A DNA stretch of 49,651 nt from Peptococcaceae bacterium. Lineage in GTDB: Bacteria > Bacillota > Desulfitobacteriia > Desulfitobacteriales > Syntrophobotulaceae. The notes under the pieces are model-generated. The model had not been told where the DNA came from. It made no database searches and was given only the letters and a program-made list of their open reading frames with translations. Below, in pieces: positions 1-49,651 of this stretch (its first letter is position 1; each line of letters begins with the position of its first letter). The DNA lies in assembly GCA_012839895.1 (NCBI GenBank), contig DUML01000080.1, positions 1 through 49,651 of the forward strand, in the 5' to 3' direction. Made by a program: the position numbers and the translations under genes.

Positions 1-24
1 GGTATGCTTCTTATTAAGAGCCAT
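1..24 (-). CDS. 5' end of an unidentified gene running off the left edge
   Basis: Only eight codons are inside the window; they read MALNKKHT. A ribosome-binding site (GGAGG, positions 33-37) sits 8 nt before the ATG, which makes the start credible. The gene follows prmA in the same direction but has its own candidate promoter and palindrome, so it may be a separate unit. The peptide is too short to identify. Confidence 0.5.
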
Positions 25-49
25 AGCAGAAACCTCCGTATGTTGATTG

Positions 50-68
50 ATTGGTCACCAATATCATA
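50..68 (-). promoter_or_regulatory. candidate -10 box overlapping a 13-bp palindrome
   Basis: A TATGAT hexamer (63-68, minus strand) resembles a SigA -10 box, but no good -35 is seen 17 nt upstream. Immediately downstream, positions 50-62 form a perfect palindrome, ATTGGT-C-ACCAAT. A palindrome at this spot, about 30 nt before the start codon of the left-edge gene, is where a repressor operator would lie. The regulator is unknown. Confidence 0.3.
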
Positions 69-156
69 CTCGGTTTCTTGCTGTGGTTCTATAGTTTATT
101 GTTGCATTTCATTTTACAATGAATCATCTTTTTAATTTCTTTATTAAATACATCTT

Positions 157-1128
157 TTAAATTTCTTCAATAACTTCTTGAATATCTATGTTGTTAAGAG
201 AAGCCCAACTGGCAACCAACAAAACCCAGCCGGAGTCTTCTTTTTGTTCTTGGACAAATAGCCCCGCCTGAACCATCTTATGGACAACATCATCCACCCT
301 GGACTTGATAATCCCCGAAGCTATAAACACACCGTCACGTTTTAAGAGGATGGGCAGCTGGGGTAGAATTTCAATAATTACATCAGCAATAATATTGGCA
401 ACGACAACGTCAGCCTGTCCTTTAAATGCTTCACCCAGATTGCCAGTTTCCAAGCGGATTAAGTCTTGGACACCATTTAAACGTGCATTCTTTTCTGCGA
501 TTGTCACAGCCAAGCTATCAATATCCGCAGCTTGAACTTTCGCTCCCAATTTCGCTGCAGCAATGGCAAGAATACCAGAGCCTGTCCCGATATCAAAGAC
601 TTCCTTACCTTTGGAAACATACTCCTCAATAGCTTCCAAACATAAAGTGGTAGTGGGATGAGTACCGGTGCCAAAAGCCATTCCGGGATCAAGCTCTATT
701 AGCACCACGTCTTCATCGACCTTATCAACATCTTCCCAGGTAGGTTTAATTAACAAATGTTTGCCAACGCGAATTGGTTTAAAATAGCGTTTCCATTCGT
801 TAGCCCAATCCTCTTCTTTAACCTTGATTGTTTCCGCTCGTACCGTCCATTCCGGGAAAAGCCCTTTTAACATAAGGATCTCTTCCCGTAGAGACACAAG
901 CCTTACTTCCAAGCGTTCGTCCTCCGGCAAGTAACCTTTAATAACGCATTCACCGGTGGGCTTTAAGTCCTGAAATTCATGGTAATCCCAGGCTCCGGAG
1001 TCAATATACTGTTTGATTAACTCGGGAGATTCTACTACTACTCCCTGACAGCCTATCCGATAAAAAAGATCGGTAACAGCTTCTTCTCCTTCCGATGATA
1101 CTGTTACCGCTATTTCCAACCAATTCAT
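157..1128 (-). CDS. prmA: ribosomal protein L11 methyltransferase PrmA
   Basis: PrmA trimethylates ribosomal protein L11 in the cytoplasm using S-adenosylmethionine. The 323 residues are usual for the family. The N-terminal L11-recognition domain begins MNWLEIAV. The C-terminal methyltransferase domain contains FGTGTHPTT (about 152-160) and the SAM-binding glycine motif FDIGTGSGILA (about 178-188), followed by VVVANIIADV, the equivalent of the NPPY-like motif in this family. The ATG has AAGGAG 7 nt upstream. It starts 11 nt after dnaJ and is the last gene of the hrcA-grpE-dnaK-dnaJ-prmA cluster, an arrangement common in Bacillota, so it is probably co-transcribed with the heat-shock genes. 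The stop at 157 has no obvious terminator behind it. Confidence 0.96.
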   Translation of the reverse strand: MNWLEIAVTVSSEGEEAVTDLFYRIGCQGVVVESPELIKQYIDSGAWDYHEFQDLKPTGECVIKGYLPEDERLEVRLVSLREEILMLKGLFPEWTVRAETIKVKEEDWANEWKRYFKPIRVGKHLLIKPTWEDVDKVDEDVVLIELDPGMAFGTGTHPTTTLCLEAIEEYVSKGKEVFDIGTGSGILAIAAAKLGAKVQAADIDSLAVTIAEKNARLNGVQDLIRLETGNLGEAFKGQADVVVANIIADVIIEILPQLPILLKRDGVFIASGIIKSRVDDVVHKMVQAGLFVQEQKEDSGWVLLVASWASLNNIDIQEVIEEI

Positions 1129-1139
1129 AATTTTACTCC

Positions 1140-2285
1140 TTATCCGATGGCATCTTTGACATTTTCTTTTAATCTATCCCAGAAAGTCTTCTTGCCCATT
1201 TGCTGATCGGCGGGTGTAATACGGCCGAATTCACGCAGAAGTTCTTTCTGGCGTTCCGTCAGCTTGGTAGGGGTAACAACAATTACCCGGACATGCTGAT
1301 CGCCGCAACCGCCACCCCTGCGATAGGGAACACCTTTGCCCTTTATCCTAAAGACTTTGGAAGTTTGCGTCCCCTCCGGGATTTGCATTTTGACTTCTCC
1401 ATGAAGAGTCGGAACACTTATTTCAGCCCCCAGGGCCGCCTGAACAAAGGTTATTGGAATCTCACAGTAAATGTCGTTGCCTCTTCGTTCAAAAAAGTCA
1501 TCAGGTTCAATATTTAGGACAACATACAGATCCCCCGGGGGGCCTCCTCGTTCTCCCGCTTCTCCTTTGCCGCTAAACCGCAGGCTTAAGCCTTCTTCCG
1601 AACCTGCCGGAATATTGACTTGAATTCTCTTTCTTTCCCGCACTTTGCCACGACCCTGGCATTTGCTGCAGGGAGTGCTTATGATTGTCCCCTCGCCGTT
1701 ACAAACATTACAAGTCCTAGTGGTTGCCAACTGCCCGAAAGGAGTCCTTTGGACAGTTCTGATTTGGCCTGTGCCGCCACATTGAGAACAAGTCCTGGGG
1801 TTAGTCCCCGGAGCAGCTCCACTGCCGCCACAAGCCTGACAGGTTGTAGTAAGAGGTATTTCTATTTCTTTTTTAGCTCCAAAAGCAGCTTCCTTCAAAG
1901 TAATAGTCAAATCATAGCGCAAATCCGCACCCCTTGACGGACCCTGCCTACGGAAGCCTGTACCCATACCTCCGCCAAAAAACATTTCAAAAATGTCACC
2001 AAGACCAATGTCAGCAAAGTCAGAGAAATCCCCAAACCCGCCGAATCCACCCTGGCCGTTAAAGTCCACACCGGCATGGCCGTACTGGTCATATTTAGCC
2101 CTTTTTTCAGGGTCGCTTAATACCGCGTAAGCTTCGGTAGCTTCCTTGAAACGTTCTTCGGCTTCTTTGTCGCCGGGTTTAACATCAGGATGGTTTTCTT
2201 TGGCGATTTTTCTATATGCTTTTTTTATTTCATCCAGACTTGCTGATCTACTTACACCCAATACCTCATAATAATCACGTTTCAT
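1140..2285 (-). CDS. dnaJ: chaperone protein DnaJ (Hsp40)
   Basis: DnaJ delivers unfolded clients to DnaK and stimulates its ATPase. The 381 residues show the full type I layout: J domain (1-70) with HPD at 32-34, a Gly/Phe-rich linker (about 75-120), and a zinc region with four CxxCxGxG repeats ([32 protein letters not shown]; about 150-215). The C-terminal substrate-binding and dimerisation domains follow. The ATG at 2285 has GGGAGGAG upstream, but about 14 nt away, which is longer than ideal. It lies 270 nt after dnaK, with a strong stem-loop in the gap. Confidence 0.97.
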
Positions 2286-2475
2286 GGTCTTAGTTGAAAC
2301 TCCTCCCTAGATATGGATACCTTAATTTCCTGCCGGGTATAAACATCCGGTATAAACATATAAGCGGGTCCAAAGAATCCCTTTGCACCCTAGCTGTCTC
2401 TAATATATTATTATACTCCAAAACAGGCTGTACTGTTAAGTGATAAATAAGATGACAACCCGTAATCTTAAATCT

Positions 2476-2507
2476 GCCGGTATTTAGCTCTAAGGCTAAA
2501 TACCGGC
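2476..2507 (-). other. 12-bp stem-loop in the dnaK-dnaJ gap
   Basis: Positions 2476-2487 and 2496-2507 are exact reverse complements (arm GCCGGTATTTAG) around an 8-nt loop. It lies about 50 nt after the dnaK stop. On the minus strand no U-run follows, so it is not a canonical intrinsic terminator. A role in mRNA processing, protection of the dnaK 3' end, or partial attenuation of dnaJ is possible. Nothing protein-coding is convincing in the surrounding 270-nt gap. Confidence 0.6.
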
Positions 2508-2555
2508 AATTAACAGCTTTGTTAAGGCCTTCAGGAATCAAACTGAAAAACCCTA

Positions 2556-4409
2556 TTATTTATCTTTATCAACTTCGGTATATTCAGCTTCAACAACATC
2601 ATCTCCGGCTTTTCCGGCACCTGCGCTTTGCTGAGCGCCTTGCGCCCCTTGGCCGGCTTGAGATGCTCCCTGGGCTGCCTGCTCACTATACATCTTTTCT
2701 ACAAAGGGATAGAGGACTTTAGTCAATGCCTCGGATTTGGATTTAATATCCTGGACATTATCGTTTTTCGCCGCAGCACGCAATTCTTCAACTGCCCTTT
2801 TAATATTTTCTCTCTCCGCAGGATCGCCTTTGCCTTCAAAGTCTCTCAAAGTCTTTTCAGCCTGATAAGCGAGGGAGTCAGCTTCATTTTTGGCATCAAC
2901 CAATTCTCTTTGTCTCCTATCCTGTTCAGCATTAAGTTCTGCGTCCTTGCGCATCCTTTCGATTTCTTCTTTGGTTAAGCCGGAAGAAGCAGTGATAGTT
3001 ACTTTTTGTTCATTGCCTGTTGCTTTATCTTTAGCAGAAACATGCACAATACCGTTAACATCAATGTCAAAAGTGACTTCAATTTGCGGGACTCCCCTGG
3101 GTGCAGGCGGAATTCCGGTAAGCTGGAAGCGTCCCAATGTTTTATTATAGGCTGCCATCTCCCGCTCACCTTGCAAAACATGAATATCTACCGAGGTCTG
3201 ATTATCGGCTGCCGTAGAGAAGATCTGTGATTTGGTGGTGGGGATGGTTGTATTCCGCTCAATAATTTTCGTGAATACTCCGCCTAAGGTCTCAATCCCT
3301 AAAGAAAGCGGTGTCACGTCAACGAGAATGATATCTTTCATTTCTCCGGCCAGCACTCCGGCTTGGATAGCGGCACCCAGGGCTACAACTTCATCGGGGT
3401 TAACCCCTTTATGGGGCTCCTTGCCGCTGATCCTTCTGATGGCTTCCTGTACAGCAGGAACACGGGTAGAACCGCCAACTAAAATTATTTGATCAATATC
3501 TTTAAAAGTTAGTTTGGCATCCTCCATAGCCTGGCGGGTGGGGCCCATAGTAGCTTCAATCAGATCGGCAATTAATTCTTCAAATTTTGCTCTTGTAATA
3601 TTCATATCCAAGTGCAGAGGACCTTCGGCCGACATGGTAATAAAGGGCAAATTAATGTTGGTCTGGGTAACGCCGGAAAGCTCAATTTTAGCCTTTTCGG
3701 CAGCTTCTTTTAGGCGCTGCATAGCCATCCGGTCTTTGGAGAGGTCAACACCATGGGATTTTTTAAACTCAGCGACAATGTAATCAATCAAACGCTGGTC
3801 AAAATCATCACCGCCCAGGTAATTGTTACCGCTGGTAGCCTTAACTTCCACCATCCCTTGACTTAGCTCCAAAATGGAGACATCGAATGTTCCGCCGCCC
3901 AAGTCATAAACCAGAACGGTCTGATCTTTTTCTTTATCCAGTCCATAAGCAAGCGCGGCCGCAGTGGGCTCATTAATTATCCTTAATACTTCCAAGCCGG
4001 CAATAGTGCCTGCATCTTTGGTGGCCTGGCGCTGGGCGTCCGTAAAATAAGCCGGAACGGTTATAACCGCTTTTTTGACACTGGTCCCTAAATAGGCTTC
4101 AGCATCGGCTTTCAGCTTTTGCAAAATCATGGCCGAAATTTCCTGGGGAGTATAGGTTTTGCCCATGAGGGTTACTTTATGATCGGTACCCATATGGCGC
4201 TTGATGGAAATAACAGTATTCTCAGGATTAGATACTGCCTGCCGTTTTGCCACCTGGCCTACTAATCTCTCCCCGCTTTTGGAAAACCCTACAACTGAAG
4301 GGGTAACGCGAGCTCCTTCAGGATTAGGAATAACGACAGGTTCTCCTCCTTCCAGAACCGCAACACAAGAGTTGGTTGTACCCAAGTCAATGCCAATTAC
4401 TTTACTCAT
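2556..4409 (-). CDS. dnaK: chaperone protein DnaK (Hsp70)
   Basis: This is the ATP-dependent Hsp70 chaperone that works with DnaJ and GrpE in the cytoplasm. The 617-residue protein is full length for Bacillota. The nucleotide-binding domain starts with GIDLGTTNS (5-13) and carries [13 protein letters not shown] and [13 protein letters not shown]. The linker is followed by the beta-sandwich and helical-lid substrate domain, and the C-terminus is an acidic tail ([13 protein letters not shown]) after a Gly/Gln/Ala-rich stretch. AGGAGG lies about 9 nt before the ATG. It sits between grpE and dnaJ, with long gaps on both sides (286 and 270 nt), each holding an inverted repeat. It has no CIRCE of its own and should depend on the hrcA promoter, unless the upstream gap holds another. 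Confidence 0.98.
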
Positions 4410-4489
4410 ATTTTTATTTCCTCCTTTATAACAAACAGAATCTTTATATCAAATAAAATGAATCAAGAATTATTTCTAGCCGGATCTCA

Positions 4490-4511
4490 CTTTAAACAGG
4501 ACTGTTTAAAG
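4490..4511. repeat. 22-bp near-perfect palindrome in the grpE-dnaK gap
   Basis: The arms CTTTAAACAG (4490-4499) and CTGTTTAAAG (4502-4511) are exact reverse complements separated by only 2 nt. A two-base centre cannot form a good RNA loop, so a protein-binding palindrome is at least as likely as a hairpin. It lies about 80 nt before the dnaK ATG. The rest of the 286-nt gap (4410-4695) is AT-rich and holds no credible gene. A TTGACA occurs on the minus strand at 4602-4607, but no -10 is at the right spacing. Confidence 0.55.
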
Positions 4512-4695
4512 CAAAAATCGCTCATAACAAGGTTTACAAGAAGCTTTATTGCAAAAAAATTAGATCTATATCTTTATTATGTCTTTAATTACGGTTGATT
4601 CTGTCAATTGTTATAGTTAATCAAAATCTCACGAATAATCCTAAGCGCTAATAATTCTATAATTTAAAATTATGAAATCCTAAAAATAGGAAGTT

Positions 4696-5271
4696 TTATC
4701 CTGATACTTTTACTTTGCTCGGCCTTATAACCTTATCTTTGAGAATATAGCCCTTCTGAATCTCTTCCAGGACAATATTTTCTCCTTGATCAGACTCTTC
4801 CTTGAGCAAAGCTTCATGTAAATTGGGGTCGAATTCTTTGCCGACAGCTTCGATGGCTTTCAACCCCTCGTCTTCCAGAACTTTGCGGAATTGCTTCAAA
4901 ATCATGGCCACACCTTGGGCATAGGCCTCAAAATCCTGTTTTTCCTGACTGGATTCCACAGCCCTGTCAAAATTGTCCAAAACAGGAAGTAAGGAAAGAA
5001 TAATCCTTTCTGAAGCGTACTTAAAAATATCTTCTTTTTCCTTTTGGGTTCTACGCCGATAATTATCAAATTCCGCCTTTAAGCGTTGCAAATGATTATA
5101 ATAGTCTTCAGCTTTGGCTTTTTGAGCTTCAAGTTCCGCTTTAAGATTATTAAGTTCTTCAATATTGGTTAAGTCAGCCTGGTCTGAACTTTGGGCAGTT
5201 TCTTCTGCAATATTAGCGGTTTCATCGGTTTCCGATATGTTTTCTTTTAACGGTTCTTTATTTTCGTTCAC
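4696..5271 (-). CDS. grpE: nucleotide exchange factor GrpE
   Basis: GrpE releases ADP from DnaK and acts as a thermosensor in the chaperone cycle. The 191 residues have the expected acidic, disordered N-terminus (about 1-45). A long coiled-coil helix (about 45-95) leads into the family signature around RLKAEFDNYRRRTQKEKE, and the C-terminal beta domain contains GVAMILKQF and FDPNLHEAL. The start codon is GTG, with GGGAGA about 9 nt upstream. It begins 20 nt after hrcA and is followed by the long gap before dnaK. Confidence 0.96.
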   Translation of the reverse strand: MNENKEPLKENISETDETANIAEETAQSSDQADLTNIEELNNLKAELEAQKAKAEDYYNHLQRLKAEFDNYRRRTQKEKEDIFKYASERIILSLLPVLDNFDRAVESSQEKQDFEAYAQGVAMILKQFRKVLEDEGLKAIEAVGKEFDPNLHEALLKEESDQGENIVLEEIQKGYILKDKVIRPSKVKVSG

Positions 5272-5291
5272 AAATCAGAGTCTCCCTTCCT

Positions 5292-6338
5292 TTAAGCATT
5301 TCCACGGTACTTCTCAGTAAGAATTTCCGTTAGGCTTTTAGTCATATAATCAACTATGCTCACAGCTTTTCTATAATCCATCCTGGTCGGGCCCAAGACA
5401 CCTATAGAACCGATTTGCTTACCGTTGATATGATAAGTTGCGGTAATTATACTGCACTCTTTGAAAGCTTCGTCAGGGTTCTCGGAACCGATTGTAATAC
5501 TCAACCCCTCCTGTTGAGGGCTAATTAGCTCAGCGAGCTTGCGGTTCTCCTGAAAAACAGCGAAAAGGTTTTTAACTTTCTTTAAGTCCCTAAACTCCGG
5601 CTGATTTAACATATTTAAAGCTCCGCCTAAATAAACGCGGTTATCAGCATCGGATTCCCGATTTTCAAAGATTTTCTCCAAAATGTACATCATGCCGTCA
5701 ATCATCCGGCGCTTACGGGAAAGCTCACCGTAAATTTCTTTAATTAAACCTTTCTTTAGATCCTGAACCCTGGTTCCGCTCATTTTTTCGTTAAAAATAT
5801 TGGCCAAAATTTGTAAATCTTCGGTGGTAGTATCTTCACCGATATCAACAATATTGTTTTCAATTGCCCCATTGTCTTTGACTGTAACCATAATGGCCTT
5901 TCCTTCTTCATAGGGCAAAAAATATAATCTCTTTAAAACGCTGTTACGGCTTTTAGGTCCCATAACCAGACTGGTGAGAGATGTGATTTGGGAGATAAGC
6001 TTACCTGTGTGCTCAATTACTTCCTGCACCTCATTCAGTCTGCTGGTAAGCTCTCTTCTTATCATCCTTTTCTCTTCCTCGTCCAAAACCAAAGGAACCA
6101 TTAGACTATCCACATAATACCGATAACCGGAGTCTGACGGTATTCTGCCGGCTGAAGTATGAGGTTGTTCAATTAAACCCATTTCTTCCAGATCAGCCAT
6201 TTCATTACGAATAGTAGCCGGGGACACTCCCAATTCAAACTTCTTGGAGATAGTCCTCGATCCGACAGGTTCGGCGGTGGCAATATAATCTTGCACAATG
6301 GCCTTTAAAATTTTTTGTTTTCTTTCATCCATTTGCAT
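5292..6338 (-). CDS. hrcA: heat-inducible transcription repressor HrcA
   Basis: HrcA represses the class I heat-shock operon by binding CIRCE and is activated by the GroE chaperonin. The ATG at 6338 (protein MQMDERKQKI) is preferred because GGGAGG lies 8 nt upstream; an in-frame GTG three codons earlier overlaps that site. The 348-residue protein has an N-terminal winged helix (about 1-75, with GVSPATIRNEMADLEE as recognition helix region) followed by the GAF-like dimerisation region. It is the first gene of the operon. A CIRCE element and promoter lie directly upstream, which indicates autoregulation. Confidence 0.97.
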   Translation of the reverse strand: MQMDERKQKILKAIVQDYIATAEPVGSRTISKKFELGVSPATIRNEMADLEEMGLIEQPHTSAGRIPSDSGYRYYVDSLMVPLVLDEEEKRMIRRELTSRLNEVQEVIEHTGKLISQITSLTSLVMGPKSRNSVLKRLYFLPYEEGKAIMVTVKDNGAIENNIVDIGEDTTTEDLQILANIFNEKMSGTRVQDLKKGLIKEIYGELSRKRRMIDGMMYILEKIFENRESDADNRVYLGGALNMLNQPEFRDLKKVKNLFAVFQENRKLAELISPQQEGLSITIGSENPDEAFKECSIITATYHINGKQIGSIGVLGPTRMDYRKAVSIVDYMTKSLTEILTEKYRGNA

Positions 6339-6362
6339 TGAGGCCACCTCCCTTTCTCGTTG

Positions 6363-6389
6363 TTAGCACTCCCCTCTAGTGAGTGCTAA
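6363..6389. promoter_or_regulatory. CIRCE operator
   Basis: TTAGCACTC (6363-6371) and GAGTGCTAA (6381-6389) are separated by exactly 9 nt, a perfect match to the consensus HrcA operator. It lies between the promoter and the hrcA start, about 25 nt before the ATG, so bound HrcA would block initiation or early elongation and the mRNA would carry the hairpin in its leader. Confidence 0.97.
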
Positions 6390-6403
6390 TGATATCTGAC
6401 CTT

Positions 6404-6432
6404 ACATTAGCACGATGGTAAAAGAATGTCAA
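6404..6432 (-). promoter_or_regulatory. SigA-type promoter of the hrcA-grpE-dnaK-dnaJ operon
   Basis: On the minus strand the -35 is TTGACA (6427-6432) and the -10 is TAATGT (6404-6409), with a 17-nt spacer. It lies immediately upstream of CIRCE. A GTGCTAA sequence, half a CIRCE arm, overlaps the -10 (6407-6413). Confidence 0.85.
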
Positions 6433-6498
6433 GATCCAATGTGCAACTTTATTAGCCTGGAGATTAAGAATATAGCCCAATTCTAATTCAGGTGGTGT

Positions 6499-7716
6499 TT
6501 ATTGGCAAATTATATCTACTAATAAGGAATTTAGGACAAAAAAGTAACGCGGATTGACTCTCAGCCTACCTTCATCCTGAATTAAAACCCCCTTATCTAT
6601 ATATTTTATCAGTTTTAAGCCATAAATATCCTGAATAGATTCTTTAAATTTTTGCGTAAAAGCATTAAGATCAACCCCTTTGGCAGTCCTTAAGGCCAGC
6701 ATTAGATATTCTGAAATCTTCTGTTCTCTGGTTAAGACCTCGGTTTCCAGGGGATCAAAAGCCTCCCTCCCGGCAAAGAGCAGTTTTCCGTATAATTCTA
6801 AATTCTCGGTATTTTTGGTCCTGACGCCGCCTAAGCAGGAAACTGCGCCCGGGCCTAACCCCAAATATTCTTCGCTTTGCCAATAGGTCAAATTATGCCG
6901 GCATTCAAACCCGGCTCGGGCAAAGTTGGATATTTCGTAGTGCCGGTAACCTTGTTGCTGGAGAAAACCTGCCGCCCACTCGTACATATCGGCTTGGATG
7001 TCGTCATCGGGCAAGACAGGATCTCCCTCCTCCACCACATTTAGAGGATTGCTACTGAACTTTCGGGCTAAAGGAGTACCCTCTTCAAGCATAAGGGCAT
7101 AAAGAGATAAATGCTCCGGTTCCAATTCCACTGCCCGGCGCAAAGTATCTTGCCAGTCAGTCAATGTTTGACCAGGCAAGCCAAAGATAAGATCCAGGTT
7201 TAAATTATGTATTCCCCCTTGGCGGATAAGCCAAACACTTCGCCTAATATCCTCTTTATTATGGATTCTGCCGATTTGGACAAGCATCCGGTCATTAAAA
7301 CTTTGGGCACCCAGCGATATTCTGTTAATCCCGTAGCTGACAAGGACATTAAGCTTCTCTTTAGTAAGAGTGCCGGGGTTGGCCTCTACAGTTTTTTCAA
7401 TCTCTTTCTGTTGAGCCTTAGACCCTTCTGGCGGCGAAGCTGTATTTTGAGGGCTTCCGAAGGAGAAATTTTTGTGAATGGCGCTTAATAAACTATCCAG
7501 CTCCAGCGGCTCCAAAATCGTAGGCGTGCCTCCGCCCAAAAAAAGAGAAGAAACCCCCCCTTGGGCTTCTTTTGACCGCAGTTTTGCTTCTTCGGCGACG
7601 GCTTGCAAGTAAATCCCTTTCCAATCCTCTCGGCAGCCAGCCAGGGGAATGGAGTAAAAAGCACAGTAAGCGCATTTTTTGAGGCAAAAAGGCACATGGA
7701 CATAGAGTGAAGGCAT
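6499..7716 (-). CDS. hemW: HemW-family radical SAM protein (heme chaperone, formerly HemN-like)
   Basis: HemW-type proteins bind a 4Fe-4S cluster and heme and are thought to deliver heme to target proteins; they are not oxygen-independent coproporphyrinogen oxidases despite the old name. The cluster motif CxxxCxxC is present as CLKKCAYC near residue 11, followed by GGGTPT, EANPGT, RISLGAQSF, DLIFGLPGQT and HYEISNFAR. A Ser/Pro/Gln-rich insert near residue 90 looks lineage-specific. I chose the ATG at 7716 (405 residues), 7 nt after AGGTGG; an in-frame GTG at 7728 overlaps that site. It lies between a VTT protein gene and hrcA. The lepA-hemW-hrcA order is common in Bacillota. Confidence 0.93.
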   Translation of the reverse strand: MPSLYVHVPFCLKKCAYCAFYSIPLAGCREDWKGIYLQAVAEEAKLRSKEAQGGVSSLFLGGGTPTILEPLELDSLLSAIHKNFSFGSPQNTASPPEGSKAQQKEIEKTVEANPGTLTKEKLNVLVSYGINRISLGAQSFNDRMLVQIGRIHNKEDIRRSVWLIRQGGIHNLNLDLIFGLPGQTLTDWQDTLRRAVELEPEHLSLYALMLEEGTPLARKFSSNPLNVVEEGDPVLPDDDIQADMYEWAAGFLQQQGYRHYEISNFARAGFECRHNLTYWQSEEYLGLGPGAVSCLGGVRTKNTENLELYGKLLFAGREAFDPLETEVLTREQKISEYLMLALRTAKGVDLNAFTQKFKESIQDIYGLKLIKYIDKGVLIQDEGRLRVNPRYFFVLNSLLVDIICQ

Positions 7717-7743
7717 TGTGTTTCCCACCTAATCCCGCTGGAC

Positions 7744-8589
7744 TTAAGGGTTATTGTCTCCCGTTTCCTGTGTAATTGAAGCATTTTTCGTTGACGTCTG
7801 CTCCCCTGTTTGCGGAAGACTGGTTTCCTGTGGTTCCGAGTTCGGACTTTCATCCTGGCTTTCTTTCATCTTCCGCCTCACTAATACTAATGAAAGCCCC
7901 TGCTGGCTTTTGCTTAAAACTGAAATTACCTGTTTTTTGTACATAAAACCGACAATAAGCAAAAACACAGCCAAAATTAAAGCGCTTACCACAATAGAAT
8001 AGTTTTGCTGCTCCAAATGGGCTCCAATGAAAGAAGCGCCGAACAAGGCCGGAAACCTGGCCATAAACACAATGGTAAAAAATTTAACCGGTTCTATGGG
8101 GGTTAAGCCAGCGGCATAGACCAAAAAATCTTTGGGAATGCCGGGTACTAAAAACAGGGAAAACAAAAAAGCCGTCGATTTTTTGTTTTTAATTAGATCC
8201 GTTAGTTTAGCGATTTTATCTGTAGAAACAAAAACCTTGACCAAAGGATAACCAAGGAAGCGGGTCAGAGCGAAAACCAAAAAATAACCAAGCATTATCC
8301 CAATGGCGGAATAAACTGTTCCGGCCAAAGTTCCGAAAATGTACCCACCCGCGATTTGCACTAACTCCCCGGGAATAGAAGCTACTACAACTTGTAAAAT
8401 TTGAAAGCAAATAAATACCAAAATACCCGCATGGCCGTAAGAGGCGAGGAGACTCTTAAACTCCTCCGGTTCGCTTATTAGCTCGTAGACTTGCGCGGAA
8501 TACCGCCAAGTGATAAAAAAGACTACGCCTAGAAAAACTGCCAACAGTATAAGATTAACTAGGACAGATAACTCCAGCTTTTTGAGCAT
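7744..8589 (-). CDS. TVP38/TMEM64 (VTT-domain) membrane protein
   Basis: The 281-residue protein belongs to the VTT/DedA-like superfamily (formerly SNARE-associated) of bacterial inner-membrane proteins, some of which act in lipid scrambling. An N-terminal membrane helix (about 10-28) is followed by the VTT core with a re-entrant pattern around VVASIPGELVQIAGGYIFG (about 68-86). A second motif, LFLVPGIPKDFLVYAAGLT (about 145-163), and a last membrane helix near 200-215 complete it. The C-terminal 60 residues are charged, Ser/Gln/Thr-rich and probably cytoplasmic. The ATG has a GGGGG tract 6 nt upstream. It sits 39 nt after lepA and 27 nt before hemW and is probably co-transcribed with both. 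The precise substrate cannot be told. Confidence 0.88.
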   Translation of the reverse strand: MLKKLELSVLVNLILLAVFLGVVFFITWRYSAQVYELISEPEEFKSLLASYGHAGILVFICFQILQVVVASIPGELVQIAGGYIFGTLAGTVYSAIGIMLGYFLVFALTRFLGYPLVKVFVSTDKIAKLTDLIKNKKSTAFLFSLFLVPGIPKDFLVYAAGLTPIEPVKFFTIVFMARFPALFGASFIGAHLEQQNYSIVVSALILAVFLLIVGFMYKKQVISVLSKSQQGLSLVLVRRKMKESQDESPNSEPQETSLPQTGEQTSTKNASITQETGDNNP

Positions 8590-8628
8590 AAATGCCCCCG
8601 TGGAATTTTTGCTGATTAGCGGAATAAA

Positions 8629-10434
8629 TTAGTCATCCATTTTCAGTACGGCCATAAAAGCATCCTGGGGAATTTCCACGCTGCCCACCTGTTTCATGCG
8701 TTTTTTCCCCTCTTTTTGTTTCTCTAAAAGTTTTCTTTTCCGGGTGATATCTCCGCCATAGCATTTTGCCAGGACATCTTTGCGCAGGGCTCTAATATTT
8801 TCCCTGGCGATAACCTTGGAGCCAATCACAGCCTGGATGGGCACCTCAAACATTTGCCGCGGAATAAGGCCGCGGAGTTTTTCCACCAGTTTCCGCGCCC
8901 GCTGGTAAGCTTTTTCCCGGTGGACGATGAATGATAAAGCATCGACCAGTTCTCCATTCACCAGGATATCCAGTTTAACCAGATTGGCTTCCTTGTAACC
9001 TTTTAACTCATAATCCAAGGAAGCATATCCTTTGGTGCGGGATTTTAGCTGATCAAAATAGTCATAGACAATTTCACTCAAAGGCAATTCATAATGAAGG
9101 TTAACCCTGGTCGGGGTAATATAATCCATGTTCAGGAAAGTACCCCTTTTTTCCTGGTTTAGTTCCATGATTGTCCCGATATACTCGGAAGGAACCATGA
9201 TGGAGGCTCTGACTACCGGCTCTTCAATAGATTCAATTTGCCCTAAAGGCGGTAGCAAAGCGGGATTATCGACCAAAACATGTTCACCGTTGGTTTTATT
9301 TACTTTATATACTACGCTGGGTGCTGTGGTAATTATGTTTAAAGCAAATTCCCGTTCCAGCCTTTCCTGGATAATTTCCATATGGAGGAGTCCCAGAAAA
9401 CCGCAGCGAAAGCCCATACCTAAAGCAACCGAAGTTTCATTTTCAAAAACCAGGCTGGCATCATTAAGCTGCAGCTTTTCCAAAGCATCTTTAAGTTTAT
9501 CATAGTCGGAGCTCTCCACCGGGTAGAGACCGCAAAAAACCATCGAAACCGCTTTGCGGTAACCAGGCAAAGGCTCCGCCACCGGATTATCCGCATCGGT
9601 AATGGTATCCCCGACTCGGGTATCTTGGACATTTTTAATACTCCCGGCTAAATAACCGACTTGACCGGCCTTAAGCTCTTCCACTATAGTCATTCCCGGA
9701 GTAAAGATTCCCACTTCGGTTACTTCAAAGATTTTGCCGGAAGACATCATTTTAATGTTCGTTCCTCTCCTGACCTTACCGTCAAAAATGCGGATATAAG
9801 GAATGGCACCACGGTAGGAGTCAAACTTAGAGTCAAAGATGAGAGCCTTGAGGGGCTTTTCATCATCCCCTTGCGGCGGTGGGATTCTATGGACAATAGC
9901 CTCCAGGATTTCTTCCACTCCTATACCGTTCTTAGCCGAAGCAAGAATGGCTTCACTGGCATCAATACCAATGACATCCTCAATTTCTCGCTTAACCATT
10001 TCCGGATCGGCGCTTGGCAAATCTATTTTATTTATCACAGGAATGATTTCCAAATCATTTTCCAGGGCTAAATAAACATTGGCCAAAGTCTGGGCTTCGA
10101 TCCCCTGGGCAGCATCCACCACTAAGAGAGCCCCCTCGCAGGCAGCCAAACTGCGGGAAACCTCATAGGAAAAGTCCACATGGCCTGGAGTATCAATTAA
10201 GTTCAATTCGTAGACTTCACCGTCCTTGGCCTTATACTGGAGGCGGACGGAATGAAGTTTGATGGTAATACCCCGTTCCCGTTCCAAATCCATAGAGTCT
10301 AAAACCTGCTCTTTTAGTTCCCGGGCGGACATAGTGCCGGTAAACTCCAAGAGACGGTCGGCCAAAGTAGACTTACCATGGTCTATATGGGCAATAATAC
10401 AAAAGTTTCTAATTCTGGAAGATGCTAATGACAT
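8629..10434 (-). CDS. lepA: elongation factor 4 (LepA), back-translocating GTPase
   Basis: LepA/EF4 is a ribosome-associated translational GTPase resembling EF-G. The 601 residues are standard. The G domain has AHIDHGKST (15-23), [13 protein letters not shown] and NKIDLP. Domains II, III and V follow, and the unique C-terminal domain ends with the typical [19 protein letters not shown] and [11 protein letters not shown]. The ATG has GGAGAGA upstream. Upstream (10435-10659) there is only the terminator of the preceding region. Downstream it runs into the VTT gene and hemW. Confidence 0.98.
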
Positions 10435-10558
10435 GCAAATAATCTCTCCTCATAATACCAGCTAACTAATAATTATAACAAACACTTCTCACCAGGCGCA
10501 AGAAGAGTACCAAGCACCTGACAAAACTACAAGTAACAGACGCTTGTAACCGCATAAG

Positions 10559-10586
10559 AAAAAGGCGTTCCCGAGACGACGCCCTT
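10559..10586 (-). terminator. intrinsic terminator between the decayed pocket and lepA
   Basis: On the minus strand an 8-bp stem (10579-10586 with 10561-10568, one G-U pair) closes a 10-nt loop and is followed by a run of five T. It would end transcription coming from the GNAT remnant and insulate lepA. Confidence 0.65.
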
Positions 10587-10659
10587 ATATAATTCTAGCC
10601 TGGCCCTTTTGGCCTTGCCTTTTTCCATTAAAGAACACTTTTGGATAATCGGATAGTTT

Positions 10660-10957
10660 TCAAATTCCTAATCTGTTTCCTTTTATCTCTTCATAACGTA
10701 AATTCATAGAAAATTTATAATGATATTTATTCATACCTTGTCTCTCATAAAAACTATGTGCTCTTGTTCTTAATTTATTACAACATGCCTCAATTTGCAG
10801 ACACTCATTGTCTTTCGCAATTTCGGAAGCTTTATTAAAAAGTTCCTTTCCTACTCCATTCGAGCGGTATTTATCCCTGACCGCCAATTCTAAGATTTCT
10901 GCAATTTTCGCAGCATGATGAAGCTGATACTGTCAATTTTGCCATTCTAATAATCAT
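10660..10957 (-). pseudogene. remnant of a GNAT-family N-acetyltransferase
   Basis: The C-terminal half of a GNAT fold is readable: LELAVRDKYRSNGVGKELF is motif A with the acetyl-CoA loop (R-x-x-G-x-G region as RSNGVG), followed by ACCNKLRTRAHSFYERQGM, motif B. A plausible original start exists at 10957 (ATG after GGAAGG, reading MIIRMAK), but that frame stops after about 24 codons. The C-terminal frame is closed upstream by a TGA after only a dozen extra codons. A normal GNAT has about 75 residues before motif A, so both a frameshift and a deletion of most of the first half are needed. The short in-frame TTG start at 10887 is unlikely to give an active enzyme. Confidence 0.7.
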
Positions 10958-10969
10958 TTTTTCCTTCCT

Positions 10970-11164
10970 TTACCCCACACCATTCCAAAATTCATGATCC
11001 ATACTGTAGATAGGCTCGACGATAACATTGCCGTCTTTGTCTTTAAATCCTATTTTACCGTTCTCAGTAAATTGAACCGGATAATCCTCCTTCAGTACTT
11101 CTTCTGTCAGCCTGAGCTTCTCATTTTGCAGAAAGCTCACAAGGAAAGCCCTCAGACAACCATT
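10970..11164 (-). pseudogene. fragment resembling a WG (KWG) repeat protein
   Basis: One minus-strand frame stays open for about 64 codons and ends with GKIGFKDKDGNVIVEPIY and then FWNGVG before the stop at 10970. This matches the WG-repeat pattern (GxxGFxDxxGxVxxxPxY...FxxGxA), a domain found in many tandem copies in bacterial proteins of unclear function. No ATG/GTG start with a ribosome-binding site is visible, only one repeat is left, and it stops in mid-repeat, so I read it as a gene remnant. It stands 13 nt before the start of the GNAT remnant. Confidence 0.5.
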
Positions 11165-11169
11165 GTTAA

Positions 11170-12471
11170 TTATTTTGTTATGTTCGCGGTACCTAATTTG
11201 CTAAAATTACGATATGCTCGTTTATAACCGTAGTTTATAGCCAGATTATAAAAGATATTAACCCGTGATTTGCTAATTCGTTTCACTATATTCCGCCACG
11301 AATAAAACTTTCCTCTAAACTCGTGATAACCCTTTAAAAGTTCCATTGCGCTCATTTGTTTTGGCACATAGGCAACCTTTGTTTTACCATTGTAATGATC
11401 CCAATCAACTTCAAGTAATCGGCCTTCATTTTTATACTGTTCATATATATCAGTTCCTGGAAAAGGAGTTAAGATACTTGCAGTAACCCCATCAACTCCA
11501 ATGTTATTACATGCTTTTAAGGTTGTTTCAAACACTTCCGATGTGTCTGAGTCAAATCCAAAAACAATACCGGCCTGGATACTGATTCCATGTCGATGAA
11601 GTTTATCTACAATCTTTCCATACTCTTCTATTTTATTAAAATTCTTATTGGCATCTTTAAGTCCCTGTTCAGAAAACGATTCGAGACCCAGAAACAAGTA
11701 CAGACACCCGGCAGATTTCGCCAAACTTAGTAGTTCTTCATCCTCGCAACTATATGCTGTTACCTGAGCCGCCCATCTTTTATTTAGCCTTGCCAGTTCT
11801 TTCAACAAAGCTTTCGTATAGACCGGATCAGCAAAAAAGTTATCATCCCAAAAGACGAAATGCCTATTTGGCATACTGCTTATATCCTTGATGACCTCAT
11901 CAATTGGGCGAGTTCTAAACTTATTATGATAGATTTTCTTAAGACAACAATAACTGCAACTATGTGGGCATCCCCGTGAAGCAAAGACAGCACCGCTGGT
12001 AAATCTATGGCCAACTATCAAATCTCTACGAGGTATTGGCAGGCCTTCAAGACTGGGAATATCTACGCTTGTGTAAGCTTTTTGCATGTTCCCGGAAAGG
12101 AAATCTCTTAAAAACTTTGGCCATGTTTCTTCAGCTTCCCCTACAAAAATCGTATCGCAATGTAATGCAGCTTCTTCAGGATTTAAAGTCACATGGGGTC
12201 CGCCTAAAACTACCCAAGACCCTAATTCACGAAACTTTTTGGAGATAGTATACACATGGGGAGCATTGGGAGTATTTACAGTAATCGCAACCAAGTCAAA
12301 CTTTTCGTAGATGATCGGTTCTGTATATTCATCTAATAATCTTATGCTATATTCTTTGGGGACGAATCCTGCAAGATAGGGCATGGTTAATTGTGTAAAA
12401 TTGTTGAATTGATATGCTCTGAACTTATTAATTTCTGAGTTCTCAGGAGTAATCATTAATAATGTCGGCAT
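11170..12471 (-). CDS. B12-binding-domain radical SAM protein
   Basis: The protein combines an N-terminal cobalamin-binding-type domain with a radical SAM core and a short C-terminal extension, the layout of BchE/methyltransferase-type class B enzymes. The N-terminal domain has LDEY, VAITVNTPNAP, VLGGPHVTLNPEEA and FVGEAEETWP. The cluster motif CPHSCSYC follows at about residue 168. FWDDNFFAD and LGLESFSEQGL are typical core motifs. The domain lacks a clear DxHxxG cobalamin ligand, as many relatives do. I chose the ATG at 12471 (433 residues; GGGGA 6-7 nt upstream); another ATG at 12510 adds 13 residues but has no ribosome-binding site. It follows murJ closely and may be co-transcribed. The substrate is unknown. 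Confidence 0.8.
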   Translation of the reverse strand: MPTLLMITPENSEINKFRAYQFNNFTQLTMPYLAGFVPKEYSIRLLDEYTEPIIYEKFDLVAITVNTPNAPHVYTISKKFRELGSWVVLGGPHVTLNPEEAALHCDTIFVGEAEETWPKFLRDFLSGNMQKAYTSVDIPSLEGLPIPRRDLIVGHRFTSGAVFASRGCPHSCSYCCLKKIYHNKFRTRPIDEVIKDISSMPNRHFVFWDDNFFADPVYTKALLKELARLNKRWAAQVTAYSCEDEELLSLAKSAGCLYLFLGLESFSEQGLKDANKNFNKIEEYGKIVDKLHRHGISIQAGIVFGFDSDTSEVFETTLKACNNIGVDGVTASILTPFPGTDIYEQYKNEGRLLEVDWDHYNGKTKVAYVPKQMSAMELLKGYHEFRGKFYSWRNIVKRISKSRVNIFYNLAINYGYKRAYRNFSKLGTANITK

Positions 12472-12522
12472 ATTATCCCCATCTTCCTGCACATAAAAGC
12501 ACTCATTCACTAAGTTTCGCTG

Positions 12523-14085
12523 TCATGGCCTTCGCCTGCGCCCAAGCATCTCCAGAGCTAAAGCAAACTCCTCCATTTTTAGAACCCTGGTGATAACTGC
12601 AAAGATTATTGCCCCCAGCAGGGTACCACTTAAGAGCACGATTAGCGAACCAATCTTGCCCACTCCAACTAAAGGAGTCAGGAAATCTGCCCAGATTGTT
12701 ACCGCAGCTCCCATCAGCGCAGCTGCAGCCAGAGTCAGAAAGAGGGTGCGGATTATCCTGGGACCGTCTATCATTCCCAACTTGTGCCTGAGAGCAATAA
12801 ACAGAAGCACCATCTGAGTCAAAGCTCCCAGGGTAATGGCCAAAGCCAGTCCTCCGTGGGCCAGGGGCCCGACCAAAATAAACATCCAGGCCATACTCGT
12901 GACCATGGCAATAACCCCAAGCCCTACCGGCAGCCAAGTATTTTGCAGGGCATAAAAAGCTCTGGGCAGGATTTGAATAATAGCTTGGGCTGTAATCCCC
13001 AAAGTAAAATAAAACAGTGGAACAGCGGTAGCTTCGGTATCTGCCGCTGTAAATTCCCCATGCTCAAAAAGTACCCTGATTAAGGGAAAACGCAAAGCCA
13101 TCATCCCTACGGCAATCGGAATGGTAATAAAAATTATTAGGCGGACAGAACTGGAAACTGTCTGGAGAAAATCCTTAAATTTCTTCAAAGCGGCTTGCTC
13201 GGACAAAGTAGGGAAAACAGCTACTCCTAAGGCTAACGCAAAAATGCCCACCGGTAATTGAAAAAGACGGTAGGAATACCAGACAGCAGTAATACTGCCG
13301 GGTATTAACGCTGAGCCCAAGTGGGAATTGACGATTAATTGCAACTCATTTAAAGTGTGAAAAATAATAATAGGTAAAGAAAGCAGGATAATTTTTCGCA
13401 CCCCAGGGTGTTTAAAATCAATCAGCGGATAGTAGCGAAGCCCGACTTTTCTTAATGCAGGCACTTGCACTAGAAAGTTGGCCGCCGCCCCTATCACTAC
13501 CCCCAAGGCAAAACCGGAAATACTCCAAGCATCGCCGGCATCCGCCCAAAGAGCGCCAAAAAAAATTACACAGGCATTATAAAGGACCGTGCCTATCGCC
13601 GACGGCCAGAATATTTTATATGAATTAAGGATAGCCATGGTAATTCCGCTTAAAGCCAAAATTACCGGCTGGAGTAAAAGAATCCTGGTTAAATAAACAG
13701 CTAACTCTTTATTTTCCGGACTAAATCCGGGAACTTGAATGGCAATGAATTTGGGGGCCAGAAGCATAGCAGTAATAACCAGGGTACAAAGAGTCAAAAA
13801 AATAAAATTCGTCACCGAGCTGACAACCTTCCAGCCTTCCTTTTCCTGCCCCTTGGCTATATACTCCGATAAAACCGGAATAAAGGCCGCGCTTAAAACC
13901 CCTCCGACCAAAAACCAATATAAGAGGTCCGGCAGGATAAAAGCTACGTTATAAGCATCGGTCGCCGCTGTCTTGCCAAAAAGGCCCGCCATCAAAGATT
14001 CTCTGATAAAACCAAGAAACCTTGATACCAGATTAGCAGCCATTAAAAAGCCGGCTGCCTTAATCATTTTTTGGGTTGTGGTCAT
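12523..14085 (-). CDS. murJ: lipid II flippase MurJ (MviN family)
   Basis: MurJ moves lipid II across the cytoplasmic membrane for peptidoglycan synthesis; in spore formers a paralogue can serve cortex synthesis. The 520 residues are predicted to form about 14 membrane helices. The family N-terminus is clear: LVSRFLGFIRESLMAGLFG (about 20-38), DAYNVAFILPDLL and GVLSAAFIPVLSEY. Later PRAFYALQNTWLPVG contains the conserved Arg near residue 375. The start ATG has AAGGAT about 9-11 nt upstream. It lies between spoIIP and the radical SAM gene, all on minus. Confidence 0.93.
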   Translation of the reverse strand: MTTTQKMIKAAGFLMAANLVSRFLGFIRESLMAGLFGKTAATDAYNVAFILPDLLYWFLVGGVLSAAFIPVLSEYIAKGQEKEGWKVVSSVTNFIFLTLCTLVITAMLLAPKFIAIQVPGFSPENKELAVYLTRILLLQPVILALSGITMAILNSYKIFWPSAIGTVLYNACVIFFGALWADAGDAWSISGFALGVVIGAAANFLVQVPALRKVGLRYYPLIDFKHPGVRKIILLSLPIIIFHTLNELQLIVNSHLGSALIPGSITAVWYSYRLFQLPVGIFALALGVAVFPTLSEQAALKKFKDFLQTVSSSVRLIIFITIPIAVGMMALRFPLIRVLFEHGEFTAADTEATAVPLFYFTLGITAQAIIQILPRAFYALQNTWLPVGLGVIAMVTSMAWMFILVGPLAHGGLALAITLGALTQMVLLFIALRHKLGMIDGPRIIRTLFLTLAAAALMGAAVTIWADFLTPLVGVGKIGSLIVLLSGTLLGAIIFAVITRVLKMEEFALALEMLGRRRRP

Positions 14086-14258
14086 CTTTCGCAGTATCCT
14101 TTTAAGTACTTAATTTCTATAGAACCATTATTTTTATAAACAGTAGTATTTTTTTTGAATCCTAAAGGGATATCACTTTCTCCTCGGCCATCCTGATTAA
14201 AGGATGACAGGACTGGAGGATGCCGAACCCCTCTATAAATAGTCTACTGCGAATTATA

Positions 14259-15275
14259 TCACTTTTCCAGATAAGCCTTCAATACTTTAGCCAAAGGTCC
14301 AACCGCCCCTTTAGCTTCCTCCAGGGTATTTAATTGGCTGCCAATTTCCAGGAGCAGGGCACCATTGGTCAAATGTTGATTATAACGGGCTTCCGAGGCA
14401 TATCTTATCTTGGTGGAAAACAACCCCGGGTACTTCTCTTCAGCCAGTTTTATTAAATCCTGAGCAATTTGATTATTCTTTTCCCAATGAGGATTTTTCT
14501 GGCCTATGACAATCATTATTTTGGCAACCTCTTTATTATCGATGATAACCGTGGATTTTCCCACTTGCGTTGGGATTCCATCCCTATGAATATCCAATAG
14601 TAAGCGGATAGTGGGATTTTCCTCCAGCATTTGAACTGCGGTCTGATAAGAATTATCATAGGATTTATCATAGATTTCGTCATGGATCGTAGGAGAATGG
14701 ACGGCATTAATACCTTCTTGCTTTAAAGCTTCAACCAATAATTCTCCTACCTCCATTACCTCCCCCTTTTGCCCGCCTTTGACCCGGTCTACTCCTCCGT
14801 CCCCGGCATATGACTCGGCATTATGGGTATGATAGACTCCCAGCAAAATATCTTCTTCACTGGTAGCCGGTGCCGGTTCATTATAGAAAGGATCTGTGAG
14901 CGGTTCCAGGATTGGACCTTCCATTTCTGGATCATTGGGATGATAAGCCCAGCCCAGCCAGGGAATGCCCCCTGCCGGCGGAGCATAAAAGCTTAAGAAA
15001 TAAGTCCGGGCATCGGAAATATTGACACCTGTCATTAAATAAAGCCCTAAACCGGCCACATTTTTGCGGATTGTGGTCATGTATTCCCGCTCAGGTTGGG
15101 ACAGTCCCGGAGCGCCCTCCAGCAGCACCATCTCAAAAGGGAAGCTTTTCTCGCTTAGAAGGTTAACCAAATGCTGGGAACCGTCATTGGTAACGCTGGA
15201 AAATAAAAGGACTATAAAAAGAGCCAACAAGACAATAACAGAGGCAGTTCGCAGCCAAGAATGCATATAGAACAA
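14259..15275 (-). CDS. spoIIP: stage II sporulation protein P (peptidoglycan amidase/endopeptidase)
   Basis: SpoIIP degrades septal peptidoglycan with SpoIID and SpoIIM during engulfment. One N-terminal membrane helix (about 9-26) anchors a secreted catalytic domain. The SpoIIP motifs are present: YHTHNAESY (148-156, zinc ligands) and LLLDIHRDG (225-233). The TTG at 15275 is chosen because a G-rich ribosome-binding site (GGAAGGGGGG) ends about 7 nt before it; an ATG three codons later is 17 nt away. The ribosome-binding site lies inside a long hairpin. The protease gene gpr, which often precedes spoIIP, is not here. A TTGACA lies on minus at 15348-15353, with a weak -10 only. Confidence 0.93.
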   Translation of the reverse strand: MFYMHSWLRTASVIVLLALFIVLLFSSVTNDGSQHLVNLLSEKSFPFEMVLLEGAPGLSQPEREYMTTIRKNVAGLGLYLMTGVNISDARTYFLSFYAPPAGGIPWLGWAYHPNDPEMEGPILEPLTDPFYNEPAPATSEEDILLGVYHTHNAESYAGDGGVDRVKGGQKGEVMEVGELLVEALKQEGINAVHSPTIHDEIYDKSYDNSYQTAVQMLEENPTIRLLLDIHRDGIPTQVGKSTVIIDNKEVAKIMIVIGQKNPHWEKNNQIAQDLIKLAEEKYPGLFSTKIRYASEARYNQHLTNGALLLEIGSQLNTLEEAKGAVGPLAKVLKAYLEK

Positions 15276-15325
15276 AGGTTGTCCCCCCTTCCATATTTTA
15301 GTAATATGAGGGGCAACCTTTTTTT
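15274..15325. terminator. long hairpin over the spoIIP ribosome-binding site; also terminator-like on plus
   Basis: The outer arms AAAGGTTG (15274-15281) and CAACCTTT (15314-15321) pair. Inside, a C-run pairs with a G-run and CATATT pairs with AATATG, giving a long nearly continuous stem. On the plus strand it ends in seven T (15319-15325), the form of an intrinsic terminator. On the minus strand the G-run inside the stem is the spoIIP ribosome-binding site and the TTG start is at the very end of the stem. It may therefore both block plus-strand read-through toward rpsT and limit spoIIP translation. Confidence 0.7.
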
Positions 15326-15371
15326 AGAACACAGTACGATTCCCGCTTGTCAAGATGCAGGTAAAAATAAG

Positions 15372-15401
15372 TTGCATTAACTTCAAAGAATGTGATAAAA
15401 T
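15372..15401 (+). promoter_or_regulatory. promoter of rpsT
   Basis: TTGCAT (15372-15377) and TAAAAT (15396-15401) are 18 nt apart, and TG-A precedes the -10 (an extended -10). It is about 50 nt before the rpsT ATG. Confidence 0.6.
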
Positions 15402-15453
15402 ATCATTTGCGTGAAAAAACGTGCGGTAGTTCGTTTTGAAGGGGGTGACTAAC

Positions 15454-15726
15454 ATGCCAAATATTAAGTCAGCAATTAAACGAGTCCAGCTGAGCAGATT
15501 ACAAAACGCCAAAAATTCCGCTGCCAGGTCTGCCTTGAAAACTGCTATCCGTCGTTTTGAGGAAGCTGTTAATAATAATGCGGAAAACGCCGCTGAAGCT
15601 CTGCAAAAGGCTTCCCGTGCTCTTGATAAAGCAGCCGCTAAAGGTTTGATTCATAAAAACAAAGCTGCCCGCAAAAAATCCAGAATGGCCAAAAAATTAT
15701 CTCAAACTATTAATAAAGCCAGCTAA
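15454..15726 (+). CDS. rpsT: 30S ribosomal protein S20
   Basis: S20 binds 16S rRNA early in 30S assembly. The 90-residue product starts MPNIKSAIKRVQLS, the normal S20 N-terminus, and is rich in Lys, Arg and Ala throughout (GLIHKNKAARKKSRMAKK near the C-terminus). I use the ATG at 15454, with AAGGGGGTGA 7 nt upstream; an in-frame ATG 18 nt earlier would overlap that site. It is transcribed opposite to its neighbours spoIIP and holA, has its own promoter, and is followed by an intrinsic terminator. Confidence 0.97.
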   Translation: MPNIKSAIKRVQLSRLQNAKNSAARSALKTAIRRFEEAVNNNAENAAEALQKASRALDKAAAKGLIHKNKAARKKSRMAKKLSQTINKAS

Positions 15727-15801
15727 TAGTACGGCAAAATTGCTTGTACTATCAACATATTTATTAATGCTTAAATATTAAAAGTGCATATAAATAATTA
15801 T

Positions 15802-15845
15802 AAATGCAGCGCTCTGACCAAAAGAGAGGCTGCATTTTTATTTTA
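15802..15845 (+). terminator. intrinsic terminator of rpsT
   Basis: AAATGCAGC (15802-15810) pairs with GCTGCATTT (15829-15837), with further pairing inside, followed by a T-rich tail (TTTTTATTTTA). Confidence 0.8.
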
Positions 15846-15847
15846 TT

Positions 15848-15965
15848 TAAAGTTCCTTCGCTCTGCACAGGACAAGCCTTCACTCCGTTCGGGACAAGCC
15901 TTTGCTTCACTCAGAATGATAACTTGCTCAAGACATGCCATCACTGCGTTCAGACTGGGCTCAAA
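15848..15965. repeat. degenerate dispersed repeats, CTTCGCTC/CAGGACAAGCC family
   Basis: Three or four imperfect copies of a roughly 25-nt unit resembling CTTCGCTC-x-GC-x-CAGGACAAGCCTTC lie between the rpsT terminator and the holA stop. Closely related copies occur at 34.13-34.30 kb. Similar CGCT-CAGGATGACA elements are common as intergenic repeats in many Bacillota. No gene is seen here. Confidence 0.5.
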
Positions 15966-15969
15966 ACGA

Positions 15970-17043
15970 CTACAGAGAGGACTTTTGGCAAAAACGGATA
16001 ACCATCATTTCTAATAACAAGTGGGGGTTACCTCCGCTGTTTTTTAAAGCAATTTCAGTCTCCAGGCAATCCTCCAAGGCTTCAGCTAAATTTTGGGGAG
16101 CGAAGTGAGCTGCTTGCCGGTAGATTTTATTGCCTTCAAAAATTTTTTTAATACCGGCAACTTTCATAAATTCCTCCACTGTTTCCCCCCTGCGGCGCAG
16201 AATGCTGGCAGCAAGAAGCAGCCGAATCTGGCGGACAATCATGGCATAAACCTTTAAATGATACTCCTGGCTTAAGACTTCCTTAAGCTTCTGGAGGGCA
16301 ACTCCGGTTTTACCGGCAGCTATGGCATCCAACATAGTAAAAATAGTAGTTTCGATTAGAGGAACACATACAGCTTCAATATCTTCCTGGCGAATTTCCT
16401 GCCTTGCGCCGATATATAAAACCAATTTATCCAGTTCCCTGTTTAAAATCCCTGTATGGTGACCAGCCCATTCCAGAAGAAACGAAGCAGTCCTAGAGTT
16501 AACTTTTTTCCCCCTGGACTCAACTTCTTTTTGGATCCACTTAATCCACTCAGAGTGTGTATCAGGATAAGAAAATTGCAGAACTTTACCCGCCTTGGCT
16601 ATTGCTTTATACAATTTCCTGCCCTTATTGACTTTTTCCGAAATAAGAAGCAAGCAAGTAGCAGGATTGGGGTTCTCACAATAAGCCAAAAAAGCTTCCA
16701 CATCTTCGTTTTCTTTACCCGTCGAAGCAGAATCAGCCTCCGGTTCCTCTTCCTCATTACCGTCTGCCTGGGCTTTATCCTTCTTAAAATAAGGCAAGTC
16801 ATCAACAATAACTAAACGACGGGCAAAGAAAGAAGAAGTATAAGCTGCTTCAATCACTTTCGCGGCTACAAGGCCTTCGCCGGAAAATACCTCAATTCCA
16901 CTGCCGGAAGGATCTTCCGCTCGTATATAATCTTTTAAAAGCTTTAAAGCCTCGGCAATAGAATAACGGTCTTCGCCATACCAAAGATAAACAGGCGGAA
17001 TCTGATTACTGGCAAGGTCTTTTTTTATAATCTCCAAAGACAC
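15970..17043 (-). CDS. holA: DNA polymerase III subunit delta
   Basis: HolA is the wrench subunit of the clamp loader that opens the beta clamp. The roughly 357-residue protein has the family start (IPPVYLWYGEDRYSIAEAL), the AAA+-like domain with the RRLVIVDDLPYF segment (about 90), and the C-terminal helical domain (YHLKVYAMIVRQIRLLLAA, then NPHLLLEMMVIRFC). It has no complete Walker motifs, as expected for delta. A GTG at 17043 fits a GGTGA ribosome-binding site; a TTG at 17049 is the alternative. It converges on rpsT, and the holA-rpsT neighbourhood is conserved in Bacillota. A charged insert near 105-120 (EEEEPEADSAST) is lineage-specific. Confidence 0.92.
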   Translation of the reverse strand: MSLEIIKKDLASNQIPPVYLWYGEDRYSIAEALKLLKDYIRAEDPSGSGIEVFSGEGLVAAKVIEAAYTSSFFARRLVIVDDLPYFKKDKAQADGNEEEEPEADSASTGKENEDVEAFLAYCENPNPATCLLLISEKVNKGRKLYKAIAKAGKVLQFSYPDTHSEWIKWIQKEVESRGKKVNSRTASFLLEWAGHHTGILNRELDKLVLYIGARQEIRQEDIEAVCVPLIETTIFTMLDAIAAGKTGVALQKLKEVLSQEYHLKVYAMIVRQIRLLLAASILRRRGETVEEFMKVAGIKKIFEGNKIYRQAAHFAPQNLAEALEDCLETEIALKNSGGNPHLLLEMMVIRFCQKSSL

Positions 17044-17193
17044 TATCAATCACCAACAATAATTAAATTTTACGAGCCAGTGAACAGCTGCGAACCAGAG
17101 AACAGCATAGTTAATTGAATAAATAATTCTGCAAATAAGAAGGATGTTCCTCCCAGCCCAGGCCAGGAATTTTCAGTATGAAATCAGAACAAA

Positions 17194-17228
17194 CAAAAAA
17201 AGCCCCCCTTAAACAAATGTTAAGGGGG
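17194..17228 (-). terminator. intrinsic terminator downstream of the cyclophilin gene
   Basis: On the minus strand CCCCCTTAA (17220-17228) pairs with TTAAGGGGG (17204-17212), followed by GC and seven T. It ends transcription about 145 nt after the peptidyl-prolyl isomerase stop. Together with the holA leader, the 17050-17371 gap shows no other supported feature. Confidence 0.9.
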
Positions 17229-17371
17229 AAAGAAAGAGGAGGAGAAAAGAGATGTTCATTCGTATTATTTCCACGGCTTTCCCCTATTTATTCATACTTT
17301 GGCAAATTTTCTTAAAAAATATTTTCTTTGCTAAGTACCTTTATCCGGGGTTATCAAGTATTGGCAAATTA

Positions 17372-17902
17372 CTACCACATAATTTTTTCCGGTTCTTCGT
17401 AAGTAACACCTTTAGTATCGACAGTCACTTTTTGCATCGCTTGTTTCTCCAACGGCCGATCCTGGAAATTTCGTGGGACAGATACTATCTTATCGACCAC
17501 ATCCATACCTTCCACAACTTTGCCGAAAGCGGCATACTGTCCGTCCAAATGAGGTGCATCGGCAACCATAATAAAGAACTGAGAGCCAGCCGAATCAGGA
17601 TGCCTGGAACGGGCCATGGATAATACTCCCCGGGTATGGGCCAAATTATTCGGAAACCCATTGGAAGTAAACTCTCCCTTTATGCTATACCCCGGCCCCC
17701 CCATACCTGATCCCTCAGGATCGCCGCCTTGAATCACAAAACCGGGGATAACCCTGTGAAAAATCGTCCCGTCATAAAACCCTTTTTGGATGAGTGAGAT
17801 ATAATTTTTAACAGTATTGGGAGCAATCTCGGGATAAAGCTCGGCTTTAATGACATCCCCATTTTCCATTTCAATTGTGACAACCGGATTTTCCATAAGC
17901 AT
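17372..17902 (-). CDS. ppiB: cyclophilin-type peptidyl-prolyl cis-trans isomerase
   Basis: This single-domain cyclophilin (176 residues) catalyses proline isomerisation. It lacks a signal peptide, so it should be cytoplasmic. Catalytic and binding motifs are intact: FHRVIPGFVIQGGDP (about 48-62), MARSRHPDSAGSQFFI (about 97-112; Arg and Gln of the active site), and HLDGQYAAFGKVVEGMDVVD (about 119-138). The start MLMEN is favoured by GGAG 5 nt upstream. It is flanked by holA and comEC with gaps of 167-330 nt and has its own terminator. Confidence 0.94.
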   Translation of the reverse strand: MLMENPVVTIEMENGDVIKAELYPEIAPNTVKNYISLIQKGFYDGTIFHRVIPGFVIQGGDPEGSGMGGPGYSIKGEFTSNGFPNNLAHTRGVLSMARSRHPDSAGSQFFIMVADAPHLDGQYAAFGKVVEGMDVVDKIVSVPRNFQDRPLEKQAMQKVTVDTKGVTYEEPEKIMW

Positions 17903-18069
17903 TAAACTCCTTTGTAAATTTAGTTATTTTCAGGCTCTAATTTCTAAAGGAATTTCAAGCCTTAAGCGACAACACCCATTTGCATTTCAGTTACATTTCC
18001 TTTTTTGTCAGTAGCTTTAATAATAACATAAATTAACCGAAGAAAAAAATTTTATGAAAACCTGCTCCT

Positions 18070-20547
18070 TTAATCCCTGCCCGGGATAATCGTAAAACCG
18101 TCCTCATCAAGCTGCAAACGGATTGTCCCCTGGAGATCCGTCCTATAGACCGGGATTCCTCTCTCCTGCCAATAACTAATTACTTCCGGCGCCGGGTGGC
18201 CAAAACTGTTTCTCCCCACCTGAATAAAAACAGCCTGAGGGTTAGTCCGATCAAACCAAAAGGGATCAAATGAACCTTTACTGCCATGATGGGGAATCTT
18301 GATAAAATGAGCGGCATAATTCCATCCCCTGTCGCTAATCTGCTGCATTTCTTCCTGCTCCATATCCCCGGTCAATAATACCGCCCACCCTAAAAACTTA
18401 AGAAGCAGCACTAAAGAATTATTATTGGAATCACCACCGGTCCCCGCAATTACCGAATCGGGTGCCAGAACTTCCAAGCTTAAACCCGAAGAGTACTTAA
18501 CTATGTCCCCTGCTTTCAGCCTAAGGAGCCCACCGGCATCACTCAAGATTTCCGGAGGCAATCCTTCTTGCCAAGCTTCATTGGTCAATCGCTCCCCTAC
18601 CTCCGGTACGGCAACCTTCCCAACCGGAATGTTAGCCAGCAGGTATCTGGCGCCACCCAGGTGGTCACTGTCTTCATGGGTGATAAAAACCATATCCAGA
18701 TAAGCTATTCTTTGCTGCATTAAATAGGGTACAACCACCCGTTCCCCGGCATCAAAGCTTGCCGTGCGCGGCCCGGCATCCACCATAATTTTTTCCTTGG
18801 AAGTTTGAAGTAAAATGCAATCTCCTTGCCCCACATCCAGAAAAGTAATTTCCAGACGTTCCCGGCTTAAAGAAGGAACCCAAAGGAATCCAAGCAATAA
18901 AAGAACGACCAAGAAGAAACGGACTTGCCGGCTTGGCAATTTAAGTGTGAAATTCCTTATCTTGCCGGCCTGTTCTTTATTAATTAAAAATAAACGCTTA
19001 GATATTCTAGCTGCAAGATTTCTGATTCTTCTAACCTGGACCCGGACAATGAACCAAGCTTTCTCCTTGCCTAAGAGCCAGACCCCTAAAGCCCCATACC
19101 AAACAACCCAAAAGAAAATACCAGGCCTTAAAACCCAAAAATATCCCCAGGGGAAAACGGCAACTATTTTTAAAACTGCATCTGTAAACTGTAGCAGCCA
19201 AAAAGCTGTTTGGAAAAAGGCGAGAGGTAAAACGGGCAAAAAAAGCAAAGTTGTCCCAATAAGGCCCAGTTGCAAAACTGCCCCTAAAATAAAAAGAACA
19301 AAAACATTAGTAACAAAACCAGCTAAGGAAATCCTGTTAAAAACACTGATTAAAATAGGCAAGGCGGCTATCTGGGCGGCTAAAGACACTTCTACCGCCG
19401 GACGTAAAAGTTTCGGCAGCTTCTGCAGCCAGGCTGTTTCTTTTAATTTGGGGACTAAAACTATCATCCCCCAAGTAGCGGCAAAAGAAAGCTGAAAACT
19501 GACATCCTTAAGATAGAGAGGTTCAATGATAAACAAAATCAAAGCTGCGAGTAGCAGCCAACGCAAAGGATCCATTTTTCCTCTGCCCATCATTCCGGTG
19601 AGAACAGCCAAACCCAGAATTGTAGCTCTTAAAATAGGAGGATTACCCTGGCATAAGGCAGCATAAAGGATTAAAGCGCTCATGGCAGCCAAAATCCTAC
19701 CTTTGCGGGGTAAAAAGAAAAAAATCCCCCAGACTAAAGCCAGCACAAAAGCCACATTAGCTCCGGATGCCGCAAAAACATGCATAACCCCGGTAGCTTT
19801 ATATCTTTCCAGGGTCTCATCCGGTATCCTGCTGGTGTCGCCAAACAGGATTCCCTCCAAAACACCTGCCTCAAGGGGCCAATACTCATCCAGGACATTA
19901 CGAACCTCCTCCCTGATCTGCCAGACTAGACCCGGATTCCCCTTGGCTAGAACCTGCACCTCTTCTCTGGTCGTAATTGTACCGCTTAAACCCCGTACCG
20001 CGTTATAAAGGGGTAAGTCGAATTCACCCGGGGTCCCCGGAGGTTTAGGATGTTCCAATCTTCCTGTTATCCGGATTAGATCCCCCGGTCTGACTGACTC
20101 CCAACCGGCCGGAAGTAAACCATTCTTTTGGTAAACACGGAGGGTATACTTAGCGCCCAGTCCGACCTGCCCTCCCCGTTCGCTTTGTCCACCCAATCTT
20201 CCCTGCAATTCCTCAATTGCTAAAACGCCCCGGCCGCTGCTTTGATCCCGAACCCAGTCTTGAAGCAGGCCTTTAATTGTTATTTCCTCGATAACCAGCG
20301 GTTCAGCCAGGGATTTTTCCGCATTTAACCCATAAACATAGCCAACAACTAAACTGCAAGCCAAAAGAAGGATTTCCGGACGGATAAGCCTACCCACAAA
20401 ATCCTGAGGTTTCCACCAGCGCCAAAGCCGGAAAAGGAGCAACAGGAAAAAAGCTAGAATTAATATCCTGACTTCAGAGTGACTGTAAACGGCTAGAAAG
20501 CCGCCCAATAATAATGCTGCTAAAAGCTTGCTAAGTTTATCTTTCAT
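18070..20547 (-). CDS. comEC: DNA internalisation channel protein ComEC/Rec2
   Basis: ComEC forms the membrane channel that takes up single-stranded DNA in natural transformation. The 825 residues carry the usual three parts: an N-terminal OB-like DUF4131 region (about 30-190) with membrane helices before it, a central competence domain with many helices (about 225-480; GVMHVFAASGANVAFVLAL is a hallmark), and a C-terminal metallo-beta-lactamase-like nuclease domain (about 565-825) with FLDVGQGDCILL, ITHEDSDHLGG and IKIPHHGSKGS. The zinc site pattern THxDxDH is complete. It starts 34 nt after comEA and is probably one operon. It appears intact. Whether the cell is competent cannot be judged from this window. 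Confidence 0.95.
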   Translation of the reverse strand: MKDKLSKLLAALLLGGFLAVYSHSEVRILILAFFLLLLFRLWRWWKPQDFVGRLIRPEILLLACSLVVGYVYGLNAEKSLAEPLVIEEITIKGLLQDWVRDQSSGRGVLAIEELQGRLGGQSERGGQVGLGAKYTLRVYQKNGLLPAGWESVRPGDLIRITGRLEHPKPPGTPGEFDLPLYNAVRGLSGTITTREEVQVLAKGNPGLVWQIREEVRNVLDEYWPLEAGVLEGILFGDTSRIPDETLERYKATGVMHVFAASGANVAFVLALVWGIFFFLPRKGRILAAMSALILYAALCQGNPPILRATILGLAVLTGMMGRGKMDPLRWLLLAALILFIIEPLYLKDVSFQLSFAATWGMIVLVPKLKETAWLQKLPKLLRPAVEVSLAAQIAALPILISVFNRISLAGFVTNVFVLFILGAVLQLGLIGTTLLFLPVLPLAFFQTAFWLLQFTDAVLKIVAVFPWGYFWVLRPGIFFWVVWYGALGVWLLGKEKAWFIVRVQVRRIRNLAARISKRLFLINKEQAGKIRNFTLKLPSRQVRFFLVVLLLLGFLWVPSLSRERLEITFLDVGQGDCILLQTSKEKIMVDAGPRTASFDAGERVVVPYLMQQRIAYLDMVFITHEDSDHLGGARYLLANIPVGKVAVPEVGERLTNEAWQEGLPPEILSDAGGLLRLKAGDIVKYSSGLSLEVLAPDSVIAGTGGDSNNNSLVLLLKFLGWAVLLTGDMEQEEMQQISDRGWNYAAHFIKIPHHGSKGSFDPFWFDRTNPQAVFIQVGRNSFGHPAPEVISYWQERGIPVYRTDLQGTIRLQLDEDGFTIIPGRD

Positions 20548-20581
20548 TTTTTTCTAAGCCCGCTTCTCCTGCAGGAATTTA

Positions 20582-21178
20582 TTATGGACCCACTTTAATA
20601 TAATCAGCCATTTTCTCATATGTTTTAGGGCCTATACCGGAAACAGCCTGAATTTCTTCCGGGCTGGAAAACAAACCGTTTTTTTCCCGGTAGTCAATAA
20701 TCCTTTGGGCCAAAGCGGGACCAATACCGGGAATGGTATCTAATTCTGCCAAACCGGCGGTATTAATATTCACTTTTCCACTTGAGCCGGGAGTCTTACC
20801 GGACGCGCCGGCAGTTGTTCCACCGGCTTCCTTTCCCGGTATAGAGCCGGCATTCAAAATGTCGTCAGACACCTCTTCCCGATATGGAACAATAATTTTT
20901 TGCCCGTCTTTTAATTTTTGGGCGGGATTAAGAGCGTCCAAATCCGCCTTGGGGCTTAACCCGGCTTCCCTTAAAGCATCATCCAGCCTGGCATCAAGAG
21001 GCAAATGCAATAAGCCGGGTTTAACGACTGCCCCGGTTATGTAGACCACTATTTCCCTTTCCTCCACAGCCTGTTCAATTGTGACCGGGCTTCTGACAGG
21101 AAGCAGGAATTTTCCCACCGCCATTATTAAAAGTACTCCCAAAACACCCCACCAGAGAAGGCGAATATTCTTATCCAC
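20582..21178 (-). CDS. comEA: competence protein ComEA (DNA receptor)
   Basis: ComEA binds incoming DNA at the cell surface and hands it to ComEC. An N-terminal membrane anchor (about 6-24) is followed by a SLBB domain (VVYITGAVVKPGLLHL to QKIIVPY). A Gly/Ser/Thr/Ala linker precedes two helix-hairpin-helix motifs at the C-terminus (VNINTAGLAELDTIPGIGPA and FSSPEEIQAVSGIGPKTYEK). I chose the GTG at 21178 (198 residues), 7 nt after a GGGGGGAG site; an upstream ATG at 21205 would add nine residues lacking support. It is directly upstream of comEC. Confidence 0.92.
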   Translation of the reverse strand: MDKNIRLLWWGVLGVLLIMAVGKFLLPVRSPVTIEQAVEEREIVVYITGAVVKPGLLHLPLDARLDDALREAGLSPKADLDALNPAQKLKDGQKIIVPYREEVSDDILNAGSIPGKEAGGTTAGASGKTPGSSGKVNINTAGLAELDTIPGIGPALAQRIIDYREKNGLFSSPEEIQAVSGIGPKTYEKMADYIKVGP

Positions 21179-21416
21179 TAACCCTCTCCCCCCAGTGATA
21201 AACAAACCTGTATTTTAAAGTACTTGTTGGGATTATTCTCCAATATTTGTTTAAAATCCTTTCTCTTGCAACAAAATTTTATTAAATCTCAGGCCCTTCA
21301 GCCATTTATCCTACGGACATTGACAAAGCGGAAAAATTTTTTCGCAAAGCTTGCAAATGTTATAAAAGCCATCAACTTTTTTATTCTTGCCAAGGGCTTT
21401 TTTTCTTTATTCTGTT

Positions 21417-21443
21417 ACCTTTTTATTCCAGGAACATAAGTTA
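21417..21443 (+). promoter_or_regulatory. SigK-like late sporulation promoter
   Basis: The sequence matches the SigK consensus AC-N16-CATAnnnTA exactly: AC at 21417-21418, 16 nt, then CATA-AGT-TA at 21435-21443. It is about 60 nt before the small plus-strand gene. The preceding 21206-21416 stretch contains no supported gene. Confidence 0.55.
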
Positions 21444-21499
21444 TAATAGCCTGTTTTCGCTGGCTAACAATTTATTAAAAGGAGGGACTCCAACGATAA

Positions 21500-21772
21500 A
21501 TGACCTTATTTAGAGATAACCTTAACTACGCCACTTTGGCACCTTATAGCGGGAGTCAAGCTACAGTTAGGCTCTTTGACGGCAAAACCTATACAGGCCA
21601 AATAGTCGCAGTCCATCCCCATGGCATCTTATTTCATTCTAGTAACCCCGGATTTCTCTTCTTACCCTTCTTAGCTATCGCCGCCCTGGCTTTAGCCGTT
21701 CCCTTTGCTTACGGGGCTGGCTACGCAGTTGGTTCTAGGTACGGCGCGTATCCTTACGGTTGGTATTTTTAG
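21500..21772 (+). CDS. small hypothetical protein with beta-barrel-like N-terminus and Gly/Tyr-rich tail
   Basis: I do not recognise a named family. The 90-residue protein starts with about 50 residues whose pattern (ATVRLFDGKTYTGQIVAVHPHGILFHSS) looks like a small SH3/LSm-type beta-barrel. A hydrophobic stretch follows (FLFLPFLAIAALALAVPFAYGAG, split about 54-76), then a Gly/Tyr-rich tail (YGAYPYGWYF). The ribosome-binding site AGGAGGG is 13 nt from the ATG, rather far, but an in-frame TAA just upstream fixes the start. A SigK-like promoter in front and a spore-coat-like tail suggest a late mother-cell protein; this is inference. A strong terminator follows. Confidence 0.75.
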   Translation: MTLFRDNLNYATLAPYSGSQATVRLFDGKTYTGQIVAVHPHGILFHSSNPGFLFLPFLAIAALALAVPFAYGAGYAVGSRYGAYPYGWYF

Positions 21773-21873
21773 ACATTATTCTGGATAAGACATTCCACCG
21801 GTTAAAACACTTCAAGCACTTTTGTTAAATCATTTTGTTAACTTTTCAAGTTATGTTCTATTGAACGGCAAAT

Positions 21874-21918
21874 TTAAGGGGATGCCTCCCTTCCGGCAGC
21901 ATCCCCTTAACCTTTTTT
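21874..21918 (+). terminator. intrinsic terminator after the 90-residue gene
   Basis: TTAAGGGGATGC (21874-21885) pairs with GCATCCCCTTAA (21899-21910), and six T follow on plus (21913-21918). The same stem may end the opuAC message on minus, though only a weak U-tract follows there. Confidence 0.85.
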
Positions 21919-21980
21919 CACTATATTTTATGTTATTGCGGAATTTTTTGAAAGCAAGCTGGAGCTTAGACATTAAACTT

Positions 21981-22877
21981 CTAATTGAGCCAACTGTTAA
22001 CAGCATCCTGATTGTCATTAATCCATTGCTTAGCGGCGTCAATAGGTTCCATACCTTCAGTGATTAAGGCTTCGAGGCTCCCAATTTGAGCATCGCTCAT
22101 TTTAAACTTTTTAAGCATAGCTGCCACATCCGGCTCTTTTGTGCTGAAATCCTTATGGGCCAGAACATGAAGTTCTTCAGCTTCCCCGAAAGCCCCTTGA
22201 GGATCATCCAGGTATTTTAGATCATATTTGGCAAACATCCAATGGGGGCTCCAGCCGGTAATAGCGATCCATTCTTTTTTGGCATAAGCTTTTTCCAGCG
22301 CCGCCATCATGGCCATTTCACTGCCTTGAACCACGTCAAAACCAAGCCCGTAACTCTCGTTAGCCCTGGCTGCAGCTTTCATGATTCCCGCCCCGGGGTC
22401 GATACCAATAATTTGGTTATTAAACTTCTCAGCTTCACCCTTTAACTGTTCAATGGAATTAATTGTCACATAAGCCGGCACTGTTATCCCTATCCTGGCT
22501 TGCTCTTGGTACCATATTCCATAATCCTCCAGGCTGCCCTTATATTCAGTCCAGTAGCTTTCATGGGTAATTGGCAGCCAGGCATCCAGAAAAAGGTCAA
22601 GGTCCCCTTTGCTTAAGCCCGTAAAAAGAGGGGCGACATCAAGCTGCGTAAGATTAACTTCATAACCTTGATCTTCTAAGATTACTTTCCAAAGATTGCT
22701 GACAGCAATACATTCCGCCCAGTTAACATAACCGATGTTAATTGAGCCTTTCTTTTCACCTTGCGTGGTAGGCCCCTGTCCTGAACCGGCACAGCCCGCC
22801 GTAAGGCCCAAAACAAGTACAGCAACTAAAGCAAAAACAATGAACTTTTGCCATCCTCTTTTTCTCATATTGGTCAT
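21981..22877 (-). CDS. opuAC: glycine betaine/proline-type ABC transporter substrate-binding lipoprotein
   Basis: This lipoprotein captures quaternary amine osmolytes for import. The signal peptide ends in a lipobox (LTAGC, Cys29). The mature part is an OpuAC/ProX-type periplasmic-binding fold with the expected tryptophans of the aromatic cage (GYVNWAE near 52, DAWLP near 98, TGWSPHW near 205). The ATG (MTNMRKRG) has GGGAGG about 8 nt upstream. It is the last of three genes, ATPase-permease-binding protein, with a 19-nt gap from the permease. Exact substrate preference (betaine, choline, carnitine, proline betaine) cannot be read from sequence alone. Confidence 0.92.
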   Translation of the reverse strand: MTNMRKRGWQKFIVFALVAVLVLGLTAGCAGSGQGPTTQGEKKGSINIGYVNWAECIAVSNLWKVILEDQGYEVNLTQLDVAPLFTGLSKGDLDLFLDAWLPITHESYWTEYKGSLEDYGIWYQEQARIGITVPAYVTINSIEQLKGEAEKFNNQIIGIDPGAGIMKAAARANESYGLGFDVVQGSEMAMMAALEKAYAKKEWIAITGWSPHWMFAKYDLKYLDDPQGAFGEAEELHVLAHKDFSTKEPDVAAMLKKFKMSDAQIGSLEALITEGMEPIDAAKQWINDNQDAVNSWLN

Positions 22878-22896
22878 TTCTTTTCCTCCCTTTAAA

Positions 22897-23736
22897 TTAT
22901 TTTCTATCTTCAGTTCTTAAAGAACGTCCGATTCCTTGGGAAAGCCTGTCCAGAATAATAGCCATTATAACGACCGCAACGCCGTATTCAAAGCCCATCC
23001 CAATCTTAAGCTGGCCAATAGCCTCCAGAACTCCTGCCCCAAGCCCGCCGGCGCCAATCATAGAAGCAATGACAACCATGGATAACGAAAGCATCATGGT
23101 CTGGTTAATACCGGCCATCAGGGTGGGCAGTGCAACCGGCAGCTGAATTTTCCAGAGAAGCTGCCAGGGAGTGGAACCAAAAGCTGTGCCCACTTCCACC
23201 AGATCAACCGGGACTTGGCGGATCCCCAGGTCAGTTAAGCGGATGACCGGAGGCATAGCAAAGATTACGGTAGCAAAAACTGCCGGTACCTTGCCGATTC
23301 CAAATAAAAGCAAGGCCGGTATTAAATAAACAAATGAAGGCATTGTCTGCATAAAATCGAGAATCGGAGTAATAAACCAGTGGAACCTGTCGCTTCTGCC
23401 GGCAATAATCCCCAGGGGTATCCCTATGACAATGGAAACCAAAGCAGATAGCAAAACGAGAACCAAAGTGGATAAAAAAGCCGGCCATAATTTTAAGTTA
23501 TATATAAAGAATAAACCAAGCACTGTACCTACGGTTAATTTCCAGCCTCCTGCCTTCCAGGCTAAAACAGCGAAAAACAAAATTAATAGCCACCAGGGCA
23601 CAATATTAAGATACTTCTCAAACCCCTTAATAATTTCACCGCAACTCTCGGAAAAAGCATCCAGGACAACTCCGAAATTTTCCACAAGCCATTTTACAAT
23701 TTGGTCGATAATTGCAGCCAATGGAAACTTAGGCAT
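22897..23736 (-). CDS. opuAB: glycine betaine/proline-type ABC transporter permease
   Basis: The permease is OpuAB/ProW-like, with the ABC permease EAA-type loop near VEVGTAFGSTPWQLLWKIQLPVA (about 185-207) and about six to seven membrane helices. The start at 23736 (MPKFPLAAII) has GGGGGTG 7 nt upstream and overlaps the end of the ATPase gene by 8 nt, indicating translational coupling. An in-frame start further upstream (23814) would lie deep in the ATPase gene and is not credible. The product is about 279 residues, usual for the family. Confidence 0.93.
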   Translation of the reverse strand: MPKFPLAAIIDQIVKWLVENFGVVLDAFSESCGEIIKGFEKYLNIVPWWLLILFFAVLAWKAGGWKLTVGTVLGLFFIYNLKLWPAFLSTLVLVLLSALVSIVIGIPLGIIAGRSDRFHWFITPILDFMQTMPSFVYLIPALLLFGIGKVPAVFATVIFAMPPVIRLTDLGIRQVPVDLVEVGTAFGSTPWQLLWKIQLPVALPTLMAGINQTMMLSLSMVVIASMIGAGGLGAGVLEAIGQLKIGMGFEYGVAVVIMAIILDRLSQGIGRSLRTEDRK

Positions 23737-24955
23737 TATTTTCACCCCCTTGAACTGCAGAACCGCTATTGGTGCTGCCGGCAGCAAGTGCCGCCAAAAT
23801 TGAGCCCCGGACAATAATGCCGGTTAATTTTTCTTCAGCATTAATAACGGCCATCGGCATTTTACTTTCAGCCATGATACTTAAGGTATTAAAGAGCGGC
23901 GTGTCTTCACTTACAATTGGCCCTTCCTCCAGTTTCATATCCGCCAAACTTTGAATCCCGGCATTTCGGGCTTCAACGGCCATATCGGCAGTGATAATGC
24001 CTTTAAGATGCCTCTCCCGATCCACTACAAACACACTGGAGATACCGTGCTCCTTCATGATCCTTAAAGCTACGCTGGGGCCATCCCGCAAAGTAATAAG
24101 TGGTTGGGGTTTTTTCATCACATCCCCGGCAGTTAAAATCTTGCTGCGGTCCACACCCCTGACAAACTTCGCAACATAATCATCGGCAGGGTTATTGGTT
24201 ATTTCTTCCGGAGTGCCGATTTGTACCAAAGCACCGTCCCGGAGAAAGGCAATGCGGTCGCCAAGCTTTAAAGCCTCATTTAGGTCATGGGTAATAAAAA
24301 CAATTGTCTTATTCATTTTTTGTTGTAAACTTAGAAGCTCGTCTTGCATCTCTTCCCTGATTAAGGGATCAAGAGCGCTAAAAGCCTCGTCCATTAACAG
24401 GATGTCGGCGTCATTAGTCAAAGCCCGTGCCAAGCCGACTCTCTGCTTCATTCCCCCACTGAGCTGAGAAGGATACTTTTTCTCCCAACCTTTAAGACCT
24501 ACCATTTCTAAGATTTTGTAAGCTTTTTCTTCTCTTTCTTTTTTACCGACACCTTGAACTTCCAAACCATAGACCGTATTATCCAAAACAGTACGGTGGG
24601 GCAATAAAGCAAATTGTTGGAAAACCATGGCTGTTTTCTCCTGGCGGAACTTCCGTAACTCCTTGTTTTTGAGCTTAATAATATCCTGTCCATCCACTAG
24701 GATTTCTCCGGCACTGGGCTCGATCAATCTGTTCAGGCAGCGAAGAATAGTGGATTTTCCACTGCCGGAAAGGCCCATGATTACAAAGATCTCGCCTTCC
24801 TGAACAGTGAAACTGATGTTATTAATTCCAACTGTTAAACCTGTTTCTTTGAGGATCTCACTCTTACTTTTTCCTTCTTGCAACAAGGTCAAGGCCTTTT
24901 GAGGATGAGCCCCAAAAATTTTAATCAAATTGGTCACCACAATTTTATTTCCCAT
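23729..24955 (-). CDS. opuAA: glycine betaine/proline-type ABC transporter ATPase with CBS domains
   Basis: The ATPase has Walker A GLSGSGKST (about 59-67), a Q-loop (MVFQQFALLPHRTV), the signature LSGGMKQRVGLARAL (about 165-179) and Walker B ILLMDEAFSALDP. Two C-terminal CBS domains (about 275-390) occur in osmoregulated OpuA transporters, where they sense ionic strength or nucleotides. The 408 residues are typical. The ATG has AGAGGTG about 5 nt upstream. It leads the operon and is preceded by a leader of roughly 330 nt with its own promoter. Induction by osmotic stress is likely but inferred. Confidence 0.94.
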   Translation of the reverse strand: MGNKIVVTNLIKIFGAHPQKALTLLQEGKSKSEILKETGLTVGINNISFTVQEGEIFVIMGLSGSGKSTILRCLNRLIEPSAGEILVDGQDIIKLKNKELRKFRQEKTAMVFQQFALLPHRTVLDNTVYGLEVQGVGKKEREEKAYKILEMVGLKGWEKKYPSQLSGGMKQRVGLARALTNDADILLMDEAFSALDPLIREEMQDELLSLQQKMNKTIVFITHDLNEALKLGDRIAFLRDGALVQIGTPEEITNNPADDYVAKFVRGVDRSKILTAGDVMKKPQPLITLRDGPSVALRIMKEHGISSVFVVDRERHLKGIITADMAVEARNAGIQSLADMKLEEGPIVSEDTPLFNTLSIMAESKMPMAVINAEEKLTGIIVRGSILAALAAGSTNSGSAVQGGENNA

Positions 24956-25011
24956 TTAGTCACCTCTTCTTAATTTTATAAACATAAAATAAACTTTCGG
25001 GCATAATTAAA

Positions 25012-25039
25012 GCCCTCTCTTGGCAGGCAAAAAGAGGGC
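25012..25039 (-). promoter_or_regulatory. stem-loop in the opuA leader, possible attenuator
   Basis: GCCCTCT (25033-25039 on minus) pairs with AGAGGGC (25012-25018), 14-nt loop, followed by TTTAATT. The tail is too poor for a strong terminator, but the position inside the leader, about 60 nt before the opuAA start, would suit attenuation. Confidence 0.4.
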
Positions 25040-25289
25040 GTCCTGTTATTAGTTATTATGTTATAGAAATGAAACTTCAATAACTAATTTAGAAATAAAC
25101 TGAAACTAATAGTAGGAATAAAGTGATATAGAATAATATGAAATCCAAGAAATAAGAATTTCAAAAATTACCCTAATTGCCCTGCTTTTAGAAACAGCCC
25201 CCAGCCTTAAAAGAATGTTAATAAAGAAGTTCAATCGAATCACATGTTTAAATGAATAAATAGTTTATTTGTTTTTACCTTGCTATTAT

Positions 25290-25318
25290 ATAATAACACC
25301 ATGAGCCTCATATGACAA
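25290..25318 (-). promoter_or_regulatory. SigA-type promoter of the opuA operon
   Basis: On minus, -35 TTGTCA (25313-25318) and -10 TATTAT (25290-25295) are 17 nt apart. It implies a leader of about 330 nt. The 24956-25551 gap contains this promoter, the leader and the leuS terminators, and no credible gene. Confidence 0.65.
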
Positions 25319-25373
25319 CCTGTATTTTTTAATAAGTTGTCAGATAACGGAGAGTATTTTAGTTTTAAACCAT

Positions 25374-25416
25374 TAAAAAAACCGAAATGCTCTGGTTATT
25401 AGAGCTATTCCATTTC
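25374..25416 (-). terminator. second terminator-like hairpin after leuS
   Basis: On minus, GAAATG (25411-25416) pairs with CATTTC (25384-25389), with inner CTCT/AGAG pairing and a 6-nt bulge, followed by GG and seven T. It backs up the leuS terminator just upstream. Confidence 0.55.
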
Positions 25417-25435
25417 TCCTTAAAAATAGGTGTCC

Positions 25436-25470
25436 AAATAAAAATAAAATAGCCAGGCACAATACCTGGC
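25436..25470 (-). terminator. intrinsic terminator of leuS
   Basis: On minus, GCCAGG (25465-25470) pairs with CCTGGC (25452-25457) around a 7-nt loop, followed by the U-rich tail TATTTTATTTTTATTT. It lies about 80 nt after the leuS stop. Confidence 0.75.
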
Positions 25471-25551
25471 ATATGATTATAAACAAAATTAAGTTTCTAT
25501 CGTTTAAGTACTCCCTACCTAGAGAGACATAGAACTTGACCAAATACTAAA

Positions 25552-28059
25552 TTACTTCACCACTATATTAACCAGCTTACCCGGCACAGGAATTACTTTG
25601 ACTACAGTCTTGCCTGCTAAATAATGCTGAACTCTTTCGGAATTAAGGATAACCTTCTCTAATTCCTCCTTGGTGATATCAGCCGGGACGCGGACCTTAT
25701 CCCTTAATTTGCCGTTAACCTGCAAGATAATTGTAATTTCTTCTTCCACCAAGGCACTTTCGTCCGCTGTAGGCCAAGGCTCCTTATGGATACTTTCGGT
25801 ATGTCCGATGGCGCTCCAAAGTTCTTCCGTAATATGAGGAGCAAACGGGGCCAAAAGCTTCAAAACAGTTTCGATTCCTTCCCGGGCTACGGCTAAGTTG
25901 ACTTCTTTCTCTTCCTTATAGAGATAGAGAGCATTAACCAATTCCATGATGGTGCTGATAGCAGTATTAAAATTAAACCTCTGGGCAACATCATGCGTTA
26001 CCTTTTTAATGGCACTGTGGGTATTAAAACGCATTTTCTTGGCACTGGGGTCAAGGTCGGTAAATAAATCTTTTTTGCTTCCGTCGTCAGCGGCAAAAGA
26101 ATTATTCTCTTTTTTCAATATTTCTTCATATTGTGCTACCAGGCGCCAAACTCTGTTTAAGAAACGGTAACAGCCTTCCACTCCCTGGTCACTCCACTCC
26201 AAATCTCTATCCGGAGGAGCGGCAAAAAGAATAAACAACCTGGCGGTATCCGCCCCGTACTTGCCGATAATCTCTTCCGGACTTACCACATTGCCTTTGG
26301 ATTTGGACATCTTGGAGCCATCCATACAGACCATCCCTTGAGTCAAAAGATTGGCAAATGGCTCATCCACCGAAAGATAGCCAAAATCCCTTAAGGCTTT
26401 AGTAAAGAAGCGGGCATAGAGGAGGTGAAGGATAGCATGCTCCACTCCTCCCACATACTGGTCGACATTCATCCACTTTTTGACCTTTTCTTCATCAAAG
26501 GCCTTAGTTTCATTGCGGGGGTCGCAATATCTTAAGAAATACCAGGAAGAACACATAAAAGTATCCATGGTATCGGTTTCCCGGCGAGCCTCCCCACCGC
26601 ATTGAGGACAAGTAGTATGGACAAAGCTTTCCGAAGTAGCAAGAGGGTTTTCTCCAACTTTAAAGACAACATCTTCGGGTAAAAGAACTGGCAAATCTTC
26701 CTCCGGCACTGGGACAATTCCACATTTGTCACAGTAAATCATCGGGATAGGCGCACCCCAGTAGCGTTGGCGAGAGATTAACCAATCCCTAAGCCTGTAA
26801 TTAACTTTACGTTCTCCCAACTGGAACTTTTCCAGTTTGTTGGCCATCTTATTCCAAGCTGTCCTATTATCCAAACCGTCAAACTCAGCGGAATTAACCA
26901 TGATCCCGTCGCCCACATAAGCGGCCTCCATTGGCTTATCTTTATCCTCTTCAGTCATATGCGGTTCAAGAATAACCCGAACAATTGGCAACCCATACTT
27001 TTTAGCAAAAGCAAAGTCTCTTTCATCATGACCAGGCACACCCATTACCGCTCCTGTTCCATATTCCAGCAGGACATAATTGGCTATCCAAATGGGCACT
27101 AACTGGCCGCTTAAGGGGTTAATGCAGTATTGGCCGATAAATAAGCCTTCCTTTTCGGTTTCCGCGGAAGTACGGGCAATTTCGCTTAAGCCTTTCATTT
27201 TTTTAATAAAATCATGGACGGCCTGTTCATATTCAGTGCCTTGTACCAGTTTTGTTACCAAAGGATGCTCCGGCGCCAATACCAGATAGCTGACCCCGAA
27301 AATAGTATCAACTCTGGTAGTAAATACCGTAATCATATCTGTAGTGCCGACCACCCTGAACTTGGCTTCCGCCCCTTCCGAACGGCCAATCCAGTTACGC
27401 TGCATAATTTTAACTTTTTCCGGCCAACCGGTCAGTTTTTCCAGATCATTCAATAGTTCTTCCGAATAATTCGTAATCTTAAAGAACCATTGTTCCAAAT
27501 CTTTTTTAGTTACAGGGGTATCGCAACGTTCACAAGCCCCTTCCACTACCTGCTCGTTAGCTAAAACCGTAGCACAGGAAGGGCACCAGTTTACAGCAGC
27601 TTTCTTTTTATAAGCCAGCCCATGTTTATATAGTTGCAGGAAGATCCACTGGGTCCATTTATAATAGCCGGGATGGCAAGTGGCTATTTCCCGATCCCAA
27701 TCATAAGAAATTCCCATCCTCATAAGCTGGTTTTTCATATTCGCAATATTTTTCCAAGTCCACTCCGCCGGCGGGGTTTGATTTTTAATCGCTGCATTTT
27801 CAGCCGGCAAGCCAAAAGCGTCCCAACCAATAGGGTGCAGAACATTATAACCCTGCATCCTTTTAAACCTGGCAATGACATCAACGATAGAATAATTCCG
27901 GACATGTCCCATATGCAAATTTCCCGAAGGATAGGGAAACATAGCTAAAGCATAGAATTTTTCCTTCTTAGGGTCATCGTCAGTCTTGCCTGCTTTTTGT
28001 TCCAGCCATTTCTTTTGCCATTTGGGCTCAATCTCGTGGAAAAGGTATCTTTCCTGCAT
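25552..28059 (-). CDS. leuS: leucyl-tRNA synthetase
   Basis: LeuRS charges tRNA-Leu. The class I motifs are intact: the HIGH motif appears as HMGH in [16 protein letters not shown], and KMSKS in [10 protein letters not shown]. The editing (CP1) domain lies between them with the T-rich site [12 protein letters not shown] zinc-type cysteine cluster is present ([13 protein letters not shown]...CERC). I chose the ATG at 28059 ([14 protein letters not shown], 835 residues), with AGGAGGT 9 nt upstream; an earlier in-frame ATG at 28092 adds 11 atypical residues. Only about 120 nt separate it from rsfS and no T-box is visible. Confidence 0.97.
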
Positions 28060-28181
28060 TTGATGCTGACCTCCTATTATAAACATTTCCAAAAAATTAC
28101 TAATTAAAACAATATAGAAAATCCCACCCCTAATGGGCGAGAAAATAATTTACCTTAATTATTTAATTATATATTTATAAC

Positions 28182-28526
28182 CTACTTAAGCACTACTTCC
28201 CGGGCATCGCCCCAGAGCCTTTCCAAACTATAAAACTCTCTGGTCTCAGGGGTCATAATATGAATCACTAAATCTCCACAATCCAACAAAACCCATTCTG
28301 CTTCAGGCAAGCCTTCAATGCGCAGGATAGTTATTCCTAATTCCGGGAGTTTTTGGGCCAGGTGATCAGTAATAGCTTTAGTATGGTTTTTATTATTACC
28401 TGTTGCAATAAGAAAATAGTCCGTGATAATTGAAACTTTTCTTAAATCCAAAATAATAATATTGCCGCCTTTTTTGTCTTCAATAAAGTCAACCACTTTT
28501 TTTAATTGGTCATGACCTATTTCCAA
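28182..28526 (-). CDS. rsfS: ribosomal silencing factor RsfS (Iojap/DUF143 family)
   Basis: RsfS binds L14 on the 50S subunit and prevents subunit joining under starvation. The 114-residue protein shows the family pattern: LDLRKVSIITDYFLIATGNN (about 26-45), then EGLPEAEWVLLDCGDLVIHI and FYSLERLWGDA. The start is TTG with AGGAGG 7 nt upstream. It follows yqeK by 13 nt, the usual nadD-yqeK-rsfS neighbourhood of Bacillota. Confidence 0.95.
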   Translation of the reverse strand: MEIGHDQLKKVVDFIEDKKGGNIIILDLRKVSIITDYFLIATGNNKNHTKAITDHLAQKLPELGITILRIEGLPEAEWVLLDCGDLVIHIMTPETREFYSLERLWGDAREVVLK

Positions 28527-28539
28527 CTTGGAGCCTCCT

Positions 28540-29115
28540 TTAATTTTGGACAGATTTTTTCAAATCCTCATATGTAAGTAAAGTCAGAGGGTGGATTGTC
28601 CTGTTAGTGACGACAAGATAATCTATAGTGTGTTCCACACAAGCAAGAGTTCCCTCTTTAAGGTCATGATACAACTTCTCACGCAACTTGTCCACTCCAG
28701 GAAAATTCCGGCTTGGTTCAGTTAAATCCGCGCTATAAATAAGCATTTCTAAACTGGACATTCCCGGCCGACCTAAAGTATGGTTTTTAACGGCATTAAG
28801 GATATCCTGATCGGTTATATTATACTTTTGTTCTAAAAGATAAGCGGCGATACGGCCGTGAATTACTTGCGGATTTTCCAAGTCTTCCGGGTAAGTAAGC
28901 AAATTCCACGATTTAGCTAATCTTACTTGCTCTTGCTGGGAATGCATTTTGGCCAGATCATGGGTTAAAGCCGCCAAAGCCGCTTTTTCCGTATTAATTC
29001 CGTATTTTTTTGCCAACTCCGTAGCCCAAACTTCTACCCCGATGGTATGTTGAAAACGTTCAAATTCAAGATTTTGCGCAGCCAAAGCACGGAAAAAGCC
29101 AAGTGAACAAACCAT
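28540..29115 (-). CDS. yqeK: YqeK-type HD-domain bis(5'-nucleosyl)-tetraphosphatase (symmetrical)
   Basis: YqeK hydrolyses diadenosine tetraphosphate to two ADP. The HD-domain motifs are RFQHT (about 20-24), THDLAKM (51-57), HGRIAAYLLEQKY and VKNHTLGRPGMS, followed by YSADLTEPSR with the metal-binding Asp. I chose the ATG at 29115 (191 residues; GGTAGGG 9 nt upstream); an in-frame GTG at 29145 lacks a ribosome-binding site. It is normally next to nadD; here an RRM gene and a terminator separate the two. Confidence 0.9.
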   Translation of the reverse strand: MVCSLGFFRALAAQNLEFERFQHTIGVEVWATELAKKYGINTEKAALAALTHDLAKMHSQQEQVRLAKSWNLLTYPEDLENPQVIHGRIAAYLLEQKYNITDQDILNAVKNHTLGRPGMSSLEMLIYSADLTEPSRNFPGVDKLREKLYHDLKEGTLACVEHTIDYLVVTNRTIHPLTLLTYEDLKKSVQN

Positions 29116-29210
29116 AAGTATTTTCCCTACCTTAATAAGGTTCACATTTTTGAACTTTAATTTTTAAACTCGAATTTAAAGTAAGTTGCTTTTTTAATTT
29201 ACCTAAATAA

Positions 29211-29238
29211 GTATTATTTTTTCCATTTTTCAGGGCAA
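29211..29238 (-). promoter_or_regulatory. candidate promoter of yqeK-rsfS
   Basis: On minus, TTGCCC (29233-29238) and TAATAC (29211-29216) are 16 nt apart, about 95 nt before the yqeK start and just after the terminator of the RRM gene. Confidence 0.4.
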
Positions 29239-29261
29239 CTACTCTTGCTAGAAACAAAGGC

Positions 29262-29308
29262 TCCAAAATCATATAAAAGAATACGGTACAGTGTTCTGCA
29301 CCGTATTC
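29262..29308 (-). terminator. intrinsic terminator after the RRM gene
   Basis: On minus, GAATACGGT (29300-29308) pairs with ACCGTATTC (29279-29287) and CAG with CTG inside, tail TTTTATATGATTTT. It is about 115 nt after the stop of the RNA-binding protein. Confidence 0.8.
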
Positions 29309-29424
29309 TCTGGGCCAGGGTCCGGATACTTAAGATAAACCAGGAATTCGCAATACCAGCTTTATATTAAACGGCAGCCTAAAATCACAAAATTTATCTT
29401 AATAAAACCCCTAACCAACAAAAT

Positions 29425-29679
29425 TTAGACAGTTTGGCGAGGTCTTGCTTCGTTAACTGTCAGTGTACGGCCGTTAAAATCTTTACCATTGAGTTCTGCG
29501 GCCAGGCGCTCGGCATCTTCTGAAGCTACTTCAACGAAGCCAAAGCCTCTGGAACGTCCGGTTTCTCTGTCGGTAATAATTCTGCTGCCGACAACATTGC
29601 CATATTGAGCAAAGAAGTCCGTCAGTTCCTCAGAAGAAGTACTCCAAGGAAGATTGCCCACATACAGGGTTTTTGTCAT
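29425..29679 (-). CDS. single-RRM RNA-binding protein
   Basis: The 84-residue protein is a lone RNA recognition motif with RNP2 (LYVGNLPW, about 5-12) and RNP1 (RGFGFVEV, about 45-52) intact. Its aromatic positions are those needed for single-stranded RNA binding. Such small RRM proteins occur in cyanobacteria and some Bacillota and Proteobacteria, sometimes linked to cold stress. The target RNA is unknown. The ATG at 29679 is chosen, with GAGG 8 nt upstream; a GTG three codons earlier overlaps it. It interrupts the usual nadD-yqeK order and has its own AT-rich, palindrome-bearing promoter region and terminator. Confidence 0.93.
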   Translation of the reverse strand: MTKTLYVGNLPWSTSSEELTDFFAQYGNVVGSRIITDRETGRSRGFGFVEVASEDAERLAAELNGKDFNGRTLTVNEARPRQTV

Positions 29680-29703
29680 CTGATTCACCTCGAAAAATAG
29701 TTT

Positions 29704-29755
29704 GCTTATAGTATAAGCATCTTATACTATAGTATACTATGATACCTCAAGTCAA
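29704..29755 (-). promoter_or_regulatory. promoter region of the RRM gene with palindromes
   Basis: On minus, TTGACT (29750-29755) and TATAGT (29726-29731) are 18 nt apart. Downstream, 29704-29718 form a 15-bp palindrome (GCTTATA-g-TATAAGC), and TATAGTATA-type motifs repeat through 29720-29740. The -35 lies in one arm of another inverted repeat (AAGTCAAA 29749-29756 with TTTGACTT 29762-29769), which also follows the nadD stop. Operator function is inferred. Confidence 0.45.
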
Positions 29756-29777
29756 ATTTTATTTGACTTGCCAAGCT

Positions 29778-30419
29778 TTAAAGTTCTTGGTAAAGTTTGT
29801 TTTCTTTAATAAATAAACGGACTTCGTCAGGTAACAAATAACGGATTGACTTCTTTTTATGTACTCTCGCCCTAATATCTGTGGAGGAAATAGCCAAAGC
29901 CGGAATCTCCAACAAAAGGATTTGATCCTTGGGAAAGGAATACTTGCGGGCAAAACTTGCCAAAAGACCGTAGGAGTCGTAACCAGGCCGGGAAGCCCCG
30001 ATAATTTTGGCTAATCTAATAATTTCTTCCGGTTCCCGCCAAGTAAACAATTCTCTTAAGGCATCAGTTCCGGTAATAAAGTATAACTCTTGCTCGGGGA
30101 AAAAGGTATGCAAAATCCTTAAAGTATCAATAGTATAAGTTGGGCCTTCTCTTTCAATCTCCAGTTTAGATACTTTAAAGTACTTATTATTTCTTATAGA
30201 CATTTCCACCATAGCATAGCGCAAGTTGGCATCGGTTACCCGGCGGTTTAATTTATGCGGAGGTATGCCGGTGGGGATAAAGAGCACGTTATCCAAGCCT
30301 AACTCATCCCGCGCTGTCTCCGCAGCAACTAAATGCCCATAATGAATCGGGTCAAAGGTTCCACCCATTATTCCCAGCCGTCTACCGCCTTTCAAGGCTT
30401 CGATAACCTTAGCTTCCAT
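29778..30419 (-). CDS. nadD: nicotinate-nucleotide adenylyltransferase
   Basis: NadD adenylates nicotinate mononucleotide in NAD synthesis. The 213 residues have the nucleotidyltransferase motif GGTFDPIHYGHL (about 19-30), IPTGIPPHK, and the C-terminal ISSTDIRARV (ISSTxxR) motif. GGGGAG lies about 7 nt before the ATG. It follows yhbY by about 115 nt, a stretch in which I see no feature. Confidence 0.96.
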   Translation of the reverse strand: MEAKVIEALKGGRRLGIMGGTFDPIHYGHLVAAETARDELGLDNVLFIPTGIPPHKLNRRVTDANLRYAMVEMSIRNNKYFKVSKLEIEREGPTYTIDTLRILHTFFPEQELYFITGTDALRELFTWREPEEIIRLAKIIGASRPGYDSYGLLASFARKYSFPKDQILLLEIPALAISSTDIRARVHKKKSIRYLLPDEVRLFIKENKLYQEL

Positions 30420-30533
30420 CTTAATCTCCCCGGTTTCTTAATTACTTTTTTCTATACCTAAAAAACATTAACGCTATTGCTTTCTATACGTAACCTAGCA
30501 TAACCTAACCTAACATACTCTTCCCTCAAGGAC

Positions 30534-30830
30534 TTAATTTCCAGGCAACTCAATTTTGGGCTTTTCTTTGTTTTTCTTATAAAGCAGGAAATTCCTGCCG
30601 ATAACTTGGACTAATTCGGCCTCCACCGCCTCAGCCAATCGGGAAGCTATATTTTCCGGAGCTTCAGCACAGTTCTGCAGCACCCTACCCTTAATTAATT
30701 CTCGGGCTTCCAGAGCCTCAGCAGCCTGTTTTAAAACATTATTAGTAATTTCTTCTTTGCCAACCAAAAGAATTGGTTCCATTTCATTACCTAAAGACCT
30801 TAAATATCTTTTTTGTTTGCCGGTTAACAT
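30534..30830 (-). CDS. yhbY: ribosome-assembly RNA-binding protein YhbY (CRM domain)
   Basis: YhbY-type CRM-domain proteins associate with pre-50S particles. The 98 residues begin MLTGKQKRYLRSLGNEMEPI, with the GxxG-type loop at VGKEEIT and the C-terminal VQVIGRNFLLYK. It begins one base after the obgE stop and so is translationally coupled to it. The obgE-yhbY-nadD order is widespread in Bacillota. Confidence 0.94.
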   Translation of the reverse strand: MLTGKQKRYLRSLGNEMEPILLVGKEEITNNVLKQAAEALEARELIKGRVLQNCAEAPENIASRLAEAVEAELVQVIGRNFLLYKKNKEKPKIELPGN

Positions 30831-30831
30831 C

Positions 30832-32118
<1,287 letters not shown>

Positions 32119-32196
32119 CTAACCCCTTTAACAGCAGTCAAATTTACAATCCCGGACAACAATATATAACTTTATTTATTATTTCTATTGTTATAT

Positions 32197-32703
32197 TCAT
32201 GGAAGTGAAGGAGTGGAAAAAATTTTTTCCAGGAGGATTTCTTCCATTTTCACTAATTGGTAATTACACTCAAACCCAGCCGGTAAAGTTTTTAAGGTTA
32301 TCTTAGCCAGAAGGTTTTCCGGTTTTTCGTGGGCCGGAATACTATCGGCACATTCCCTAGTGTAACCATAAAACTCCTCGGCATATTCTTCCTGCCATCT
32401 GCCCTGCCAAAACTCTTCCTTTTTCATTTCCGGAGGGAAACTGACGGTCATTTCCACTCCTTGAAGACGTAAACGGAAATACCAGCTCATAAAAATAGCC
32501 AGCAAGGTTTTCTGTCCAAGCTTATAAATTTCCTGTTGGGTGCGTAATTCTAAAATGACTTCATCTAAATATTCCAAAGCCTTCTGCGGCATATCCATTT
32601 GCAAATAACCTTTGATAACCTGAAAATTGTTTAAGAAGTCATGGCGTTGAAGTTGAAAATTATTTAATTGCTCAGTGAGCAAAATATTCGTTAGATCAGA
32701 CAT
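32197..32703 (-). CDS. Spo0B-like sporulation phosphotransferase / sensor-kinase-type alpha-helical protein
   Basis: The N-terminal helical region reads LQRHDFLNNFQVIKGYL (about 18-34), very like the Spo0B phosphorylation site helix (R-H-D-x-x-N-x-x-Q-x-I-K-G); His21 would be the phosphorylated residue. The remaining region (about 60-168) is too divergent for me to say whether an ATPase-like fold is present. The position between rpmA and obgE is exactly that of spo0B in Bacillus, which supports orthology. I chose the ATG at 32703 (168 residues; TAGGAGG 5-6 nt upstream). Many Clostridia lack Spo0B and phosphorylate Spo0A directly, so the function must be regarded as probable only. Confidence 0.75.
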   Translation of the reverse strand: MSDLTNILLTEQLNNFQLQRHDFLNNFQVIKGYLQMDMPQKALEYLDEVILELRTQQEIYKLGQKTLLAIFMSWYFRLRLQGVEMTVSFPPEMKKEEFWQGRWQEEYAEEFYGYTRECADSIPAHEKPENLLAKITLKTLPAGFECNYQLVKMEEILLEKIFSTPSLP

Positions 32704-32741
32704 TTTTCCTCCTAAAGAAAACAAAACTTTAAAGACAGCAA

Positions 32742-32764
32742 ACCCCCGGGTTAAACCCAGGGGT
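32742..32764 (-). terminator. weak terminator-like hairpin after rpmA
   Basis: On minus, ACCCCTGGG (32756-32764) pairs with CCCGGGGGT (32742-32750) with one wobble around a 5-nt loop, followed by TTGCTGTCTTT. The tail is poor in U, so read-through into the Spo0B-like gene is likely. Confidence 0.45.
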
Positions 32765-32780
32765 ATGATTAAGCCTTCAG

Positions 32781-33056
32781 TTATTGGGCTTGAACAACAC
32801 CTTTTTCCGCATATACACTTACTTGTTTACGATATTTATCTTTACGTTCAAATTTAACGTAACCGTCAATCAAGGCGAACAAGGTATCGTCACTGCCAAT
32901 CCCGCAGTTTTTACCAGGATGGAATTTAGTGCCACGCTGGCGAACCAAAATGTTACCTGCAGCAACAAACTGACCGTCAGCTCTTTTAACACCCAGTCGT
33001 TGGGCATTACTGTCTCTACCGTTACGAGTACTGCCTACACCTTTCTTATGAGCCAT
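32781..33056 (-). CDS. rpmA: 50S ribosomal protein L27
   Basis: L27 reaches the peptidyl transferase centre with its N-terminus. The 91-residue protein starts [20 protein letters not shown], with no N-terminal leader ending in FA before the KKG motif. In Bacillus and Staphylococcus such a leader is cut off by the protease Prp (YsxB). Here the Prp gene, normally between rplU and rpmA, is absent: the 140-nt gap has no gene. The two observations agree. GGAGGTG precedes the ATG. Confidence 0.97.
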
Positions 33057-33196
33057 GAAAGTTCACCTCCTCAAAGGATAGATATAACTATACAGGATGT
33101 AAGGCTAAAATTCGTCTAAACAGAATCGACTTGCAAGTTAATCGAAACTATTTATAACTACCACGCTAACTATCGAATTTAACAATCATATTCAGC

Positions 33197-33508
33197 TTAA
33201 GCTTTAATTGCTTCAATAGTCAATTTTGTATAAGGCTGCCGATGGCCCTTTTTGACACGGACATGCTTTTTCGGCTTATAACGGAAAGCAATTACTTTAT
33301 CGCCTTTACCATGTTCAACAACTTTGGCTACAACAGTAGCTCCGGCCACATAGGGAGCGCCAACTGTAACGGTTCCGTCCTTTTCAACTAAGAGTACATT
33401 TGCGATTTCCAGGCTCTCACCTTCGGTGGCAGCAATTTTCTCCACGTTAATAACATCGCCTTCTTGTACCCTGTATTGTTTACCGCCGGTTTCAATTATT
33501 GCATACAT
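33197..33508 (-). CDS. rplU: 50S ribosomal protein L21
   Basis: L21 binds 23S rRNA next to L20. The 103 residues match the family ([18 protein letters not shown] at the start, then [20 protein letters not shown] near the end). AGGAGGTGG lies 6-7 nt before the ATG. The leader from about 33509 to 33620 (some 110 nt) contains several short complementary stretches (for example GGTTTGC and GCAAGCC) and may be the autoregulatory L21 leader known in Bacillota, but I cannot confirm the fold. Confidence 0.97.
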
Positions 33509-33626
33509 TGTTATCCACCTCCTGTACCCAGACTCGCCTTTAAAGGTCGGCTTGCTAAAGTTTTCAAAGCAAACCAGTTTTTAACCCGGTAAGTGCGGTT
33601 GTGGCAAGAAGTTACCACGTTTAAAT

Positions 33627-33655
33627 ATTTTAACATTATCCCAAAGGATAGTCAA
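33627..33655 (-). promoter_or_regulatory. SigA-type promoter of rplU-rpmA
   Basis: On minus, TTGACT (33650-33655) and TAAAAT (33627-33632) are exactly 17 nt apart, about 115 nt before rplU. Confidence 0.8.
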
Positions 33656-33680
33656 TTATTTTTGGAAACCCGGAAATCAC

Positions 33681-33721
33681 AAAACGGAAGCGGCATTTTC
33701 AGGAGAAAATTGCGCTTCCGT
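33681..33721 (-). terminator. intrinsic terminator after the YjcZ-type genes
   Basis: On minus, ACGGAAGCG (33713-33721) pairs with CGCTTCCGT (33684-33692), with additional pairing inside the loop, followed by TTTTGTGATTT. Confidence 0.75.
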
Positions 33722-33758
33722 ATTATATTGCAATTTTTATATTTGTTCAAGAGATCAT

Positions 33759-33866
33759 TTAGAAGACAATTCCCATTGCGATCAAGAGTAAGATAATGAC
33801 TACTACGATTGCAATTCCGCAAGCTAAGTTACCGCCGAATCCTAATGTGCCAGCAGCTACTGCCAT
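33759..33866 (-). CDS. YjcZ-family tiny transmembrane sporulation protein (copy 1)
   Basis: The 35-residue product (starts MAVAAGTLGFGGNLACG, ends in LLIAMGIVF) is a Gly-rich head followed by one hydrophobic helix, as in the YjcZ family of very small sporulation-associated membrane proteins. GGAGGTG lies 7 nt before the ATG and supports translation. It is the second of a tandem pair and ends before a good terminator. The role in the spore is unknown. Confidence 0.85.
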   Translation of the reverse strand: MAVAAGTLGFGGNLACGIAIVVVIILLLIAMGIVF

Positions 33867-33904
33867 ATATTTCACCTCCAAAAGCTAGTAATTGGTAAAT
33901 TTGA

Positions 33905-34006
33905 TTAGAAGATTACGCCTAAGGCGATTAAAATCAAAACCGCAATAGCAATGATGCCAACACCTACGCCAAAGCCACCGGCATAGCCACCGCAAAATCC
34001 GTACAT
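33905..34006 (-). CDS. YjcZ-family tiny transmembrane sporulation protein (copy 2)
   Basis: The 33-residue product starts MYGFCGGYAGGFGVGVG and ends LILIALGVIF, the Gly/Tyr head and single helix of the YjcZ family. AAGGAGGGG precedes the ATG by 6 nt. It lies 38 nt upstream of copy 1, and a SigK-like promoter match is about 50-70 nt upstream. Confidence 0.85.
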   Translation of the reverse strand: MYGFCGGYAGGFGVGVGIIAIAVLILIALGVIF

Positions 34007-34050
34007 TTTTTCCCCTCCTTATAAAATCTTGGTTAAAACTGCTCTCAAAA

Positions 34051-34077
34051 TATAGTATTCCGCAGGAGAAAAAATGT
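34051..34077 (-). promoter_or_regulatory. SigK-like promoter of the YjcZ pair
   Basis: On minus, AC (34076-34077), a 16-nt spacer and AATA-CTA-TA (34051-34059) match AC-N16-CATAnnnTA at all but the first base of the -10. The tiny genes start about 45 nt downstream. Confidence 0.45.
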
Positions 34078-34134
34078 TTGCATTTTTTTCCAGAAAAGGT
34101 TAATTTTTTATGCTTGCCCTAGTGCAGAGAATAG

Positions 34135-34295
34135 CCTTTCATTCGCTGTCACCCCGCGAAGGCTTTCAAACGCCTTCACGCGCAGCGAAAGGTCTTTAGC
34201 TTTAAAAACAGATCCTTCGCTTCGCTCAGGATGACAATTCTATTGTCAGTTTCTTCGCTCCGCTCAGAACAAGCCTTCGGGCTTCGTCCTCAGTA
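34135..34295. repeat. dispersed CTTCGCT-CAGGATGACA repeat island
   Basis: Several imperfect copies of a CTTCGC(T/C)-C-GCTCAGGATGACA / CAGAACAAGCCTTCG unit, partly inverted, fill the gap between the RND stop and the YjcZ pair. They are related to the 15.85-15.96 kb island. No gene is seen. Confidence 0.6.
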
Positions 34296-34299
34296 TGCC

Positions 34300-34400
34300 A
34301 TAAAGAAATAGGCCCTTAGGATTATAAAAAGAAATTGGCCTTCAGGGTGGCACAAAGAAATGGGCTCTCAGGATGGCACAAAGAAACTAGGATGGGTCTT
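34300..34400. repeat. 26-bp imperfect tandem repeat, nearly four copies
   Basis: The core AAAGAAA recurs at about 34302, 34328, 34354 and 34380, a constant 26-nt period, with GG(C/G)C(T/C)-CAGGRTGGCA between copies. The copies diverge by several bases each. There are no unique spacers, so this is not a CRISPR. Confidence 0.65.
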
Positions 34401-34422
34401 GCCCTAGGTTTCACCTCAGCGC

Positions 34423-34472
34423 CCTTCTTGTTACTATGCTATATAGTCCTTCTTGCTACTATGCTGTATAGC
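34423..34472. repeat. 25-bp tandem duplication across the RND pump stop codon
   Basis: Positions 34423-34447 and 34448-34472 match at 22 of 25 positions (both contain ACTATGCT). The duplication spans the last codons and the stop of the RND gene. Confidence 0.8.
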
Positions 34473-37465
34473 AAAGGAATAATCACCAGGGAGAGATAAG
34501 TGGATACTAACAAGCCGGCCATTAAGGCTACCGCCATAGGGGTAAAAAGGGTGCTGCCGGAAAGAGCCAAGGGAACAAGACCGAAAATAGTAGTTACGGA
34601 GCTGGTGATAATCGGCCGGTACCGCCTTTTTAAAGCGCCTTTACAAGACTCCTCAAGCTCCTCGCCTCTTTCTCGGGCTTTATTCATGTATTCAATCAAA
34701 AGAATCCCGTTTTTGATCACCAACCCCATTAAAGAAACACTGCCGATTAAAGCTGTGAAAGACAAGGGTTGACGGCAAAGGAAAAGCCCCAGAAATACCC
34801 CTATAAAAGACAGGGGGATGGTAGCAAAGATAATCAAAGGTCGAAGGAAAGAACCAAATTTAAGCATCAAAATTACATAGATGGCAAATATCCCAAATAA
34901 GGCGCCTATCCCCAAGTCGCTAAAGTTATCTATAATATCTTTGGTTTCTCCTTGATAAAGGATTTCAAGATCTTCCAAACTTATATCGGCATCGGCCGCC
35001 TTCCGGGCAATTAGACCTTTAAGCTGTCGCTCGGCAGAAACCGCGCTATGACCGGGTTTCAAGTTAGAAGTCACTGTAATGCACTGCCTGCCGTCATATT
35101 TTTTAATAACAGGAGAAGCGCTCTCCAGTTGTATTTTGGCAAATTGCTTCAAAAGCACCTTGGTTCCTGTGACGGAAGATTTAATGGCCAGATTTTCCAG
35201 TTCATCTTTGGATTTTATGTCACTTTTGACCACAATTCCGTATTCATTCCCTGCCTTACGGTAAACGGAGGCTTCACTTCCTTTTAGAGCAATATTAATT
35301 TGCCTTTGAATGTCGTATTTCGTGATTCCCAGGTTAGTTGCCCGGTCATTATCAACTGCCACCATAAACTCATATATGGACGGATCGGTGTCTTTTTCCA
35401 CATTAATAGTCCCCGGGATCGCTTTTAGGGTTTGGTAAAAGAGCTCGGCTACTTCTTCCAGTTTTTCTCTGTCTTCTCTCAGGATTTTTATTTCCAGAGG
35501 TGAACCCGGGTAGGCCTTTTCCAGGAGATTGACCGTCGCTTTTCCGCCGACTAAAAGCTTATCCAGCTCTTCCTGGTAATAAACCGCAAGTTCCTCCATA
35601 TTGGCAAAACGCCCAGTACTTAAGTCCAACTTCATCATAACTTGGGCATAATCCTGAGAAGGAGTGCCACGGGGCAAAGTTATGTAAAATTTCGGCAGGC
35701 CGTCTCCAATACTTAAAGTGTAATTGACTACTTCCGGCTGCCGGCTTAAAAATTCCTCCACCTGAGCGGCTAAAGCTTCGGTTTTCGCCATGTCGGCAGC
35801 CTGCTCGCAGCGTAAATCAATATAAGCCAGGTCCTTATCGGCCAAAGGGAAGAATTGCAGGGGGATCACTTTCAAAAAGGCAAAGCTGGCCAAAAAAACC
35901 ACTAAGACCGATATTAAAGCTTTTTTCTTATCCCGGAGGCTTTTCTCCAGGAGCCCGGCAAAAAAGTTCCGCAGTTTGCTCTCTTTTTCCACAGGAGCGC
36001 CAGGGAATCTTTCGTAAAAAATGTAAAGCATCACAGGCGTAACCAAAACTGCTACGGCGAAAGAGGCAAACAAGGCATAGCTAAAAGTAAAAGGAATGGT
36101 TCTCATATAATCCCCGGCCGGCCCGGGGACAACCAAAATTGGGAGAAAAGATACGGAAGTTACCAGGGTAGCGGTAAAAACAGGACGGATGGACTCCTTA
36201 ATTCCTTGCAGGCAAGCAGTTAGCTTGTCTGCACCTTTATCAATGTAAGCTTGAATGGCATCAATAATGACAACAGCGTCATCCACCAAAACCCCCAAAG
36301 CCACTATGAGGGCCGCTATGGAAATTTCGTTTATTTTCTGCCCTGTTAAGTACATGGCAATAAAAGCTATCAGTATCGATAAGGGTATCGCCACGGCAGC
36401 AACTAAAGCATTCTTGATACCCATCCCCACAAAGACAACAATAATTACTAAAACCATCCCCAATAGCAGGCTGAAGAAGAAGTCATTAACCGCTTTGCTG
36501 ATATCTTCCGGTTGAAAAGTTACTTCATAGATTTCCAAGTCTTCGGGAAAAGCCTTGGATAATTGCTCCAATTTCTGACGGATTTTTTTGCCCACTAGGA
36601 CGATATTGTCATTTTCCTGAAAATAACCGGCCAAAAGGATAGCATTTTTCCCGTTATTCTTTATTTTCGAGGATTCTTCCACTCCCCACTGGATTGTGGC
36701 AACGTCTTTCAAGCGCACCAAGGCTCCCGTTTCCGAAGAAACAGTGACAATGGTATTTTCAATATCGCTAATACTGCTAAAAATTCCGGGGGTCCGCACG
36801 TTGATTTTCATCTCTCCGGTATTAAGAGCCCCGGAAGGGATCTCCATGTTTTGGACCTGCAGGATATTATAGATATCTTCCAAAGAGATATTATACTGGT
36901 TGAGCTTTGCAGTACGGACTATTACCTGGACTTCTTTCTCCTGGCGGCCATGAATCTCAAAACGCGCAACTCCCGGAACCCGGACCAGTTCTCTTTTGAG
37001 GTTCTCGGCAAAAGCGTTAAGTTGATCATAGCTGTATTTTTCACCGGCCAAAGCAAAAATCATCCCGGCAGTCTCGTCCAACTGAGTATTAATCTCCGGA
37101 GCGTAACACTCCCGAGGCAGCTTATTTTGCAAGTCATCTATCCTCTGCCTTAAGTCAGTCCAGGCCTTTTCCACATCAGCCCGGTTGTCGAGCTCAACAA
37201 CCACAATAGAAATACTATTGCGGGAATAGGAATGGCTTTCCTTATAACCGCTGGTTTCTAAAACCACATCTTCAATAGGACGGGTAACCAATTTTTCCAC
37301 ATCTTCCGGGGAAGCTCCGGGATAAACGGTAGTTATAAGAGCAAAGGGCGCTGTGACATCAGGGCTGTCTTGCTTGGGAATAAAATAATAAGCATATGAG
37401 CCCAGGAGAACAATGAGGATTACAAAGAAAACCACAAAAGAACGGTGCTCAATAATCTTATTCAT
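34439..37465 (-). CDS. RND-family efflux transporter (HAE1/AcrB-like inner membrane pump)
   Basis: The 1008 residues show the RND layout: an N-terminal helix (about 9-29), a large extracytoplasmic loop, six helices, a second large loop (about 540-830) and six more helices. The proton-relay aspartates are present in GVLVDDAVVIIDA (Asp395, Asp396). Relatives move hydrophobic compounds or lipids by proton exchange. It overlaps the lipoprotein adaptor gene by 8 nt (GGGAGA 9-10 nt before the ATG), so the two are one unit. No outer-membrane channel gene is present, as expected for a monoderm. The last residues (after LLYSIV) are altered by the 25-bp duplication. The substrate is unknown. Confidence 0.93.
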   Translation of the reverse strand: MNKIIEHRSFVVFFVILIVLLGSYAYYFIPKQDSPDVTAPFALITTVYPGASPEDVEKLVTRPIEDVVLETSGYKESHSYSRNSISIVVVELDNRADVEKAWTDLRQRIDDLQNKLPRECYAPEINTQLDETAGMIFALAGEKYSYDQLNAFAENLKRELVRVPGVARFEIHGRQEKEVQVIVRTAKLNQYNISLEDIYNILQVQNMEIPSGALNTGEMKINVRTPGIFSSISDIENTIVTVSSETGALVRLKDVATIQWGVEESSKIKNNGKNAILLAGYFQENDNIVLVGKKIRQKLEQLSKAFPEDLEIYEVTFQPEDISKAVNDFFFSLLLGMVLVIIVVFVGMGIKNALVAAVAIPLSILIAFIAMYLTGQKINEISIAALIVALGVLVDDAVVIIDAIQAYIDKGADKLTACLQGIKESIRPVFTATLVTSVSFLPILVVPGPAGDYMRTIPFTFSYALFASFAVAVLVTPVMLYIFYERFPGAPVEKESKLRNFFAGLLEKSLRDKKKALISVLVVFLASFAFLKVIPLQFFPLADKDLAYIDLRCEQAADMAKTEALAAQVEEFLSRQPEVVNYTLSIGDGLPKFYITLPRGTPSQDYAQVMMKLDLSTGRFANMEELAVYYQEELDKLLVGGKATVNLLEKAYPGSPLEIKILREDREKLEEVAELFYQTLKAIPGTINVEKDTDPSIYEFMVAVDNDRATNLGITKYDIQRQINIALKGSEASVYRKAGNEYGIVVKSDIKSKDELENLAIKSSVTGTKVLLKQFAKIQLESASPVIKKYDGRQCITVTSNLKPGHSAVSAERQLKGLIARKAADADISLEDLEILYQGETKDIIDNFSDLGIGALFGIFAIYVILMLKFGSFLRPLIIFATIPLSFIGVFLGLFLCRQPLSFTALIGSVSLMGLVIKNGILLIEYMNKARERGEELEESCKGALKRRYRPIITSSVTTIFGLVPLALSGSTLFTPMAVALMAGLLVSTYLSLVIIPLLYSIVARRTI

Positions 37466-38546
37466 CTTTTTCGTCTCCCTCTGTTACCGGACAGCCCTCG
37501 AAGAGGTTCTTCATCCCGGACTTGACCAGAATGTCCCCGTTTTTTAAGCCTTCCACCCTAACCTGGCTATCTTGAACATCTATTAACTTGACATTTTGGC
37601 GCCAAGCTCTTTGCTCCCGTACCACATAAACATAATCTTCGCCGTCATTTTGAATGGCCGACAGCGGGATCCAAATTCCTCGAACAGTCCCTACTTCCAG
37701 CAAAACCCGGCAAGTTGATCCAAGATAAAGATCATTAGCCGCCGGGTTCCCGATAATTAAAATTTCAGCATTATAAGTACGGCTCGCCGGATCGGGTATT
37801 TGCTCAATCAGACTGACTTCTCCCTTTAGTTCTTGCTTATCATCCCCTACTGGAAGTAAAACTGCCTTTGTCCCTATTTTAACTTTTTGAACATCTTCTT
37901 CGCTTAAACCAACATTTACAACCTGCTCTTGACTACGGACCACAACTACCGGGTACCCGGCCGCGGTAATTTCCCCTTCCCTGCTTAGGATTTCAACGAC
38001 GTAACCGTTCATATCGGCAAAAAGGTTGGCATCCTTAAGCATACTGGCCTTGTATTCATAATCTACCTGTGCCTGCCGGTAATCCGCTTCTTTTACTTCC
38101 CAATCCAACTGGGCAAGCTCAAGTTCTTGCTGGGAGGCTGCGCCGTTTTCCTGGAGAACTTTGACTTTCTCGTAGAAACTTTGGGCGTTTAAGGCGGCGC
38201 TTTCCGCTTTGGCTTTTGTGTATTCCGCAGCTTTTAAGGCAAATTGCAGATCTGTTTTGTCCAGCTCTGCTAAAAGCTGGCCTTTCTCTATTTTTTGGCC
38301 TTCAATAATGTGGATTTTAGCAATTTTGCCGGCAACCTTAAAACTGTATTTCTTTGTTTCCCAAGAATCCGTGATGCCGAAATACTCCAGTCTTAAAGGT
38401 TGTTCTTTTTCTTCAACGAGCATAGTATGTACAGGCTTGGGCTTATCTGAGGTAGCCGTCTCGGCGGAACAACCTACCAAACCCAGGGCACAGCTCATTA
38501 AAACACATAAGAACAACAACTTTAACTCTACTTTTGTTCCCAGCAT
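37458..38546 (-). CDS. RND transporter periplasmic-adaptor-type lipoprotein (membrane fusion protein)
   Basis: The 362-residue protein has a lipoprotein signal (LGLVGC, Cys26) and the HlyD/AcrA-type layout: a lipoyl-like half motif (GKIAKIHIIEGQKIEKGQLLAEL, about 72-94), an alpha hairpin (about 100-165), then beta-barrel and membrane-proximal domains. It stabilises or couples the RND pump. In a cell without an outer membrane it presumably works at the outer face of the cytoplasmic membrane. GGGGAGAG precedes the ATG. Upstream lies a 320-nt purine-rich, repeat-like stretch with no clear promoter. Confidence 0.9.
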   Translation of the reverse strand: MLGTKVELKLLFLCVLMSCALGLVGCSAETATSDKPKPVHTMLVEEKEQPLRLEYFGITDSWETKKYSFKVAGKIAKIHIIEGQKIEKGQLLAELDKTDLQFALKAAEYTKAKAESAALNAQSFYEKVKVLQENGAASQQELELAQLDWEVKEADYRQAQVDYEYKASMLKDANLFADMNGYVVEILSREGEITAAGYPVVVVRSQEQVVNVGLSEEDVQKVKIGTKAVLLPVGDDKQELKGEVSLIEQIPDPASRTYNAEILIIGNPAANDLYLGSTCRVLLEVGTVRGIWIPLSAIQNDGEDYVYVVREQRAWRQNVKLIDVQDSQVRVEGLKNGDILVKSGMKNLFEGCPVTEGDEKDE

Positions 38547-38599
38547 TTTTCTCTCTCCCCTCTTTCACTTGCCGGCAGTAACAGCAAATATTTTCCGTT

Positions 38600-38760
38600 A
38601 TATCTATGCACACAGCCATAAATTAAATATCTTTTTTTAATTACCTTTAATATCTTTCCTTTTTTATCACCTTTATATCTTTCTTTTAATATCTCTCTTT
38701 TTATTTATAATTCTCTTTTTATTATATCTTTCTTTTCGTTATAAACTCTAACCTTCTTTT
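38600..38760. repeat. purine-rich (minus strand) degenerate tandem tract
   Basis: On minus the tract reads as repeated GAAAGATAT(T/A)AAA-like units; AAAGATAT cores occur at about 38629, 38651, 38676, 38691, 38708 and 38725 (spacing 15-25 nt). It occupies most of the 321-nt gap 38547-38867 between RNase G and the adaptor gene. No gene is seen. Confidence 0.5.
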
Positions 38761-38867
38761 TCTAACTTGTGTTGCTTCTCTTTCCGTAGATTATCCTTTT
38801 AATTTTTTAGAGGTCCTTTTTATACTCTAACTTTATACTTTAATTTTTATTTGCTTTAAGCCTTACT

Positions 38868-40118
38868 TTATTGAGTTCGCTCCAGCCAGCCTTTTCCTCC
38901 GCAATGGGGACAATATTCCGTGTAGCGAGCTTTTAAGGTTTGACCTTCTTTTTTGCGGGTTACTTCCACGAGCCCCAGATTGGTAATTCCCATTACTTTA
39001 CCTTTAACCCTATACCGGAGGAAAAATTTTTTCAGGCCTGCTAATAACTCTTCCCAGTCTTCTTTTTTCTCCAAATCAATAAAATCCAAAATAATCATGC
39101 CGCTAAGATTTCGCAGCTTGATTTGGCGGGCAATCTCCTCCGCAGCTTCCAAATTCAAATGGAGCAGGGTATCCTGCAAAGAGTTCTTCCCTATGTACTT
39201 GCCCGAATTAACATCCACCACATGCAAGGCCTCTGTCTGTTCAATGACCAGATACCCGCCGCTCTCTAAAGGCACTTTAGGCAAAAGAGCCTTTCTTATT
39301 TCATAGTTAACATTGTAACGTTCAAAAAGATCTCCCTTTAAATCTGTCCAGACCCTAGTGGCTACCGGCGACTTAATTTCTCGCAGCCTCACTCTTAAGA
39401 GTTCGGCCATTTCCCCGTCGTCAATAATTATTTTTTCTACCCGCTCATCAATTGTTTCCCTTAAAAGGCGAGCCAAAAGATCGTTGTTACTATAAACCAA
39501 CCCTGTTAAGGTTGGGTTACTGATTTTCTGCTTAAGCTTTTCCTGCATAGCCTGCAGCCTGGCAACATCAGCCCGGAATTCCGGCTCTTCCACTCCTTCT
39601 GCCAAAGTCCTGATGATCAGCCCGGCTTCCGCCGGTTTATACATGGCACCAAGTTCTAATAGGCGTGCCCTTTCTTGTTCTTCGGTAATTTCCCGGGATA
39701 TTCCCAGGTAAGATTTGTTTCCGGGCAACAGGACCGCATACCGCCCGGGCAAAGAAAGCCTGGTGGTAACTCTGGCCCCTTTGCCTCCTACTGGTTCTCT
39801 GCTGATTTGGACAACTACTTCTTGCCCTTCTTTTAAAAGATTCTCGATGTGAGCCGAAACCAGAGCTTTTCCGTCTTCTTCCTCTCCCGGCTTTTGCACG
39901 TCACCTACATATAAAAAAGCATTTTTTTTAAGGCCGATATCTATAAAGGCAGCCTGAATCCCCGGAACAATATTTATAACTTTGCCTTTATAAATATTGC
40001 CGGCCAGGCGTTCTTCCTTAGGCTCGTCCTCGAGTACCTCCAGTAGCCTGCCTTCTTCCAGGACAGCAGCCCGGATATAGTTCTCGGTTGTAATAATAAT
40101 TTGCTTCAAACCGCTCAT
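38868..40118 (-). CDS. rng: ribonuclease G/E-family endoribonuclease, ending at the zinc link
   Basis: RNase E/G enzymes cut AU-rich single-stranded RNA. The 416 residues keep the S1 domain (about 35-125), the RNase H-like and 5'-sensor regions, and the DNase I-like catalytic core. Asp302 in HVVDVNSGK and Asp345 in LDFIDLE correspond in position to the metal-binding aspartates of E. coli RNase E (303 and 346). The zinc link is CPHCGGKG (Cys403, Cys406). The protein stops ten residues after it, so the small C-terminal domain of E. coli RNase G is missing. It follows the DUF2344 gene by 9 nt. The coding sequence runs into an AT-rich tract with no further reading frame. Confidence 0.93.
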   Translation of the reverse strand: MSGLKQIIITTENYIRAAVLEEGRLLEVLEDEPKEERLAGNIYKGKVINIVPGIQAAFIDIGLKKNAFLYVGDVQKPGEEEDGKALVSAHIENLLKEGQEVVVQISREPVGGKGARVTTRLSLPGRYAVLLPGNKSYLGISREITEEQERARLLELGAMYKPAEAGLIIRTLAEGVEEPEFRADVARLQAMQEKLKQKISNPTLTGLVYSNNDLLARLLRETIDERVEKIIIDDGEMAELLRVRLREIKSPVATRVWTDLKGDLFERYNVNYEIRKALLPKVPLESGGYLVIEQTEALHVVDVNSGKYIGKNSLQDTLLHLNLEAAEEIARQIKLRNLSGMIILDFIDLEKKEDWEELLAGLKKFFLRYRVKGKVMGITNLGLVEVTRKKEGQTLKARYTEYCPHCGGKGWLERTQ

Positions 40119-40127
40119 CTTCCTTTT

Positions 40128-40922
40128 TCAGTCCAATGGATCTACCAATTCCCCGTTTTTCCGCTCAATATACAAGCCCAGCCGGGTAATATGGGCTCCG
40201 GGAATATCCAAAGGTAAGCCCTCCTGTTGCTTTAAGCTTTCCAATATTTCCAAGGGCCTAACCGAACCGGCGTTTCCAATTTGAATGTCAAATAAAAGCG
40301 TCGCCTGTCTCTTTTTTACACTTAAAATAGCTATATTCTTGACAAAAGGCCGGATATTCCTTGTGTACTGTTTGTCTTTTTGCAGGCGAACAACCAGGAC
40401 TTCCTCCTTAGCCAACCAGTTTTGGCAAGCTTCCTCCAGCCTCCCGGAAGTAACTTCTTCCAAGAAAGGAACTTCGGTTTTATATCTCGCTAAATTAACC
40501 AAAGCAGTAATCGCTTTGCTGCCCTGGGGTTTAAAGGCATAACCGCGGATGACAACACCGGCCGGCAGCTGCTTTTGCAGTTTATTGACAACTTCCGCCA
40601 GATACTTTTGCACTTCCGGATTATCTCCCCAAACCGCTTTTTCCCCGTTTTTATTCTTTTGACACCCGGCTTTAAGGTTATTCCCGGTTCTTTCTTCCAA
40701 AAAGTTTAGAGGTTTAAGTTCTATATCCACATATTCTTTTTCCCCTTCCACCCCTACCGGCAGGGGCGGGCCGAAGGCAATCTTGGGATGGGGATTAAAC
40801 CCTTCGGAAAAAGCCACGGCAATGTCAGCCCGCCGCAAGGCTCTGGCAAAAACCCGGGCTAAATCCAAATGGGCTATATACTTGGCTTGATCTTTTTTCG
40901 TATAAGCCAGCCTTATTTTCAT
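40128..40922 (-). CDS. DUF2344 / TIGR03936-family radical SAM-associated protein
   Basis: The 264-residue protein begins MKIRLAYTKKDQAKYIAHLDLARVFARALRRADIAVA, with GFNPHPKIAFGPPLPVGVEG, the hallmarks of the family that accompanies or is fused to TIGR03960 radical SAM proteins. The exact reaction is not known to me; the Lys/Arg-rich N-terminus and link to RNase G suggest an RNA-related role. It overlaps the RNase G control region closely (9 nt gap). Its usual partner lies 0.7 kb upstream on the same strand, separated by a plus-strand gene. Confidence 0.9.
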   Translation of the reverse strand: MKIRLAYTKKDQAKYIAHLDLARVFARALRRADIAVAFSEGFNPHPKIAFGPPLPVGVEGEKEYVDIELKPLNFLEERTGNNLKAGCQKNKNGEKAVWGDNPEVQKYLAEVVNKLQKQLPAGVVIRGYAFKPQGSKAITALVNLARYKTEVPFLEEVTSGRLEEACQNWLAKEEVLVVRLQKDKQYTRNIRPFVKNIAILSVKKRQATLLFDIQIGNAGSVRPLEILESLKQQEGLPLDIPGAHITRLGLYIERKNGELVDPLD

Positions 40923-41002
40923 TGTCCTAACCGCCTCTCCCCACTAAACATAGTTATCTTAACAATAAACAATTACTCACTCATAATTACAGGATCCATT
41001 GT

Positions 41003-41031
41003 TTGTTAATTTATTATACTTTGGATAATAA
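41003..41031 (+). promoter_or_regulatory. candidate promoter of the DUF2935 gene
   Basis: TTGTTA (41003-41008) and TAATAA (41026-41031) are 17 nt apart. The gene starts about 120 nt downstream. Confidence 0.45.
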
Positions 41032-41158
41032 ATATTTTTCTATTGAAATATACTTCCATATCCAGATTTAAATTCCACCGGCAAACATCTTCAGATATAT
41101 TGCAGACATCTTTAAGAATATTAAAGAATATATTTCTGTGGTAAGGAGGGATATTAAG

Positions 41159-41581
41159 ATGCACTATTCTTACAATGTACAAATGCCTCTCAAACTGCTG
41201 GATGAAGCTAATTTTTGGAAACGCCAAGAGCATGAGCACACTGTAGTTATCCGCGAAATTGTCCCGGATTTAGAAAGGAAATTCGTTGAAGAACTAAAAG
41301 ATTGGGAAACAGCTTTAATCAAAACCCATAATCAAATAGTCCAGCTCACAGAGGCTGTGGTCCGTTCCGGTAATGCTGTCCCAGCCGCCCTGGCCGACGA
41401 CGTTTTACGTTTAATAAGTTTTTGCCTGGAACAAAGCGGCCGCTTTGTGCAACACTTATTCGAAATCTTAAATTTAAGCCCGGCAACAAAGCAAAATCCG
41501 GTAGCCATAAACGTAATTCGCCACATCATCCGAGAATCGGAATACTTCATAGGCATTGCCCAGACTATTTGTAATACCTGA
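41159..41581 (+). CDS. DUF2935-like ferritin-type helical protein (single-domain)
   Basis: The 140-residue protein is all helical by pattern, with the metal-ligand-like spacing of DUF2935 proteins: EANFWKRQEHEH (about 16-27), EIVPDLERKFVEEL, SFCLEQSGRFVQHL, and VIRHIIRESEYFIGI at the C-terminus. DUF2935 relatives fold like ferritins and can bind metal; many are about twice as long with two repeats, so this is a single unit. The start at 41159 follows AGGAGGG by about 9 nt; an earlier in-frame GTG overlaps it. It lies on plus between two functionally paired minus-strand genes. Confidence 0.75.
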   Translation: MHYSYNVQMPLKLLDEANFWKRQEHEHTVVIREIVPDLERKFVEELKDWETALIKTHNQIVQLTEAVVRSGNAVPAALADDVLRLISFCLEQSGRFVQHLFEILNLSPATKQNPVAINVIRHIIRESEYFIGIAQTICNT

Positions 41582-41640
41582 CAACTTCTCCAAAAATTAA
41601 CGCGCTTAATTCTTTGGCAAAAGTCCCCGGCTCTCCAAGG

Positions 41641-43530
41641 CTATTCGTCTCTTACATCTTTCTGATTGCCCTTTTCCCGATACATAACCATCCTGGCTAT
41701 ATCAGGACAAACTCCGCATTTTCCGCATCTCCCCCGGCAATCGGGTGTTACTACCCCTGCCAGGGCCTTTTTATATTCATTTAAAAGAAATTCTTTGCTT
41801 ATACCAGGGCTTAAATGATCCCAGGCCAAAACCTCATCCAGGGAAAATTTACGATTGGCATAAAAATGCGGATCAACCCCTGTCTCACGCCAAGCCTCCT
41901 GCCAAAGGTCGAAGCGGAAATACTCACTCCAACCGTCAAACTTACATCCCTTTAAAACTGCCTTTTCCAGAAGCTCAGCCAGCCTCCGATCCCCCCGGGC
42001 TAAGACTGCTTCCATAAAACTGGCGCCGATATCATGGTAAAGAAATTTAATGTGCTGATCCTTCAGCCGCCGGCGGAGGTATTCCTGTTTCTCTTTAAGG
42101 ACTTCAGGGGAATCCTGTCCCTCCCACTGAAAAGGAGTATGGGGCTTGGGAACAAAGGAACTGGCCGATACGGTTACCCGGGCTCCCTTTCTCCCTACTT
42201 TCCTGGCTACAGCCAAGACCTTTTTTGCCTGGTCGACTATCCCGTCCAAGTCTTCATAAGTCTCGGTGGGAAGGCCTATCATATAATAAAGCTTAATACT
42301 GCTCCAACCGGCCTGAAAAGCGGCTTCAGCCGTTTTCAGCAAGTCTTCCTCCGTAACCCCTTTATTTATCACATCCCTTAAGCGTTGTGTTCCGGCTTCC
42401 GGGGCAAAAGTAAGCCCGGATTTTCGGACCTTTTGCACTTGTTCGGCAATCTCGACATCAAAGGAATCCAACCTTAAAGAAGGAAGAGAAACACTGACCG
42501 CTTTCTGTTGCATTTTAGCCAGCAATTCTTGTAACACCCAGTTTACGCAAGAATAATCACTGGTAGATAAAGAAACCAGGGAGATTTCTTCATAGCCCGT
42601 CGCCTCAATTGCTTTTTCGGCTTGTTCCAAAAGCCGTTCCGGCGAACGCTCCCTTAAAGGCCGGTAAATCATCCCCGCTTGGCAAAAACGGCAACCTCTG
42701 GTACAACCCCGCATCACTTCCAGCATAACCCGGTCATGCACAGCTTCCGTATAGGGAACGATTACTTTTTCCGGAAAATAAGCAGCATCAAAATCTTTTA
42801 AGACAGCTTTCTTGACAACCCTGGGTATCCCTTCCTTTACTTTTAGTTCTCCTATGGTACCATCGACTTGATAAGCAAATTCATAAAACTCCGGTACATA
42901 AATACCCTGGAGTTCAGCCAGTTGCCGGAGCAACTCTTCTTTGCCTGCTTTACTGGCTTTGCCTTCCTTAATAATTTTTAATATTTCAGGATATTGTTCT
43001 TCAGCTTCCCCAAGAACAAAGAAATCTATGAAAGGAGCAATTGGTTCCGGATTATAGGCACAAGGACCCCCGGCAATAATCCAAGGATAACTTTGAGCTC
43101 CCCTCCTCTCCGCCGACCTTAAGGGTATACCGCTTAACCTCAGGATATTTAGGATATTGGTATAACTTAATTCATACTGCAAAGTAAAACCTAGGACATC
43201 GAAATCTTTCAAAGGACGAAAGGATTCCAAAGCATAAAGAGGTAGTCCTTCCTCCTTAAGCTTTTCTTCCATGTCCGGCCAAGGAGCAAAGGCCCTCTCA
43301 CACAAATACTCATCATAGGAATTAATTAATCCATAAATAATCCGCAAGGCCAGATTGGACATCCCTACTTCATAGACATCCGGAAAAATAAAGGCCGTAT
43401 GGACCTGAGTTTGGTCCCAGTTTTTATGTATTATATTCCATTCCCCGCCTACGTAGCGGCCTGGTTTCATAACTTTAGGAAGAATGCGTTCTACTTTTTG
43501 GCGAATCCAATTACTGTCTTTTTCGCTCAT
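41641..43530 (-). CDS. TIGR03960-family B12-type radical SAM protein
   Basis: The 629-residue protein has a cobalamin-type N-terminal domain (VYEVGMSNLALRI, IIAGGPCAYNPEPIAP, FVLGEAEEQYPE) and a radical SAM core with CTRGCRFC (Cys276, 280, 283). FAPEAGTQRLRDVINKG and YYMIGLPTETYEDL follow, and the C-terminal Cys-rich tail (CRGRCGKCGVCPDIA) may bind a second iron-sulfur cluster. In many Bacillota it lies directly before the TIGR03936/DUF2344 gene and RNase G and is thought to modify an RNA or protein; the substrate is not established. AAGGAA is about 11 nt upstream of the ATG. The partner gene follows after the inserted plus-strand DUF2935 gene. Confidence 0.92.
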   Translation of the reverse strand: MSEKDSNWIRQKVERILPKVMKPGRYVGGEWNIIHKNWDQTQVHTAFIFPDVYEVGMSNLALRIIYGLINSYDEYLCERAFAPWPDMEEKLKEEGLPLYALESFRPLKDFDVLGFTLQYELSYTNILNILRLSGIPLRSAERRGAQSYPWIIAGGPCAYNPEPIAPFIDFFVLGEAEEQYPEILKIIKEGKASKAGKEELLRQLAELQGIYVPEFYEFAYQVDGTIGELKVKEGIPRVVKKAVLKDFDAAYFPEKVIVPYTEAVHDRVMLEVMRGCTRGCRFCQAGMIYRPLRERSPERLLEQAEKAIEATGYEEISLVSLSTSDYSCVNWVLQELLAKMQQKAVSVSLPSLRLDSFDVEIAEQVQKVRKSGLTFAPEAGTQRLRDVINKGVTEEDLLKTAEAAFQAGWSSIKLYYMIGLPTETYEDLDGIVDQAKKVLAVARKVGRKGARVTVSASSFVPKPHTPFQWEGQDSPEVLKEKQEYLRRRLKDQHIKFLYHDIGASFMEAVLARGDRRLAELLEKAVLKGCKFDGWSEYFRFDLWQEAWRETGVDPHFYANRKFSLDEVLAWDHLSPGISKEFLLNEYKKALAGVVTPDCRGRCGKCGVCPDIARMVMYREKGNQKDVRDE

Positions 43531-43660
43531 TTAAGTGTCATTCCTTTCTGGAGCATTAAAAGCATTAAGAACTATTATTTTCATTTGACCTGGAAACTTC
43601 CTTTGTCCGGCTTTGGTAAATAATTATAGCCGTATTTTTCCTAACTAACAAGGCCAATTA

Positions 43661-43697
43661 ACCTCCTCTTTGTCCCCTTAATATAATACAAGAGGAG
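43661..43697 (+). promoter_or_regulatory. possible SigK-type promoter and hairpin before cotJC
   Basis: CTCCTCTT-T-GT (43663-43673) and ACAAGAGGAG (43688-43697) form an inverted repeat with one bulge. An AC at 43661-43662 followed by 17 nt and AATA-TAA-TA (43680-43688) loosely fits SigK. Both lie 24-60 nt before the cotJC start. The evidence is weak. Confidence 0.3.
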
Positions 43698-43720
43698 TAC
43701 TCATAGAGGAGGGTAAAGTT

Positions 43721-44272
43721 ATGTTTAAATATGCCAACGGCCTGTTGTATCCGGTGGAAGTCCAAATGCCTGACCCCAACTTTGGACAAATTATGCTGGA
43801 ACATTACGGCGGCAAAGACAGCGAGTTTTCAGCGGCTACCCAGTACTTAAATCACAGTTATAACATGCCCAATCCCTATGTCCAAGAACTTTTGCGCCTG
43901 ATTGCCGCGGAAGAACTTAGCCACATGGAAATGGTTGCTGTCGCAATTAAGAAACTGGGAGGACCACCCCTTTGTTATGTCGACTCACAAGGGATTCCCT
44001 GGCAACTATGTTATATTGACCAAAGCCTTGACCCTGTAGCAATGCTCCAGGCTGACGCCGAAGCCGAAATCAGAGCCCGCCAGCTATATGACCTGCACTT
44101 AACCATGACCGGCGATCCGGGAATGCAAAAAATGATTAGCTTCCTGGGAGCCAGAGAAGACGTCCATCGCAATCTTTTTGAAAAAGCCCAGAACATGATT
44201 ATCCAGGGAGCGCCGCCGGAACAATTCAAAAACCTTATCAGGGAATTCAGGATGAGTTTTCCCACAAGCTAA
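43721..44272 (+). CDS. cotJC: manganese catalase-like spore coat protein CotJC
   Basis: CotJC proteins are di-manganese catalase-like proteins of the inner spore coat. The 183 residues carry all five expected metal ligands by spacing: Glu35, Glu65 and His68 (AAEELSHME), Glu116 (EAEIRA) and His149 (REDVHR). It is shorter than true manganese catalases, as CotJC is. AGAGGAGGG precedes the ATG by about 8 nt. No cotJA or cotJB gene is adjacent, although in Bacillus the three form an operon. It is on plus and followed by a shared terminator. Confidence 0.93.
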   Translation: MFKYANGLLYPVEVQMPDPNFGQIMLEHYGGKDSEFSAATQYLNHSYNMPNPYVQELLRLIAAEELSHMEMVAVAIKKLGGPPLCYVDSQGIPWQLCYIDQSLDPVAMLQADAEAEIRARQLYDLHLTMTGDPGMQKMISFLGAREDVHRNLFEKAQNMIIQGAPPEQFKNLIREFRMSFPTS

Positions 44273-44281
44273 AAATAATAT

Positions 44282-44326
44282 AAGGGAGTATCACCGCCTC
44301 CAATAAAAGCTGTGGTACTCCCTTTT
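44282..44326. terminator. bidirectional terminator between cotJC and spoIVFB
   Basis: AAGGGAGTA (44282-44290) pairs with TACTCCCTT (44316-44324), with CAC/GTG inside. On plus the tail is TTTTCCTTT; on minus it is TTATATTATTTTT. It lies 10 nt after the cotJC stop and 4-48 nt past the spoIVFB stop. Confidence 0.85.
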
Positions 44327-44329
44327 CCT

Positions 44330-45196
44330 TTATAATTGGCCTACCTTGCAGTCCAAGCCTTTCTCTAGCATACCTTGAACTATTTCAGTTTCACTTAAAG
44401 TTTTTTCTATTTTGTCTTTTTCCCCCAAGACACTTATCAGACAATAGCGATCCGTGGAAAATTCATCAATGATCTTGCCCAGCCGGGTACTTTTGCTTAC
44501 AGTTAGAGAGCTACTGGGCATTAAGCCTTGTCTTAAAAGCTGCTCCTTCTTCCGACAGAGCTGTTTTAGAAAAACGATCCGGGCGTTAGCCAATTCCTTT
44601 CCGCTGCCCAGCCAGAAGAATATCCCCAGAACTATAAACAGGCCCGGTTCGTAAAAAAAGCTGCCGTAAGCCTGCAGGAATAACCCTAAGACAACGAATA
44701 TACCCCCCAGCCATTTTCCGGCCGCAGCCAAAAACTTAGTTGTCCTAACAAAACCGCAGCTCCGGGAGAAAAAAGCCCTGACAATCCTGCCGCCATCCAA
44801 AGGCAGTACCGGCAGTAAATTAAAACAAGCCAGCCAAAAGTTGATCTTCACCATTTCCGAAGCCCAATGATTATTAAATAATCCTTCCCATCTTAAGTAT
44901 TGTACAAGAAGTAAAAGTGCAAAATTACTGGCTGGGCCGGCCAGAGCGATAATAATTTCTTCTTTCCTTTTGCCTTCAAAAGTATCTTCTAAAACCGCTG
45001 ATCCCCCGTAAGGATAGAGCTCAATACTCCGGACTTTTATCCCAAATCCCCTGGCAGCCATTATATGAGCCAGTTCATGAAGAATTACCAAGGTAAAAAC
45101 AAGAAATGCCCTGGCGATCTGGCCTCCAAAAACACAGAGCAACAAGAGCACTAAAAACGTGGGGTGAATTCGTAATTTAATTCCTTTAACCTGCAT
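44330..45196 (-). CDS. spoIVFB: SpoIVFB-like site-2 (M50) metalloprotease
   Basis: SpoIVFB is the intramembrane protease that matures pro-SigK late in sporulation. The 288-residue protein, the same length as the Bacillus enzyme, has the zinc motif HELAH (His40, Glu41, His44) and the second motif NLLPVLPLDGGRI (about 124-136) within about six membrane helices. A C-terminal extension of about 100 residues could be the CBS-like part. I chose the ATG at 45196 (MQVKGIKLRIHP); an upstream TTG at 45238 has no ribosome-binding site. It follows the SpoIVFA-like gene by 174 nt. Confidence 0.9.
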   Translation of the reverse strand: MQVKGIKLRIHPTFLVLLLLCVFGGQIARAFLVFTLVILHELAHIMAARGFGIKVRSIELYPYGGSAVLEDTFEGKRKEEIIIALAGPASNFALLLLVQYLRWEGLFNNHWASEMVKINFWLACFNLLPVLPLDGGRIVRAFFSRSCGFVRTTKFLAAAGKWLGGIFVVLGLFLQAYGSFFYEPGLFIVLGIFFWLGSGKELANARIVFLKQLCRKKEQLLRQGLMPSSSLTVSKSTRLGKIIDEFSTDRYCLISVLGEKDKIEKTLSETEIVQGMLEKGLDCKVGQL

Positions 45197-45370
45197 ATCC
45201 TCAATCCCCGTCTGACTTATCCCTCTTTTTACCTTCAAATTCCGTTTGCTTATCCTTTTCTTTAGCTTCGGATTCCGTCTAACTAAACTATCTTAACTTT
45301 CGCCGGTAACATATCCTTCCCTTTTATATTTCTGCCGGCAGGAGCCTGCCTACTCCCTCGGCCAAAGCTT

Positions 45371-46123
45371 TTATTTATTTTGAATTAAATAATGCAAGGG
45401 ATTAACTGGCTCACCATTTTTCAAAAGTTCGAAATAGAGCCAAGGTTTTTGCTGAGCAGAACTAATGCCCACGGTACCCAGCTTGGTACCCATGGCCACA
45501 GGACTGCCCTGTTCTACGGCAACATCACCTAAATTACCGAGAATGCCTTCCCAGCCGTTGCCGAAGTTAATTCTTATTTTTCTGCCCAAGGCTAAACTTT
45601 CGCTTATCTCCAAGACAACACCTTCTTGCGGACAGAGAACCGGAGTGCCTAGTGAACTCTCAATTTCAATTCCTCGGCTCACTTCGCCCAAATAATTTTT
45701 ACCTTGGAAACCAACCTTAACCGCACCGGCAACAGGAGGATAAAAGATTTCCTCAATAGGAAAATTAACCGGAATACTCTCTTCCCCCTGAATACCCATT
45801 GCTTCTTTAGCCAAGGAATTAAGGGTTGTGTACAGACTTCCGCTGTCCATCCCTGTACGATAAAAAGAATAAACACTTTGGGAGACAAGATCATCCCCTT
45901 TAGCGCTGAAAACGATTGTTAGGAATAAAAGAGCCGATAAAACCACTCTTTTCTGGCTGCCTGTGAAACGATCTAAAAAATCTCCCGGAGACTCACTCCG
46001 ATAGTAATAAGGCCTGTCCCTTCGATAGCCGGGCTCGTCCCGCTCATAATACTTATAATTCCGGCCAATCTCATGGGCAGCCTTTTCCCACTCCCAATCA
46101 TCCCAACGTTCAAATGGATTCAT
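45371..46123 (-). CDS. spoIVFA: SpoIVFA-like membrane protein with degenerate M23 domain
   Basis: SpoIVFA inhibits and stabilises SpoIVFB. The 250-residue protein has a charged, Tyr/Arg-rich cytoplasmic N-terminus (1-58), one membrane helix (about 59-75) and a C-terminal LytM/M23-type fold (about 145-245). The catalytic HxH of M23 peptidases is replaced (LYFELLKNGEPVNPLHYL), as expected for a non-catalytic SpoIVFA-type domain. AGGTGGTG precedes the ATG. The order SpoIVFA then SpoIVFB is the Bacillus order. Confidence 0.85.
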   Translation of the reverse strand: MNPFERWDDWEWEKAAHEIGRNYKYYERDEPGYRRDRPYYYRSESPGDFLDRFTGSQKRVVLSALLFLTIVFSAKGDDLVSQSVYSFYRTGMDSGSLYTTLNSLAKEAMGIQGEESIPVNFPIEEIFYPPVAGAVKVGFQGKNYLGEVSRGIEIESSLGTPVLCPQEGVVLEISESLALGRKIRINFGNGWEGILGNLGDVAVEQGSPVAMGTKLGTVGISSAQQKPWLYFELLKNGEPVNPLHYLIQNK

Positions 46124-46190
46124 TTTCAGTCACCACCTTTAATGGGTTTTTCTACGGTAGACAACCCTGTTTAAAAATATGAACATAACA

Positions 46191-46220
46191 ATAAAAAAAG
46201 AACACTTAAAACAGTGTTCT
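46191..46220 (-). terminator. intrinsic terminator of the MFS gene
   Basis: On minus, AGAACACT (46213-46220) pairs with AGTGTTCT (46199-46206) around 6 nt, followed by seven T. It is about 110 nt after the MFS stop. Confidence 0.9.
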
Positions 46221-46329
46221 CAGGATTAAACAAATATGATTTTTTAGTTTTATAATTTTATATTATTTAGTTCTATAATGTAATGTTTAGATTAAATAGT
46301 TACAATTATTTTTGATCTTAATACGATTT

Positions 46330-47535
46330 TTACAAATGTAATTCATTTTTGTTCGCCGGATTATCTTGAAGGTGCCGTTTCGAGAGGACATTTTTCTTGC
46401 GGACCAAACAGCCTCCACTGCCTAACATCAAGGCATTGGACCAAAATACGGGAATAGCGGCAAAAACAGTACCCACGGAACCAAAGATAATGGGCACAAA
46501 AAATTGGACTATTTTATTGACAGTAAGCCTTAGTCCCAATACTTCCCCGGTCCTGCCCGGAGGCGAAGCATTAAAAGCCAAGGTCATGGTTAAGGGCTGT
46601 CCGCAGCCTAAGCCCACTCCTACAAAGAAGGAGATAATTCCTAAAGCCACAGCGTTTGCAAATAGGGGCAATAAAAAGAAGGATACAGCCGTAATCCAAA
46701 AACAACCTATTAGGACGTTATTTTCCGTGAATTTGCTTACCAAAACAGGCATAAAGAAGCGCACCAAGAAAAAAGCCGCAGCATTAATACTAAGTATTAT
46801 ACCAATGACAGAAGCTGAAAGCCCTATTCTCTGACTGAAAATGGGAAAATAAAAATCATAAATCACTACTCCTGTTAAAATTATCCCACTGGAAGTCAAC
46901 GCATCCCTTATAGCGGGAACTGCCAATAGTTCTCTCACACCGCCTTTGGAGACGGTTTTTTCTTGATTTTTCTCAGCCTGTTTCTGCGGTGGAGGAGGCA
47001 GTTTGACCAAATTAAAAACCAGCACAATTCCTGTCACCGCAGCCAAAAAAGAAAGAATAAGATAGCTTGAATGAAAACTTATATGATCAATTGAGAAACC
47101 GGTTATAAGGGGGCCGGCAAAGTTAGCCGCAGAAACGCCCATACTGTAAATGGAATAATTCTTGGGCCTGGTCTCCGGTGTGCCTAAACAGCCTGTCAGG
47201 TTTTGCATACTGACAATCAGAAAAACAATACCGAAACCGTAAAGAGCCTGTGACAAATAAAGTATAATAAGTTTTCCCTTGATAAAATAAGGCAAGAGCA
47301 AAGCTAAACTAATTCCCAAACTGCCAAAAGTTATGGGTATTTTAAAGCCCAGCCTATCTGATATCTTCCCGGCATAAAAAGCCAAAAACATGGGTCCTAG
47401 AGCAACCAGGGAAGCAATAATACCCAGTTCCCAAGTGCTGGCCCCCAGTTCAATGGCATAAAGAGTGGTCAGCATGCTGTTTCCCCGGAAACTCATATAA
47501 CTTATGGCAAAAATAGTTACAACTATATAGATCAT
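46330..47535 (-). CDS. major facilitator superfamily transporter
   Basis: The roughly 401-residue protein has about 12 membrane helices. The loop 2-3 motif AGKISDRLGFK (about 55-65) is the classical MFS motif A. A cytoplasmic central loop (PPPPQKQAEKNQEKT, about 180-195) splits the two halves. The start at 47535 (MIYIVVTIFA) has AAGGGA about 8 nt upstream. It follows the FAH-family gene by 63 nt and shares its promoter, which suggests uptake or export of a metabolite of that pathway. The substrate is unknown. Confidence 0.87.
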   Translation of the reverse strand: MIYIVVTIFAISYMSFRGNSMLTTLYAIELGASTWELGIIASLVALGPMFLAFYAGKISDRLGFKIPITFGSLGISLALLLPYFIKGKLIILYLSQALYGFGIVFLIVSMQNLTGCLGTPETRPKNYSIYSMGVSAANFAGPLITGFSIDHISFHSSYLILSFLAAVTGIVLVFNLVKLPPPPQKQAEKNQEKTVSKGGVRELLAVPAIRDALTSSGIILTGVVIYDFYFPIFSQRIGLSASVIGIILSINAAAFFLVRFFMPVLVSKFTENNVLIGCFWITAVSFFLLPLFANAVALGIISFFVGVGLGCGQPLTMTLAFNASPPGRTGEVLGLRLTVNKIVQFFVPIIFGSVGTVFAAIPVFWSNALMLGSGGCLVRKKNVLSKRHLQDNPANKNELHL

Positions 47536-47598
47536 CAATTATCCCTTTTTTCCTCTCAAATATGCCAAGGACCTCCAATGATGAGAAAAACCTGATTT

Positions 47599-48231
47599 CT
47601 ATTTGGAGAGTTTGATAAGGCAGCTGCCCAGCTCCTTTTCTCCCCATTTCATAACCAGACGGTCCCCATCGGAAACCGGGCCAACTCCTGCCGGGGTGCC
47701 TGTAAAGAAAATATCCCCGGCATCAAGCCCCAGGTGTTTGGCTGTATATTCAAAAATACTGGCAAAATCAAAAATCATATTTCGGATATTTCCCCTCTGA
47801 ACTTCCTGCCCGTTTTTCTCCAAGGAGAATTCTTCCTGCATCGCAGCCTCTAAACCAACAAAAGGCTGCCAGGGGGTAATAACTGCAGAATTAATAAAGC
47901 CTTTGGCCAAGGTCCAGGGATAACCCTTTTCTTTCAATTCGGTCTGAACATCCCGGAGGGTAAAATCAATTCCCAAGGCCATCAGATCCACCAGATCATC
48001 TATTTTAATTCCAGGCTCATACTTGCGGGCTAAATGAAGAACTACCTCGACCTCATATTGGATCTGACCCCGATCTCCCGGCAAAAGTATTTCCTGACCA
48101 TTGGCTATGGCCAAAGCATGGGTAGGTTTGGTAAACAGCAAGGGTGAATCAGGAACCGGATTATTCAATTCCTGGGCATGCTGGATATAATTACGTCCCA
48201 CACAATAAATATTCTTTACAGTTACAGTCAC
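47599..48231 (-). CDS. fumarylacetoacetate hydrolase (FAH)-family enzyme
   Basis: FAH-family enzymes cleave or decarboxylate 2-oxo acids with a metal in a jelly-roll fold. The 210-residue protein has the family motifs: VGRNYIQHAQEL, FTKPTHAL, the metal-binding YEVEVVLHLARK (about 62-73), GIDFTLRDVQ, and IFFTGTPAGVGPVSDGDRL (about 172-190). The start is a GTG at 48231, 9 nt after GGGAGGT; an ATG at 48255 would lie within the -10 region of the promoter and is rejected. Likely reactions include acylpyruvate hydrolysis or oxaloacetate decarboxylation, not resolvable here. Confidence 0.9.
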   Translation of the reverse strand: MTVTVKNIYCVGRNYIQHAQELNNPVPDSPLLFTKPTHALAIANGQEILLPGDRGQIQYEVEVVLHLARKYEPGIKIDDLVDLMALGIDFTLRDVQTELKEKGYPWTLAKGFINSAVITPWQPFVGLEAAMQEEFSLEKNGQEVQRGNIRNMIFDFASIFEYTAKHLGLDAGDIFFTGTPAGVGPVSDGDRLVMKWGEKELGSCLIKLSK

Positions 48232-48253
48232 TTCAACTCTACCTCCCGAAAAC

Positions 48254-48282
48254 ATTTTACCTCATTCCCCAAAAAGGGACAA
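48254..48282 (-). promoter_or_regulatory. SigA-type promoter of the FAH-MFS unit
   Basis: On minus, TTGTCC (48277-48282) and TAAAAT (48254-48259) are 17 nt apart; transcription would start about 16 nt before the GTG at 48231. Confidence 0.65.
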
Positions 48283-48306
48283 ACATCGGCCACAAGCGCA
48301 CCTGAA

Positions 48307-48338
48307 AAAGATACGACTTGGGATAAACCCAAATCGTA
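48307..48338 (-). terminator. intrinsic terminator of the aldolase gene
   Basis: On minus, TACGATTTGGG (48328-48338) pairs with CCCAAGTCGTA (48312-48322) with one mismatch, followed by TCTTTTTC. The stem also works on plus, with TTTTC after it. It lies about 130 nt after the aldolase stop. Confidence 0.8.
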
Positions 48339-48465
48339 CCTTTTCTGACCTGTAATATCTTGGTCTATCTGATACTCATAAATTTTTGATCTATCTGATA
48401 CTCTCAAAATTATGGATTATTGTCCGGATGAATTTCTTGCTTCGGCTTGGGTCTAAAAGGTCAAG

Positions 48466-49350
48466 TTAATTACTTTTTGCTTTAGCCAAAATATCAGCAA
48501 GCAATTTCCTGTCTTCAGCACCAAGGGATTTCAAAGGTTTGCGAGGCTCGCCGCCAAAAAGACCCTGCATTTCCAAAGCGGCTTTCAAGCCTCCAATACC
48601 CCAGCGAGCAGTTACAGCATTATTAATATCCAGCAGTCTCAGCTGAAGATCTTTAGCTTCGGTATATTTGCCGGCTTTAACCAGTTCATATACTTCAGCA
48701 CATTCATTGGGCAAAACATTGGCCAGGGCAAGGGTTCCGCCTGTAGCGCCAAGCACTAAGCTGGGGAACAGGAAACTGGCCGATCCGGCAAAGACAGCAA
48801 ATTCTTCAGGGGTATTCTTAATGATTTCAGCAATTTGCACAATATTGCCGCCGGAATCTTTAACACCGATTATATTGGGATGTTTGGCCAGTTCGGCAAC
48901 TAATTTGGCTGAGAGATTGATTCCGGAGTTGCCGGGCATGTTGTAAAGGACAATGGGAATAGGGCTGGCATCGGCAACTTCAAGATAGAAACTTTTAATA
49001 ATTTCGTCGTTCATAGCCCTTTTATAATAGTTGGGGCTTAAAACCAAAGCTGCAACTGCACCGGCCTCAGCAGCATATTTAGTCAGTTCAATAGTCTCTT
49101 TGGTATACTCGCAGCCGGTACCGGCAATAACAGGTTTTTTACCTTTAGCCAATTCGCATACTTTGCTGATCAGCTGCCTTTTTTCTTCCGGGCTCAAGAC
49201 AACAAATTCTCCGTTAGAGCCCATAACCACAATTCCCGCTAATTTGGAACCAAGCCAAAATTTCATATTTTCAGCCAGTTTGTCGTAAGCAATTTCATCA
49301 TTAATAAAAGGGGTAGGTATGGGTGCATAAATGCCTTCCAATTTGAACAT
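48466..49350 (-). CDS. dihydrodipicolinate synthase/N-acetylneuraminate lyase superfamily aldolase, 4-hydroxy-2-oxoglutarate aldolase-like
   Basis: The TIM-barrel Schiff-base aldolase has its catalytic Lys164 in IGVKDSGG and Tyr136 in LYNMPG. In place of the GTTGE motif of true DapA it has GSNGEF (44-49). Together with GTGCEYTKET, VTARWGIGGLK and a C-terminal GGEPRKPL, this resembles 4-hydroxy-2-oxoglutarate aldolase (HOGA1) more than DapA. The expected reaction is cleavage of 4-hydroxy-2-oxoglutarate to pyruvate and glyoxylate, or a similar pyruvate-aldol. Start ATG with AGGAGG 9 nt upstream. Upstream lies a truncated unknown gene; a terminator follows. Confidence 0.8.
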   Translation of the reverse strand: MFKLEGIYAPIPTPFINDEIAYDKLAENMKFWLGSKLAGIVVMGSNGEFVVLSPEEKRQLISKVCELAKGKKPVIAGTGCEYTKETIELTKYAAEAGAVAALVLSPNYYKRAMNDEIIKSFYLEVADASPIPIVLYNMPGNSGINLSAKLVAELAKHPNIIGVKDSGGNIVQIAEIIKNTPEEFAVFAGSASFLFPSLVLGATGGTLALANVLPNECAEVYELVKAGKYTEAKDLQLRLLDINNAVTARWGIGGLKAALEMQGLFGGEPRKPLKSLGAEDRKLLADILAKAKSN

Positions 49351-49418
49351 AGATTAAAGCCTCCTATTTTAATAGGTATTTTGCTTATTTTTTGCCATGA
49401 CTATCCGGTTTATTGGAA

Positions 49419-49651
49419 TTACTTTTGTTCTTCCAACAGTTTTTCCGCTCTCTTCTGGTTGAAAATCCCGCAATAACATGGCTTGGCCAGAATCCGGGAA
49501 GCTTTTTCCGGACTGATTTGGCCCGCTTTTACGGCTTCTTTCATCTGTTTTACCAGTCCGGCGGCTAAAAGCCCATGTCCGCACATAGTGGTAAAACATA
49601 AAATATCTTCTTCAGGGAGCAAATCCAGATTACCGTGCACTCCCAGGGAAA
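49419..49651 (-). CDS. C-terminal part of an unidentified cysteine-containing protein, cut by the right edge
   Basis: The reading frame is open to the window end; 76 codons are visible. The segment TTMCGHGLLAAGLVKQMK, then ILAKPCYCGIFNQKRAEKLL, has conserved-looking Cys/His positions (CGHG and PCYCG) that could bind a metal or cofactor. I do not recognise the family. It precedes the HOGA-like aldolase by 68 nt on the same strand and may be co-transcribed. Confidence 0.65.
   Translation of the reverse strand, partial: SLGVHGNLDLLPEEDILCFTTMCGHGLLAAGLVKQMKEAVKAGQISPEKASRILAKPCYCGIFNQKRAEKLLEEQK

Follow-up and report, generated by a model that had tools for sequence, protein, structure and literature searches.

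A predicted sigma-E-type promoter nested in a hairpin that would hide the spoIIP ribosome-binding site in spore-forming Clostridia

Described systems and the spoIIP leader

In IS10/Tn10 and IS50, which are mobile elements and not developmental genes, incoming RNA hides the start of the transposase gene and RNA from the internal promoter does not. In phage T4, long early transcripts hide the ribosome-binding site of gene e in a hairpin and yield 100-fold less lysozyme, whereas late promoters in the 5' strand of that hairpin give a well-translated mRNA, the product being, like SpoIIP, a cell-wall hydrolase (PMC3014915, in the sections available). In Bacillus subtilis, a hairpin of 20 or more pairs has been proposed to block translation of read-through RNA of the spoIIG operon at sigG, a sporulation gene too, and RNA started at sigG's own promoter is unable to form it (PMC5942855, in the sections available). 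As far as these excerpts go, gene e is a phage case with a late promoter that has been experimentally tested, and sigG is one gene with a forespore sigma-F/sigma-G promoter, whereas here the promoters are predicted, bacterial, of the mother-cell sigma-E type and found at several sporulation genes. The ribosome-binding site and start codon that are paired in the long transcripts of gene e and sigG are paired here as well, by the predicted fold and by two-sided changes among relatives. Elements of this kind have been described before; what looks new, at the level of titles and abstracts, is that one recurs at sigma-E-type promoters with covarying arms and with the -10 enclosed in the hairpin, and among these titles and abstracts we found no such element reported at spoIIP, spoIID or spmA.

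We analysed a window of 49,651 nucleotides from a Peptococcaceae bacterium (contig DUML01000080.1), in which spoIIP has the divergent rpsT upstream and murJ downstream (Table 1). The piece from 15265 to 15328, read on the minus strand, is predicted to fold into a hairpin of 19 pairs with -21.8 kcal/mol, against a mean of -11.69 for shuffled sequences (z -3.89), of which 0/200 were as stable; longer pieces around it gave z-scores of -3.29 and -2.05. The preliminary description had placed the ribosome-binding site in a stem of about 20 pairs with the TTG start at its 3' end, and the fold bears out both points. In its own genome the hairpin has one full copy, beyond which only two 14-base chance matches were found, and a repeat element was rejected. 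At the hairpin, no match attains the gathering score of an Rfam family, which leaves it without a counterpart among known leaders or riboswitches. The window's only Rfam match is the L21 ribosomal protein leader at 33520-33610 on the minus strand (RF00559, 39.2 bits, gathering score 36).

Table 1. Features of the spoIIP leader, in positions of the window
Feature	Position	Strand	Basis
-35 of proposed sigma-E-type promoter, GTTCTA	15325..15330	minus	fixed 16-nt distance to CATA in relatives
Promoter spacer, 16 nt, AAAAAAGGTTGCCCCT	15309..15324	minus	fold
-10, CATATTAC, within inner stem and loop	15301..15308	minus	sequence, fold
Predicted transcription start, inside hairpin	15294, +/-2 nt	minus	inferred from promoter register
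Hairpin 5' arm	15321-15303	minus	fold
Hairpin loop	15302-15298	minus	fold
Hairpin 3' arm	15274..15297; paired 15297-15292, 15287-15283, 15281-15274	minus	fold
Ribosome-binding site, SD-like AAGGGGGG, within 3' arm	15283..15290	minus	sequence
TTG start of spoIIP, overlapping stem end	15275-15273	minus	sequence
spoIIP coding sequence, TTG start	14259..15275	minus	Pfam PF07454 8.6e-63; NCBIfam TIGR02867 8.5e-58
U-rich stretch TTTGTTC after stem, overlapping TTG start	15270..15276	minus	sequence
Seven T after stem, terminator-like	15319..15325	plus	sequence

Across this hairpin lies the motif GTTCTA-N16-CATA (15330-15305, minus strand), and the outer part of the 5' arm, 15321-15309, makes up most of the promoter spacer; shuffling the spacer alone at this locus gave a z-score of -4.6. 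When the C of CATA is taken as -14, the register that we assume for sigma-E, transcription would start near 15294, and the mRNA of spoIIP itself is predicted to leave out the 5' arm. With a start inside the stem, the hairpin would have its effect on RNA started further upstream. The preliminary description had suggested that the stem tunes normal spoIIP translation through ribosome activity or a factor, and had named a transcription start inside the stem as what would speak against this; such a start is what the promoter register predicts, and the suggestion probably fails. If the hairpin belonged to the normal mRNA and controlled translation in response to ribosome activity, temperature, a factor or a small RNA, a ribosome-binding site inside a strong stem would be accounted for, but the promoter motif crosses that stem at a conserved spacing, which places the predicted start within it, and Rfam gave no match at threshold; we regard this explanation as quite improbable.

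We consider it likely instead that a sigma-E-type promoter lies within a hairpin which conceals the spoIIP ribosome-binding site, so that translation of read-through RNA would be blocked and the gene's own transcript would escape. In the course of events that we infer, polymerase arriving from upstream would transcribe both arms, whereupon the hairpin would form and cover the SD sequence and the start codon; in some lineages the hairpin and its U-rich tail may also terminate the read-through transcription, and no SpoIIP would be made from stray transcripts. Sigma-E polymerase would start inside the hairpin and yield an mRNA with the 3' arm only, which would be freely translated. A hairpin that the gene's own RNA would be unable to form makes sense on this reading because read-through RNA can form it. 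Hiding of the ribosome-binding site, as first proposed for this locus, is supported by compensatory and sense-oriented pairing, but its target would be read-through RNA rather than the normal spoIIP mRNA. The reading builds on what was shown by computation, namely the hairpin, the motif at fixed spacing, the compensatory changes, the wobble pairs of the sense strand, the recurrence at genes of the sigma-E type and the absence at spoIIIAA.

Conservation of the promoter and of the pairing among relatives

Among the relatives surveyed, spoIIP is present in 55 of 61 genomes (own genome counted), and the upstream DNA of all 55 was read. We found TTCTA or GGTCTA exactly 16 nt before CATA in 48 of the 55 spoIIP loci of the order, of which 16 belong to family f1 and 32 to family f2, and likewise in 5/5 further f2 loci. 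Of the seven loci outside the 48, L009, L169 and the three f3 loci (L173, L174, L176) lack the motif, and L170 and L171 have TTCTA-N16-CATA followed by a different layout. At 8/8 f4 loci the spoIIP promoter has the form ATA-N16-CATA, which agrees with the layout expected before known sigma-E genes, an ATA-type -35 and then, about 16 nt on, a CATA-type -10. The -35 of C. difficile sigma-E promoters is described as an ATA motif (PMC3789822, in the part available), and spoIIP, spoIID and spmAB are listed as sigma-E genes of B. subtilis, as is spoIIIAA as a sigma-E operon, in the accessible part of PMC517825. Both spoIIP and spoIIIAA of our genome carry CTA-N16-CATA, a form that departs from known sigma-E promoters by a C in place of the first A of the -35 (CTA for ATA).

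Over the whole of our genome, TTCTA-N16-CATA shows no enrichment (24 matches vs 21 for the backward control), and GTTCTA-N16-CATA was rejected as a genome-wide signature, with 3 matches vs 3. Six of the 24 matches directly precede an SD sequence and an ORF of at least 60 aa, namely those at spoIIP, spoIIIAA, an SpmA-like gene, a GerM-domain gene, a Phd-like gene and one site inside a longer ORF; the backward control has three such cases, which are unannotated. Outside the class, 4 of 19 more distant clostridial spoIIP loci have ATA-N16-CATA with a start behind it, and only one of the 19 has a significant nested hairpin (L056, z -4.0).

The pairing was examined in 27 distinct f2 sequences, L178 with its broken hairpin having been excluded before the count. 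Of the cells in the structure, 92.2% are paired, 12 cells carry two-sided changes and the covariation score is 0.211, each value reached by 0/500 shuffles; two further shuffle measures were unexceptional (two-sided pairs 56/500, pair types 65/500). Sliding the partner columns by 1-3 positions lowers pairing to 44.9-60.5%, and RNAalifold recovers the same stem from f2 unaided. On the spoIIP-sense strand, the non-Watson-Crick cells of f2 comprise 49 G-T vs 5 A-C, an excess that would be expected of RNA read in the spoIIP sense but not of plus-strand RNA or of a symmetric DNA site, a caveat being that G in the 3' arm is already fixed by the ribosome-binding site itself.

We further shuffled only the promoter spacer, a sequence passing when its fold was weakened at p 0.05 or less. 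Among distinct spoIIP sequences, 32/33 pass in f2, 8/8 in f4 and 10/15 in f1. In f4, where the hairpin recurs with arm sequences that differ from those of the other families, a run without L335 had placed 5/7 rows below the 5th percentile, and the final test covers all 8. RNAalifold gave only 9 pairs for f1, and since the f1 3' arm aligned poorly under a single structure, spacer swaps and shuffles were used there instead. When spacers were swapped, the native pair was the more stable in 547/794 combinations for f2, 131/192 for f1 and 278/378 for spmA. On these comparisons of sequences, the spoIIP pairing is under selection that acts in the sense RNA, and it is weak or lost in about a third of f1 (the 5/15 sequences that fail the spacer test). 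The conservation of the stem that the preliminary description proposed to check among relatives was thus observed, pairing being kept by compensatory changes and in the sense orientation.

The opposite strand offers a different explanation, in which the hairpin is mainly a terminator for antisense RNA on the plus strand and shields rpsT. The stem followed by seven T with no plus gene before it is present as first described, the sole plus ORF of at least 60 aa just before the stem being a 68-aa frame antisense to spoIIP, which is unlikely to be a gene. Conservation argues against the terminator role, however: an A run of at least six after TTCTA, the T run of the plus strand, occurs in 1/48 spoIIP loci, that of our own genome, and the wobble counts imply that, in relatives, RNA of the plus strand would carry mispairs at positions where sense RNA pairs. 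A plus-strand intrinsic terminator, conserved and behind a plus gene, was therefore not found, and the protection of rpsT proposed earlier is unsupported by conservation, so that we rate this explanation as very improbable; in this one genome the hairpin could still stop antisense RNA. In the rpsT leader itself (15364-15453, plus strand), the f1 loci listed share a promoter-like TGATAAAAT or a close form of it upstream, followed by TTGCGT or TTGCAT and CGGTAG before AAGGGGGTGAC, and f2 shares the first part without CGGTAG; these elements are possibly an S20 leader.

The same nesting at other sporulation genes

A gene with a Pfam Gate domain, which we take to be SpmA-like, has the promoter in 21/30 loci. 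In 20 distinct spmA sequences, 79.2% of the cells are paired and 9 of 14 pairs show a two-sided change, on a structure that was named by the analyst from single folds; the observed values were reached in 0/500 shuffles for paired cells, 1/500 for two-sided pairs and 0/500 for the score. RNAalifold alone gave only 5 pairs, shifted by one column and with no two-sided change. The wobble cells number 37 G-T vs 6 A-C, and 17/20 sequences pass the spacer test. For spoIID, [ACT]TA-N16-CATA with a start behind it was found in 24/30 loci, of which 17/24 pass the spacer test; in our genome (L098, z -2.8), CCAGCTTCCC pairs with GGGAGGCTGG, the SD arm. The M23 peptidase gene of one relative (L261) has a nested hairpin of -19.6 kcal/mol, a single case without a control.

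As a negative control we used spoIIIAA, which has TTCTA-N16-CATA in 17/37 loci, N15 in one and no other spacing from 8 to 24. For the spacer test, 36 spoIIIAA loci were taken, of which 3 lack the motif and the remaining 33 collapse to 30 distinct sequences; only 3/30 pass. A small hairpin behind the spoIIIAA -10 is not claimed, since spoIIIAA fails this test. The result bears on the explanation that no function was selected and that pyrimidine-rich spacers pair with purine-rich ribosome-binding sites by chance and ancestry. The five f1 sequences of 15 without excess pairing agree with it, but spoIIIAA, with the same promoter type and purine-rich ribosome-binding sites in the same genomes, has no excess, and the pairing of spoIIP f2 and that of spmA were each attained by 0/500 column shuffles; we find this explanation very improbable.

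The arms could alternatively be a DNA operator, in which inverted SpoIIID-like (or GerR-like) sites flank the -10 for late shut-off and the RNA hairpin is a by-product. RRACARNY, which we take to be the SpoIIID consensus, occurs in both arms at 24/48 spoIIP loci, mostly as GGACAAGT in f2, and f1 loci often retain the 5' arm motif GGTTGTCC despite a changed 3' arm; the SpoIIID gene, like spoIID and spoIIIAA, is present in our genome. However, RRACARNY in both arms was found in 0/21 spmA and 0/24 spoIID loci, though nesting occurs at both, and by reading no match lies in the 5' arm of our own window, which leaves it without the pair of sites that an operator calls for. The wobble asymmetry would also be unexpected for a DNA dyad. 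At spoIID, GCTTGTAC (reverse complement GTACAAGC), presumably SpoIIID-like, stands in the leader and outside the arms in 17 of the 24 promoter-bearing loci (L092-L121). The repressor of spoIIP in B. subtilis is GerR and not SpoIIID, according to the part of PMC517825 that was available. Taken together, these observations make the operator unlikely.

For the nested promoter, the recurrence suggests a wider reading, to which we give about even chances: a sigma-E promoter nested in a hairpin that hides the ribosome-binding site and is partly terminator-like may be a regulon-level design in a group of spore-forming Clostridia, by which spoIIP, spoIID, the SpmA-like gene and, in one relative, an M23 peptidase gene would be translatable from no RNA other than that of their own developmental promoters. 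SpoIID and SpoIIP cut peptidoglycan, and their production in a growing cell could be harmful. If the reading is true, the fusion of promoter, hairpin and ribosome-binding site silences developmental genes despite read-through and with no extra DNA, and the nested element is a signature by which mother-cell promoters can be found. Whether bacteria often shield developmental genes in this way, by rendering foreign transcripts untranslatable, would also become testable.

Behind dut, a small conserved gene (L266, L300 own genome; L262, L301-L329) with no Pfam match has a CATA -10 followed directly by a short hairpin that pairs with the ribosome-binding site; f1 loci often lack the -35 motif, and the case, which has no control, is not claimed.

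Upstream genes and separate terminators

In all four f2 loci checked for their surroundings (L021-L024), the -35 lies 6 to 52 nt behind the end of a co-directional ORF. The corresponding distance is 2 to 27 nt in seven f4 loci, and in the eighth, L340, the ORF and the -35 overlap by 10 nt. In our window, 639 nt separate the -35 from the end of holA, the closest gene in the same direction, and rpsT lies between them in the opposite orientation. Three f1 loci have a co-directional gene end within 100 nt, with small antisense ORFs over rpsT in L008 and L012 discounted by eye, and their hairpins have -32.3 (L013), -26.0 (L007) and -20.8 kcal/mol (L017), the last being the same value as in its relative L018, which has no such gene; the other 13 f1 loci range from -11.5 to -21.8 kcal/mol. 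Behind the stem, the T content over 8 nt is 63% in 30 f2 loci, and TTTTTATTTTG follows the stem in three f4 loci. In our genome, the TTTGTTC stretch is a possible terminator tail for read-through RNA, though a weak one.

A separate upstream terminator was found at a loose setting in 30/33 spoIIIAA loci, 1/16 spoIIP f1, 12/32 spoIIP f2 (several of these being weak and, by reading, inside the upstream ORF), 5/21 spmA and 5/24 spoIID loci, and at a strict setting in 17/33 spoIIIAA loci. Across all of these genes, whose loci are non-independent, 10 loci have both a nested hairpin and a strict terminator, 71 the nested hairpin only, 19 the terminator only and 26 neither (p 0.0003). Without spoIIIAA the exclusion disappears (p 0.38), and the avoidance of terminators is therefore seen between genes only.

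By eye, in f2 spmA loci L220, L221, L223-L225 and L228-L230, a hairpin that ends in CTCGTTCTTTTTT directly before the promoter region replaces the nested one. In our own genome, a terminator-like GACATCC-TTTT-GAGGATGTC followed by seven T was seen just before the spoIIID promoter region (L124, about 6585-6620), where, as judged by eye, a separate barrier appears to stand in for the nested hairpin.
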